A stretch of 44,060 nucleotides of DNA from Terriglobia bacterium (GTDB lineage Bacteria; Acidobacteriota; Terriglobia; UBA7540): assembly GCA_020072655.1 (NCBI GenBank), contig JAIQGH010000021.1, positions 17,775-61,834 of the forward strand. Direction: 5' to 3'. The notes beneath the pieces were generated by a model. That model was not told the DNA's origin. It worked only from the letters and a program-made list of their open reading frames with translations, and ran no database searches. Positions 1-44,060 of the stretch are shown here, piece after piece. Each line of letters begins with the position of its first letter. The first letter of the stretch is position 1. Position numbers and translations under genes: made by a program.

Positions 1-16
1 AGGATGTCCGGGGCGA

Positions 17-877
17 GTGCACGAAGACAGGATGAAGAACCGAGCCGGGAGCGGAGAAGGCCACCGCCGGGACGGGGGGCTGATCGCGCGGCGGCGGAAA
101 CCGCTGCTCGGAAGCCACCGGGGCTCCCGCCACCTATTTGACCGCTGGGCGCAGGTCTCGGCACGGCTGCGGGCGGCTCGGCACGTGGCTCTGTTTCTCG
201 ACTTCGACGGCACGCTGCTTCCACTTCGTCGCCGGCCCGAAGACGTCTGGTTGGACACTGGCGTGCGACGACGGCTCGCGCGGCTCGCGCGCCGCCGCCA
301 CGTGACCGTTTGCCTTATCAGCGGGAGGCAACTGGCGGATCTCCGTCGCCGCGCCCGCGTGGCGGGAGTATTCTACTTAGGCCTTCACGGTTGGGAACGC
401 GAGGGGAAGGCCCGGCAGGCAACGCCGGAGGTTCTGGTGCGACTCAAACGTTCCATTGGGACAGGCCTTGCGAAACTGCCCGGCGTCTGGATTGAGGACA
501 AGGGATTCAGCCTGGCAATCCACTATCGCGGCGTCCCTCCGGCAGTGGTTCGCCGCGCGCGCCTCTTTCTTGGCGAATGTCTAAAGCCCCATCGAGGGCA
601 GTGCCGCTTGCTGAGAGGGAAGAAGGTGTGGGAGATTCTTCCTGCCGAGGTCTCGGGCAAAGGGGAGGCGGCGCGGAACGTGCTCGCAAGACTCGGGGGC
701 TCGGCCCTGCCCGTCTATGTGGGCGATGACACGACGGATGAAGCCGCGTTTGAGGCCTTGCGAGGCGGTATCACGGTCCGCGTGGGTCCGGCTCGGCGCA
801 CGAAGGCGCGATACCGGCTGCGGAACCCCCAGGAGGTTGGGCGTCTTCTGGAGAGACTGGAGGATGAAACACGGTGA
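17..877 (+). CDS. otsB: Trehalose-6-phosphate phosphatase, OtsB type
   Basis: Predicted to dephosphorylate trehalose 6-phosphate to trehalose in the cytoplasm. The HAD nucleophile motif DFDGTLLPL lies near residues 62-70, the SGRQ motif near 102-105, and the Mg-binding GDDTTDE motif near residue 235, which together are typical of OtsB. The length of about 286 aa is slightly above the usual 250-270 because of a basic, poorly conserved N-terminus. The GTG at 17 and the ATG at 32 are both possible starts. The frame is open to the window edge, so the 5' end may be incomplete. It is the first gene of a solute operon and overlaps the next gene by 4 nt (GTGA). No otsA is present in the window, so its substrate must come from elsewhere or from the TreT-like enzyme two genes downstream. 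Confidence 0.9.
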   Translation: MHEDRMKNRAGSGEGHRRDGGLIARRRKPLLGSHRGSRHLFDRWAQVSARLRAARHVALFLDFDGTLLPLRRRPEDVWLDTGVRRRLARLARRRHVTVCLISGRQLADLRRRARVAGVFYLGLHGWEREGKARQATPEVLVRLKRSIGTGLAKLPGVWIEDKGFSLAIHYRGVPPAVVRRARLFLGECLKPHRGQCRLLRGKKVWEILPAEVSGKGEAARNVLARLGGSALPVYVGDDTTDEAAFEALRGGITVRVGPARRTKARYRLRNPQEVGRLLERLEDETR

Positions 878-1530
878 AGGTTGCCGCGCAACCGTTCGAG
901 TTCGTGACCGCCACCTATCTGACGCGGATTGGGAACCAAAAAGCGCAGAACCTTTTTGAGCTGCGCCAGGGACTCGAAACGTGCAGCGACGCATCGATCT
1001 TTTATCACACCTTCCAGAGCCTGGGCCGCTACCACTACCTCACTCAGGGGTTCTCGAGCGATTTTGCACAGTGGGTTCTGGCCGCGTGCAACCGCCCGAG
1101 TCTGGCTGAGGAGCTCGCTGCGCTCGACATCCGCGATTATATCGCCGTGGCGGACCTGCGCCGGGATCTCGACAAGATCGTCGGCACTTACTGCAGCGCT
1201 CGTCCCGAGGACGCCCAGCAGGCTTCCTTCGAGCCCTTCTATTTCTGCGAAGCGATCGGGGTGACGGCCCCTCTGGGGTTGGAGGCCTGGAACCTCGAGG
1301 AATTCCGCCGCTGTATCGAAATGCTCAGCCACGCCTCTTTCCATTTCCATTTCATCTCTTCCCGGCTGCGGCTTCAATTGCGGACCAATGACTTCTCTCT
1401 CTGGCTGGCGGATAACCTGGGACTAGAATCCTTGGCGAAGCAGCTTAACCGCATCGATATTTATACGAACACCGTGGAGACCGCCAAGGCGAGGATCGTG
1501 GCCCTGGTGGACAAGGAGCTTGCCGCGTGA
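874..1530 (+). CDS. DUF5752 family protein
   Basis: A 218-aa soluble protein of unknown function that I recognise as DUF5752-like. It is rich in His and aromatic residues (YHTFQSLGRYHYLTQG near 45-60, HASFHFHFISSRLRLQ near 152-167), predicted mostly helical, with no signal peptide. The GTG start overlaps the otsB stop (GTGA), and its own stop overlaps the GTG start of the next gene in the same way, so translation of the three genes is probably coupled. The context, between a trehalose-phosphatase and a trehalose glycosyltransferase, suggests a role in solute synthesis or its control, but no activity can be assigned from sequence. The family name is from memory. Confidence 0.75.
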   Translation: MKVAAQPFEFVTATYLTRIGNQKAQNLFELRQGLETCSDASIFYHTFQSLGRYHYLTQGFSSDFAQWVLAACNRPSLAEELAALDIRDYIAVADLRRDLDKIVGTYCSARPEDAQQASFEPFYFCEAIGVTAPLGLEAWNLEEFRRCIEMLSHASFHFHFISSRLRLQLRTNDFSLWLADNLGLESLAKQLNRIDIYTNTVETAKARIVALVDKELAA

Positions 1531-2765
1531 CCATCACCGCCCAGGGGATACGTCTGATCCGGCTCGATGATTACGGGCAGCTTTTGGGAGAGTCGGAGGT
1601 CGCGGAGTTGCGCGCGATCGCCGCCCCGCTGCGTGGCCGGACGGTGGAAATGGTCAACTCGACGGCGGTGGGCGGCGGGGTGGCGGAAATCCTCAACCGC
1701 CTGGTTCCTGTCCTTGAGGAGTTGGGCCTCGCCGTTCGCTGGGATGTCATCACCGGCGGCAACGACTTCTTCGAAATCACCAAAGCCTTCCACAATGCCT
1801 TGCACGGCGGTGACTATAAAATGCCGCCGGAGAGTTTCGATGTTTTTCTGGCCTACAACGAACAGAACCGCGCGCGCCTGCAGCTCGACGCCGAATTCAT
1901 CGTTATTCATGACCCCCAACCCAGCGCGCTGATCGAGGCCCGACGCGAGGGCTCCGGGCACTGGATCTGGCGCTGCCACATCGATCTCTCTCATCCTCAC
2001 CCGGCGGTGTGGAGCTTCCTCGAGCCTTATGTCCTGCGTTACGACGGCGCGCTCTTCTCTTCGCCGGAATTCTCGCGACAACTCTCGATTCCCCAGTACC
2101 TCTTCTATCCCTGTATCGACCCCCTCTCGGAAAAGAACCGAGACCTTGAGCCGGAGTACGTCGGCAGCGTGCTCGAGCACTTCGCGATCGACCCCAAGCG
2201 TCCGCTCCTCACGCAGATCTCCCGGTTCGACCGGCTCAAGGACCCGCTGGGCGTCCTCCGCGCTTATCAGATCGTGAAGCGCTACTTCGACTGCCAGTTG
2301 GTTCTTGCCGGCGGGGGCGCGGCCGACGATCCGGAAGGCGGCGTAGTGCTCGAGGAAGTCCGCCAGGCGGCGCAAGGCGACCCGGACGTTCACATCCTCG
2401 ACCTGCCGCCCTGGAGCGCCCTTGAGATCAATGCCCTGCAGCAGGCCTCCACGATCATCATCCAGAAGAGCCTGCGGGAGGGTTTCGGCCTGACCGTCAC
2501 GGAAGCTCTCTGGAAAAAGAAACCCACCGTCGCCTCGGCGGTGGGCGGGATCCCCACGCAGGTGATCCACAAGCACACAGGCTTGCTCTGCCATTCCGTG
2601 GAGGGCTGCGCGTACCAGATTCGATTTCTGCTCTCCAACCCCGCCATCGCCGAACGACTGGGCGAACAGGGGCATCAGCACGTTCGGGAGCACTTTCTCA
2701 TTACCAGCAATGCGAGGCGATATCTCACCCTATTCTTGCACCTGCTTGACTTTCGCAGGATTTGA
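1527..2765 (+). CDS. treT: TreT-like trehalose synthase (GT4 glycosyltransferase)
   Basis: A 412-aa GT-B fold enzyme. TreT-type enzymes join NDP-glucose and glucose to make trehalose in one step. The glycine-rich loop GGGVAEIL is near residues 48-55, and the C-terminal sugar-nucleotide motif REGFGLTVTEAL with the E-x7-E spacing is near 317-328. The middle segment (HIDLSHPHPAVW, PCIDPLSEKN) matches the TreT / trehalose-phosphorylase-synthase branch. The GTG start at 1527 overlaps the preceding stop, with AAGGAG 8 nt upstream. Family membership is clear. Whether the acceptor is glucose or glucose 6-phosphate cannot be decided here; the latter would explain the adjacent phosphatase. Confidence 0.85.
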   Translation: MTITAQGIRLIRLDDYGQLLGESEVAELRAIAAPLRGRTVEMVNSTAVGGGVAEILNRLVPVLEELGLAVRWDVITGGNDFFEITKAFHNALHGGDYKMPPESFDVFLAYNEQNRARLQLDAEFIVIHDPQPSALIEARREGSGHWIWRCHIDLSHPHPAVWSFLEPYVLRYDGALFSSPEFSRQLSIPQYLFYPCIDPLSEKNRDLEPEYVGSVLEHFAIDPKRPLLTQISRFDRLKDPLGVLRAYQIVKRYFDCQLVLAGGGAADDPEGGVVLEEVRQAAQGDPDVHILDLPPWSALEINALQQASTIIIQKSLREGFGLTVTEALWKKKPTVASAVGGIPTQVIHKHTGLLCHSVEGCAYQIRFLLSNPAIAERLGEQGHQHVREHFLITSNARRYLTLFLHLLDFRRI

Positions 2766-2878
2766 TTCGCCACGGGGTGAGGGTCGAGCCGATGGACGCG
2801 TTTCCAGGCAGCCGACAATCCATTGTGGTTCGCTAGGAGCCGTCGGCCCTTCCCTAGCCCGGGCCGGAGGTTGTCGCC

Positions 2879-4087
2879 ATGTCAGATTTCCATCAGACGG
2901 GTGTGGTCGCGACGATGCATCGCTTGGGGCGCCGGCCCCTGGAATCCTTGGAGAAGGACTTGAAGGAGTTCGCGAGATCACAGCCCGTGGCGCTGGTCCT
3001 GCCGGCGCTCTACTCGGAATTTGAAGGGAAGGCGATGCCCCGGATTCTCGAAGAAGTATCTCATGTCCCGTACTTGAGTGAGGTCGTGCTGACCCTCGGC
3101 CAGGCGAACGCGGACCAATTCACCGAGGCGCGCCGCCGTGTCGCCGGCCTGCATCCGCGCGCGCGCATCATATGGAACGACGGCCCGCGCCTCCAGAAAC
3201 TTTACAGCGAACTGAAGGCCGCGGAATTACCCATCGGGGAGGACGGCAAGGGCCGGTCGTGCTGGATGGCCCATGGCTTCGTACTGGCCGGCGGGCGCTC
3301 GAAGATCATTGCCCTCCACGATTGCGATATCGTCAACTATTCGCGGGAGATCGTGGCGCGCCTTTGTTATCCGGTCGCCGATGTGCGCATCGATTTTGTT
3401 TTCAGCAAGGGCTATTATGCGCGCGTGACGGACCGCATGCACGGCCGGGCGACGCGGCTGTTGATTACCCCACTCCTCCGGTCGCTCGAGCGTGTGCTGG
3501 GCCACCAACCCTTTCTCACTTACCTGGACAGCTTCCGATACCCCCTGGCCGGCGAGTTCTGCATGTTCTCGGAGATGGCGCGCTTGAACCGCATCCCCGG
3601 CGACTGGGGGCTGGAGATCGGCGTGCTGGCGGAGGTGTACCGTAATTTCTCCGTGAAGCGGCTCTGCCAAGTGGATATCTGCGATAATTACGAGCATAAG
3701 CACCAGGCTCTCTCGCCCAAGGACGCGGACAAGGGCCTGATGCGCATGACCGTGGACATCGTCAAGACTCTTTTCCGGACGCTGGCCGCCGAAGGGGTGG
3801 TGCTCTCCGGCGCGACTTTCCGAACGCTTCAGGCCCAGTACGTGCGCACGGCGGAGGACATCATCACCCGCTACCACGCGGACGCCATGATCAATGGCCT
3901 CGAGTTCGACCGCCATGGGGAGGAAGACATCGTGCACGCCTTTGCTCGCGGGCTGCGCATGGCCGCGGAAAGTTACCTGGCCGACCCCCTCGGCCAGCCA
4001 CTGATTCCCAATTGGAACCGCATCGTGGCCGCCGTTCCGGACATCTTCGCGCGCTTGAACGACGCGGTGGAAAACGACAACGCGTAA
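2879..4087 (+). CDS. gpgS: Glucosyl-3-phosphoglycerate synthase (GT81, GpgS-like)
   Basis: A 402-aa GT-A glycosyltransferase. GpgS transfers glucose from an NDP-sugar to 3-phosphoglycerate, the first step in making the compatible solute glucosylglycerate. Visible GT81 features are VALVLPALYSEFEG near residues 37-50, the metal-binding DCD within ALHDCDIVNY near 142-151, KGYYARVTDRM near 177-187 and WGLEIGVLAEV near 243-253. GGAGG lies about 8 nt before the ATG at 2879. A 113-nt spacer separates it from treT, and it is followed at 11 nt by another glycosyltransferase. The matching HAD-IIB phosphatase is three genes downstream, supporting the assignment. Glucosyl over mannosyl specificity is inferred from family resemblance. 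Confidence 0.85.
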   Translation: MSDFHQTGVVATMHRLGRRPLESLEKDLKEFARSQPVALVLPALYSEFEGKAMPRILEEVSHVPYLSEVVLTLGQANADQFTEARRRVAGLHPRARIIWNDGPRLQKLYSELKAAELPIGEDGKGRSCWMAHGFVLAGGRSKIIALHDCDIVNYSREIVARLCYPVADVRIDFVFSKGYYARVTDRMHGRATRLLITPLLRSLERVLGHQPFLTYLDSFRYPLAGEFCMFSEMARLNRIPGDWGLEIGVLAEVYRNFSVKRLCQVDICDNYEHKHQALSPKDADKGLMRMTVDIVKTLFRTLAAEGVVLSGATFRTLQAQYVRTAEDIITRYHADAMINGLEFDRHGEEDIVHAFARGLRMAAESYLADPLGQPLIPNWNRIVAAVPDIFARLNDAVENDNA

Positions 4088-4098
4088 GGAAGGACGTC

Positions 4099-5370
4099 GT
4101 GGCGGAGGAGATCCTTACCTCACAGGTTCGGGAGCAGGTGGGCGCGCTGGGGGCCGCCGACATCGTCGTCGGGATCCCCAGCTACAACAACGCGCGGACC
4201 ATTAGCCATGTGGTGCGCGCGGCGAACGCCGGCCTGCTCAAGTACTTCCCGGACCGCCGAGCTTTGATCGTCAATTCGGACGGCGGCTCGAAGGACAGAA
4301 CCCGCGAGGCGGTCGAAGCGGCGAAACTCGAGGCGCGGGAATTGCTGCTCGTGCAGTACCCCCTGCAACCGGTGCATCGCTTGTCGACGCCCTACCACGG
4401 TGTGCCGGGGAAGGGCAGCGCGTTCCGCACCATCTTTCGGATCGCGGAACTGGTGGGGGCGCGCGCCTGCGTCGTGTTGGACGCCGACCTGCGGAGCATT
4501 GCGCCGGAGTGGCTCGACCTGTTGCTGCGGCCGGTCCTGGAGCATGACTTCGATTACGTGGCGCCGTATTACAAGCGCCACAAATACGACGGCACAATCA
4601 CCAACAGCATCGTTTATCCGCTGACCCGCGCGCTTTATGGCCGGCGCATCCGCCAGCCCATCGGCGGGGACTTCGGGCTTTCGGGTCGCTTCCTCCAACG
4701 CCTCCTCACGAGGGATGTCTGGACCACGGATGTCGCCCGCTATGGGATCGATATCTGGATGACGACGATCGCCATCGCCGAGAACTTCCGCACCTGCCAG
4801 GTCCACCTCGGCGCCAAAATCCACGACGCGAAGGACCCCGGCTCCGACTTGAGCGCCATGATGGCTCAGGTGGTCGGCTCGGTCTTCGGACTGATGGAAA
4901 CCTATGAAAACGTCTGGCGGAACGTCTTCGGGTCCCTCCCGGCGCCCCTCTTCGGGTTTCCCTTCGAGGTTGGGCTCGAACCCGTCTCGATCGACTTGCC
5001 CAGGATGCTAGCGGCCTTCTCCCAGGGATGCCGCGACCTGCGGCCCGTCTACCAGCAAGTGATTCCCGCGCCCCTCTTGAAAGAACTGACCGATTGCGCC
5101 TCGCTGCCGGCGGAGACGTTCGTGATTCGCGAGGAGATCTGGGCCGCGGCGGTTTATGAATTCGCCCTGGCGTACCACCGGCGGACGATCACCCGCGAGC
5201 ATCTGCTGAGGTCGCTCACACCGCTGTATCTCGGCTGGGTGGCGTCCTTTGCCCGGCAAACCGAGCCAGAAAACCCGGCCCAGGTGGAGGAGCGCATCGA
5301 ACGCCTCTGCCTCGTCTACGAGCAATTGAAGCCTCCCTTACTCAACCGTTGGAGCGCAGGAAAGGGGTGA
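4099..5370 (+). CDS. GT-A glycosyltransferase resembling glucosyl-/mannosylglycerate synthase
   Basis: A 423-aa glycosyltransferase. It has an N-terminal NDP-sugar fold (VVGIPSYNNARTI near residues 18-30, NSDGGSKDRT), a DAD metal site within VVLDADLRSI near 132-141, QPIGGDFGLSGR near 189-200 and YGIDIWMTT near 217-225. These parallel the GGE and WGID blocks of Rhodothermus mannosylglycerate synthase, so a one-step glucosyl- or mannosylglycerate synthase is the best guess. A generic GT2 enzyme cannot be excluded. The GTG at 4099 is chosen because AAGGAAGG stands just upstream, directly after the gpgS stop; an in-frame start at 4012 would overlap gpgS by 75 nt without a good ribosome site. Confidence 0.7.
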   Translation: MAEEILTSQVREQVGALGAADIVVGIPSYNNARTISHVVRAANAGLLKYFPDRRALIVNSDGGSKDRTREAVEAAKLEARELLLVQYPLQPVHRLSTPYHGVPGKGSAFRTIFRIAELVGARACVVLDADLRSIAPEWLDLLLRPVLEHDFDYVAPYYKRHKYDGTITNSIVYPLTRALYGRRIRQPIGGDFGLSGRFLQRLLTRDVWTTDVARYGIDIWMTTIAIAENFRTCQVHLGAKIHDAKDPGSDLSAMMAQVVGSVFGLMETYENVWRNVFGSLPAPLFGFPFEVGLEPVSIDLPRMLAAFSQGCRDLRPVYQQVIPAPLLKELTDCASLPAETFVIREEIWAAAVYEFALAYHRRTITREHLLRSLTPLYLGWVASFARQTEPENPAQVEERIERLCLVYEQLKPPLLNRWSAGKG

Positions 5371-5375
5371 AGGCC

Positions 5376-6083
5376 ATGAATCAATTCTGGGAACAAACTA
5401 TTCTCGAACCGTTGCGGGAACTTGGCCGGCAGGCGGTGACGAGCCTGTCGAGTCTGGTGGGCATGTTGGTCCTGATTCTGCTCGGGCTCGTGGTCGGCTG
5501 GCTGGCCAAAGAAGTTATCTACCGCGTGCTGCGCGTCCTGCGCTTCGACCGCCTCTGCGACCGTCTGGGCCTGGGCACGGAGATCGAGCGCCTGGGGATC
5601 ACCCGGTCGTGCTCCTATCTCGCCGGCCAGGTCGTCCAGGGGATTATCGTGCTGACTGCGCTGCTTGCGGGGCTGACCGCCATGCGCACGCAGTGGACGC
5701 AAAACCTGGTGGAGCGCTTCTTTCTTTATCTGCCCCACTTCCTGGCGGCGGTGTTGATCCTGATCGTAGGCGCGCTGGTGAGCCGCTTTCTGGGCCGCAG
5801 CGCGCTGATCGCCGCGGTGAACGCGGGCATGCCCTCGGCGCGGCTCCTGGCGGGGCTCGTGCGGTTCTTTGTGATGACGCTCGCGGTGGTAGCCGCGCTC
5901 GACGAACTGGGCATCGGCCGCACCACGATCATCGTTGCCTTTGCCATCATGTTTGGCGGGCTGGTGACCGCGGCGGCTATCGCCTTCGGCCTGGGCGCGA
6001 AGGAGCTGGCTCACGATTTGCTGAACGCGCAGTTTCGCCCCCCCAGCCGGGACGCCGAGAAAGACACGATCCAGCACCTCTAG
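5376..6083 (+). CDS. Small mechanosensitive-channel-like membrane protein (conserved TM-helix family)
   Basis: A 235-aa inner-membrane protein with about five hydrophobic segments (roughly residues 17-40, 85-102, 113-138, 158-178 and 185-208). The last segment, GGLVTAAAIAFGLGAKELA, has the small-residue Gly/Ala pattern of the MscS pore-lining helix, but the cytoplasmic beta and C-terminal domains of MscS are absent. It looks like the conserved TM-helix (PF05552-type) family. The ATG at 5376 follows the preceding stop by 5 nt. Placement between solute-synthesis genes suggests an osmotic release valve; this role is inferred. Confidence 0.75.
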   Translation: MNQFWEQTILEPLRELGRQAVTSLSSLVGMLVLILLGLVVGWLAKEVIYRVLRVLRFDRLCDRLGLGTEIERLGITRSCSYLAGQVVQGIIVLTALLAGLTAMRTQWTQNLVERFFLYLPHFLAAVLILIVGALVSRFLGRSALIAAVNAGMPSARLLAGLVRFFVMTLAVVAALDELGIGRTTIIVAFAIMFGGLVTAAAIAFGLGAKELAHDLLNAQFRPPSRDAEKDTIQHL

Positions 6084-6093
6084 GGAGGAGGGA

Positions 6094-6918
6094 TTGACGA
6101 AAGATTGGGTGATTTTCACCGACCTCGACGGCACCCTCCTCGACAGCACGACCTACCGTTGGACGGCGGCGCGGCGAGCCCTCGCAATCCTCCGCCAGCG
6201 CGGCGTGCCGTTGGTGATCGTCACCAGCAAGACGTGCGCGGAAGTGCTGCCGATCCTGCGGGCTCTCCGTCGCCGCGAGCCGTTTGTGGTTGAAAACGGC
6301 GGGGCAATTTACTTTCCCGAAGGTTATTTTCCCTCTCGCATTCCCGAGGCAGCTCCCGCGACGCGAGGGCTCCGCAGAGTGACGCTCGGCACGCCCCGCC
6401 GCAGGCTGGTTGCAGCGCTCAACCGCGCGGCCCGTCGCACAGGCGTGCACGTCCGGAGTTTTGCGGCCATGAGCGCCCGCGAGGTGGCGGAGCGGGCGGG
6501 GATGACCCTGCTCGAAGCCCGGCGCGCGGGGCGACGCGAATTCGATGAGCCATTCGTGTTGCTCAACCGCACGGACCGCGCGTGGAAGCGCCTGCGCGCC
6601 GAGATCCGCCGCCAGGGGTTCCACGTGACGCGGGGCAGCCGATTCTTCCATATCCTTGGGAACAACGACAAAGGGGCCGCGGTCCACAAGTTGATAGCCT
6701 GGTTTCGGCGGGCGCTTGGCACGCAGGTCAATTCGGTGGGCTTGGGCGACAGCCCCAACGACATTCCCATGCTCCGCGCTGTGGACGTGCCCGTCCTCGT
6801 TGCGCGGCCGGGCGGCCGCTACGATCTTGAGACGCTCGCTGCCGTCCCGCAAGCGCGCCGCGCCGGAGGGGTTGGTCCCGTGGGATGGAACCGAGCGATT
6901 GTGCGCCTGTTGGCTTGA
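6094..6918 (+). CDS. HAD-IIB mannosyl-/glucosyl-3-phosphoglycerate phosphatase
   Basis: A 274-aa HAD-IIB hydrolase expected to remove the phosphate from glucosyl- or mannosyl-3-phosphoglycerate, giving the free solute. Motif I FTDLDGTLLD is near residues 8-17, motif II Thr-Ser-Lys near 49-51, VENGGAIYFP near 66-75, the family-typical EFDEPF near 149-154, a conserved Lys in NNDKGAA near 190, and the metal site GLGDSPNDIPML near 209-220. The start is TTG at 6094 with GGAGG 5 nt upstream and 10 nt after the previous stop. It completes the GpgS pathway begun at 2879. MpgP and GpgP cannot be separated by eye. Confidence 0.85.
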   Translation: MTKDWVIFTDLDGTLLDSTTYRWTAARRALAILRQRGVPLVIVTSKTCAEVLPILRALRRREPFVVENGGAIYFPEGYFPSRIPEAAPATRGLRRVTLGTPRRRLVAALNRAARRTGVHVRSFAAMSAREVAERAGMTLLEARRAGRREFDEPFVLLNRTDRAWKRLRAEIRRQGFHVTRGSRFFHILGNNDKGAAVHKLIAWFRRALGTQVNSVGLGDSPNDIPMLRAVDVPVLVARPGGRYDLETLAAVPQARRAGGVGPVGWNRAIVRLLA

Positions 6919-7219
6919 CTCCGGGAAGGCTGAATTCTGCCCGTGCAGGCAAAGGCCCCGCAATCGTTCGCGGGGTGATGAAAGACGCGGTTTTGTCATG
7001 CTGAGCGACGCGAAGCATCCCTGCATTGAAAGGAAAACACAAAGATCCTTCGCTTCGCTCAGGATGACATCGTCCGAAGGCTTCTTCGTTAACCTGGCGG
7101 GAATTGACCTGGGCGTTCGTGTTATGTTTCCGCCGTGCAATCACTTGAAGGCACCGCGATGACGCCCAACCCCGCCCTCACGTATGTTATGTTAGGCGTT
7201 GAGCAACCGCGCATAACCC
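6919..7219. repeat. Intergenic region with REP-like hairpin, copy 1
   Basis: A 301-nt gap between the solute operon and gltX. It holds a long imperfect inverted repeat at 6994-7069: the left arm reads GTCATGCTGAGCGACGCGAAG and the right arm, beginning near 7046, ends in CGCTTCGCTCAGGATGAC. The centre is about 25 nt of unrelated sequence. The same arms recur at 24071-24202 and 31226-31299. No gene was seen in the gap. There is no T-tract after the hairpin, so it is a dispersed repeat rather than a simple terminator. Confidence 0.8.
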
Positions 7220-8722
7220 ATGCCTAAAGTCCGAGTCCGCTTCGCCCCCAGTCCCACGGGCTACGTCCATGTCGGGAACGCGCGCACCGCCTTATTCAAC
7301 TGGCTCTTTGCGCGTCATCACGGCGGAGCCTTTATCCTGCGCATTGAGGATACGGACGTCGAGCGGTCAAAGGAAGAATACGAGCGGCAGCTTCTGGAGG
7401 ACCTGCGCTGGTTTGGCCTCGATTGGGATGAAGGCCCGGACAAGGGCGGGCCGTTTGCGCCTTACCGGCAGTCGGAACGGCTTGACCTTTATCGGCGCCA
7501 TGCCATGCAGCTCATCGACGCCCGCCACGCGTATTACTGTTTCTGTTCGCCGGAGCAACTCGAAGCCGAGCGGCAGGCAGCGCTGAAGGCAGGCCAGCAG
7601 CCGCGCTATTCGGGGCGATGTCGCACGCGCCCGCGCGAGGAGGCGGCGCGCAAAGTAGCGGCGGGTGAGCCGGCAGCCATCCGCTTGCAGGTGCCGGAAG
7701 GAGTTTTCGACTGGAATGATCTTGTCCACGGCCCCACGACTTTTTCGAGCGAAGTTATGGGCGATTTCATCCTCGTCCGCTCCGACGGACAGCCGACCTA
7801 CAACTATTCGGTGGTGATTGACGATCATCTGATGGAGATCACCCACGTCATCCGCGGCGACGATCACATCTCGAACACGCCGCGCCAGCTTGCGCTCTAC
7901 CAGGCCTTCGGCTGGCAACGGCCGGAGTTCGCTCATCTCTCGACAATCCTTGGCCCCGATCGAGCGCGCTTGTCGAAGCGGCACGGGGCGACGTCGCTGC
8001 AGAATTTCCGCGAGATGGGAATCCTGCCCGAGGCTTTGCGGAATTATCTGGCCCTGCTCGGCTGGTCGGCGGCGGACGGAGTGACGGAAATCTTCAGCGA
8101 TCAGGAGCTCATCCGGCAGTTTTCCCTGGAGCGGGTTATCAAGAGCCCGGCAGTCTTTGACCAGGAAAAGCTCAACTGGATGAACCGGCACTACTTGAAG
8201 GAAGCTCGCCGGCGAAAGCTGGCGGAGTTGAGCGTGCCGTTTCTCGCCCAGGCTGGCTATCTCGAGGAGCCCGCTGACGAGCGCACGCTAGGCTGGCTCG
8301 AGCGCGTGCTCGATGCGGTGCTCAAGAATCTTGACACCCTGAGCCAGCTACCCGCTGCTGTTCGACTGATCTTCGAGTACGATGCCGAGGGCGTGCTGCG
8401 CGGCGACGAAACGCGCCACGTGGCCGAAAACGCTGGTTCGCGTGACGTGCTGAAGGCCTTGATACCGAAGCTGCTCGAAGTACGGGATCTTAACTACGAG
8501 CGTTTCCGTACCATCGCCAAGGCGGTGCAGAAAGAAACGGGAAAGAAAGGCAAAGACCTGTTTCACCCGATCCGAGTTGCTCTGACGGGCGCGATATCAG
8601 GACCTGAACTCGAAAAGCTGATTCCCATTTTCGAAGAAGGCTCGAAGCTGCCGCTGCGGCGCCACGTGAAGAGCGTCGCAGAGCGTTTGCGCGAATTCGC
8701 CGCTGCGGCGGGCCTTTCTTAA
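7220..8722 (+). CDS. gltX: Glutamate--tRNA ligase
   Basis: A 500-aa class I aminoacyl-tRNA synthetase that charges tRNA(Glu) in the cytoplasm. The N-terminus carries RFAPSPTGYVHVGNARTAL, with HVGN as the HIGH signature near residues 17-20, the GluRS LRIEDTD motif near 40, and RLSKRHGA (the KMSKS equivalent) near 251-258. The C-terminal anticodon-binding domain is complete and the length is normal for the family. It could be the discriminating or non-discriminating form; no gatCAB genes are in the window. The TAA stop directly abuts an inverted octamer array (8723-8852). Confidence 0.95.
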   Translation: MPKVRVRFAPSPTGYVHVGNARTALFNWLFARHHGGAFILRIEDTDVERSKEEYERQLLEDLRWFGLDWDEGPDKGGPFAPYRQSERLDLYRRHAMQLIDARHAYYCFCSPEQLEAERQAALKAGQQPRYSGRCRTRPREEAARKVAAGEPAAIRLQVPEGVFDWNDLVHGPTTFSSEVMGDFILVRSDGQPTYNYSVVIDDHLMEITHVIRGDDHISNTPRQLALYQAFGWQRPEFAHLSTILGPDRARLSKRHGATSLQNFREMGILPEALRNYLALLGWSAADGVTEIFSDQELIRQFSLERVIKSPAVFDQEKLNWMNRHYLKEARRRKLAELSVPFLAQAGYLEEPADERTLGWLERVLDAVLKNLDTLSQLPAAVRLIFEYDAEGVLRGDETRHVAENAGSRDVLKALIPKLLEVRDLNYERFRTIAKAVQKETGKKGKDLFHPIRVALTGAISGPELEKLIPIFEEGSKLPLRRHVKSVAERLREFAAAAGLS

Positions 8723-8852
8723 CCACGAAGACACAAAGGCACAAGGGAACAACCACGAAGGAGCAAAGCAAGGAGGACATACTCAAATCCTGAGGGAAGG
8801 GGTTTTGAGCCCGTAGTATCTTTCTTTGTGTCTTCGCGCCTTTGTGGTGGAA
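8723..8852. repeat. Inverted octamer array A (gltX-rlmB spacer)
   Basis: Left arm 8724-8747 is three 8-nt words of the form CACRAAGR. The right arm 8821-8846 is the inverted version with words of the form TGTCTTNG. The 13-nt CGAAGACACAAAG occurs in the left arm and, inverted, in the right. The loop of about 70 nt has no ORF. The array begins on the base after the gltX stop. The same word family builds array B at 15568-15693. Confidence 0.75.
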
Positions 8853-8860
8853 CTCCTGCG

Positions 8861-9646
8861 ATGTCCAGATCCCGCGAGGAATCGGCCCCGGACGTGGTTT
8901 ACGGCATCAATGCCGTGGCGGAAGCGGTGCGCGCTCAGCGGGTCGAGCACGTGATGATCGCTCAGAACCAGCACAGCCGGCGCGTGCAGGAAATCATCGA
9001 CGCTTGCCGCAAGGCGGGTGTCTCGGTACGTTTTGCGCCGCGCGCGGCGCTTGACCGCGCTGCCGGCACGGCGCATCATCAGGATGTGGTTGCGGTCCGC
9101 CCTGCGCGGCGGTACGACAACCTGGAGGATCTCCTCCACGTGCGCGAGAAGCCTCTGCTGGTGGTTCTGGACAGCGTGGAGGATCCGCGCAACCTGGGGG
9201 CAGTTGTGCGCACGGCGGTGGCCGCGGGCGCGGACGGCCTGGTCATTCCCGAGCGTCGAGCGGCGGGACTGAGCTCCACGGTGGCGCATGCGGCGGCCGG
9301 CGCGCTCGAGCATACCAAGGTTGCTCGTGTTACCAACTTAGCTCGAAGTCTGCTGGAGCTGAAAGAACGCGGCCTATGGATTTACGGCTTCGAAGCGTCA
9401 GCCCCGAAGTCCTACCTCGCGCTCGATTATTCAGGCGCTTGCGCGCTGGTTCTGGGGGGAGAGGGCTCCGGACTGCATCGCCTGGTGCGCGAGGCCTGCG
9501 ACCTCGTGGCGCAGATTCCTCTTTACGGGCCCGTTCAGTCGCTTAACGTTTCCGTCGCCGCCGCCGTCGTGCTTTATGAGGCCGCGCGGCAACGCGCTGC
9601 CGCTTCTCCTCATCTTAATGGGGAGAGCCAGGCAAGCGAACGGTGA
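8861..9646 (+). CDS. rlmB: 23S rRNA (guanosine-2'-O-)-methyltransferase RlmB
   Basis: A 261-aa SpoU-family (SPOUT) RNA methyltransferase, expected to methylate G2251 of 23S rRNA using S-adenosylmethionine. The N-terminal L30e-like domain begins VVYGINAVAEAVRA. SPOUT motif 1 is VLDSVEDPRNLGAVVRTA near residues 103-120, motif 2 LVLGGEGSGLHRLVRE near 197-212, and motif 3 IPLYGPVQSLNVSVAAAVVLYE near 220-241. The ATG at 8861 is preferred over an in-frame start at 8828 because the latter lies in a repeat arm. Within this family the exact target (RlmB or TrmH-like) is inferred. Confidence 0.9.
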   Translation: MSRSREESAPDVVYGINAVAEAVRAQRVEHVMIAQNQHSRRVQEIIDACRKAGVSVRFAPRAALDRAAGTAHHQDVVAVRPARRYDNLEDLLHVREKPLLVVLDSVEDPRNLGAVVRTAVAAGADGLVIPERRAAGLSSTVAHAAAGALEHTKVARVTNLARSLLELKERGLWIYGFEASAPKSYLALDYSGACALVLGGEGSGLHRLVREACDLVAQIPLYGPVQSLNVSVAAAVVLYEAARQRAAASPHLNGESQASER

Positions 9647-9652
9647 TTGGGT

Positions 9653-10858
9653 ATGCCTAAGACATTCAAGGGAAGATATTTAGCATTCATATTACCGGCC
9701 GTGCTGGCGTGGATGGCGGCGTTGCCTGCCGTGATGGATGCGCAAGACAACGCCCCGCAGATGTCGCCGGTCCTCTCCTCGCCGCAGGAGCCCAAAGGCC
9801 AGGACCCGCGCGTCGATAAGCAACAGAACCCCACCATCAAGATCGTCTCCAAACTCGTTGTGACACCCGTTACCGTGATCGATCGAGACGGGCAATTCGT
9901 TTACGGTCTCACGCAGAGAGATTTTCAGATCTTTGACAATGGTGTTGCCCAGCGCCTGGAGAGCTTCGAGTCGGAGGGGCGGCCGGTCGCTTTAGTGGTG
10001 GTTGTCCAAACCAGCCGTTCCGTCGAGGGGCTTCTCGAACAAGTCCGCCCGCTGGGCTCCGTGTTTTCTTCCTTGGTAGTGGGGCCGCAGGGCCAGGTGG
10101 CGGTGGTGACTTTCAGTGACCGCGTGCACGTCGCACAGGATTTCTCCGGCGACAGCGACCAACTTACGGCGGTGCTGCGCCGGATGGTGCCCGACGGAGA
10201 CGGATCGAGGCTCAATGATGCTATGATGCGGGCCGTCGCGCTTCTCGAGCGCCGTCCCGAAACCGAGCGGCGAGTGATCGTCGCGTTCTCCAGCGGCTTC
10301 GACTCCGGAAGCGAAAGCAACAGCAAGGAAGTTATTCGGCGCGCCACGGGTTCGGAAGTAACCGTGTATGGCTTGGGCTTCAGCCCGGTCGAAAGCTTGC
10401 TGACCCGCAACCGGGAACTCTCCGGCCCCGGCCCCATCGACGCCAACCTGGGCCGTCCCACACCGCCGGGAATGCCCCCCACACCCTCGACTGCTACCAG
10501 CGTTTACGACGCGCCGATTCCGATCGTGGATATCCTTACGGCCGCCGGTGAGGTCGTCCGGTCAACCATATTTTCCAACCTCCTGGAGTATTACTCAGGA
10601 TATACGGGCGGGATTTACACCAAACATTGGAAGAAGAAAACCGTGGAGGACCAAGTAAGCCGCATCGCTTCCGAAATCCACAGCCAGTACGAGTTGGCCT
10701 ATGTCCCGGACACCCTTTCCGAGGAAGGCTTCCACAAGATTGTGGTAAAAGTGAACGGCCCGGGATGGAAAGTCAGAGCGCGCGCCGGATACTTCTACCA
10801 GGCGCCGACCGCACCTGCCTCCGCCCCCGCGGCGGCAACTTCCCACGCGCCGAAATAA
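9653..10858 (+). CDS. Secreted VWA protein, acidobacterial VWFA-related type
   Basis: A 401-aa exported protein with a signal peptide (hydrophobic stretch near residues 9-27), a short Pro/Gln-rich linker, the TVIDRDGQFVYGLTQRDFQI block typical of acidobacterial VWFA-related proteins near 65-84, and a von Willebrand A domain from about 105 to 290. The first metal-site motif reads QTSRS instead of DxSxS, so classical MIDAS metal binding is probably impaired. The C-terminus is low-complexity Ala/Pro. ATG 9653 is used; a TTG two codons upstream is also possible. The function is unknown, presumably an extracytoplasmic protein-protein interaction. A relative with an intact motif is encoded at 13211-14341. 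Confidence 0.85.
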   Translation: MPKTFKGRYLAFILPAVLAWMAALPAVMDAQDNAPQMSPVLSSPQEPKGQDPRVDKQQNPTIKIVSKLVVTPVTVIDRDGQFVYGLTQRDFQIFDNGVAQRLESFESEGRPVALVVVVQTSRSVEGLLEQVRPLGSVFSSLVVGPQGQVAVVTFSDRVHVAQDFSGDSDQLTAVLRRMVPDGDGSRLNDAMMRAVALLERRPETERRVIVAFSSGFDSGSESNSKEVIRRATGSEVTVYGLGFSPVESLLTRNRELSGPGPIDANLGRPTPPGMPPTPSTATSVYDAPIPIVDILTAAGEVVRSTIFSNLLEYYSGYTGGIYTKHWKKKTVEDQVSRIASEIHSQYELAYVPDTLSEEGFHKIVVKVNGPGWKVRARAGYFYQAPTAPASAPAAATSHAPK

Positions 10859-10930
10859 CCTTTTCGACCTCGTTCTCCATCGGGCGAATTAGAGAGGATT
10901 GGGGTAGGCGCGAGCGTTGCGCAGAGGGCT

Positions 10931-11410
10931 TCAGTACTCCTCGTAGCTTTGCACCTCGACGCGTTTTTGCGCTCTTAGATCAATCTCGGCGAGGTAGGGG
11001 CGCATGGCTTGGGGCGGGACCTGCAGAACCATAACGTGAGTCGTGCCCCCCAGCCGGTAAACGACGCTGAAGAAGCGGTTCCGCTTCCCGTACAGAATGT
11101 GCAACTGATAGTCCGGCTGTACCTTCCAGGGGACCTTCAGCCGGCGAACCTTCTTGCTGACATCGGAGCGGTATTGCATCAGACTGATGGAACTGAAAGG
11201 CGCCGTTACTTCTCCCTCCACACATTTGAACGTCAGCCCTTCGGGACCGACCTCTAGGTTCCCTTCGCAGCCCTCGGAAAGGCTCTCGGTGCCGGCGGCG
11301 TATTTGAACTGCGGCTTGGGGGCTTCCTCGCGGCCCAGCGCCGACCCGGAGGCGGCCAGCAGCACGGCGAGCAAACCGCAGAACAGCGTCCCTCGGCTTC
11401 GCAATGCCAT
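10931..11410 (-). CDS. Secreted protein of unknown function
   Basis: A 159-aa protein with a clear signal peptide (RSRGTLFCGLLAVLLAASGSALG near the N-terminus, cleavage probably after residue 24-25). The mature part is beta-rich, has a Cys pair (SEGCEGNLEV and LTFKCVEGEV) and ends in EVQSYEEY. I recognise no family. The ATG at 11410 is chosen because AGGAAAGGA stands before it and the signal peptide begins there; a longer in-frame start at 11491 adds a segment without these features. It is the last gene of a minus-strand run with the TonB-like gene and acpS. Confidence 0.7.
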   Translation of the reverse strand: MALRSRGTLFCGLLAVLLAASGSALGREEAPKPQFKYAAGTESLSEGCEGNLEVGPEGLTFKCVEGEVTAPFSSISLMQYRSDVSKKVRRLKVPWKVQPDYQLHILYGKRNRFFSVVYRLGGTTHVMVLQVPPQAMRPYLAEIDLRAQKRVEVQSYEEY

Positions 11411-11498
11411 GGGTTTCCTTTCCTGGCGCGCCTTGAACTTCACAGCGAGAACAAGCAATTCTATTCTATTGCCCCTCTGCGTCGGATGCACGGAGAAT

Positions 11499-12260
11499 TC
11501 AGGGATGCTGCGTCAGGCGGCTTGAGCGTGGAAGGAATTGTCCGGGGCTATCGCCGGGGGTCCGTGCCGCAGACCAGCGCTCCACGGGGACGTCAACATC
11601 GAGATACCACGGCACGGCCAGAGCTCCCCAACGGGCGGGCTGAAATTTCCAGCGATCTACAATCCGCCGCGCCTCGGCAAGCCCGGCGATCGCCGCCTCG
11701 AGGGGCACCGAATCCACGACTTCGCCCTTCGGGCCTACCAAAACCCGCAAGGGAATGGAGATGGCGTGAAACGGATGGGAGAGCCTCTCCAGCAGCACGG
11801 GTGGGCGGATTTGGCGCTTCAGATCACGCTCGGGCTCGGGGGGCATCTCCTCGATCCTGTTCGAGCGGAGCGCGAAGCGAATGTCTAAATAGGTCCTGAA
11901 CTCCCGGGGCCCCTGCCGCTTGTGCGCCGGCAGAAACAACCACTTGCCCACGGCTTTCAGGGCCGCCAAAGCAAGGAAGGGGTGTCCGCTGACCACATGG
12001 ACTTCCGAAACCGTCCCGGCCTCATCGACGGTGGCAATAACGCGGACGTCTCCCTGGATGAAGTTTACCCTTGCCACGGCAGGGTATTCCGGCACCTGCT
12101 GCTTGACGAGGAGCTTGGTGGCTTTCTTCTCCGTCAGCACGGTGAGGTCTTGCGCGTCGGTCAGCGTTTCCGCCGCGACCAGACGAACGTTCGGCGCCAG
12201 CCCCAGGAGCAGCGCCAGCGGGGCCAAGAGAAAACCCTGATGGAATGCGATCCTAGCCAT
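11499..12260 (-). CDS. Exported protein with two TonB C-terminal-like domains
   Basis: A 253-aa protein with an N-terminal signal or anchor (LLAPLALLLGLAP near residues 10-22) and two TonB_C-type repeats. The first (VPEYPAVARVNFIQGDVRVIATVDEAG, near 55-115) contains the usual YP..AR..F.QG.V pattern. The second (SIPLRVLVGPKGEVVD to VPWYLDVDVPV, near 165-230) is more divergent and lacks YP..A. There is no Pro-rich spanning linker as in TonB itself, so it is probably a periplasmic TonB-domain protein and not the energy transducer. Its ATG overlaps the end of acpS by 8 nt. Confidence 0.75.
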   Translation of the reverse strand: MARIAFHQGFLLAPLALLLGLAPNVRLVAAETLTDAQDLTVLTEKKATKLLVKQQVPEYPAVARVNFIQGDVRVIATVDEAGTVSEVHVVSGHPFLALAALKAVGKWLFLPAHKRQGPREFRTYLDIRFALRSNRIEEMPPEPERDLKRQIRPPVLLERLSHPFHAISIPLRVLVGPKGEVVDSVPLEAAIAGLAEARRIVDRWKFQPARWGALAVPWYLDVDVPVERWSAARTPGDSPGQFLPRSSRLTQHP

Positions 12261-12636
12261 CCGACTCCAGAATCACCTGGGCGATCACGTAATCATTGCT
12301 GTGCGACAAGGAGACCGCCGTCCGTGTCACTCCCAGTGCCCGGGCCAGTTCTTGCGCGCGCCCGGTGAAAACCACTTCCGGCTTACCGCTCGGCTGGTGA
12401 GTGATTTCCACGTCCAGCCAGCGAATGCCATCCCGCCAGCCTGTTCCCAAGGCCTTGAAAGCCGCTTCCTTGGCGGCAAAGCGTGCTGCCAAGCGCTCCG
12501 CACTGTTCCTGGCCTGCCGGCAGTAGGCGATCTCGCTCGGCGTATAAAGACGCCGCAGGAACCGTTCCCCGTATCGCCGGAGAGCCTGCTCAATCCGCTC
12601 TGTTTCGGTGATGTCTACACCCGTGCCGACGATCAT
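12253..12636 (-). CDS. acpS: Holo-[acyl-carrier-protein] synthase
   Basis: A 127-aa enzyme that transfers the 4'-phosphopantetheine arm from CoA to the serine of acyl carrier protein. It has GTGVDITETERI near residues 4-15 (metal-binding Asp) and RFAAKEAAFKALGTG near 52-66, both diagnostic of AcpS. The ATG at 12636 begins exactly at the conserved MIVGTGVDI, so an upstream in-frame extension to 13245 is rejected. It overlaps the TonB-domain gene and starts 41 nt after the RsbRD-like gene. Its substrate ACP is encoded at 32385-32633. Confidence 0.93.
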   Translation of the reverse strand: MIVGTGVDITETERIEQALRRYGERFLRRLYTPSEIAYCRQARNSAERLAARFAAKEAAFKALGTGWRDGIRWLDVEITHQPSGKPEVVFTGRAQELARALGVTRTAVSLSHSNDYVIAQVILESDG

Positions 12637-12677
12637 CTCGGCGCTTGCCCTGCTCCCACCCAGGCGGCCGGAGGAAT

Positions 12678-13133
12678 TCAGGCCGCGGCCGCCGGTTCCC
12701 GCTGAGTCGACACCCTCTCGTATCCCCGGATCGTATAATAAATCGCCCGGTCGAAGAAACGCCCGACCAGGCGCTGCAATTCCTGCTCCTGATAGAGCTC
12801 CACCGCCGAATCCGTCAGACCGCGCGTGCGGATGAAATCGCGCAGATGATACTTGCTCAGGGTCAGCGCGTACACAACTTCGCTGAGCGGGACCCCTTCG
12901 GCAAAGCGTCGTCTGCCCAGTTCGCTGTAAGTGGCCTCGATGCTTTCGTCGGTGGTGTGCCCAAGCCAACGCCCCAGGTTTCGATACACATCGTAAAGGC
13001 GGTGGCGCAGTTCCTCGCGGGGAATTTTGTGGTAAGCGGACGTGCGCGCGTTGGTCGCCAAGTCGTCGAGGAGACCCCGGGTTAGCTCCTCCGCGTGGTC
13101 CTCGATCATGCGGACTAAACGCGCCGAAAGCAT
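12678..13133 (-). CDS. RsbRD N-terminal-like sensor protein
   Basis: A 151-aa all-helical soluble protein whose start (LVRMIEDHAEELTRGLLDDLA and PREELRHRLYDVYRNLGRWL) resembles the RsbRD_N domain found at the N-terminus of RsbR-type stressosome co-antagonists. No STAS domain follows, so it would be a stand-alone version. The last residues are Ala-rich. It lies upstream of acpS in the same direction. The family call is from pattern recognition; partner proteins are not visible in the window. Confidence 0.6.
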   Translation of the reverse strand: MLSARLVRMIEDHAEELTRGLLDDLATNARTSAYHKIPREELRHRLYDVYRNLGRWLGHTTDESIEATYSELGRRRFAEGVPLSEVVYALTLSKYHLRDFIRTRGLTDSAVELYQEQELQRLVGRFFDRAIYYTIRGYERVSTQREPAAAA

Positions 13134-13210
13134 AACTTTCTCTGGGCCTTAAAGGCTCAGCCCTCCCTCGCCCTGCGTGCTCAAAACTATAACAGACGCG
13201 AGGAGAAGAT

Positions 13211-14341
13211 TCAACGCGCCGCCGGAGGGTAGGTTCCGCTGGCAATGGAACGCGTTACTCGTTGGCGGCGAAATAGCCGGGCTTTGGAGGGAGTGTAGCC
13301 AAGGCTGTATTGCTCGTCCAATTCGTGTCCGATCGCTTCCAGCGAGTCGGCGAGCTGCATCAGACGCATGGCGGTAAAGATCCCGGTCTCGGCGCCCAAG
13401 CCCTTGTTCTGGGAAGTGTCGCCGATCTGGCCGTGCGAGAAATAGCCGGTTTCGAGGTCGGTCCCCGGCGTGGCCTCCCGTGGGAAGAAGGCCGCCCCCC
13501 CCGTCTGCTCGGAGATTTGCTCCAGAATCTTGTCGCCGGGATTGCTGAAGCCGTAAGCGGTGTTCCCGATGGTGTAGATCAGCGTTTCGGCCTTCCGCGC
13601 CATCGCAATCGCCTCTTCCAGCGTGTGCTCGCTCTGCACATCGCGGCCGTCGCTGACCAGCACCAGAACACGCCGCGTGTTTTCCGGCGGCCCGGTCTTA
13701 AGCATCTTCTCCTTGCAGGCGTTAAAGATCGCGTCGAAAAGCGCCTTGCCGCCCCCCGCTTTGAGGGCGCTGATTTTCTCGTTCAAGAGTTCAGGTTCGT
13801 TCGTGAAATCTTGAATGATTGAGCTGGTGGCGTCGTAGTTCTGGAGGAAGATCTGGTTCGGGCTGCTCCGTCCCTGGAGCATGTTGAAGACAAACTCGCT
13901 CGAGGCGTCCTTCTCGAATTGCAGGGAAGGGCGGGCACTGTTTGAGGTGTCGAGGATCAGCCCGATGCGTAACGGCGGGCGCATTTCGCGGCTGAAGTAG
14001 CGGATCGTCTGCCGAACGCCGTCTTCGTAGACGTTAAAATCGTCCTTGTTGAGGTCAATCACGGGCCGGCCGCGCTTGTCCAGTACGGTGACGGGTACGT
14101 TGACCACCTCGACGCGCACCCGGACTGAGCTCGCGCCGGAAGGGGGTGCTTCTTCCTTCGCGGCCGCCGGGTTGGACTCCTTCGCCGTCGCCGGGGGTGT
14201 CGCGGGGGCCGCAGTGGGACCCTGAGCGAATCCCAAACTCATCGTCCAAAGAAGGGCCAGTCCTAAGACCGCTGTGCGTGCCGGCGCGAATGAGCGCTGG
14301 CCTCTCTTACTCATCGCCCTTTCGGAATGCGGCAGGGCCAT
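13211..14341 (-). CDS. Secreted VWA protein, acidobacterial VWFA-related type (second copy)
   Basis: A 376-aa exported protein with a signal peptide (TAVLGLALLWTMSLGFAQG near residues 23-41), an Ala/Pro-rich linker, the VTVLDKRGRPVIDLNKDDFNVYEDG block near 84-108 and a VWA domain from about 123 to 330. The MIDAS motif DTSNS near residue 131 is intact, in contrast to the copy at 9653. ATG 14341 has GGAG 8 nt upstream; ATG 14314 is an alternative that gives a shorter n-region. The function is unknown. The C-terminus ends in a basic tail. Confidence 0.85.
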   Translation of the reverse strand: MALPHSERAMSKRGQRSFAPARTAVLGLALLWTMSLGFAQGPTAAPATPPATAKESNPAAAKEEAPPSGASSVRVRVEVVNVPVTVLDKRGRPVIDLNKDDFNVYEDGVRQTIRYFSREMRPPLRIGLILDTSNSARPSLQFEKDASSEFVFNMLQGRSSPNQIFLQNYDATSSIIQDFTNEPELLNEKISALKAGGGKALFDAIFNACKEKMLKTGPPENTRRVLVLVSDGRDVQSEHTLEEAIAMARKAETLIYTIGNTAYGFSNPGDKILEQISEQTGGAAFFPREATPGTDLETGYFSHGQIGDTSQNKGLGAETGIFTAMRLMQLADSLEAIGHELDEQYSLGYTPSKARLFRRQRVTRSIASGTYPPAAR

Positions 14342-14447
14342 CGTTCTAACTCCGCTCCCGAGCTCTCTCGGCGCTGCTCACCATCTTAGCGCAAACTCTA
14401 GCCCCGGTGTAGCGGCACCTCCGGCGGGCCGAGTCCTGACTTGCGGC

Positions 14448-14513
14448 GTAGCGCCGGGCTTAAGCCCGGCACACGCAGAATCAATCAGATGCCGCCCTGA
14501 AGGGCGGCGCTAC
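14448..14513. repeat. Doublet-hairpin repeat, copy 1
   Basis: Two perfect or near-perfect hairpins in tandem: a palindrome GCCGGGCTTAAGCCCGGC at 14453-14470 and GCCGCCCTGAAGGGCGGC at 14491-14508. They are enclosed by GTAGCGCC (14448) and GGCGCTAC (14506), so the whole unit is also an inverted repeat. It lies in the 259-nt gap between a VWA gene and the CDF gene. The architecture matches the doublet at 22658-22714 with different stem sequences. Confidence 0.85.
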
Positions 14514-14600
14514 CTGGTCTGATGGAGAGTCTCGCCAGCCCAAGCCGCCGCGCATTGCCAGCACGCTCGGGGTTACACTAGAATTTCTTGCGGAGAGCGT

Positions 14601-15524
14601 GTGCACGCGCTGACCCATGATCGATCTGCTGACCGAGTGGTCCAGGTGGCGCTCGTGGCGACGTTGGCCCTGGTAGTGACGGAATTCGTCGCCGGGGCGC
14701 TCGCCCACAGCCTGGCGCTGATCAGCGACGGCTGGCACAACTTCACCGACGTTCCCACCCTGTTGCTTTCCTGGGGGGCGCTCCACTTTGCGCGTCGGGC
14801 TCCCGACCGACGGAAAACCTTCGGTTATCACCGCGCGGGAGTGCTGGCGGCCTTCGTCAACGGGCTCCTGCTGGTGGGCGTGGCGGCGTTCATCTGCTAC
14901 GAAGGCTACGAGCGCATCCTTCGTCCCGAACGTGTGGCCAGCGGCGCGATGCTGGGTGTCGGCCTCCTGGCGCTGGTCATCAACGGTGGCATCACGCTGG
15001 GCTTGGCCCGCCGGCGGCGCGACCTGAACCTGCGTGCGGTCTTCATCCACAACCTCGGGGACGCGCTCTCCAATGTGGGCATCATCGCCGGCGGCTGGCT
15101 GATTCGCGAGACTGGCCAGACGTTCATCGATCCGGTGCTGGCCTTTCTCATTTCCGGCATGATCGTTTGGAGCGCTGTCGGCATCCTCATCGAATCGACG
15201 AACATCCTGCTGGAGAGCGCGCCCAAGGGCATCAGCGTCGAGCGGGTGGCTAACGCGATGCTCGACGTCCCCGGCGTGCGCGAAGTCCACGACGTCCACA
15301 TCTGGAGCTTGGGCTCCGAATCCCACGCCCTCGCCTGTCACATCTGCATCTTCGATATGCCGACCTCCGAAAGCGAGCGCATCTCCCATCGCGTGCAGGC
15401 ATTGCTGGCGAGCGAGTTCGGCATCACGCACACGACGATTCAGTTCGAGCACACGCACCCTCCGGGAGATTTCCACCGTTACATGCCCGCGCCTGCGTCC
15501 TCCAAGGGTGAGGCCGGAGAATAA
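14601..15524 (+). CDS. Cation diffusion facilitator (CzcD/ZitB-like metal exporter)
   Basis: A 307-aa inner-membrane H+/metal antiporter of the CDF family with six predicted TM helices in the first about 200 residues and a cytoplasmic C-terminal domain. The TM2 metal-site motif is SDGWHNFTD near residues 42-50 and the TM5 motif is HNLGDALSN near 149-157, indicating a zinc-type exporter. The cytoplasmic domain includes VPGVREVHDVHIWSLGSE and ends in a His-containing tail. The start is GTG 14601 with GGAGAG just upstream. Metal specificity is inferred from the H/D motifs. Confidence 0.9.
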   Translation: MHALTHDRSADRVVQVALVATLALVVTEFVAGALAHSLALISDGWHNFTDVPTLLLSWGALHFARRAPDRRKTFGYHRAGVLAAFVNGLLLVGVAAFICYEGYERILRPERVASGAMLGVGLLALVINGGITLGLARRRRDLNLRAVFIHNLGDALSNVGIIAGGWLIRETGQTFIDPVLAFLISGMIVWSAVGILIESTNILLESAPKGISVERVANAMLDVPGVREVHDVHIWSLGSESHALACHICIFDMPTSESERISHRVQALLASEFGITHTTIQFEHTHPPGDFHRYMPAPASSKGEAGE

Positions 15525-15567
15525 AGTCGAGGCCTTCCCTTGCTGCCACCGACTTCAGGAAAAAGAT

Positions 15568-15693
15568 CACCACTAAGGCACAAAGACACCAAGCAAGACC
15601 GGGAAGGAAAAAGCACAGGCCAGGGATGAACAGCTTTCTGCCTTCCATTTTTCTGACGTGTCCTTTTCTTTGTGTCTTGGTGTCTTTGTGGTG
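15568..15693. repeat. Inverted octamer array B (CDF-serS spacer)
   Basis: Left arm 15568-15593 contains CACAAAGACACCAAG; right arm 15665-15693 is its inverse, with octamers of the form TGTCTTNG. The loop is about 70 nt without an ORF. The word family is the same as array A. It lies between the convergent ends of the CDF gene and serS, and could act as a bidirectional stop in RNA, although no T-tract is present. Confidence 0.75.
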
Positions 15694-15738
15694 TATTCGC
15701 CGGTGGCAATCCAATTGCCGACCGCGACGTGCGGGGAA

Positions 15739-17019
15739 CTACTCGGGTGGGGTGATTCGGTCCAAACCGTCGAGGTAGGGGCGCAGCGCTTCGGGGATGA
15801 CGACGGAGCCGTCGGCCTGCTGATAGTTCTCGAGGAGGGCGAGCCACGTCCGGCCAATGGCGAGCCCGCTGCCGTTCAGCGTGTGTAGAAATTCGGTCTT
15901 GCCTTTGCCGCCGCGCCGGAAGCGCAGGTTGGCGCGCCGCGCCTGAAAGGCTTCGAAGTTGGTGCAGGAGGAAATCTCCTTGTACTCGCCGCTGGAGGGC
16001 AACCAAACTTCCAGATCGTAGGTTTTCGTCGCGCTGAAGCCCAGGTCCGCCGTGCATAGCACCACGACGCGGTAAGGCAAGCCAAGCCGCTGAAGAACCA
16101 CCTCGGCATCCCGCGTCAGTGATTCGAGCTCGTCGTAGGAATTTTCGGGGAGCGCGAACTTGACGAGTTCCACCTTCTGAAACTGGTGCTGGCGGATAAT
16201 GCCGCGCGTGTCCTTGCCGTAGGACCCCGCTTCGCTGCGGAAACAGGCCGTCCACGCGCAGAGCTTGACGGGCAAGCGCTCGGCTTCGAGCACTTCATCA
16301 CGGTAAAGGTTCGTCACCGGGACTTCGGCGGTGGGGATGAGCCAGTAGTCGGTGCCCTCAAGCTTGAAGAGGTCTTCCGCGAATTTGGGCAGGTTGCCCG
16401 TGCCGAAGAGGCTTGCGGAATTGACAATGAACGGCGGCAGAATTTCCGTGTAGCCGTGCTCGCGCGTGTGGAGGTCGAGCATGAAATTGGCGAGCGCGCG
16501 CTCGAGCTGGGCGCCGATGCCTTGGTAAACGGAGAAGCGCGCGCCCGAGATCTTGGCGGCGCGTTCGAAATCGAGCATCCGCAGCTGCGGCCCCAGGTCC
16601 CAGTGTGCCTTCGCCTGAAAGTCGAATGGGCGCGGCTCGCCCCAGCGGCGCACCTCCTGATTGTCCTCGGGCCCGCGGCCTACCGGCACACTCGCATGCG
16701 GGATGTTGGGAATGTTCTTGAGCACCTCGCGCAGCCGCGCATCCAGCCCTTTGGCTTTCTCATCGAGCTGCGCGATGTGGTCGCCGAGCGTACGCATCTC
16801 GGCGATCAGCGCTGAGGCATCTTGTCTCTGCTTCTTCAGCGCGGCGATTTCATCGGAGACCTTGTTCCGCCGCGCCTTACCGCTCTCGGCTTCCACGAGA
16901 AACTTGCGTCGCTCGCGGTCGAGCTCCTCGAAGTCCGCAAGAGAATCCGCGAGCCCGCGCTCGCGCATCTTCTGCTTGACCAGCCCCAGGTTGTCGCGAA
17001 CAAATCCCAGATCGAGCAT
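15739..17019 (-). CDS. serS: Serine--tRNA ligase
   Basis: A 426-aa class II aminoacyl-tRNA synthetase charging tRNA(Ser). The N-terminal coiled-coil arm spans about residues 30-100 ([19 protein letters not shown] and following). The class II catalytic core follows, with motif 2 [23 protein letters not shown] near 262-284 and motif 3 [20 protein letters not shown] near 383-402. The length is normal. ATG 17019 begins the standard [10 protein letters not shown] start. No neighbour-based regulation is evident. Confidence 0.95.
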
Positions 17020-17117
17020 GAGGCCACCTTCGACGATTCGGAATGGTCAATTTAAACCAGAGCGCAATGCCTGTCAATTTCAGCGGACCCTGGTATGGAA
17101 CCTGACAAGGGGCCAGT

Positions 17118-18062
17118 TTACAGATTCATCGTCATTTGCCGCCATAGTGTGTCGGGGTCGGGCAGTTGGTGTTTGGACGGACTCGCCAAGTATTTAGAGA
17201 CAGCCGGAATGTTTTCGGGCGAGTACACAAATCTGTCAGCCGCTGTTGCGATCAATTTGTTGACTTGGCGTGTCAAGAAAGGAGTCATACGGCCCTCACC
17301 TGCATGGCGATCCCAAGTGGCAATGAATAGCAATTCTGGTGATGCTGGGAATGTAATCTCCAATTGCTCTGCGCGCGGGGGACCAGCGCCGGGAAGGAGG
17401 GAGGGATTGTTAAGGATACATGGATTATCGGACGTCACCAACGGCACGCTAGGGTGAGCTGGCCTAAATGCCCAATGCATTCGATTGAGCATGCCTATGA
17501 TCTGCACAATAGCAGGCAGCATATAGTAAAGACTCAGCTCTGGCCGGGCGACAGGTTCAAGCTCTCGTTTGAGGACGACCTGTCTGAGGTCTTCTACCTC
17601 TGCATCCGGGATCGCTTCCGACAGTGCGCCACGGACAGATTCGGCGAATTTTTCCTTGTCCTTGGCAGTCTCCTCGACTAAACGGCCAAACAAATGGGAC
17701 GCGGTACTTTCGACTTCATCTCGAAACTTAGGGACGCGGGCGTACTGGAACGCAATGAAGAACGCGAACACCCCTTTCTCCTCCAAGGTAAGACTGCTAG
17801 GGTTTTCGCGTATCTTGGCAAATACTGGCGCTGCAAGGTCCTCCATTCTTGAAAGGTTCTCTTCAATTACCTGGGTTCGTTCCCCGCTCCGCCGTTCGAT
17901 CGTGTAATAGTCGCTCCTCGCGGCCACAACGTCGACCGGCAATAGCTTCGGATCACTTTGCCCTCGCATGAATACCCACAGAAGCTCGCGCGGCTTCTTT
18001 GTCGGATCGACAAACTGCCTGAGATAGAAACGCGGCACAAAATGATGAAGGGGCTTCGGCAT
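17118..18062 (-). CDS. DUF4238 domain-containing protein
   Basis: A 314-aa soluble protein beginning MPKPLHHFVPRFYLRQF, the hallmark of DUF4238. The middle is helical with conserved FIAFQYARVPKFRD near residues 106-119 and SDNPC near 216-220. The function is unknown. Base composition and codon use are visibly more AT-rich than the flanking serS and hisA, which suggests recent acquisition. A possible promoter is TTGAGA, 16 nt, TATTCA upstream of the ATG, judged weak. Single accessory genes of this family are common in variable regions. Confidence 0.8.
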   Translation of the reverse strand: MPKPLHHFVPRFYLRQFVDPTKKPRELLWVFMRGQSDPKLLPVDVVAARSDYYTIERRSGERTQVIEENLSRMEDLAAPVFAKIRENPSSLTLEEKGVFAFFIAFQYARVPKFRDEVESTASHLFGRLVEETAKDKEKFAESVRGALSEAIPDAEVEDLRQVVLKRELEPVARPELSLYYMLPAIVQIIGMLNRMHWAFRPAHPSVPLVTSDNPCILNNPSLLPGAGPPRAEQLEITFPASPELLFIATWDRHAGEGRMTPFLTRQVNKLIATAADRFVYSPENIPAVSKYLASPSKHQLPDPDTLWRQMTMNL

Positions 18063-18140
18063 TGGACTCTCGCCTTCCGCATGCGGGAAAGCAATGAATA
18101 TGGACCACAGACCTTATCTCAACAGTCACTACCTGACGCC

Positions 18141-18845
18141 TCAGAAGTTCTCCTCCGCGAAAAGGTTCGGAAACACCTTGCGATAAATCGCCATCCCGAG
18201 CGCCGCGTGCATGCCGAGGGCATCGAGCGCCGCGATCTCCTCGTCGGTGGTGATGCCGCCCGCGGCGGTGAGGGGCAGGCTGGTCGCCGCGCGCAAGCTA
18301 CGGAACCAATCGATATTCGTTCCCTGAAGCTTTCCCTCCGCGTCGATGTAAGTGCACAGAAATTCCGAGCAGTACGGCTCAAGCTCCGCCAACGCGTCGG
18401 CCGAGCGGAGCGGGAGGGTTTCGCGCCAGCCGCGGATCGCCACGCGGTCGCCCAGCGAATCGACGGCGATCATGATCTTCTCGCGGGGGAGGGCGGCCGC
18501 AAGCGCTCGCAGGAATTCGTGATGAATTCCCTGCGAGGTAAATGCTGAACTGCCGACAATCACCTTGCGCGCGCCGTCAGCGACGGCTTGCTGTGCGCGC
18601 TCGACCGAGCGGATGCCGCCGCCCACGCGGCAGGGTTTGCGTGCGCACAACTCGCGGACAATGTCGGCGTTAGTCGAGCTTTCTGGGCCGCCAAGGGCAG
18701 CGTCCAGGTCAATCACTTGGATTTCCGGGTACGCGGCGAATTTCTCCAGCACCGCCAGCGGGTCAGGCAGCTCGAGCTTCTTCTCCCGCCCCTGAACGAG
18801 CTGGACAACTTTGCGGCCCATCAGGTCGATGCAAGGAATTACCAT
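18141..18845 (-). CDS. hisA: ProFAR isomerase HisA
   Basis: A 234-aa TIM-barrel enzyme catalysing the Amadori rearrangement of ProFAR to PRFAR in histidine synthesis. It has the catalytic Asp in VIPCIDLMGRKVVQL near residue 7, phosphate-binding GGGIRSVERA near 81-90, VIVGSSAFT near 101-109, the second catalytic region TYIDAEGKLQGTN near 170-182 and AAGGITTDEE near 198-207. ATG 18845 is correct; the open frame upstream to 18950 is read through a repeat array and is spurious. It is the last gene of the his operon, separated from hisF by array C. Confidence 0.93.
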   Translation of the reverse strand: MVIPCIDLMGRKVVQLVQGREKKLELPDPLAVLEKFAAYPEIQVIDLDAALGGPESSTNADIVRELCARKPCRVGGGIRSVERAQQAVADGARKVIVGSSAFTSQGIHHEFLRALAAALPREKIMIAVDSLGDRVAIRGWRETLPLRSADALAELEPYCSEFLCTYIDAEGKLQGTNIDWFRSLRAATSLPLTAAGGITTDEEIAALDALGMHAALGMAIYRKVFPNLFAEENF

Positions 18846-18859
18846 ACATGAACAGTAAG

Positions 18860-18964
18860 GGTTCTGGGTGCTAGGTGCTGGGGACTGGGGGCTGCGAACG
18901 ACGTTATCCGATGTTGCAGCACCTGACATCCAGAACCTAGAACCTAGCACCCAGCACCCAGCAC
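18860..18964. repeat. Inverted heptamer array C (hisF-hisA spacer)
   Basis: The left arm has five consecutive 7-nt words of the form GGNNCTR (18860-18894). The right arm has five words of the form CYAGNAC (18930-18964), the inverse of the left. The 35-nt centre has no ORF. The right arm ends one base before the complement of the hisF stop codon, so the array begins immediately after hisF. The word family is the same as in arrays E and F. Confidence 0.85.
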
Positions 18965-18965
18965 C

Positions 18966-19859
18966 TCAACCCAATCTTACCGGAACCCCCCGGGCCCGAA
19001 GATACTCCTTCAGGCTGCGAATCGTGTGCGTCTCATAGTGGAAAATCGAGGCAGCGAGCGCCGCGTCCGCCGCGCCGCGCAGGAAGACCTCGGCAAAATG
19101 CTCCGGACCGCCCGCTCCGCCCGAGGCGATGACGGGGATATGCACGGCATGCGAGATGGTTGCCGTCAGCACGCAGTCAAAGCCTGCCTGCGTGCCGTCC
19201 GCGTCCATCGAAGTCAGCAGAATCTCCCCGCAACCGAGCTTCTCGACACGTCGCGCCCACTCGACGGCATCGAGCCCGGTAGGGCGCGTGCCTCCGTAAG
19301 TCACCACCGTCCAGTTCGTGGCCGCAGGCCCCTCCGGGGGGGGAGCGGAAACTGGAACCCGGAAATTGGAAACTGGCACAACATCGCGTATCGTGTGGAG
19401 GACCTCGATCTTCGAATTTCGAATTTCGAGTTTCGAGTTTCCGGTTTCTTGTCCTCTTGTCCGCCGTGCGTCGATGGCCACGACTACCGCCTGGCTTCCG
19501 AAGCGCTCGGCAAGTTCCGTAATAAGTTCCGGTGTCTCGACGGCCGCCGTATTGATGGCTACTTTGTCGGAGCCCGCTCCGAGCAGCCGGCGCCCGTCCT
19601 CAAGCGTGCGCACGCCGCCGCCCACCGTAAGCGGGATGAAGAGCTTGCGCGCCACGCGGTTGACGGTATCCATGAGCGTGGCCCGGCCTTCGCGCGAGGC
19701 GGAGATATCGAGCATCACCAACTCGTCCGCGCCCTCGCGGTTGTAAACCGCGGCCAACTCGCCCGGATCCCCCGCGTCGCGCAGGTTCACGAATTGGATC
19801 CCCTTCACGACGCGTCCATCCTTGCAGTCGAGGCACGGGATGATGCGTTTGGCAAACAT
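18966..19859 (-). CDS. hisF: Imidazole glycerol phosphate synthase subunit HisF, with in-frame insertion
   Basis: A 297-aa TIM-barrel cyclase subunit. With HisH it converts PRFAR and ammonia to IGP and AICAR. Catalytic Asp11 (PCLDCKDG) and Asp130 (VVAIDARR) are at the standard positions, and the partner of Thermotoga Asp176 is at 219 ([10 protein letters not shown]). HisF is normally about 253 aa; the extra 43-45 residues lie between Arg133 and Asn182 and are encoded by a palindromic repeat (19320-19454). The rest, including [10 protein letters not shown] near 80-89 and [11 protein letters not shown] near 245-255, is intact, so the enzyme may still work. It starts 14 nt after the end of the S23 element. 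Confidence 0.93.
19320..19454. repeat. Inverted heptamer array D, inserted in hisF coding sequence
   Basis: The left arm at 19348-19375 is four 7-nt words of the form GAANYYG. The right arm at 19411-19450 has about six words of the form TTTCGAR or similar, inverse to the left. The core of about 35 nt contains GGCACAACATC and CTCGATCTTCG. The insert has no stop in the hisF frame and its length fits a multiple of three. The core is clearly related to array G (28982-29130). Exact ends cannot be fixed by eye because no target duplication is obvious. Confidence 0.85.
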
Positions 19860-19872
19860 TCTCTTTCCAGAA

Positions 19873-20326
19873 GGTTCTGGGTGCTGGGGGCTGGGTGCTA
19901 AGACCCTCCCTGCTCAAGCGATTTCATCAATGCATGAAGGATGCGCCCGACCTGCGCAGCTTTCCCCAGAATTGCTTTCGCGGATTCCTCAGATAGCAAT
20001 TTCTGCCGCCGACAGAGCTCAATTTGAGTTTCGAGTTCTGATTGAGAACCCAGAGCGATCGACAGGTGGTTCAAATATGCCTGAAGGGTGCGCCGACTAT
20101 GCCCCTCTGCGATGTTAGAGGGGACAGACACGGCGGCCCTGCGAATCTGACTTGCCAAACCGTAGATCTCTCTCGATGGAAACCGAGATGTCGCCTCATA
20201 ACAGATCTCAGCCAATTGCATCGCCTCTTGCCAGACTTCTAAGTCGCGATATGAACGTATGACTGTCGGCTTCATCGCCAGCACCCACCACCTAGAACCC
20301 AGAACCCAAAACCTAGCACCCAGCAC
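19873..20326 (-). mobile_element. IVS-like element E: inverted heptamer arms enclosing an S23 gene
   Basis: The right arm at 20278-20326 is seven 7-nt words of the form CYANNAC. The left arm at 19873-19900 is four words of the form GGNNCTR, the inverse. Between them is a single complete four-helix-bundle gene on the minus strand. The S23 ATG begins two bases after the right arm and its stop codon is the last three bases of the left arm. The element fills nearly the whole hisH-hisF gap. The layout is that of 23S rRNA intervening sequences (stem arms plus S23 ORF) but at a protein-coding locus. Confidence 0.75.
19898..20275 (-). CDS. S23/IVP-type four-helix-bundle protein
   Basis: A 125-aa helical protein of the 23S rRNA intervening-sequence (S23, IVP) family. 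It has [16 protein letters not shown] near residues 8-23, [14 protein letters not shown] near 49-62, and [18 protein letters not shown] near 71-88, the three blocks that define the family. Known members form pentamers and resemble Avd of diversity-generating retroelements; a catalytic activity has not been established. ATG 20275 is chosen because upstream codons to 20326 are read from the repeat arm. The TAG stop lies inside the opposite arm. It is co-directional with the his operon. Confidence 0.9.
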
Positions 20327-20329
20327 CCT

Positions 20330-20926
20330 CTACGGTAACTCCAAGAAATTCCCCAAAACGCGAAGCCCCACATCGCCCGATTTTTCCGGGTGGAACTGCA
20401 CCGCCCAAGCGTTTTCCTTCTGGACAGCGGCGGCGTAAGTTTCTCCGTACTCGGTGACCGCGACGGATTCCGGCGTTACAGGCCCGAAAAACGAGTGGCA
20501 AAAGTAGACGAAGCTGCCGTCGGCAATATCCTTGAACAAACCGCCGTCCGCTCGAATCCGAAGCTGGTTCCAACCCACCTGCGGCACCTTCGGCAGCACC
20601 CGAAAGCGGATCACGGTGCCGCACAGCAGGCCGAGGCCCGCGACGCCCGGCGCCTCCTCGCTCGATTCGTACAGGGCCTGGAGACCAAGGCAGATGCCGA
20701 GGTACGGGGTGCCCACGCCAATTCTCTTCCGCAACTCGGCGAGCAGGCGGCGCTCGGCGAGCGCCTTCATCATCGCGCCGAAGTGCCCCTGGCCCGGCAA
20801 GATAATCTTCTCAGCCTCCGCGAGGAGCTCCGGCGAGCTGACCGGCGTTGCGGGGTAGCCGAGATACTGCACGGCCTTCAGGACCGAGCCGACGTTGCCG
20901 GCGCCATAATCCACGAGCGCAATCAC
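20330..20926 (-). CDS. hisH: Imidazole glycerol phosphate synthase glutaminase subunit HisH
   Basis: A 198-aa class I glutamine amidotransferase that supplies ammonia to HisF. The nucleophile Cys is in [11 protein letters not shown] near residue 80, and the His-Glu pair is in [12 protein letters not shown] near 176-187. [12 protein letters not shown] is at the N-terminus and PGQGHFGAM near 45-53. The GTG at 20926 is chosen because GAAAGG lies 6 nt upstream and GTG overlaps the hisB stop (GTGA); an ATG at 20980 lies inside hisB. The TAG stop is one base from the S23 element arm. Confidence 0.93.
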
Positions 20927-21516
20927 AGCAACCCTTTCGTAGACGGAAGTTGACTCTTCAGCCGCGCGTCGCGCGAACACGCGTAGCGCAAAGCGCGCGC
21001 GAAGGCCTTGAAGAGCGCCTCCACCGCGTGGTGGCTGGAGCGGCCGTACGCTACCTTAAGGTGCAGGTTCGCCCCAGCGTTTGTCGCAAAACTATAGAAG
21101 AAGTCCTCGAGCAGTTCCGTCTCGAGATCGCCGACGCGGCGCGCCTTGATGGGCGCGCGGAGAGCGAGGTACGGACGCCCGCTCAAATCAATCGCCGCCA
21201 CGGCGAGGGTCTCGTCCATGGGCATCACGAAGTACCCGGCGCGGTTGATGCCCTTCTTCGCTCCCAGCGCCTGCTTTACGGCTTGTCCGAGGACGATGCC
21301 GATATCTTCCACGGTGTGGTGCTGATCGACGTCCAGATCACCGCGCGCTCTGAGTTCCAAATCGAAACCGCCGTGGCGCGCGAAAAGTTCCAACATGTGA
21401 TCGAGAAAGCGGATGCCGGTCGAAATCGTATAACGCCCGCGGCCGTCGAGGTTGAGCCGCGCCCGGATGTCGGTCTCAGTGGTCTGGCGGTGTAGGCTGG
21501 CGGTGCGGCCTCTCAT
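20923..21516 (-). CDS. hisB: Imidazoleglycerol-phosphate dehydratase
   Basis: A 197-aa manganese enzyme that dehydrates IGP to imidazole acetol phosphate. Metal-binding [14 protein letters not shown] near residues 66-79 and the second set [17 protein letters not shown] near 161-177 are present; [13 protein letters not shown] is near 38-50. Only the dehydratase domain is present, with no fused histidinol-phosphatase. ATG 21516 makes an ATGA overlap with the hisC stop; ATG 21525 is an in-frame alternative three codons upstream. Confidence 0.93.
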
Positions 21517-22637
21517 GACACCCATCCTGTCGAGGAGAATCGCGCGAACTTGCTCCAGTTCTTTCGGCCATCGCGTGATTCGATAAGACCGCGCAACCGG
21601 CGGAGCTCGCGCATCAGCCGCCCGGTTTGCGCCGTCGAGCCCACGGTGAAGCGCAGGAAGCCGCGCAAGCGCGGGTCGTAATTCCAGTCGCGCACCAGGA
21701 TGCCTTGGGCGCGCAGCCGCCGGCCGATTTCCGGGGCGTTCGCGCCCAGCTCGGTCAGCACAAAGTTCGCCTTGCTTGGGACGTAGGGAATCTTCTGCGC
21801 TTCAAACCACGCGATCAGCTTGGCGCGATTGGCGCGGACCTCGGCAGCATAGCGCCGGGCGTAGTCGGTATGCTCAATCGCGGCGAGCGCGCCCACGAGG
21901 GCCAGTGAGTTGACGGGGAACGGGTTCTGCCCGCGGCGCAGGTCGTCTGCCGTCTGCGCGTTGGTCAGAATGCAGCCCAGGCGCAGCGCGGCAAGCCCGA
22001 AAGCCTTCGAGAAGGTGCGCGTCACGATCAGGTTGGGGTATTTGCGAATCCAGGGCAGCACGGTTTCGCCGGAGAAGTCATGGTAAGCCTCGTCGACCAC
22101 GAAAGCGGTTTGCGGGGCCGATTCGAGCATCGTCCGCAGATCGCGCTTGGGGATGACCGTGCCCGTGGGATTGTTGGGGCTGGCAAAAGCTGCCCAGCGG
22201 ATTCCTTTGCCGAGCGCGCGCAGGACATGATCGAGCGGCAACCGAAAGCGCTCGTCGTAATAGACGCGCTCCGTGCGCCCGCCCGCCACTTCGTGAAAAA
22301 ACTGATAGACCGGAAACGTCGGCGCAGGCACGAGCAGGGCATCTCCGGGCTCGACGAAAGTTTCGCAGATTACCTTGACGGCGTCGTCGGTCCCGTTGGT
22401 GAGGACCAGTTCCTGGGGTTTCACTCCAAAATAGCGCGCGAGCTTGACGCGGCCTTCCGCGTATTCGGGATAGCAGGATAAACCATCCCGGGTCATAGCT
22501 CGTCGCAGGGCGCGGACAACCTGCGGAGCGCAGCCCACCGTGTTCTCATTGAAATCGAGGCGCAGTTTCCCGCCGCGGCCCTCCAGGGGTGGCCGGTATT
22601 TGCTCAGGCGTGCGTAAGATTTGCGGGGTTGGAGCAT
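21513..22637 (-). CDS. hisC: Histidinol-phosphate aminotransferase
   Basis: A 374-aa PLP-dependent fold type I aminotransferase converting imidazole acetol phosphate to histidinol phosphate. [11 protein letters not shown] is near residues 27-37, [11 protein letters not shown] near 80, [12 protein letters not shown] near 153-164, and the PLP lysine is in [17 protein letters not shown] near 210-226. ATG 22637 starts the normal N-terminus; the open frame to 22700 reads through a hairpin repeat and is rejected. It overlaps hisB by 4 nt. Confidence 0.93.
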
Positions 22638-22657
22638 AGATTGCCGCCGCAGGCATT

Positions 22658-22714
22658 GTAGAGACGGCCCGATGGGCCGTCTCGGAAGGAGACGCTCCAC
22701 CGGAGCGTCTCTAC
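22658..22714. repeat. Doublet-hairpin repeat, copy 2 (hisD-hisC spacer)
   Basis: There are two perfect 10-bp stems with 3-nt loops: GAGACGGCCC/GGGCCGTCTC at 22661-22683 and GAGACGCTCC/GGAGCGTCTC at 22689-22711. The outer ends GTAGAGAC (22658) and GTCTCTAC (22707) are also inverse. The unit lies between hisD and hisC inside the operon, ending three bases from the hisD stop codon. It has the same doublet plan as 14448-14513. Confidence 0.9.
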
Positions 22715-22716
22715 GT

Positions 22717-23976
22717 CTACGAAAACCTCACATCCACGGAATACGCGTGCGCCTTCAATCCTTCCGCGTTGGCCAGCGTGACGATCGCCGGGCGAAGGCG
22801 CGCCAGGCCGCGTCGGCTCAATTTCTGCACTGAAATGGCCTTGACGAAATCCGCCGCGCTCAAGCCTCCGCGCAGCCGCGCCGCGCCCCCGGTGGGCAGG
22901 ATATGGTTGGTGCCGGAGGCGTAATCGCCCGCCGCGACCGGGCTGCAGCCGCCCAGGAAAATCGAGCCGGCGGACTCGATGCGGTCGAGAAACCTGACGG
23001 CGTCATCGAGCAACGTCAGGTGCTCAGGGGCGAGCCGGTTCACGATCTCGACGGCTTCATCCAAATCAGGCGTCAGGATGATGGCTCCTTGCCGCGCCAG
23101 CGCCTTTCGAGCGATCGGCAGGCGCAGCTCGGAGAGCATCTGCTGCACGGCTTTCTGCACGCGCAGCCCGAGCGCTCGCGACGAGGTCACGAAGATGGCG
23201 ATCGCATCCGGATCGTGCTCAGCCTGCGCGACGAGGTCGGCGGCGATCCAGCGCGGGTTCCCGCGCGACCCTATGACGACGAGCTCGGACGGGCCAGCGA
23301 CGAAGTCGATCCCACACTCGCCCGCCAGCAGTTTCTTGGCCGCAGCCACGTAGCGATTGCCAGGTCCGACGATCTTGTCCGCGCGTGGTACGCTCTTCGT
23401 GCCAAAGGCGAAGGCAGCGATGGCCTGCGCGCCGCCCAGGCGGAAGACCCGCCGGATGCCAAGCACGTCGGCCGCCACCAGCACTTCGGGCGCGGGTCGC
23501 GGCGAAGTGATGACAATCTCCTTGACACCCGCCACCTGCGCCGGAATGACGCCCATCAGAACGGTAGAGGGCAACGGGAAACGGCCGCCGGGAACGTAAC
23601 AGGCCACGCGGTCAAGCGGCCGGATAATCTGGCCCACACGGATGCCCGCTCCGTTCGAGCTTTGCCACTCGCGCGGCACTTGACGCTGCGCGAAGGCCCG
23701 GATGTTGCGCGCCGCAACCCGAAGCGCCCCGACGAAGCCTTTTGCGACTTGCTGATGAGCCTCGCGGATCTCGCCGCGGCTCACCTCGAAGCCAACCTCG
23801 CGAAGATCCAAGCCATCAAATTTGCGGGCGTAGCGAACGAGCGCGCCATCGCCCTGGCGCCGCACATCGGCGAGGATCCGCGCGGCAACCCTCTCGGCGT
23901 CCCTCAAGCTGGATCGCCGCGCCCGCTCGAGACGCGTTAGCGCCGGTTTATCCGTACTTAGAATCACTTGCAACAT
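22717..23976 (-). CDS. hisD: Histidinol dehydrogenase
   Basis: A 419-aa Zn-dependent NAD enzyme that oxidises histidinol to histidine in two steps. YVPGGRFPLPSTVLMG near residues 127-142, KIVGPGNRYVAAAKKLL near 200-216, GPSELVVIG near 226-234, LAPEHLTLLDDA near 324-335 and ASGTNHILPTGGAARL near 362-377 match family blocks and include the catalytic Glu-His pair. It is full length. ATG 23976 has no overlap with hisG because a 316-nt repeat region separates the two genes. Confidence 0.94.
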   Translation of the reverse strand: MLQVILSTDKPALTRLERARRSSLRDAERVAARILADVRRQGDGALVRYARKFDGLDLREVGFEVSRGEIREAHQQVAKGFVGALRVAARNIRAFAQRQVPREWQSSNGAGIRVGQIIRPLDRVACYVPGGRFPLPSTVLMGVIPAQVAGVKEIVITSPRPAPEVLVAADVLGIRRVFRLGGAQAIAAFAFGTKSVPRADKIVGPGNRYVAAAKKLLAGECGIDFVAGPSELVVIGSRGNPRWIAADLVAQAEHDPDAIAIFVTSSRALGLRVQKAVQQMLSELRLPIARKALARQGAIILTPDLDEAVEIVNRLAPEHLTLLDDAVRFLDRIESAGSIFLGGCSPVAAGDYASGTNHILPTGGAARLRGGLSAADFVKAISVQKLSRRGLARLRPAIVTLANAEGLKAHAYSVDVRFS

Positions 23977-23989
23977 AATCAGAGCATGC

Positions 23990-24299
23990 TGAATAGTGAA
24001 TTGTGAATTGCCAGATTACCAGTTTGCTGGAAAACCCTCGGGCAATGTCATTCTGAGCCCTTCGCCTGTCGTCCTGAGCGAAGCGAAGGATCTCAGCATT
24101 CCGCTCAGGGTAAACTCCGCGAAGAATCCCGGCATTCGCAGAATCAGGCAAATACGGAGATCCTTCGTCGTCCCGACCAGATCGGGACTCCTCAGGATGA
24201 CAACCTCACACGTCTCTCAGCCTCCTGTCGGCGCTCGACCTCGACCCAGCCTTGATTTCCAGACTCACCATTCACAATTCAGCATTCACCATTCAAATT
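23990..24299. repeat. Composite inverted heptamer array M (hisG-hisD spacer)
   Basis: The outer left arm 23990-24010 is three 7-nt words of the form TGAATWG. The outer right arm 24265-24299 is five words of the form TCANNAT, the inverse. A REP-like hairpin (24071-24202) sits inside. The hisG stop codon is formed by the first three bases of the last right-arm word. The 316-nt hisD-hisG gap contains no gene; it is filled by these repeats. Confidence 0.8.
24071..24202. repeat. REP-like hairpin, copy 2, nested in array M
   Basis: The left arm GTCCTGAGCGAAGCGAAGG begins at 24071, and the right arm beginning GAGATCCTTCG (24158) ends CTCAGGATGAC at 24202. A further perfect 7-bp hairpin GTCCCGA/TCGGGAC sits in the right arm at 24170-24188. 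The arms match the copies at 6994-7069 and 31226-31299. Confidence 0.85.
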
Positions 24300-25162
24300 A
24301 CGATCTTATTCAGCGGGTACTCGACGATCCCCTGCGCGTTCGCGGCTTTCAGGCGCGGGATGATTTCGCGCACGGTCTTCTCTTCGATGATCGTGTTGAC
24401 GGCCAGCCAATCGGGGTCGCTGAGATTCGAGACCGTGGGCCGCTTCAGGGCCGGCAGCACGGCAAGGACATTTTCCAGGTCGGCACGCCGCACGTTGAGC
24501 ATCAAGCCCACCTTGCCCGACGCCTCGATCGCACCCTTGAGCAGCATGACGATGGTCTCGATCTTGCTTCGTTTCCAGGCCTCGGCCCAGGCGGCGTTGT
24601 TGGCGATGAACTGGGTGTTCGATTCGAGCACGGTTTCCACGATGCGCAGGCCATTGGCGCGCAGCGAAGAGCCGGTCTCCGTGACCTCGACGATGGCGTC
24701 GGCGAGCACCGGCGGCTTCACTTCCGTAGCCCCCCAGGAAAACTCGACCTTGGCCTTTACACCGTTCCGCGCAAGGTAGCGCTCGGTGACCTTAACGAGT
24801 TCCGTGGCGATGATCTTGCCGTCCAGGTCCTTCACACTCTGGAAAGAGGATTTCTCGGGTACGGCCAGCACCCAGCGAACCTTGCCAAAGGTCTGCTTGG
24901 CGTAGACGAGGTCGGCGGCTTCGACCACGCTCGCATCGTTTTCGAGGATCCAGTCCTTGCCGGTCAGCCCGGCGTCCAGGATTCCGTCCTCGACGTAGCG
25001 GGCCATCTCCTGCGCGCGGATGAGCATACACTCGATCTCGTCATCATCGATGACCGGAAAATACGAACGCGGGTTGACGGTGATTTCGTATCCCGCGCGC
25101 CGGAAGAGTTCGAGCGTGGCGTCCTGAAGGCTTCCTTTGGGCAATCCCAGCTTCAACTTCAT
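24293..25162 (-). CDS. hisG: ATP phosphoribosyltransferase, long form
   Basis: A 289-aa first enzyme of histidine synthesis, joining ATP and PRPP. The N-terminus [33 protein letters not shown] near 66-76 and the PRPP-loop region [16 protein letters not shown] near 159-174 are present. The C-terminal about 75 residues ([21 protein letters not shown] and following) form the ACT-like regulatory domain of the long form, so histidine feedback inhibition without HisZ is expected. ATG 25162 overlaps the hisI stop (ATGA). Confidence 0.94.
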
Positions 25163-25548
25163 GTCTGGTTCTCCTGTCCGGCTTTGCCGTAAACCTCGGC
25201 GGGATCAAATTCGCGCTCGAGGATGATCTCCTCCCCCTCGGGTGTAAGCTTGCGGAAGAAGCACGATTTGTACCCCCTATGACAGCAGCCGGGACCGGTC
25301 AGATCGGCCTGGATTAGGAGCGCGTCCTGATCGCAGTCCACGCGAATCTCGCGCACCTTCAGCCGATGGCCCGAGGTTTCGCCCTTCGTCCAGAGTTTCT
25401 GGCGGCTGCGGCTGAAGAAGGTTACAAATCCTGACTCCAGCGTTTTTCGGTAAGCTTCGTCGTTCATATAGCCGAGCATCAGCACTTTGCCGCTGTGGCG
25501 ATCTTGGATGACGGCCGGAATAAGGCCGTCGCCGTACTTCAACTCCAT
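25159..25548 (-). CDS. hisI: Phosphoribosyl-AMP cyclohydrolase
   Basis: A 129-aa zinc enzyme opening the adenine ring of PR-AMP. The metal and active-site blocks [20 protein letters not shown] near residues 79-98 and [10 protein letters not shown] near 99-108 are complete. There is no fused HisE domain and no hisE in the window. ATG 25548 has GGGGGAG just upstream; the open frame extending to 25647 runs through the attenuator terminator and is rejected. It is the first structural gene of the his operon. Confidence 0.93.
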
Positions 25549-25631
25549 TGTCTCCCCCTTGCCCACGGAACGACGCCGTCCTCCCGACGAGGCCGGGACG
25601 GGGTCGGGGCGGCGCTCCGGGGCACATAATG

Positions 25632-25663
25632 AAAAAGCCCGCTGCACCTTCGTGCCAGCGGGC
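25632..25663 (-). terminator. his attenuator terminator hairpin
   Basis: On the minus strand the RNA forms a GC-rich stem: GCCCGCU pairs with AGCGGGC and GCAC with GUGC, with one bulged G and the loop GAAG, and is followed by five U residues (25636-25632). It lies 84 nt upstream of the hisI start and 30 nt after the leader-peptide stop, the expected place for an attenuator. Confidence 0.85.
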
Positions 25664-25692
25664 CACCTTTCTTTCTGAAACCGGGCTGGGAC

Positions 25693-25761
25693 TCAAGCCG
25701 GCGGCCGCTGACACGTCACCGGAGACGAATGATGGTGATGATGTGCCAGCGCGCGTCGCAT
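25693..25761 (-). CDS. hisL: his leader peptide (five consecutive His codons)
   Basis: A 22-codon ORF beginning MRRALA, then five histidine codons in a row (25743-25729: CAT CAT CAC CAT CAT), then an 11-residue tail ending in Ala and TGA. It is the sensor of charged tRNA(His) for the attenuator. No clear ribosome site precedes the ATG; with the promoter proposed at 25776-25804 the message would start only about 8 nt upstream, so translation may be nearly leaderless. Confidence 0.85.
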   Translation of the reverse strand: MRRALAHHHHHSSPVTCQRPPA

Positions 25762-25775
25762 AATCAAGAATAGTC

Positions 25776-25804
25776 AGACTACAACGCCGGATAGACTTTG
25801 TCAA
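25776..25804 (-). promoter_or_regulatory. Candidate his operon promoter
   Basis: A perfect -35 box TTGACA (25804-25799) is followed after 17 nt by TAGTCT (25781-25776), a weak -10 match. The position just upstream of the leader peptide fits the his operon. The -10 element is not strong, so another start is possible. Confidence 0.5.
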
Positions 25805-25896
25805 GAACGCTTTGCTTAACAAGCCGGCAGCGAAACACTCTCGCGCTGTCCATTCAAGCCCTATGACCGGCGGCAGGGGACCTTGCGGGAAGGGAT

Positions 25897-26763
25897 TCAC
25901 CGCACGTAGCGCATGCCGTAAAGCCATCTCTCGCCAGGAGTCAGGACAGCGCGGCGGCGGACCTCGGCCTTTTGCACGAGGTCCTGGGCACCCGCGGTGT
26001 ACGGGCACACGACTCGGACAATCTCGCCGACCGCCAACATCGAGCCGAGGGCAACCGCGAAGCCGCCCTTGGAGACATTCTCCGTCTTGGAGGTTTCCTC
26101 CTGGCCTTTGTATGTACGGATAAGGATCCGCAGCTTGATCGGGAGACGTTTGTGCGCCCTCCTCTCGACGCCACCGGGCTGGGCCACTGGATATGGCTCC
26201 GGCGGCGGCGAAGGTTCGGCGGCGGGCGCCGGGGAAGGCTCAGCCGTACTCTCTGGGCTCCGCGGCTGGCGGATGATGTTGGCATGAACCCACGAGGTGA
26301 GCTGCCCGCACTGGTCGCAGAGCCGGTACAGGGAGCCGGTCGCCTCCAGCATTTGCACTTCCATCAGCGAGAGAACCGAAAGCACTTCCCTTTTGCAGCC
26401 CTGACAAACGAGTAGAGCACTGGCATGGGACTCCTCGGGGCCGATGGGGGCTGGGAAATCGATCCCCCAGATATTGCGGCCCCGCTCCGCGCACTCCACA
26501 CCCCACTCGGCCACTTGGCCGCAATCCAGTCGCGTGGGGCCGACTACCCGAAAGTCTGCCTCAGCGAAATTCTCCAGATTTATGAGGCGCAAGTCATCGC
26601 CCGGCGCCACGCGATGCTTGAGGGCGATGCGCGCCCCAGCACGATTGATCTCCACCGTGGAAGTGTCCTCGGTGAAGCTGCCTCCGCTGCTGCCAAAGGC
26701 CAGCACGCGCACCGGAATTACCACCATCACGCGTTCGGTCTGCCTTCTTTCCCGATTTTCCAT
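25897..26763 (-). CDS. PilZ - zinc ribbon - PilZ protein
   Basis: A 288-aa cytoplasmic protein. The first PilZ-like domain (ERRQTERVMVVIPVRV near residues 4-19 and STVEINRAGARI) is followed by a CxxC...CxxC ribbon (CQGCKREV and CDQCGQ, near residues 123-161), a Pro/Glu/Ser-rich linker near 175-200, and a second PilZ domain with RRAHKR and NVSKGG, the c-di-GMP-contact signatures. The second domain therefore probably binds c-di-GMP; the first is degenerate. ATG 26763 is chosen because conserved sequence starts there; an upstream open frame to 26937 runs into the fab promoter. It is divergent from the fab operon. Confidence 0.75.
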   Translation of the reverse strand: MENRERRQTERVMVVIPVRVLAFGSSGGSFTEDTSTVEINRAGARIALKHRVAPGDDLRLINLENFAEADFRVVGPTRLDCGQVAEWGVECAERGRNIWGIDFPAPIGPEESHASALLVCQGCKREVLSVLSLMEVQMLEATGSLYRLCDQCGQLTSWVHANIIRQPRSPESTAEPSPAPAAEPSPPPEPYPVAQPGGVERRAHKRLPIKLRILIRTYKGQEETSKTENVSKGGFAVALGSMLAVGEIVRVVCPYTAGAQDLVQKAEVRRRAVLTPGERWLYGMRYVR

Positions 26764-26930
26764 CCTGCCAGGATTATCGGCATTCACGATGGCCTCGGTT
26801 AGGGCTGAGGAATTGGGAGAACGAGCTACCGCAGAAATGCGCTGGCCACCGAATCCGGGCTGCCTACGGCGAAACGCGCACACCATGCGGTCGGCCGAAC
26901 GGCTGCAAGTCGTTGCATTTGCCCGTTTTC

Positions 26931-26958
26931 TTGACATCCGGACGGTGCCGGTTATAAT
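26931..26958 (+). promoter_or_regulatory. Consensus sigma-70-type promoter of the yceD-fab operon
   Basis: A perfect -35 TTGACA (26931-26936), a 16-nt spacer and a perfect -10 TATAAT (26953-26958), 27 nt upstream of the GTG start of yceD. GAAGAGG (26973-26979) is the ribosome site. This is the strongest promoter match I see in the window and would drive the ribosomal-protein and fatty-acid genes. Confidence 0.9.
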
Positions 26959-26984
26959 AGGTAATTTAGCTTGAAGAGGCCACG

Positions 26985-27494
26985 GTGCTGATTACCTTGC
27001 AGGAATTGGAACTCCACCGGATCGTGGTCTCCAAGACCTACGCCCCCGGGGCGCTGGACTATCATGGGGCCGAATACCGGCAGGGCGCCCCGCTCCAGGT
27101 CAACGGGATAGCAGAACTGGTGGGTCCCGAAATCCGGATTCGGGGGCACCTGGACACGCGGATTGAGGCTTTGTGTGACCGGTGCCTGCGGCGGACAGAA
27201 ATCCCTATCGCCCGGGATTTCGATTTGTTCTATCGCTCGGTCAAAACCATCGCCCGCGTAGAAGAAATCGAGATTCCCGAGGACGAACTGGACATCGGGT
27301 TTTACGAGGGGGAGGGCATCGCGCTGGCGGATATCGTGAGGGAGCAGGTCATCCTCTCTTTGCCCATGAAGATCATCTGCCGTCCCGATTGCCGGGGTCT
27401 TTGCCCTAACTGCGGGGCGGACCTTAACCGCGGAGACTGCGGGTGCCCGCCGCCGGAGGCGAATTCTCCCTTCACTTCCCTCAAGGGAGGTTAG
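26985..27494 (+). CDS. yceD: YceD/DUF177 family protein
   Basis: A 169-aa protein of the DUF177 (YceD) family, which usually lies upstream of rpmF and has been linked to rRNA processing or stability. The CDRCL motif is near residues 64-68 and a C-terminal Cys-rich cluster CRPDCRGLCPNCGADLNRGD near 130-149 gives the expected metal-site pattern. GTG 26985 follows GAAGAGG by 5 nt. It is the first gene of the operon with rpmF, plsX and the fab genes. Confidence 0.88.
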   Translation: MLITLQELELHRIVVSKTYAPGALDYHGAEYRQGAPLQVNGIAELVGPEIRIRGHLDTRIEALCDRCLRRTEIPIARDFDLFYRSVKTIARVEEIEIPEDELDIGFYEGEGIALADIVREQVILSLPMKIICRPDCRGLCPNCGADLNRGDCGCPPPEANSPFTSLKGG

Positions 27495-27507
27495 GGTAGC
27501 ACGCCTC

Positions 27508-27542
27508 AAGGAGTAGCCCCCCGATTCACTGGGGCATGCCGG
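27508..27542 (+). repeat. Dispersed 34-nt hairpin repeat, copy 1
   Basis: Begins AAGGAGTAG, then a short GC hairpin around CCGATTC, then GGGGCATGCCGG. A near-identical copy is at 33910-33943. It lies in the 146-nt yceD-rpmF spacer, just after yceD. The second copy keeps a perfect 6-bp stem GCCCCG/CGGGGC with loop ATTCG. Confidence 0.75.
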
Positions 27543-27640
27543 GCTCACGCCGCGCGCTGCTTCGGCCGCAAGTCTGGCCGGTCTGGATCAGGAAATCATC
27601 CCGAGGCTTCTACGGTCTCAGAGATTGGAAAGAAAGAGTC

Positions 27641-27826
27641 ATGCCAAATCCCAAACGACGACATTCCAAAGCGCGCCGCAACCGCCGCCGTGCACATGAC
27701 CATCTGGCAACGCAGTCGATGGCCGAGTGCCCGCACTGCCATGAGCCGAAGTTGCCCCACCAGGCTTGTCCGCACTGCGGTTACTATCGCGGCCGCGAAG
27801 CAGTGCTGGTGAAGGAAGAAGCCTAA
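27641..27826 (+). CDS. rpmF: Large ribosomal subunit protein bL32
   Basis: A 61-aa ribosomal protein beginning MPNPKRRHSKARRNRRRAH with the zinc ribbon CPHCHEPKLPHQACPHCG near residues 30-47, so this is the Cys-containing C+ form. ATG 27641 is the conserved start; an in-frame ATG at 27536 is not supported. Linkage to yceD and plsX is the usual one. The TAA is followed 8 nt later by array F. Confidence 0.95.
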   Translation: MPNPKRRHSKARRNRRRAHDHLATQSMAECPHCHEPKLPHQACPHCGYYRGREAVLVKEEA

Positions 27827-27834
27827 AGAACAGG

Positions 27835-27955
27835 GGCTAGGTGTTAGGGACTGGGGGCTAGGGGGCGGGTCTGCCAGTACTCGGGGCCCAGGCACCTCCG
27901 GCGGGCCCAGGAGGCCGAATGCCTAGACCCTGATTCCTAGCGCCTTGTCCCTGCT
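27835..27955. repeat. Inverted heptamer array F (rpmF-plsX spacer)
   Basis: The left arm 27835-27869 is five 7-nt words such as GGCTAGG. The right arm 27921-27955 is five words such as GCCTAGA and TCCTAGC, roughly inverse. The loop contains a 17-nt sequence GGCACCTCCGGCGGGCC (27891-27907) that is identical to 14414-14430. The word family is close to C and E. No ORF is seen. Confidence 0.75.
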
Positions 27956-27961
27956 TTTATC

Positions 27962-28972
27962 ATGCGACACATCGTCGTAGATGCCATGGGAACAGACACG
28001 GCGCCCGCGCCGGAAGTGGAAGGCGCAATCTTGGCCGTGCGCGCGGGGTGGGCCAAGGTGACGCTGGCGGGCCCCCAGGACCTGCTCCGGAGGGAACTGG
28101 CGCGGCGCGACGCGCGAGGATTGGGCATCGAGATTGCCCATGCCAGCCAAGTCGTGACCATGGAGGACGCCGCGGCCAAGGCGTTCCGGCTGAAGCGCGA
28201 CTCTTCCATCCGCGTGGCCGCACGCCTCGTCAGGGACGGCAAGGCGCATGGCATGGTCAGCGCTGGCAATACCGGCGCCGTGATGGCGACGGCGAAGATC
28301 ACTCTAGGTGTCCTCGAAGGGGTGGAGCGCCCGGCCCTGGCCGCGGTTCTCCCCAACTCCAAGGGTACGGCGACGGCGTTGCTCGACGTGGGCGCCAATG
28401 TGGACTGCGAGGTGCACAACCTCGAGCAGTCGGCGGTGATGGGGGAGATCTTCTACCGCGTGATTTTCGACGCAAAACGTCCGCGCGTGGGCCTGCTTTC
28501 CAACGGACAGGAGACCCACAAAGGGAACTCCCTGACGCGCGAAGCGTGCGCCCGTCTGAAAGCGTTGCCCCTGAATTTCGTCGGCTATGTCGAAGGGCGC
28601 GACATCTACAATGGCCGCCTGGACGTCATCGTCACGGACGGATTCACGGGCAATGTCGTGCTGAAGACCAGCGAGGGGATGGTTGAGGTCATCTCCAGCA
28701 TGCTGAGGGAAGCTCTGTCGAGCACCACGAGCGCCAAGGTGGGCTATGTCCTGGCGCGCCGGGCGCTCCAAGCCTTCAAGAAACGTGTGGATTACTCCGA
28801 ATACGGCGGCGCCCCGTTGCTCGGGGTGCGCGGCGTTTGCATCATCTGCCACGGCGGATCGAATGCGAACGCCATCAAGAATGCCGTCCGCGTGGCCTCG
28901 GAGTTTGCGTTGGGACAAGTGAACGAGAAAATTGAGCACGAGCTCGCAGGAGTCTCCCTGGGTCGGAAGTAG
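27962..28972 (+). CDS. plsX: Phosphate acyltransferase PlsX
   Basis: A 336-aa peripheral-membrane enzyme making acyl-phosphate from acyl-ACP for phospholipid synthesis. The N-terminus [23 protein letters not shown] near residues 98-111, DVGANVDCE near 142-150, KGNSLTREA near 189-197, and [16 protein letters not shown] near 223-238 match the family. There is no clear ribosome site before ATG 27962, as array F ends 6 nt upstream. It is a normal operon member between rpmF and fabH. Confidence 0.93.
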
Positions 28973-28981
28973 GCGAGGCGG

Positions 28982-29130
28982 GAAACTGGAGATTGGAAAC
29001 TGGAAATTAGAAACTGGAAACTGGAAATTAGAAACTCGAAACTGGAAATTAGAAACTGGCACATCATCTTATTGGATGGGGCCGCGATCTTCGAGTTCCC
29101 AATTTCTCATTTCGTCTTTCTCTTCTTGAG
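28982..29130. repeat. Inverted heptamer array G (plsX-fabH spacer)
   Basis: The left arm is eleven consecutive 7-nt words of the form GARAYTR (28982-29058). The core contains GGCACATCATC and CGCGATCTTCGAG. The right arm about 29089-29130 has five to six words beginning TTC or TTT. The core and words match array D inside hisF. The plsX TAG is 9 nt upstream, and the fabH GAGG ribosome site lies at the right-arm edge. Confidence 0.85.
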
Positions 29131-29139
29131 GCAGACATT

Positions 29140-30120
29140 ATGACGTCGGCAGGAATCCTCGGTACGGGCGCAGCGCTGCCCGAGAAGGTGATCACCAATT
29201 TCGACCTGGAGAAACTGGTGGACACCTCCGATGAATGGATCACGGATCGCACCGGCATCAAGGAGCGTCGGCAGGCCGGAGCGGACGAGACGACTTCGTC
29301 GCTGTCGGTCTCAGCGGCGCGAAAAGCGCTCGACATGGCGGGACTCAAGCCCCCAGACCTTGACCTGATTATCTGCTCCACGATTTCTCCGGACATGCCG
29401 CTGCCCTCCACTGCGGCGCTGATCCAGCGCGATCTGGGGGCGCGTGCCTGTTGCGCGTTCGACCTGGCGGCGGCCTGCTCGGGATTCCTCTTCGGTATGA
29501 CTGTCGCCGACACTTTTATCAAGACGGGAAAGGCCAAGTACGTGCTGGTGATCGGCGCGGAAATCCTTTCCCGGTATGTCGACTACCAGGATCGCGCCAC
29601 CTGCGTGATTTTTGGCGATGGGGTGGCGGCGGGGGTCATGGGGCCGGTAGATCCACCCTCGGGAATCCTCGCCGAGGAAATGCACACCGAAGGCGCATTC
29701 GCCGAGCATCTTTTCATTCCCGCGGGGGGAACCGCCAAGCCTACCAGTTGCGAGACCATTCAGGAACGTGGACACTACATCAAGATGCGCGGCAACGAAC
29801 TTTTCAAAGTCGCCGTGCGGAACATGGAGGAGGTCTCGAGGCGGGTCCTCAAGGAGGCGGGCGTTTGTGCCGAGCAGTTGGACCTCTTCATTCCCCACCA
29901 AGCCAACCAACGGATCACCGATGCGGTGCGGGAACGCCTCGGCCTCAGTCCGGAGAAGGTCTACTCGAACATCAGCCGCGTCGGGAATACGTCCTCGGCC
30001 TCGATCCCCATTTGCCTCGACGATTGCGTGCGCAGCGGACGCATTAAGAAGGGCGACTTGATTCTGATGTCGGCCTTCGGAGCAGGGGTGACCTGGGGAG
30101 CTGTCCTGATGCGCTGGTGA
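29140..30120 (+). CDS. fabH: 3-oxoacyl-ACP synthase III
   Basis: A 326-aa condensing enzyme starting fatty-acid synthesis from acetyl-CoA and malonyl-ACP. The catalytic triad is visible: Cys in DLAAACSGFLFG near residue 113, His in FIPHQANQRI near 252 and Asn in RVGNTSSASIP near 282. STISPDMPLPSTAA is near 85-98. ATG 29140 with GAGG upstream. Full length. Confidence 0.95.
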   Translation: MTSAGILGTGAALPEKVITNFDLEKLVDTSDEWITDRTGIKERRQAGADETTSSLSVSAARKALDMAGLKPPDLDLIICSTISPDMPLPSTAALIQRDLGARACCAFDLAAACSGFLFGMTVADTFIKTGKAKYVLVIGAEILSRYVDYQDRATCVIFGDGVAAGVMGPVDPPSGILAEEMHTEGAFAEHLFIPAGGTAKPTSCETIQERGHYIKMRGNELFKVAVRNMEEVSRRVLKEAGVCAEQLDLFIPHQANQRITDAVRERLGLSPEKVYSNISRVGNTSSASIPICLDDCVRSGRIKKGDLILMSAFGAGVTWGAVLMRW

Positions 30121-30130
30121 GCCCACGGAC

Positions 30131-30242
30131 TGATTGAGTGATTTTGCGATTGGGTGATTGAGCGATTGAAGAACTGAAGGATTGACGGGCAAATTCACTC
30201 AATCACTAAATCGCCAAATGGCTCAATCGCCCAATCACTCAA
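30131..30242. repeat. Inverted octamer array H (fabH-fabD spacer)
   Basis: The left arm 30131-30186 is seven 8-nt words of the form YGATTGRR. The right arm 30195-30242 is six words of the form TCRCYMAA, the inverse. The loop is only about 8 nt, so the RNA would form a long, imperfect hairpin between two co-transcribed genes. The fabH stop is 11 nt upstream. Confidence 0.85.
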
Positions 30243-30257
30243 TTTCCTGGGGTTTTC

Positions 30258-31235
30258 TTGCTAAAGGTCGCGTTCATCTTTCCGGGTCAAGGTTCGCAGT
30301 ATCCCGGGATGGGCCGGGAGTTGGCGGAGTCATTTGCCGGCGCGCGCGAGGCTTTCGCGGAGGCTGACCGCGCACTGCGATTTCCCCTCTCCAAGCTATG
30401 TTTTGAAGGGCCGGCGGAGGAGCTGCAACTGACGGCCAACACCCAACCCGCGATCCTGGCGGTTTCTGCGGCGGCCACGGCCGCTCTGCGTGAGAAAGGC
30501 GTGGAACCTCAATACGTTGCCGGCCACAGTCTCGGCGAGTACTCGGCTCTAGTCGCCGCGGGCGCCCTGCGGCTTGGCGATGCGGTTCGGCTGGTTCGCA
30601 AACGTGGCCAGTACATGCAGGAGGCCGTGCCGGTGGGGGAGGGCGCCATGGCGGCGCTCCTGGGAATGGAATCGGCCACCGTCGAGGCAGTCTGCCGCGA
30701 TGCCGCGCAAGGTGAAGTCGTTTCCCCCGCGAACCTAAATTCGCCGGGCCAAATCGTCATTGCCGGCAGCGCCACAGCCGTTGCGCGGGCCGTGGAATTG
30801 GCCAAGGCGCGCGGAGCCAAGCGCGCCGTGCTGCTGAACGTCAGCGCTCCATTCCACTGCGCCCTGATGGAGCCCGCAGCGGAACGGCTCGGCAACGACT
30901 TGGACGCGACGGACATCGCCGATCCCCGCGTGCCCCTGGTGAATAATGTTGAAGCACGAGTGGTGCGATCGGCCGCCGAGGTTCGCGACGGCCTGAAGCG
31001 GCAAGTCACGTCGCCGGTGCGATGGGAGCAATGTGTGCGCACGCTCCTCGCAGAAGGCGTGAACCTCTTCGTGGAAGTCGGCCCGGGCAAGGTGCTGGCT
31101 GGACTGCTCCGCCAAATCGATCGGCAGGCCGAATGTTTGGGCGTGGAAGATATTGCCGGCCTCGACGCCGTATTGGCGCGCACGAAGTCAGCCGCAGCCC
31201 GGCAGGTCGGCCAAACAGGTCATTTGTCATGCTGA
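30258..31235 (+). CDS. fabD: Malonyl-CoA:ACP transacylase
   Basis: A 325-aa enzyme loading malonate on ACP. FIFPGQGSQYPGMGREL is near residues 6-22, the nucleophile Ser is in VAGHSLGEYSALVAAG near 89-104, and His in NVSAPFHCALMEPA near 195-208. The start is TTG 30258, required because no ATG precedes the conserved FPGQGSQ. The last six residues and the TGA stop are encoded by the left arm of a REP-like repeat, so the native C-terminus may have been replaced. Confidence 0.94.
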   Translation: MLKVAFIFPGQGSQYPGMGRELAESFAGAREAFAEADRALRFPLSKLCFEGPAEELQLTANTQPAILAVSAAATAALREKGVEPQYVAGHSLGEYSALVAAGALRLGDAVRLVRKRGQYMQEAVPVGEGAMAALLGMESATVEAVCRDAAQGEVVSPANLNSPGQIVIAGSATAVARAVELAKARGAKRAVLLNVSAPFHCALMEPAAERLGNDLDATDIADPRVPLVNNVEARVVRSAAEVRDGLKRQVTSPVRWEQCVRTLLAEGVNLFVEVGPGKVLAGLLRQIDRQAECLGVEDIAGLDAVLARTKSAAARQVGQTGHLSC

Positions 31236-31299
31236 GCGGAGCGAAGCATCTGCGTTTCCGTGTTCGAAGCTAGACCCTTCGCTGCGCTCAGGATGACAT
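31226..31299. repeat. REP-like hairpin, copy 3 (fabD end)
   Basis: Left arm GTCATGCTGAGCGGAGCGAA from 31226; right arm CTTCGCTGCGCTCAGGATGAC ending near 31297. About 21 of 25 arm positions are complementary. The fabD stop codon TGA is part of the left arm (31233-31235). It belongs to the same family as copies at 6994 and 24071. Confidence 0.88.
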
Positions 31300-31349
31300 G
31301 TTCGAATCGGTTTTCAGCAGCTTGCTAGACGGCGGGAGGAGTCAACGAC

Positions 31350-32093
31350 ATGAACCTGGAAGGACGCGTGGCGTTTGTGACCGGCGCAGCGCAAGGAATC
31401 GGCCGAGGCATCGCGCTCGCCCTGGCTGAAGTCGGAGCGGACATCGCGGGCGGCGACGTTAACCTGGAGGGCATGGAGAAGACGGCCAAAGAAATCGAGG
31501 CCCTGGGCAATAAAGTGATGGCGCTCAAGCTGGACGTCTCTGACCCCGCTTCGGTCAAAGAAGCCGTGGCCAAAGTCCTCGAAGCCTGGCAAAAAATCGA
31601 CATTCTCGTGAACAACGCGGGGATCACCAAGGACAACCTCATCATGCGCATGAAGCGCGAAGATTGGGACCGGGTATTGCGCATCAATCTGGATGGGGCG
31701 TTCCACTGCATCCAGGCGATCCTGCCGGGCATGGTCAAGCAGCGCTCCGGGCGAATCATCAACATCGCGTCGGTCGTGGCCCAGGCGGGCAATGCCGGCC
31801 AGGCCAATTACATCGCCTCCAAGGCGGGCATCATCGGCTTGACGAAGGCCGTGGCGATGGAGGTGGGCAGCCGCGGCATCACCGTCAACGCTATCGCACC
31901 GGGATTTATCGCCACCGCCATGACCGAGAACCTGCCGGAGCAGGTCAAGCAGCGGATGCTGACCTTGATCCCGCTCGGCCGCATGGGGACGGATAAGGAC
32001 ATCGCTCACGGCGTGCGCTTCCTGGCGTCGGACGAAGCATGCTACATTACGGGACACGTGCTGAATATCAACGGCGGAATGTACATGCAGTGA
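31350..32093 (+). CDS. fabG: 3-oxoacyl-ACP reductase
   Basis: A 247-aa SDR-family NADPH-dependent reductase of the elongation cycle. The cofactor motif GAAQGIGRGIA is near residues 12-22, NNAGITKDNLIMRM near 88-101, and the catalytic Ser-Tyr-Lys in NIASVVAQAGNAGQANYIASK near 137-157. GGGAGGAG stands before ATG 31350. The TGA stop is part of the first word of array J. Confidence 0.95.
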   Translation: MNLEGRVAFVTGAAQGIGRGIALALAEVGADIAGGDVNLEGMEKTAKEIEALGNKVMALKLDVSDPASVKEAVAKVLEAWQKIDILVNNAGITKDNLIMRMKREDWDRVLRINLDGAFHCIQAILPGMVKQRSGRIINIASVVAQAGNAGQANYIASKAGIIGLTKAVAMEVGSRGITVNAIAPGFIATAMTENLPEQVKQRMLTLIPLGRMGTDKDIAHGVRFLASDEACYITGHVLNINGGMYMQ

Positions 32094-32308
32094 CGAGTGA
32101 CAAGTGACGAGAGGCGAGGCAAGGAGTCAGAATCCAGAATCCAGAATTCAGAATAAGAAAAGCAGCGGGAGGAGCAGCTGAGCCCTGAAAGAAAGTCGGC
32201 GCGGGTGTTGGGGAATCCGGAGGAGGTCGGCAGCCAGCTCAACGACCACGCCGATGCTGTCCGGTCTCTGGCCTTCTGCATTCTGACTTCTGGCTTCTGA
32301 ATTCTTCT
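32090..32308. repeat. Inverted heptamer array J (fabG-acpP spacer)
   Basis: It begins with words of the form GTGACRA (32090-32110) whose first copy contains the fabG stop codon. A second set of the form YCAGAAT (32127-32154) follows. The right arm of six words of the form TTCTGNN lies at 32267-32308 and is the inverse of the second set. The loop is about 110 nt and holds only a short open frame with no recognised product. The gap is otherwise empty. Confidence 0.8.
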
Positions 32309-32384
32309 TTTCACTGTACTTCTTGCAACTTGGCCGGGGCACGGCTAGAATGGCCGCCCCACCAAATCCAAGGAGGAGAGACGG

Positions 32385-32633
32385 ATGGCTTCACTGGATG
32401 AGAAGGTTAAGCAGATTATTGTGGAGCAGCTTGGCGTCGACGAGGCAGAAGTAACCCCCACCGCGCATTTCATTGACGATCTGGGGGCCGATTCGCTGGA
32501 CATCGTCGAGCTCGTGATGGCATTCGAAGAAGCGTTCGAAATCGAGATTCCCGATGAGGACGCGGAGAAGATTACCACCGTGAAAGATGCCGTCGATTAT
32601 ATCCAGTCCCACGTGAAATCTTCCAAGAACTGA
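32385..32633 (+). CDS. acpP: Acyl carrier protein
   Basis: An 82-aa acidic carrier. The phosphopantetheine serine is in [17 protein letters not shown] near residue 37. AAGGAGGAGA is a strong ribosome site before ATG 32385. It is modified by AcpS (12253-12636) and serves FabD, FabG, FabH and FabF of this operon. Confidence 0.96.
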
Positions 32634-32669
32634 GTGGCCCCCTCGAAGTCTCCACAGGAGGGACATCGC

Positions 32670-33911
32670 TTGTTACGTCGAGTTGTCGTGACCGGCGTCG
32701 GTCTGGTCAGCGCCGTCGGCATTGGGACGGAAGAAACCTGGAAGAACGCCCTGGCCGGGCAAAGCGGCGCCGCGCCCATCACGCATTTTGACACGACCGG
32801 ATTTCCCGTCACCTTCGCCGCCGAGGTCAAGGGCTTCGACCCGCTCGCCTATGTCGAGAAGAAAGAACTCAAGAAGATGGGGCTCTTCATTCAGTTCGCG
32901 CTGGCGGCGTCGCAGTTCGCCGTCGAGCACGCGCGGCTGAAGGTCACGCCGGACATCGCCGAACGCACCGGCGTCTACATCGGCTCGGGGATCGGCGGAT
33001 TCGATGTCATCGAACGCGAACATACGGCGCTCATGCAGGGCGGGCCGCGCCGGATCTCTCCCTTTTTCATTCCGGCCGCCATCGTGAACCTCGCCTCGGG
33101 GTTCGTTTCCATCCGTTGGGGCGCCAAGGGGCCGAACTCGGCGACCTGCACGGCCTGCTCCTCGAGTGCGCACGCGCTCGGCGACTCCTTCAAGCTGATT
33201 CAGCGCGGCGACGCCGACGTCATGATCTGCGGCGGGGCCGAGGGTGCCATAACGCCCATGGGCGTGGGCGGATTCGCGTCCATGCGCGCGCTCTCCACCC
33301 GCAATGATGCCCCGGAAAAGGCCAGCCGCCCGTTTGACGCTGGGCGCGACGGCTTCGTGATCGGCGAGGGAGCGGGAATCCTGATCCTCGAAGAACTGGG
33401 GTTCGCCCGGAGGCGCGGCGCGCCGATCCTCGCGGAAGTGGTGGGCTACGGCATGTCGGGCGACGCCTTCCACATCACGCAGCCGGATGAGAATGCTGAC
33501 GGCGCCGTCCGCGTCATGAGAAATGCCTTGGCGGACGCGCAGGTCGAGCCGCAGCAGGTGCAGCACATCAACGCGCACGGGACCTCCACCCAGTATAATG
33601 ACCGCCTGGAAACCGTGGCCATCAAGAAGGTCTTCGGCGAGCACGCCAGAAAGCTCGCCGTGAGTTCTACCAAGTCGATGAGCGGGCATCTGCTCGGCGG
33701 GGCGGGAGGCCTGGAAGCGGGGCTCGCGGTGCTCGCCCTGCGCGACCAGATCGTGCCCCCGACCATCAACTATGAGAACCCCGATCCGGACTGCGACCTC
33801 GACTACGTCCCCAATCAGGCGCGCCAAGCCGAAGTGGAGTATGTGCTCTCCAACTCTTTTGGATTTGGGGGAACCAACGCGGCGCTACTGCTGAAGCGAT
33901 ACGCCGAATAA
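32670..33911 (+). CDS. fabF: 3-oxoacyl-ACP synthase II
   Basis: A 413-aa elongating condensing enzyme. Cys is in CTACSSSAHALGDS near residue 165, the two His in HINAHGTSTQYND near 305 and in SMSGHLLGGAGG near 343, and FGFGGTNAALLLKR is at the C-terminus. The start is TTG 32670, chosen because AGGAGGGA (32656-32663) lies 6 nt before it and the conserved RRVVVTGVG begins there. A GTG at 32634 adds 12 residues without a ribosome site. Confidence 0.93.
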   Translation: MLRRVVVTGVGLVSAVGIGTEETWKNALAGQSGAAPITHFDTTGFPVTFAAEVKGFDPLAYVEKKELKKMGLFIQFALAASQFAVEHARLKVTPDIAERTGVYIGSGIGGFDVIEREHTALMQGGPRRISPFFIPAAIVNLASGFVSIRWGAKGPNSATCTACSSSAHALGDSFKLIQRGDADVMICGGAEGAITPMGVGGFASMRALSTRNDAPEKASRPFDAGRDGFVIGEGAGILILEELGFARRRGAPILAEVVGYGMSGDAFHITQPDENADGAVRVMRNALADAQVEPQQVQHINAHGTSTQYNDRLETVAIKKVFGEHARKLAVSSTKSMSGHLLGGAGGLEAGLAVLALRDQIVPPTINYENPDPDCDLDYVPNQARQAEVEYVLSNSFGFGGTNAALLLKRYAE

Positions 33912-33943
33912 GGAGTAGTGCCCCGATTCGCGGGGCATGCCGG
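33910..33943 (+). repeat. Dispersed 34-nt hairpin repeat, copy 2
   Basis: A near copy of 27508-27542: AAGGAGTAG, then the perfect stem GCCCCG/CGGGGC with loop ATTCG, then CATGCCGG. It overlaps the last bases of the fabF stop codon and is followed by a GGCCTGAGGCC palindrome. It lies in the 75-nt gap before etfB. Confidence 0.78.
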
Positions 33944-33986
33944 CCTGAGGCCTGCCGCTCCTGCCGACGGTTGAGCGCGACTTATT

Positions 33987-34766
33987 ATGAAAATCGTCGT
34001 TTGCCTGAAGCAGGTTCCGTCACGCGACGCGGTTCTCCGCCTCAACGAGGCGGAAACCTGGGTGCAGGATTCCGACATCAGCTTCGAGGTGAATGAACCT
34101 GACATTTACGCTTTGGAGGAGGCTCTCCGGCTCAAGGAAAAGCACGGGGGCGAAGTGGTGGTTTGCTCGCTCGGCCCGGCGCGCGCACAGCAGGCCATCA
34201 AGGAGGCTCTTGCCAAGGGCGCCGACCGCGCTTTGCACCTCGACGATCCCGCCTTCGACGGGCTCGACCCACGGGGTTTGTCGCGCGCCCTGGCCGCGGC
34301 GATCCGGCGCGAGCATCCCGATCTGGTGCTGACCGGCTTGCAGTCGGATGACTCCGGCTTCGCCCAGACCGGCGTGCTCGTGGCGGAACTCCTCGGCCTG
34401 CCGCATTCTACGATCATCATGGAGATTCAGGTGGATGGCGGGCGCCTCAAGGTAAAACGGGAACTCGAGGGCGGCTGGTTCCAATGGATCGAGATGCCGC
34501 TGCCGGCGCTGCTGACCATTCAGTCCGGCATCAACAAGCCGCGCTATGCGTCGCTCAAAGGCATCCTGGCGGCGAAGAACAAGCCGCTGCAGAAACTGAA
34601 TACCGCCGACTTGGCGCTGACGGCCGAGGATCTGGCGCCGCGGCAGAAGATTTCCAGAGTGTATGTTCCAGCGAAGAAAGGTCAGACGGAATTCCTCGAA
34701 GGCAATCCCAAAGAAATTGCTGCTCGACTTGTCGATAAACTCAAGAACGAAGCGCGAGTGCTCTGA
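33987..34766 (+). CDS. etfB: Electron transfer flavoprotein subunit beta
   Basis: A 259-aa subunit that, with EtfA, passes electrons from acyl-CoA and related dehydrogenases to the quinone pool. It starts KIVVCLKQVPSRDA and has NEPDIYALEEALRLKEKHGGEV near residues 36-57, the AMP-binding LTGLQSDDSGFAQTGVLVAE near 115-134 and MPLPALLTIQSGINKPRYAS near 169-188. Full length. Its partner etfA is separated from it by one unrelated gene. Confidence 0.94.
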   Translation: MKIVVCLKQVPSRDAVLRLNEAETWVQDSDISFEVNEPDIYALEEALRLKEKHGGEVVVCSLGPARAQQAIKEALAKGADRALHLDDPAFDGLDPRGLSRALAAAIRREHPDLVLTGLQSDDSGFAQTGVLVAELLGLPHSTIIMEIQVDGGRLKVKRELEGGWFQWIEMPLPALLTIQSGINKPRYASLKGILAAKNKPLQKLNTADLALTAEDLAPRQKISRVYVPAKKGQTEFLEGNPKEIAARLVDKLKNEARVL

Positions 34767-34784
34767 GGGGCAGAGGAGGGAACC

Positions 34785-35228
34785 ATGTTTGTCCATATTT
34801 GGAGAATGCGAGGACGCAAGAAGCGCGCGGAAGACTACGAGAAGTTTGGCCGCCAGGTCACCTTGCCGGCCTTGAAGAAGCTGGATGGATGCGTGGACGC
34901 GCATTTCATTAGGGTCTTCGAGGCACGCAAACCGGAGTACCTGTGGCTGGTTTTCTGGCGAGACCAGGAAGCGCTGGAAGCCGCCCGCAATAATCCCGTC
35001 TGGAAAGACCAGATCAGGAAGTTCGAAGCCGGGAAGTTCTATAAGACAATCCCACTCGAACTGGTCTGTGAGTCGCTCGGCAGCTTTGGGGCCGTTGCCG
35101 AGAAGCCCAAGAAGGTTGAGAAGGCAGAGAAAGTCGAGAAGGCCGAGAAAGCGGTGAAGGCCGAGAAGCCGCCGAAGGACGAGGGTCCGGCCAAAGCCTT
35201 TGTCGCCCCCACGGTGGAAGGGGAGTAA
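34785..35228 (+). CDS. ABM-like protein with Lys/Glu-rich repeat tail
   Basis: A 147-aa protein. Residues 1-95 look like a ferredoxin-like antibiotic-biosynthesis-monooxygenase (ABM) domain (start MFVHIWRMRG, LVFWRDQEALEAARNNPVW near 54-72). Residues 103-135 are a low-complexity tail of KAEK and VEKAEK repeats, probably an extended or helical charged segment. GGAGGGA precedes ATG 34785. The role is unknown; the unusual place between etfB and etfA suggests a link to electron transfer or co-expression only. Confidence 0.65.
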   Translation: MFVHIWRMRGRKKRAEDYEKFGRQVTLPALKKLDGCVDAHFIRVFEARKPEYLWLVFWRDQEALEAARNNPVWKDQIRKFEAGKFYKTIPLELVCESLGSFGAVAEKPKKVEKAEKVEKAEKAVKAEKPPKDEGPAKAFVAPTVEGE

Positions 35229-35234
35229 CCAAGG

Positions 35235-35317
35235 GTAGAGGGTGAAGGTTAAAGGCTAAACCACAAGGCGCCCGGTAGTACTTTATCCTTTACACCTTAG
35301 ACTTTACACTTCTCACC
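35235..35317. repeat. Inverted heptamer array K (upstream of etfA)
   Basis: The left arm 35235-35262 is four 7-nt words such as GTGAAGG and TTAAAGG. The right arm 35280-35314 is five words such as CCTTTAC and ACTTTAC, the inverse. The right arm ends three bases before the etfA ATG, so no ribosome site is visible outside the repeat. The loop is 17 nt. Confidence 0.8.
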
Positions 35318-36310
35318 ATGCCCAACGAAATCCTGGTATTCGCAGAACATCAGGGCGGAAAGCTCGCGCGCCCCGCATGGGAAGCGCTGGCGGCCGGGCA
35401 ACACCTCGGACAGGAGCTTGGCGCGCCGGTTGCCGCCGTCCTCGCCGGCAGCGAGGTCTCCGCGCTCGCCTCGGAATTGGCCGCCGCGGAGCTTCAAGAA
35501 GTGGTGACGGTCAACTCCCCGCTCCTCGCCGACTACACGGCGGACGCCTACAGCCTGGCGCTTGGAGAAGTGATCCGCCGCCGCCAGCCGCGCTTCGTCG
35601 TCTTCAGTTACACCTATCAGGTCCGCGACTTCGCGCCCAAGCTCGCCGCCGCGCTCGACCGCGGCTTGGTAAGTGACTGTCTGGGCTATCGCAAAGAGGG
35701 CGGCCGCCTGATTTTTGTGCGGCAAGTCTTCCAGGGGAAATTCTGCGCGGACGTTGAGTTCACCGGCGAGCCGCCTTACCTCGTCTCATTTCAGGCCGCG
35801 GCTTTCCGTGAGGACTCCGTAATCCGCGGTGGCGCTCCGGCGAAAGTTGAACCGTTCACGGTAAGCCTGTCGGCAGAGGCCATCCGCGCGAAACCTGGCG
35901 AGCGATTTCGCGAGGCGAAACAGGCCGTGGATTTAACGCAGGCGGAAGTGATTGTCGCCGTGGGGCGGGGGATCAAGGCTCCCGAGAATTTAGAACTGGC
36001 GAAAAAACTGGCGGAGTCACTGGGCGCGGAAATCGGCGCCTCGCGGCCCATCTGCGATAGTGGCTGGCTGCCCATGGACCGCCAGATCGGAAGCTCAGGC
36101 CAGACCGTCGCCCCCAAGCTGTACATCGGACTCGGCATTTCGGGGGCGATTCAACACCAGGTGGGGATGAAGGGTGCACGCATTGTGGTGGCCGTCAACA
36201 AGGACAAGGAAGCACCGATCTTTGAAGTCGCCACGTATGGGATTGTCGGTGATCTCTTCGAAGTCGTCCCGCCGCTCATCGAGGAAATCAGGAAGACGAA
36301 AGCCGGCTAG
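35318..36310 (+). CDS. etfA: Electron transfer flavoprotein subunit alpha
   Basis: A 330-aa FAD-binding subunit. The C-terminal FAD domain shows VAVGRGIKAPENLELAKKLAE near residues 212-232, SRPICDSGWLPMDRQIGSSG near 241-260, VAPKLYIGLGISGAIQHQVGM near 263-283 and VAVNKDKEAPIFEVATYGIVGD near 290-311. ATG 35318 directly follows array K without a visible Shine-Dalgarno sequence. It pairs with EtfB at 33987. Confidence 0.95.
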   Translation: MPNEILVFAEHQGGKLARPAWEALAAGQHLGQELGAPVAAVLAGSEVSALASELAAAELQEVVTVNSPLLADYTADAYSLALGEVIRRRQPRFVVFSYTYQVRDFAPKLAAALDRGLVSDCLGYRKEGGRLIFVRQVFQGKFCADVEFTGEPPYLVSFQAAAFREDSVIRGGAPAKVEPFTVSLSAEAIRAKPGERFREAKQAVDLTQAEVIVAVGRGIKAPENLELAKKLAESLGAEIGASRPICDSGWLPMDRQIGSSGQTVAPKLYIGLGISGAIQHQVGMKGARIVVAVNKDKEAPIFEVATYGIVGDLFEVVPPLIEEIRKTKAG

Positions 36311-36311
36311 G

Positions 36312-36500
36312 TTCGGGACTCGGGACGCGGGGCTCGGGTTTCGGGAGCCGCGAGTCGGGGTTGAGTCTGCAACCTTCAGACTTTACACTTCACACCTCAG
36401 AGTCCTCTTTCGACCTACAGCTTCTTGCTGTCGGCTTCCCCCCTCTGTGTTCCCTCATCTACCATCTACCGTGTTCCGCCCCCTGCCTTCTGTCCTTCAG
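36312..36500. repeat. Mixed heptamer arrays L (etfA - PEGA gene)
   Basis: Three adjoining sets of 7-nt words: seven G-rich words such as CTCGGGA (36312-36360), five words such as AGACTTT and ACACTTC (36371-36405), and a C/T-rich set about 36440-36500 with the repeated word ATCTACC. The sets do not form an obvious inverted pair with each other. The last set overlaps the 3' end and stop codon of the PEGA gene. Confidence 0.6.
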
Positions 36501-37503
36501 GTACCCACTCAAACTTGGCCCAACGTGTCTCCAGGATCTTGCACACCCGACAGTCAAAGCGCCTGAGGCTCTCGCCGCGTCCGGTGATCCGGTCGGAAGT
36601 GATGGCATCAATCTCGATCCGCGTCTCGAGCAAGCACCAGTTACGGACCGGTTTGTTGTCCTCCACAGACTCACAAGGTAGATGAAGGCGGGAAGTCCCT
36701 GCCCACTTTGTGCCTGCGCGGCGGAGCTCACTGCGGATATAGGCGCCGCCTTTCGCCAGCGCGGGAGAGATATTGATCCACTCAGCGTGCAAAAGGTCGC
36801 GCTCCAACCGGACGCGGTACTCCTTACCCGTTGTCACGGATTTCCAGACGCGCCCGGAAGCGGGAACAGGTAATGCCAACCCGCGGTCAGGAGCGGACTC
36901 GACGTCTGGCTTGGGCTCCAGGGCTGCTGCAGTTTGCCGCTTGACGGATTCCAACCTCACTACCAAGTGGGTGCTCCCTTCCGGGCTCAGTTGAACGTTC
37001 CGCATCCGATCAGCATACCCCGGGGCAGAGAGCCGGATCTTGTGGTTTCCGGGAGGTAGTCGCGACAGTTTCAGCATCCCTTCGGGGCCAGTCGTTCCCT
37101 CGGGCTCATCGTCAACATAGACCTGGGCGTCGACGGGGGAAGAATCGATGACTAACAGCGTCGCCGGAGGAGGCGCTGCCGGAGCGGGATGCTTGGGAGC
37201 GACATCGCGGATCACCTTCAAAAGGGGTTCCGTAGCACCTGCCCTTCGCAACTGGTCCTCGGCAACCTCCGTCATTTCAAACGAGACACCGTACTGTCGG
37301 ACGAGGACCTCCATTCGCCGGGGCGAAACGCCAGCCTTCAGAAGAGCTTGCAGATCCCTTCGCGACAGGGGCTCACGCTCCTTCCGGGTAGACGCCAGCG
37401 CTGCCTCACTCTTATTGTCCGTTGTAGCTTGCTCTGCCCCGAGCGCCGCCACCATGAAGAATAGGACCAGCGCCCCTGCACACGCCAGGAATCGTGATTT
37501 CAA
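36466..37503 (-). CDS. Secreted PEGA-domain protein
   Basis: A 345-aa exported protein. The signal peptide spans residues 1-22 (ACAGALVLFFMVAALG). A short helical region follows, then a PEGA domain near 113-185 (LLVIDSSPVDAQVYVDDEPEG, LPPGNHKIRLSAPGY), a linker, and a C-terminal about 120-residue beta-rich region with Cys residues. The start is TTG 37503 with GGGAGG 5 nt upstream. The last residues are encoded by a heptamer array, so the C-terminus may be repeat-derived. Function unknown; PEGA domains are usually envelope-associated. Confidence 0.8.
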   Translation of the reverse strand: MKSRFLACAGALVLFFMVAALGAEQATTDNKSEAALASTRKEREPLSRRDLQALLKAGVSPRRMEVLVRQYGVSFEMTEVAEDQLRRAGATEPLLKVIRDVAPKHPAPAAPPPATLLVIDSSPVDAQVYVDDEPEGTTGPEGMLKLSRLPPGNHKIRLSAPGYADRMRNVQLSPEGSTHLVVRLESVKRQTAAALEPKPDVESAPDRGLALPVPASGRVWKSVTTGKEYRVRLERDLLHAEWINISPALAKGGAYIRSELRRAGTKWAGTSRLHLPCESVEDNKPVRNWCLLETRIEIDAITSDRITGRGESLRRFDCRVCKILETRWAKFEWVPEGQKAGGGTR

Positions 37504-37834
37504 TTGGGCCTCCCGGACATATGATTTAGCTGCCCTCTGCTACCAGAAGGCAAGCCATGCTTGTAGCCTTTCTATCCGGGCTTGTCAACCGAGCGAACCG
37601 GGCGAGGAAGCCTTAAGGCAAAGTCTCCGACACATTAGCGCAGGTAATCCGGATACTCGTGTCGCTCTTCGAGGGGGGCCGATCCCTTGTGGCTCAGCCG
37701 GGCCGCGAGAGGGGCTGTAAATTGCCTAGAAGCAAGGGAGTTCCCCTGAACCTCAACGCGTGCTTGAAAAGGTGCTGCAAGTAGACCAGAATTCCTGGGG
37801 CCGCTGCCCGAGCGGTCGCCGAGGATGGACCGGG
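37504..37834. other. Divergent intergenic region
   Basis: About 330 nt between the divergently read PEGA gene and the first TPR gene. It should contain both promoters, but I see no convincing -35/-10 pair, no hairpin with a T-tract and no repeat array. An in-frame GTG at 37760 could extend the TPR gene into it. Confidence 0.4.
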
Positions 37835-40606
37835 ATGCCCGAACGGCTGTTGAATACGGTCTTTCAAGCTGCACACACGAGGCAACCGCGCCGGAAGCGA
37901 GCGATCCTCTTACTGTTCTGTGGCCTGACCCTCTGCGCGGCTAGCCTCCTTTCCGGGCAGGCCCCTTCACGGCCGCCATCACGGAAGCCGGCCGATCTGC
38001 ACTTCGAGCAGGGAATGCAGTTACTGAAGCAGCAGAGCTGGCGAGCCGCCGCAGACGAGTTCCGTGCGGTCATCAAGCTTGACCCTCAGCGCGTGGAAGC
38101 CCATAGCAAGTTGGGGCTGGCCCTGGCCAGGCTGGGTGAGCGCGAGAAGGCGCTAGAGGAGTTTCGGCGGGCGATCGAAATTAATCCCTCCGACGCCGAG
38201 GCCCACTACAACCTGGGCATGGCCGTGGGGGTCGAGGGGAATTCCAAGCAAGCGAAAGACGAGTTTGCCAAGGCGGTCGCGCTCAAGCCGAACTTCGAGG
38301 TGGCGCGTCTCGCCTTGGGTCTCCTCTGTTATCGGGCGGGCGAGCTGGACAAGGCGATCGAGCAGTACAACGCCATCCTCAAGATCAATCCCCGCAACGT
38401 TGACGCGCACAATTGGCTGGGCATCGTGTACGAGGTGAAAAGCCAGCCACTTCCCGCCATGCACGAATTCGAGCAGGCCATCGCCCTGGATCACAATTAC
38501 CTGCGGGCTTACAACAATCTGGGCGCACTGCTGATCGGGGCGGGAGAAGTGGAAAAGGCTGTAGCGATCTACGAGAAAGCTCTGAAACTGCGGCCTCGTG
38601 ACCCCTCACTGAACCTGAATCTGGCGCTGGCTCTGCGGATGAAAGGTGACCAGGACGGTGCGGAGCGTTACTTGAAGATCGTCACGCGCCTTCAACCCGA
38701 CAACGCCCAGGCCCAGTATAGCCTCGGGGATATCCTGCGGCAGAAAGGCGATCACGAAGGCGCTCTCCGCGCCTTCGAAGCCGCGCTGCGGCTGCGGTCG
38801 GACCTCCGGGAGGGTTACTACGGTCTGGGATCGACGTTGAAAGCGATGGCAGCGTCCCGGCGCGCTGCGCACAAAGCTCCGACCCATCAGCCACCCAACC
38901 CCGCTCAGGAGTTGTACAAACAGGGCGTCGCGGCGCTGACCAGCGGAGAGCTTTCGGGCGCTCGGGAGAAACTGACGGCTGCGCTCCAGCTCGACGCGGA
39001 TTATCTCGAGGCGCACAACCTCCTCGGTTACGTGCTCGGCCAGCAAGGCGACTTTGACGGGGCGCTCGAGCATCTGAATCGGGCTATCCAGTTGAACCCG
39101 GCCTTCGCGGAAGCCCACTATAACCTCGGCGCCGCGCTCTGGTTCCACGGCCAGCGGACGAAAGCCTTGACGGAGCTGAAGGAGGCAGTCCATCTCGACC
39201 CGACTTTTGTCCAGGGGTACCTTTTCTTGGGAATGACGGCGAAAGAGAGCGGTGATTTCGAGACCGCCCTGGATAGTTTGAGCTGCGCCATCGCCCTCGG
39301 TCCCTTTCTCTTTCCAGCTTATATTGATCAGGGTATTGTTCTGCTCAGAATGGGACGTCAGGATGAGGGCCTTAACCAGCTCGACGTGGCCCTGCAGCTT
39401 GCTCCGCCATCCGCCCCGCCGAGCGCCGATATCGAAGAGGCGATCCACGAAGTGCGCCGCGTGATCGCGCGGAAGCCCGACGCGAGCCAGGCGCACAACA
39501 CGCTCGGAAAGCTGCTGGGGGTGAGCGGGATGGGTTCGGAAGAAGTTCTGGCGGAGTTTCGCGAGGCGGTCCGGCTGCGCCCGGATTTCGCGGAGGCGCA
39601 CAACAATCTGGGTCTCGTCTTACTGCAGACCGGTCAGGTGAATCAAGCCATTGCCGAGTTCCGAGAAGCCGTGAAGGATCGGCCCGACGACGAAGAGGCC
39701 CATGCGAATCTGGGCGCCGCTCTGGTCTCGGTGAATATTGATGAGGCCCTGCGGGAGTTGCAGCGGGCGATTGAACTCCGGCCGGAGTCGGTTCGGGCTC
39801 GCTACAACCTCGCGATGGCTTACGAGGCCAAGCCCGACCTCGACCGCGAGATCGAAGAGTTGCGGAAAGTAATTGCTCTCGATCCTGGGCATTCCCAGAC
39901 CTTGTATTCTTTGGGGAGAGCGCTCCTGAAAAAGGGCTCGGTCCAAGAGGCCCTTGCTCCGCTGCGGGAGGCGATCAAGGTGAATCCGGACTTCGGAGAA
40001 GCTCATCATCAGTTGGGCTTGGCCTTGGTCCGCGCGGGCCAGCGGGAGGAAGCGGAAGCCGAGTTAAAGCTCGCCCGACAACTGATCTCCAGTGCGGAAA
40101 CCGCCCAGTTGACCAGTGACAAGTTGGGTCAGGCGGAAGTCGAGTTGAAGCGGGGGGACTTGGGGAATGCCATCCGAGACTTCCGCGAGGTGACGAGGGC
40201 GGAGCCGGATTGGGCCAACGGTCACAGCGGCCTGGCCCGAGCTTTGCTCCAGAACGGTGAGACGGAAGCGGCCATCGCCGAATTCCAACGCTCCCTGGAG
40301 CTCCGGCCGAATTACTTCGACGCCTGTTACGGTCTGGGGCTTGCCCTGATGGGGAAGGGAGAGCTGGACCAAGCCGTCGGGATGTTCAAGCAGGCCATCG
40401 CTCTGCGTCCGTCCTCCGCCGAAGCCTTCAGTCAGCTGGGCGTGGCTCTGGCCAAGAAGGGGGATAAGCAGGCCGCCATCGCGGCGTTCAAGAGAGCCTT
40501 GGAGCTTGATCCCACTTCTACGCTGGCCCAGGAGAGCCTGGAGAAGATCTTGAAACAGGCCGGCGAGTTGGCGCTGCCTAAGCCGACGGCGGGCGAGCAC
40601 GTATAA
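37835..40606 (+). CDS. Large secreted TPR-repeat protein
   Basis: A 923-aa protein with an N-terminal signal or anchor (KRAILLLFCGLTLCAASLLSG near residues 22-42) followed by roughly two dozen tetratricopeptide repeats to the end; typical repeats read AHYNLGMAVGVEGNSKQAKDEF and AHNNLGLVLLQTGQVNQAIAEF. TPR solenoids bind proteins; no catalytic domain is seen. A break near residues 360-375 divides two TPR blocks. ATG 37835 gives the best signal peptide; GTG 37760 is possible. It is followed at 2 nt by a second TPR gene. Confidence 0.85.
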   Translation: MPERLLNTVFQAAHTRQPRRKRAILLLFCGLTLCAASLLSGQAPSRPPSRKPADLHFEQGMQLLKQQSWRAAADEFRAVIKLDPQRVEAHSKLGLALARLGEREKALEEFRRAIEINPSDAEAHYNLGMAVGVEGNSKQAKDEFAKAVALKPNFEVARLALGLLCYRAGELDKAIEQYNAILKINPRNVDAHNWLGIVYEVKSQPLPAMHEFEQAIALDHNYLRAYNNLGALLIGAGEVEKAVAIYEKALKLRPRDPSLNLNLALALRMKGDQDGAERYLKIVTRLQPDNAQAQYSLGDILRQKGDHEGALRAFEAALRLRSDLREGYYGLGSTLKAMAASRRAAHKAPTHQPPNPAQELYKQGVAALTSGELSGAREKLTAALQLDADYLEAHNLLGYVLGQQGDFDGALEHLNRAIQLNPAFAEAHYNLGAALWFHGQRTKALTELKEAVHLDPTFVQGYLFLGMTAKESGDFETALDSLSCAIALGPFLFPAYIDQGIVLLRMGRQDEGLNQLDVALQLAPPSAPPSADIEEAIHEVRRVIARKPDASQAHNTLGKLLGVSGMGSEEVLAEFREAVRLRPDFAEAHNNLGLVLLQTGQVNQAIAEFREAVKDRPDDEEAHANLGAALVSVNIDEALRELQRAIELRPESVRARYNLAMAYEAKPDLDREIEELRKVIALDPGHSQTLYSLGRALLKKGSVQEALAPLREAIKVNPDFGEAHHQLGLALVRAGQREEAEAELKLARQLISSAETAQLTSDKLGQAEVELKRGDLGNAIRDFREVTRAEPDWANGHSGLARALLQNGETEAAIAEFQRSLELRPNYFDACYGLGLALMGKGELDQAVGMFKQAIALRPSSAEAFSQLGVALAKKGDKQAAIAAFKRALELDPTSTLAQESLEKILKQAGELALPKPTAGEHV

Positions 40607-40608
40607 GG

Positions 40609-41670
40609 ATGCGGGAAGGCCGGGAGGTGTACTTGGGCCAACGAGTTTCCCACGCTTTCGGGCGGGGCGGGATCGTCGCGATAGCCAGCCTTGCTCTGTC
40701 CATTCCTCGGGGATCACCTGCGAGTCTTCCCAGCCTTCCACTGGCCGCCAGGGAAGAGGCTGGCCGGGCTGCCACGGGCGACCTGAAGGAGCTTACGCGC
40801 CTGGAAGCCTACATCAGCGACGAAAAGTTCCAAGAGGTTGAACCACTCCTGCGAACCTATCTGAAAACCCACCCGAATTCGGCCCGGGCTTGCTACGACC
40901 TCGGGTACGTTCTCTTCCGAACTCACCGCATCCGCGAATCGGTCGAGGCGCTGTCGAAGTCCCTTCAGTTGAACATCGGCGACGCGGAGGCTCACAAGAT
41001 CCTGGGTTTGGATCTCACCATGGTGGGGAAATACGACGAGGCCCAACTCGAATTGGAAGAGGCCGCCCGCCTGAAGCCCAACTCCGCCGAGATTCACTAC
41101 TTTTTGGGCAGGATTCACTACACCCACAACGCCTTCCAGCTTGCCAAGCAGGAGTTCGAAGAGGCGATCCGGTTGGACCCCTCGTACGCCAAGGCTTATG
41201 ACAACCTGGGTCTGACGATGGAGGGCATGGGCGACGACAACGCGGCGCTGGCGAGCTATGAAAAAGCCTTCGAGCTCATGGCGCGGCAGGGACAGAAATC
41301 GGAATGGCCTTACATCAACGTCTGTGCGATGTACAACCGTCGGAACGAACCTGTTCGAGCGCTGGGATACTGCCAGAACGCCACTGCCATCAACCCCAAG
41401 TCCGTTTCGGCATTCTTCGAGACGGCCAAGGCGCACATGGCGCGAGGAGATTGGGACGCAGCGGCGAAGGCTCTCCAAAGATCCGTCGAGCTCAATCCGC
41501 GATATCCGAAGTTCCATTACGTGCTGGCCACGGTATACCGGAAGCTCGGAAAGCGAACAGAGAGCGAGAGGGAAATGGCGACTTTCCGAGAGCTGTCAGC
41601 ACAGAGTGGGGTACCACCGGGGCAGGAGGCTCCTGAACAGCCCGAACATCCCGCGAATGTGAGACACTGA
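40609..41670 (+). CDS. Secreted TPR-repeat protein
   Basis: A 353-aa protein with a probable signal peptide (about residues 18-48) and six to seven TPR-like repeats (for example ARACYDLGYVLFRTHRIRESVEAL and AKAYDNLGLTMEGMGDDNAALASY). ATG 40609 is 2 nt after the preceding stop, so the two TPR genes are translationally linked. It precedes the CRTAC1-like gene by 11 nt, suggesting one operon of envelope or secretion-related proteins. Confidence 0.83.
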   Translation: MREGREVYLGQRVSHAFGRGGIVAIASLALSIPRGSPASLPSLPLAAREEAGRAATGDLKELTRLEAYISDEKFQEVEPLLRTYLKTHPNSARACYDLGYVLFRTHRIRESVEALSKSLQLNIGDAEAHKILGLDLTMVGKYDEAQLELEEAARLKPNSAEIHYFLGRIHYTHNAFQLAKQEFEEAIRLDPSYAKAYDNLGLTMEGMGDDNAALASYEKAFELMARQGQKSEWPYINVCAMYNRRNEPVRALGYCQNATAINPKSVSAFFETAKAHMARGDWDAAAKALQRSVELNPRYPKFHYVLATVYRKLGKRTESEREMATFRELSAQSGVPPGQEAPEQPEHPANVRH

Positions 41671-41681
41671 CCCCCTGACCT

Positions 41682-43658
41682 ATGATGCGGAGGCGGCACC
41701 CAACTCCGGCGGCGCGGTTTCAACCGATTGGCATGCGAGCGAACCACCATGGGGTGTGGACTGATCCTGCAAGGTTAAATTGCCATCTTCGGGGATTATG
41801 GCTCGCCGTCGAGACCATTGCCTTGGCGGTAGGCCTGGGCTGCTTGGGCGAGTTGCTGTGGGGGTTCGGGCAGGGTCGAAAACCCGCCCCTCTCGTCACC
41901 CCGCCTCGCGCCGCCGCCCCGGTTAAACAATTGCCCGCCGGGGTCTCTTTCGTGGATGTTGCCAAGGAAGCGGGGTTGGGGGACGCCCTGATTGTCGGCG
42001 GCGGGGTCCAGAGCAAGCGCTACATCCTGGAAGAGATGGGCGGCGGGGTCGCCTTTCTCGACTACGACAACGATGGATGGCCCGACATCTTTCTTGTGAA
42101 CGCCACCCGACTCGAAGGATTCCCCAAGGGTCAGGAACCCTCCAACTACCTATTCCACAACAACCAGGACGGAACCTTTACGGATGCAACCCGTAAGGCG
42201 GGATTGGTCCACTCGGGCTGGGGTCAGGGGGTGTGCGTCGGCGACTATAATAATGACGGCTCCGATGATCTCTTCGTTACAGATTGGGGCGACAACGTTC
42301 TCTACCGCAACAATGGCGACGGGACCTTCACTGATGTCACCGAGCCAGCCGGCCTGTCCGGGACCGCAGGCCGATGGTCCACCGGCTGTTCATTTGTAGA
42401 TTATGACCGAGATGGTTTTCTAGATTTATTTGTTTCCAACTATGTTACCTTTGACCTCAAGGTGGCGCCCCTGCCCGGCGCCAGCTATTACTGCGCGTTC
42501 ATGGAAGTCCCTGTAGCGTGCGGTCCCGAAGGCCTGGGAGGAGGGACGAATCTTCTCTATCACAGCCGCGGCGATGGCACGTTTGAGGACGTTTCCGAGA
42601 GGTCGGGAGTGAGCCACCCCCGCGGGACGAAGGAGCTTACGCTGGCCGCGGATCGAACCTGGCGGTCGGTAGGATCGTATGGTTTCGCCTCCCTCGCCGC
42701 TGATTTCGACAACGATGGTTGGCCGGACATCTATGTCTCGTGCGACACCGCTCCCAGCCTCCTCTACCACAATAATCGCAACGGCACGTTTCGCGAAGTC
42801 GGCGTCCCGGCCGGTTGCGCGCTGAGCGGGCAGGGGAGCACGCAGGGCGGGATGGGAGCCGCGACCGCCGACTACGACGGCGACGGCTGGCTCGACATCG
42901 TCAAGGTGAATTTCGCGGGCGACGGGACCACTCTGTATCATAACAACGGGGATGGAAGCTTCAGCGACCTCAGCCAGCAGGCCGGCCTCGGGGCGATGAC
43001 CAAGTACGTCGGCATGGGGGTGGATTTCCTGGATTTCGACAACGATGGGTGGCCGGACATCTTCGTGGCGAACGGACATGTCTATCCCGAGGCAGACCGC
43101 ATCCCCGGCATTGCCGGTTTCAAACAGCCCAACCTGTTGTTTCGCAACCTGGGGCACGGCCGCTTCGCGGATGTGTCATCAACCGCGGGTCCCGGCCTGA
43201 AGATCGTGGCTTCGAGCCACGGGTCTGCTTTCGCCGATTACGATAACGACGGCGATCTCGACATCCTGGTCAGCAACAACAACGAGCCTCCTAACCTGCT
43301 GCGCAACGAAGGCGGGAACAAACGCCACTGGCTGCTGGTGAAGTGTGTGGGCACCCGTTCGAACCGCAGCGCCTTGGGCGCCCGGGTGCGAGTGGTGGCC
43401 GGCCAGCACACCCAGACCGAGGAAGTCATGAGCGGGTCCAGTTTCCTTTCCCAAAGCGATCTGCGCTTGCACTTCGGGCTGGGCCAGGCGGCGGGGGCTG
43501 ACTCCTTGGAGGTTGATTGGCCCTCCGGCCTCAAGGAATCATTCCGCAGCGTCCGCGCCAATCAGCTCATCACCATCGTCGAGGGGCGGGGGATTGTGAA
43601 AGCTCAGGGTTCGCGGGCCGCCCCCGCCGGGGCCCGCCCCCACGCTCAGGTTCGGTAG
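41682..43658 (+). CDS. CRTAC1-like FG-GAP/ASPIC-UnbV protein
   Basis: A 658-aa extracytoplasmic protein with one N-terminal hydrophobic segment (about residues 40-62). It carries seven Ca-binding FG-GAP/VCBS motifs of the form D-[YF]-[DN]-x-D-G (DYDNDGWPDIF near residue 127, then DYNNDGSDDLF, DYDRDGFLDLF, DFDNDGWPDIY, DYDGDGWLDIV, DFDNDGWPDIF, and DYDNDGDLDIL near 518), fitting a seven-bladed beta-propeller. An ASPIC/UnbV domain follows near 545-635 (GARVRVVAG, FLSQSDLRLHFGLG, VDWPSGL). The role is unknown; the family is common in Acidobacteriota. Last gene of the TPR operon. Confidence 0.9.
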   Translation: MMRRRHPTPAARFQPIGMRANHHGVWTDPARLNCHLRGLWLAVETIALAVGLGCLGELLWGFGQGRKPAPLVTPPRAAAPVKQLPAGVSFVDVAKEAGLGDALIVGGGVQSKRYILEEMGGGVAFLDYDNDGWPDIFLVNATRLEGFPKGQEPSNYLFHNNQDGTFTDATRKAGLVHSGWGQGVCVGDYNNDGSDDLFVTDWGDNVLYRNNGDGTFTDVTEPAGLSGTAGRWSTGCSFVDYDRDGFLDLFVSNYVTFDLKVAPLPGASYYCAFMEVPVACGPEGLGGGTNLLYHSRGDGTFEDVSERSGVSHPRGTKELTLAADRTWRSVGSYGFASLAADFDNDGWPDIYVSCDTAPSLLYHNNRNGTFREVGVPAGCALSGQGSTQGGMGAATADYDGDGWLDIVKVNFAGDGTTLYHNNGDGSFSDLSQQAGLGAMTKYVGMGVDFLDFDNDGWPDIFVANGHVYPEADRIPGIAGFKQPNLLFRNLGHGRFADVSSTAGPGLKIVASSHGSAFADYDNDGDLDILVSNNNEPPNLLRNEGGNKRHWLLVKCVGTRSNRSALGARVRVVAGQHTQTEEVMSGSSFLSQSDLRLHFGLGQAAGADSLEVDWPSGLKESFRSVRANQLITIVEGRGIVKAQGSRAAPAGARPHAQVR

Positions 43659-43743
43659 GTGTGATATAAGACGGGTGGAGCGGCAGCGCGAATCAAGCAG
43701 AAGGGATGTCAAATTCCCCGCCACCAAGAAGAGGCTGGCGGAA

Positions 43744-44060
43744 ATGGAGCCCAAACCGATGCTGACTATCAAGGCGAAGTTCGTTTTGACCGTTGCCCTC
43801 TTCGCTTTGTTTCTAGCCGTGCCCGGTGCAGGCAAGACGCCGCGGAGCCAGCAGGCCGCAAGTGGAAAAGCGGCCTTGCTTCAGGCGGTGGATCGGCTGG
43901 GTTCTATCCAACAAGCCGCGGATGAATTTGGGATGTCGTACCGGCACGCTTGGGGCGCGATTAGAAGGATCGAAAATAGGGCCGGGTTCAAAATTGTCGA
44001 TACGAAATTGGGAGGTAAGGAAGGAGGGGGCGCCCGATTAACCCCACAAGGGAAGGCCTT
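43744..44060 (+). CDS. ModE-like winged-helix regulator, cut by window end
   Basis: An open frame from ATG 43744 to the edge. Its last about 60 residues read as the ModE N-terminal winged helix: ALLQAVDRLGSIQQAADEFG, MSYRHAWGAIRRIENRAG and the glycine-rich wing KLGGKEGGGARLTPQGKA. Such proteins regulate molybdate transport genes. Unusually, a hydrophobic, signal-peptide-like stretch (KFVLTVALFALFLAVPGAG) lies between the start and the helix-turn-helix. The true start could also be ATG 43759. The C-terminal part is outside the window. Confidence 0.7.
   Translation, partial: MEPKPMLTIKAKFVLTVALFALFLAVPGAGKTPRSQQAASGKAALLQAVDRLGSIQQAADEFGMSYRHAWGAIRRIENRAGFKIVDTKLGGKEGGGARLTPQGKA

Follow-up and report, generated by a model that had tools for sequence, protein, structure and literature searches.

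The eight-gene operon hisIGDCBHFA in the window (the whole 44,060-nt stretch of DNA analysed here) lies directly 3' of an element that we interpret, with a probability of about 0.9, as a classical ribosome-mediated transcription attenuator sensing charged tRNA-His and controlling this operon. Its sequence parts are present upstream of hisI, they are conserved and covary among relatives, they are associated with his operons, and the leader RNA switches between alternative folds in silico; the start site, translation of the ORF, ribosome stalling, and termination in vivo are what we infer. Ribosome-mediated attenuation had been proposed in a first-pass annotation of the window, and the relatives, the covariation, and the in-silico switch support this proposal. 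Two further observations extend it: the element is spread across the class and more widely, and the leader ORF has neither a predicted 5' UTR nor a Shine-Dalgarno sequence.

Leader layout and surroundings of the his operon

On the minus strand 5' of hisI, the leader comprises a -35 box, a 22-codon ORF, a terminator followed by a U5 tract, and three hairpins that compete with one another. The -35 hexamer (TTGACA, 25799-25804), read from the sequence, is separated by a 17-nt spacer from the -10 hexamer (TAGTCT, 25776-25781), and the start codon of the leader lies 14 nt 3' of the latter. The ORF (25693-25761, ATG at 25761) encodes MRRALAHHHHHSSPVTCQRPPA before its stop codon, has no Shine-Dalgarno sequence, and contains five consecutive His control codons (CAT CAT CAC CAT CAT, 25729-25743); the corresponding ORFs of relatives are also His-rich. 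The coordinates and base-level statements of the first-pass annotation were right except for one detail of segment 4, and the terminator that it placed before hisI is present as a 3:4 hairpin (GCCCGCTGGCACGAAGGTGCAGCGGGC, 25637-25663), recognised from sequence, alignment, and fold, with the U5 tract (T5 in the DNA) at 25632-25636. The T5 is spaced 83 nt from the hisI ATG (25548). A scan for consensus promoters and terminators gave no match at the leader because the -10 box matches at only 3 of 6 positions and the terminator has a bulge.

Four minus-strand segments make up the competing hairpins. Segment 1 (25743-25751), defined by fold and alignment, forms 9 bp with segment 2, and this helix is extended inward through the His codons. 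Segment 2 (GUGUCAGCGG, 25705-25714) lies inside the ORF, 3' of the His run and 5' of the stop codon, and is a partner of either segment 1 or segment 3. Segment 3 (25652-25663) is the 5' arm of the terminator and forms the antiterminator by 10 bp with segment 2, whose GTGTCAGC spans 25714-25707, the 2:3 pairing reaching 25705. Segments 1 and 3 do share a sequence as claimed, GCTGGCAC, at 25750-25743 and 25659-25652, respectively. The related claim that segments 2 and 4 are both complementary to it stands for segment 2, but segment 4 (GUGC-AGCGGGC) leaves one G bulged when paired with segment 3, so that GCUGGCAC has no second exact complement there.

The first structural gene, hisI (phosphoribosyl-AMP cyclohydrolase, 25159-25548; Pfam PF01502 and NCBIfam), is followed on the minus strand by hisG (24293-25162), hisD (22717-23976), hisC (21513-22700), hisB (20923-21525), hisH (20330-20980), hisF (18966-19859), and hisA (18141-18950), of which hisG, hisF, and hisA were assigned by NCBIfam and the others by Pfam/NCBIfam. 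The nearest named relatives of the window are metagenome assemblies of Terriglobia or subdivision 13 Acidobacteriota. Within the operon, between hisH and hisF, there is a gene for a 23S rRNA-intervening-sequence-type protein (IVP; PF05635, 19898-20275, minus strand) with GGGTGCTGGGTTCTAGG-type low-complexity repeats on both sides. The hisF product is 297 aa long against a 254-position model, with an in-frame low-complexity insert in mid-gene (AAACTCGAAATTCGAAATTCG..., about 19455-19310, minus strand), which may be an artefact of assembly or reflect the in-frame invasion of a coding gene by a repeat. Short tandem repeats were also noted at 28981-29059 (7/21-nt units), 30132-30243 (16 nt), and 35097-35183 (9/18 nt), the first resembling in kind those flanking the IVP gene. 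As for other attenuators in the same genome, no leader ORF with a terminator was found upstream of trpE or ilvB.

Alternative folds and covariation of the competing helices

The features by which an attenuator is recognised are found together here: a short His-rich leader ORF matching the amino acid of the operon, an intrinsic terminator between this ORF and the first gene, an antiterminator (2:3) opposed to that terminator, and a 1:2 helix over the control codons, the last seen in the family and weak beyond it. The minimum-energy fold of 25775-25628 consists of 1:2 plus 3:4. Alternative folding, a check suggested in the first-pass annotation, was performed with the RNA under the ribosome footprint masked, the limit of approximately 12 nt 3' of the decoded codon being taken from PMC4833913, and the predicted fold flips from 2:3 to 3:4 with ribosome position. 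With the ribosome on the first or the last His codon, 2:3 forms 10 of 10 pairs once segment 3 is out and lasts until the U tract is reached. When the ribosome occupies the stop codon, 3:4 forms 8 of 8 pairs and is the only helix possible. Without a ribosome, 1:2 comes first and is overtaken thermodynamically only once segment 3 is complete, so the ribosome-free state depends on kinetics.

These states suggest how the element would work. Judging from the promoter position, transcription would start a few nucleotides 5' of the leader AUG, and, considering also the missing Shine-Dalgarno sequence, a ribosome would initiate the peptide at the RNA 5' end or close to it. Under histidine scarcity, this ribosome would stall at the His run and mask segment 1, leaving segment 2 free to pair with the emerging segment 3, such that no terminator would form and the polymerase would continue into hisI. 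With ample histidine, the ribosome would reach the UGA and mask segment 2, the 3:4 terminator would form, and transcription would end before hisI. If no ribosome is present, 1:2 would be the first helix to form.

All 31 hisI upstream regions of the window's family align with the window, at identities to it of 46-81%, and the mutually exclusive pairings described for the window are kept across the 31 leaders. Helix 1:2 is paired in 85.5% of cells, 2:3 in 92.7%, and 3:4 in 97.8%, compared with 31-48%, 32-44%, and 28-50%, respectively, in slid controls in which the partner arm was displaced by 1-3 columns. Two-sided changes within the family are present but few, and the pair-count shuffle control is only moderately exceeded, in both cases because the arms are nearly invariant; stronger support comes from the slid controls and from a swap of arms between families. 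Antiterminator and terminator arms differ between families yet change in step, the arm pairs being CAGCGGG/CCCGCUG in the window's family, GGUGGCGG/CCGCCACC in L202, and CCGGAGGG/CCCUCCGG in L228 and L234. When arms were swapped among 18 families, own arms outpaired foreign arms in 245 of 306 cases, and in these families the leader-terminator duplex exceeded dinucleotide shuffles (Fisher p about 5e-9). Antiterminators of the f5 and f6 leaders mostly fell short of significance (2/7 in each), as did those of both f29 leaders (L188 and L229). The folding energy of the leader (z of -2.1) is modestly unusual and not decisive by itself; the case for the element rests on the comparative evidence.

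The comparison of relatives had been recommended in the first-pass annotation, which regarded relatives without the His run or the pairings as the outcome that would speak against it. Overall, this outcome was not seen, and the His-rich ORF and the competing pairings are retained; however, four of the 31 family leaders (L086, L101, L107, and L110) hold just 2-3 nearby His codons. Control may be relaxed in these four members or may have moved partly to Arg codons. The eroded runs (L101:22-156, L110:1335-1469, L086, and L107) often show CAY changed to CGY (Arg), and the RNA pairings are kept there.

Across the 18 families, the 1:2 duplex gave a weaker signal (Fisher p about 9e-4), with few single families significant. 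This modest support beyond the family, and the fact that no Rfam family explains the region, would fit attenuation in which the His ORF is incidental and a different signal, either a protein or a riboswitch-like ligand, is sensed. We consider this very unlikely, given that the codon specificity fits the controlled pathway in every match, that no conserved aptamer-like domain was seen beyond the competing arms, and that T-box and other Rfam models did not match.

Specificity, spread and predicted start of the leader

Runs of five CAY codons occur five times in the 4.36-Mb genome (both strands), four of them in longer frames, and the one 5' of hisI is the sole run within a short leader-like ORF in the whole genome. 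We then defined a strict scan, in which a short ORF had to contain four or more His within nine codons and to have a terminator 25-130 nt 3' of it, and applied it to all loci collected. As a positive control, it recovered hisL of E. coli as the single match in 5 kb, and no match was obtained away from his genes in about 3.2 Mb (both strands counted). Positive loci amounted to 27 of 31 in the window's family. Among 39 short class fragments, which by construction contain hisI upstream sequence only, 28 were positive. In the genome collection, 19 of 80 loci were positive, all 19 labelled Acidobacteriota, and the his loci outside the class yielded 14 of 60. The attenuator arrangement is not due to chance.

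Within the window's class, the element is also present in other families. Outside the class, all 14 strict matches are located at the head of the his operon, whichever gene leads: hisI at eight loci (L183, L185, L186, L191, L193, L199, L202, and L211), hisG at L188 and L237, hisD at L228 and L234, and hisZ at L217 and L229. Among these 60 his loci, the majority lack the full element, which may reflect loss, another form of control, or elements missed. When the terminator criterion was dropped, nine more operon heads with a short ORF and at least four clustered His codons appeared (L187, L189, L194, L196, L206, L207, L235, L238, and L239); having no terminator by the criteria of the scan, they perhaps represent translational or Rho-type attenuation. 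No His leader was found upstream of hisI in three class members (L150, L151, and L036), where hisI may not head the operon or the element may have been lost.

A functional His-rich peptide, for example a metal-binding one, whose transcript is just ended by the terminator without any attenuation, would account for the conservation of the ORF in 31 genomes of the family, and His runs can bind metals. This explanation is highly improbable, however, as the peptide outside the His run varies between families while the RNA pairings persist, the conserved C-terminal residues in f1 coincide with RNA segment 2, the antiterminator arms co-vary with the terminator arms, and the element is always at the head of a his operon even where gene order differs.

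Promoters with at least 9 of 12 consensus matches precede 56 of the 72 leaders, compared with 57 of 3000 random ATGs, and in 52 of these 56 leaders the -10 box is 8-14 nt from the start codon. If transcription begins about 7 nt past the -10 box, the predicted 5' UTR is roughly 0-8 nt. The Shine-Dalgarno match is at most 3 nt in 61 of the 72 leaders and 4-6 nt in all hisI starts examined (n=11); random ATGs match about as poorly as the leaders do, which indicates that a Shine-Dalgarno sequence is absent and not that it is avoided. With a start site predicted from the promoter position and the missing Shine-Dalgarno sequence, translation of the sensor peptide would begin on an RNA that is leaderless or almost so. 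In three Acidobacteria genomes, an average of 13.3% of genes were predicted to be leaderless (PMC3160421). The promoter just 5' of the leader, the conservation of all parts, and the specificity of the scan for his operons leave next to no room for a constitutive terminator of an upstream unit combined with a chance His run, despite a hairpin that is strong by itself and a PilZ gene upstream of the leader on the same strand as the operon.

Known attenuators and significance for Acidobacteriota

The his leader of E. coli has a six-segment layout, whereas the window leader has four segments, with segment 2 inside the ORF. The attenuator proposed here otherwise resembles enterobacterial hisL (Rfam RF00514, His_leader) in its His-codon run in a short ORF, its competing hairpins, its U-rich intrinsic terminator, and its position at the head of the his operon, and the His run is 65 nt from the terminator in the window versus 73 nt in E. 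coli hisL. It differs further in having no Shine-Dalgarno sequence, almost no predicted 5' UTR, and hisI rather than hisG as first gene. The RF00514 covariance model (gathering cut-off 49 bits; 131.6 bits for E. coli) matched neither the window nor any of 19 Acidobacteriota loci, and Rfam searches of the window at the gathering cut-off and at E 10 returned only sub-threshold chance matches. The four-segment 1:2, 2:3, 3:4 layout is like that of the trp operon leader (Rfam RF00513), which uses Trp instead of His codons and has another operon and other sequences; the RF00513 covariance score was a weak 12.7 bits against a cut-off of 41.

Histidine attenuators of Bacillus cereus, Peptostreptococcaceae, and Erysipelotrichales have 3-5 His codons and a terminator plus antiterminator before his genes or hisZ (PMC9413887, PMC2965389). 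They share with the present leader a His-codon peptide, a terminator, and an antiterminator 5' of his or hisZ, but belong to another phylum, the Firmicutes, and the likeness is one of described parts. The trpL of Sinorhizobium meliloti is a reported leaderless attenuator mRNA with its leader ORF at the very 5' end (PMC7298713), a position predicted likewise for the Acidobacteriota leader; it differs in its Trp specificity, in coming from Alphaproteobacteria, and in a start site that is reported there and predicted here.

To date, his attenuators have been described in Gammaproteobacteria and some Firmicutes (PMC9413887, PMC4833913), and almost none of the predicted Acidobacteria attenuators has a known function (PMC2965389). 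A survey with Rfam models proposed that amino acid attenuators may originate in gammaproteobacteria, with very few transfers (PMC3766115). In Rfam and in the literature outside subscription papers, we found no description of a his attenuator in Acidobacteriota, which fits the hunch in the first-pass annotation that such control is undescribed for the phylum. What is most likely new is the wide presence in Acidobacteriota with sequences of their own, the four-segment trp-like layout, and the predicted leaderless or near-leaderless sensor ORF.

There is perhaps an even chance that his attenuation is old and widespread in Acidobacteriota, that it was kept at the operon head while the first gene changed (hisI, hisG, hisD, or hisZ), that its origin or divergence was independent of the his leader of Gammaproteobacteria, and that its leaderless sensor ORF is entered at the RNA 5' end. 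That a his attenuator is conserved across Acidobacteriota, with sequences of its own, argues that surveys based on sequence models overlook such switches, and that attenuation either predates current estimates or evolved more than once. Because the 5' UTR is predicted to be missing, the coupling of the first ribosome to RNA polymerase by leaderless initiation becomes testable, and the attenuator offers a nutrient-sensing readout in a soil phylum that is major but poorly cultivated.

Follow-up and report, generated by a model that had tools for sequence, protein, structure and literature searches.

Inverted arrays of 7-nt words between plsX and fabH in a Terriglobia genome: probably a short, non-autonomous copy of a mobile element linked to S23 genes

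What kind of sequence is the array of 7-nt words that lies between plsX and fabH in this bacterium, and does it move? The array belongs to a 4.36 Mb draft genome of 209 contigs (G000, contig C183) and was analysed within a stretch of 44,060 nucleotides, hereafter the window. An earlier note had described a left array of eleven uninterrupted GARAYTR words and proposed a mobile unit with a defined core, related to an insertion in hisF. The left array is real: eleven words follow one another in perfect 7-nt register (starting at 28982, 28989, 28996, 29003, 29010, 29017, 29024, 29031, 29038, 29045, and 29052), and Tandem Repeats Finder placed it at 28981-29059 with a period of 7, 11.3 copies, and a score of 95. 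Ten of the words fit GARAYTR, but the eighth, at 29031, reads GAAACTC. Overlooked in that description were five inverted words at 29086-29120, in order GATCTTC, GAGTTCC, CAATTTC, TCATTTC, and GTCTTTC, and our word-arm detector coupled 28996-29026 with 29090-29120. The target is an inverted pair of arrays, with eleven plus five words in register, and displays the architecture of two inverted 7- or 8-nt word arms; the detailed sequence of the left and right words differs. Its 27-nt core holds no S23 gene, the window contained no Rfam matches, and the target does not lie in a 23S rRNA gene. The locus is laid out as follows:

27962..28972, + strand: upstream neighbour (ORF list), which we take from its protein to be plsX
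28982..29058, + strand: target left arm of eleven 7-nt words, all GARAYTR save one GAAACTC (sequence, Tandem Repeats Finder)
29059..29085, + strand: target core, 27 nt, about 10 nt in common with the hisF copy and otherwise not shared
29086..29120, - strand: target right arm, five words in 7-nt register, inverted relative to the left arm (sequence and detector)
29140..30120, + strand: downstream neighbour (ORF list), presumably, from its protein, a fabH-type ketoacyl-ACP synthase

The target is not alone. The detector, which looks for inverted arms with a period of 7 or 8, found seven pairs in the window, whereas 10 shuffled windows yielded not a single one. The other elements of the window are these:

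8722-8848 and 15568-15693: inverted word-arm pairs of 8-nt CACAAAGA-type words (detector)
18859..18959, no strand assigned: short GGTGCTG-class element between hisA and hisF (detector)
19348..19448, no strand assigned: short element of the target's class inside hisF, in frame, with four words, a 31-nt core (19376-19406), and six inverted words (sequence, detector, relatives)
19873..20328, - strand: S23-carrying element with GGTGCTG words between hisF and hisH, inverted word arms on both sides
19898-20275, - strand: S23 gene (four-helix bundle) in this GGTGCTG-class element, an ORF between the arms
30132..30228, no strand assigned: short element of 8-nt words (TGATTGAG type) downstream of fabH (detector)
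32121-32306: two inverted arms of GAAGTCA-type words, separated by a 120-nt loop (detector)

Across the genome, a three-word pattern gave 15 forward and 15 reverse matches, with none for the reversed-pattern control, and the target used as a blastn query gave 62 matches. Arm hits within 500 nt of each other formed 20 pairs in forward-then-inverted order and 0 in the opposite order, a tally of arm hits only, in which two pairs overlap and some true pairs, the target included, were counted as unpaired. The spacing between paired arms was mostly 8-180 nt, and one gap of 424 nt holds an S23/IVP gene (L038, C183:8216-8533), which sits between GARAYTR arms of the same word class as the target. A gene related to it, L039, also lies between GARAYTR-type arms. 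Assigned by eye, the S23 partners of the other word classes are L034 and L037 for GGTGCTG, L036 for GAAGTCA, and L045-L047 for TGATTGAG, and none with CACAAAGA-type words was seen among the genome's 17 S23 genes.

The core, in turn, proved to be a less constant feature than proposed. The motif CGATCTTCGA, counted by the earlier note as part of the shared core, in fact opens the right arm as its innermost word. When the target core (29059-29085) is set against that of the hisF copy (19376-19406), the opening 11 nt of the comparison match at 10 positions, and the first of the 11 is the last base of the arm; this is the best anchored match among the 153 pairs of 18 cores, with a runner-up of 8/11. 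Free local alignment of the two cores scored 9 (P 0.015 against shuffles of that pair alone), and two other core pairs scored 10, so that a score of 9 is not unusual among pairs. With the arms masked, similarity thus persists over about 10 nt, weakly beyond chance, and nothing further is alike. Exact matches of ACTGGCACANCATC in the genome were confined to the target and hisF copies, and one mismatch brought 11 further matches versus 10 for the reversed-pattern control at an equal setting. In the sister species G001, the hisF core agrees with the target core at 11 of 11 positions, and that species' own plsX-fabH element is without this stretch. A recent link between the target and hisF copies is therefore possible on these alignments. 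A core common to the class was ruled out by the genome search and the comparison of the 18 cores, all of which differ and range from 13 nt (the cut-off of the analysis) to 74 nt, and it is the arm architecture that stays constant. The idea that the hisF core is a remnant of an S23 gene start, judged by eye only, was unsupported.

The arms led instead to S23/IVP (PF05635), of which this genome has 17 genes. We compared each upstream flank with the inverted downstream flank, the gene's own pair against all mismatched pairs. For 15 of the 17 genes, the own far flank was the best of 17 possible partners; the window's S23 gene (hisH-hisF) ranked second, behind only a gene with identical words, and one gene, L040, had no arms. 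Word classes are mostly different between the S23 copies of this genome. An S23-carrying copy measures about 450 nt in all, with S23 as the single gene between the arms; no transposase or other enzyme gene was present between the arms of the larger copies, and ends shared with a transposase element, as in a MITE, were not found. In the phylum, PF05635 occurred in 147 of 297 sampled genomes, compared with 0 of 14 control genomes. The loci tested were the best-scoring of each search, and the overall fraction with arms may be lower than in these sets: 29 best scorers were fetched from the phylum, and 20 of the 24 parsed exceeded the 95th percentile of mismatched pairs. From named genomes (Acidobacteria, Cyanobacteria, Proteobacteria, Chloroflexi, Planctomycetes, Bacteroidetes, Firmicutes, and others), the best 80 of 581 loci were taken, and among the 77 testable ones, 61 exceeded the 95th percentile and 36 the 99th, with a mean flank score for named loci of 24.0 versus 10.3 for mismatched pairs.

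Pooling 122 loci (16 from this genome, L040 being left out; 26 of the 29 from the phylum, three unparsed ones being left out; and the 80 named loci) gave 99 that passed the arm cut-off. Their best period was 7 in 83, 8 in 14, and another value in 2, against roughly 10% for each period in shuffles; the upstream arm had more G than C in 93 of the 99, and the median aligned arm measured 34 nt, just under five words. These flank comparisons show arm architecture tightly tied to S23 genes in many phyla. Word similarity rose with S23 protein similarity (Mantel r 0.20, P 0.001), an association nearly confined to identities above 60%; L191 (Nostoc) and L195 (Chloroflexus) are an example across phyla, with 67% identity and a word cosine of 0.72. 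A tally of word similarity across phyla was set aside, since many of its rows lacked a phylum label and had been scored as different. Because word similarity fades below about 60%, a lasting code between protein and words is not supported. The S23 protein itself is under strong constraint, with dN/dS values of 0.08, 0.16, 0.13, and 0.07 in the four computable pairs (6 of 10 pairs were dS-saturated). None of 20 named loci tested for location in rRNA lay there.

Movement was assessed by comparing orthologous sites. At the junction of two genes that we take from their proteins to be rpsG and fusA, 38 of 41 genomes in one genus of the same phylum matched the query and 30 loci were kept. Four of these were empty, with the genes nearly touching, and 26 were non-empty. 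An S23 copy with GTAAATC-type words was present in two loci (G230, G371), and in G162 the site was occupied by a short element of GTAAATC-type words whose core spans a few nt. Arms scored above all 20 shuffles in 21 of the 30 loci, 17 of them with a period of 7 or 8, and were not clear in five; about nine word classes were distinguished by eye. On a tree of the flanks, many inner branches of which were weak, the content of the site differed in five of six well-supported sister pairs. A second site, in genus g77 (29 loci parsed of 30), held four S23 copies, which fall into two or more word classes, six near-empty loci of just 26-36 nt, one locus with a word remnant, and different inserts elsewhere. 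No target-site duplication was visible there among orthologues that are strongly diverged, and the clearly empty sites, just about 72-88% identical in their flanks, gave no exact target. At this same site, five loci (L334-L337 and L351) contain similar-looking inserts of about 570 nt where other loci carry S23 elements; an S23 motif was absent in L334, the one tested.

The target's own class behaved likewise. Among 29 hisF loci, both arms were found at the same place in four and decayed words in three; 19 were without word arms in the part read, and three were unparsed. For the plsX-fabH site, plsX orthologues were present in 55 of 61 genomes and 21 of 30 loci were parsed: GARAYTR-class elements occurred in this genome, G001, G008, and L117, 8-nt words in L115, L120, and L123, and a gap of about 40 nt in eight loci. 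The left arm counts about two words in the sister species G001 versus 11 here. The comparisons of related species show whole elements as present, absent, or swapped at orthologous sites, with the number of words changing fast. Together with the polarity of 20 pairs to 0, the hisF insert and the variable plsX-fabH gap uphold the mobile unit of the earlier note, although its arms, rather than a core, define it. A pair of Calothrix plasmids, considered as a fresh insertion, was ruled out, for about 3.5 kb around the element is common to both plasmids.

We therefore propose that the target probably belongs to the short, non-autonomous copies of an S23-linked mobile element, in which inverted arms of 7-nt words surround a small, variable core and the larger copies carry S23. 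S23 would recognise the words of its own hairpin, as RNA or as single-stranded DNA, and would thereby let its own copy and the short copies spread, the latter being helped in trans. The S23-carrying copies would thus act as autonomous partners on which the short copies ride. Host enzymes could copy or insert the hairpin, a step assigned to the host because the element codes for no enzyme. Given that this genome has no reverse transcriptase match and that Y1 genes are flanked by REP-type palindromes and not by words, the likeliest picture is one in which S23 binds the words and host enzymes copy or insert the hairpin.

Other explanations have to be weighed against this proposal. The elements might be functional hairpins kept by selection, forming an mRNA stem at operon junctions (for processing, decoupling, or protection), with S23 as a host RNA-binding protein and slippage as the only mobility needed. 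Their position between co-directional genes, the strong constraint on S23, and the 26 of 30 non-empty rpsG-fusA junctions in one genus, where a hairpin could be useful, would suit such a role. We nevertheless consider it unlikely, since whole elements are missing from orthologous sites or swapped for other word classes between sister species, one element lies inside hisF, and the single-stranded DNA fold of the target was not better than that of shuffles (z -0.43). Plain slippage of tandem repeats, yielding two arrays by chance with S23 genes as bystanders, would explain the fast change of word number (about two versus 11 in the left arm at plsX-fabH) but is scarcely credible in view of the inverted partner arms, the polarity of 20 to 0, and the absence of pairs in 10 shuffled windows. 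The restriction of the period to 7 or 8, with S23 between the arms across phyla, speaks against it as well, and the mismatched-pair control had already disfavoured it.

A further rival is a REPIN-type element moved, as inverted short palindromic repeats, by a RAYT/Y1 transposase encoded elsewhere: like the elements described here, REPINs are pairs of short inverted repeats between genes, and their spread is attributed to a protein that the repeats themselves do not encode (PMC3116915), and Y1_Tnp (PF01797) was found in 12 of 13 S23-rich genomes, with six matches in this one. However, REPINs consist of palindromic REP units and depend on a Y1 transposase, and the Y1 flanks here are of that kind: of 16 Y1 loci, 11 had inverted flanks above the mismatched 95th percentile, yet by eye these were palindromic and REP-type, with no arrays of 7- or 8-nt words. 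The target, for its part, lacks palindromic REP units of the kind that accompany RAYT genes, and no Y1 match was obtained in one genome that contains 10 S23 genes. Flank type thus rules out Y1/RAYT as the same system, and we regard a REPIN origin of the target as improbable. To a similarly small degree, we credit retro-mobility, in which element RNA would be turned into DNA by a reverse transcriptase in trans and S23 would act like Avd of diversity-generating retroelements, a four-helix protein similar to S23 according to PMC10053308, which relates PF05635 to Avd. In the phylum sample, S23 and RVT_1 co-occurred in 62 genomes, 85 had S23 only, 37 RVT_1 only, and 113 neither (odds ratio 2.2, P 0.002, uncorrected for genome size or kinship). 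Avd, however, works with a reverse transcriptase, and this genome, at 96% completeness, contains 17 S23 genes but gave no match to RVT_1 (PF00078), which rules out such an enzyme as a necessary partner here, save for one beyond the reach of PF00078 or active in the past; moreover, RVT_1 was absent from 85 of 147 S23 genomes.

The proposed S23-linked element has known counterparts, foremost in rRNA. In Coxiella burnetii, the 23S rRNA intervening sequence (IVS) is bounded by terminal inverted repeats that enclose an S23 gene, and upstream of this gene lie tandem GACAGAT heptamers, more in some strains than in others (PMC4990558). The IVS had already been proposed to derive from a mobile element that requires the ORF in order to move (Ralph and McClelland 1993, cited in PMC4990558). 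The target shares the inverted ends with tandem heptamers, and the window's copy at 19873-20328 also has the S23 gene. By contrast, the IVS is located in 23S rRNA, from which RNase III removes it, whereas the elements here occur in many copies between protein genes or within them, and most have no S23 gene. The dispersed word-arm elements are, by these shared features of sequence, a wider form of the same kind as the 23S rRNA IVS.

Arrays of heptamers occur in other settings too, including the TAACTGA arrays of Beggiatoaceae, which, like the elements here, are 7-nt tandem words between genes. The authors of PMC4679880 weighed either a mobile origin of these arrays or a mobile protein that binds the words; these are direct arrays, however, with one inverted case reported, and the main text mentions neither "S23" nor "four helix". 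In the literature searched (including PMC4990558, PMC4679880, PMC10053308, PMC3174227, and PMC3116915, with many journals and bioRxiv outside its reach), no description was found of S23 genes flanked by inverted word arms at sites other than rRNA, or of short relatives.

S23/IVP has been known for decades, mainly from rRNA insertions, and its function is unsettled; here it is the only gene of a hairpin element in many phyla, with short copies in gene junctions and even within hisF. If S23 drives the spread, this would answer what the protein and the IVS are, would account for a share of the 7-nt repeat arrays in environmental genomes, and would make a mobile element without an enzyme of its own available for study; the rpsG-fusA site makes its rates and targets measurable. 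Heptamer arrays are also known from cyanobacteria, as STRR and as small dispersed repeats embedded in heptamers. A broader and rather doubtful extension of the proposal is an enzyme-less mobile class across phyla, in which a ring-shaped S23 of four-helix bundles might grip the 7-nt words and enlist replication or repair by the host, so that the hairpin is copied into gene junctions; the best-known outpost of this class would be the 23S IVS. Such a ring may bind about one word per subunit, a figure suggested by the median arm of about five words and by a solved S23 relative of five four-helix bundles. Two PDB entries, 2gsc and 2rld, are S23 relatives; the molecule of 2gsc, Xanthomonas Xcc0516, is an assembly of five four-helix bundles, per a title cited in PMC10053308.

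Several further repeats were seen along the way. In four genomes (L128, L129, L130, and L135), HisF retains an in-frame insert coded by word arms, and this insert is, as translated, a protein loop made of repeat words. Within the window, a 9/18-nt tandem repeat at 35097-35183 lies in an ORF and gives a Lys/Glu/Ala-rich tail. At about 6900-7110, ORFs on both strands contain a peptide of the DVILSEAKDL / HPERSEGS type, which we take to be another dispersed repeat of such genomes.
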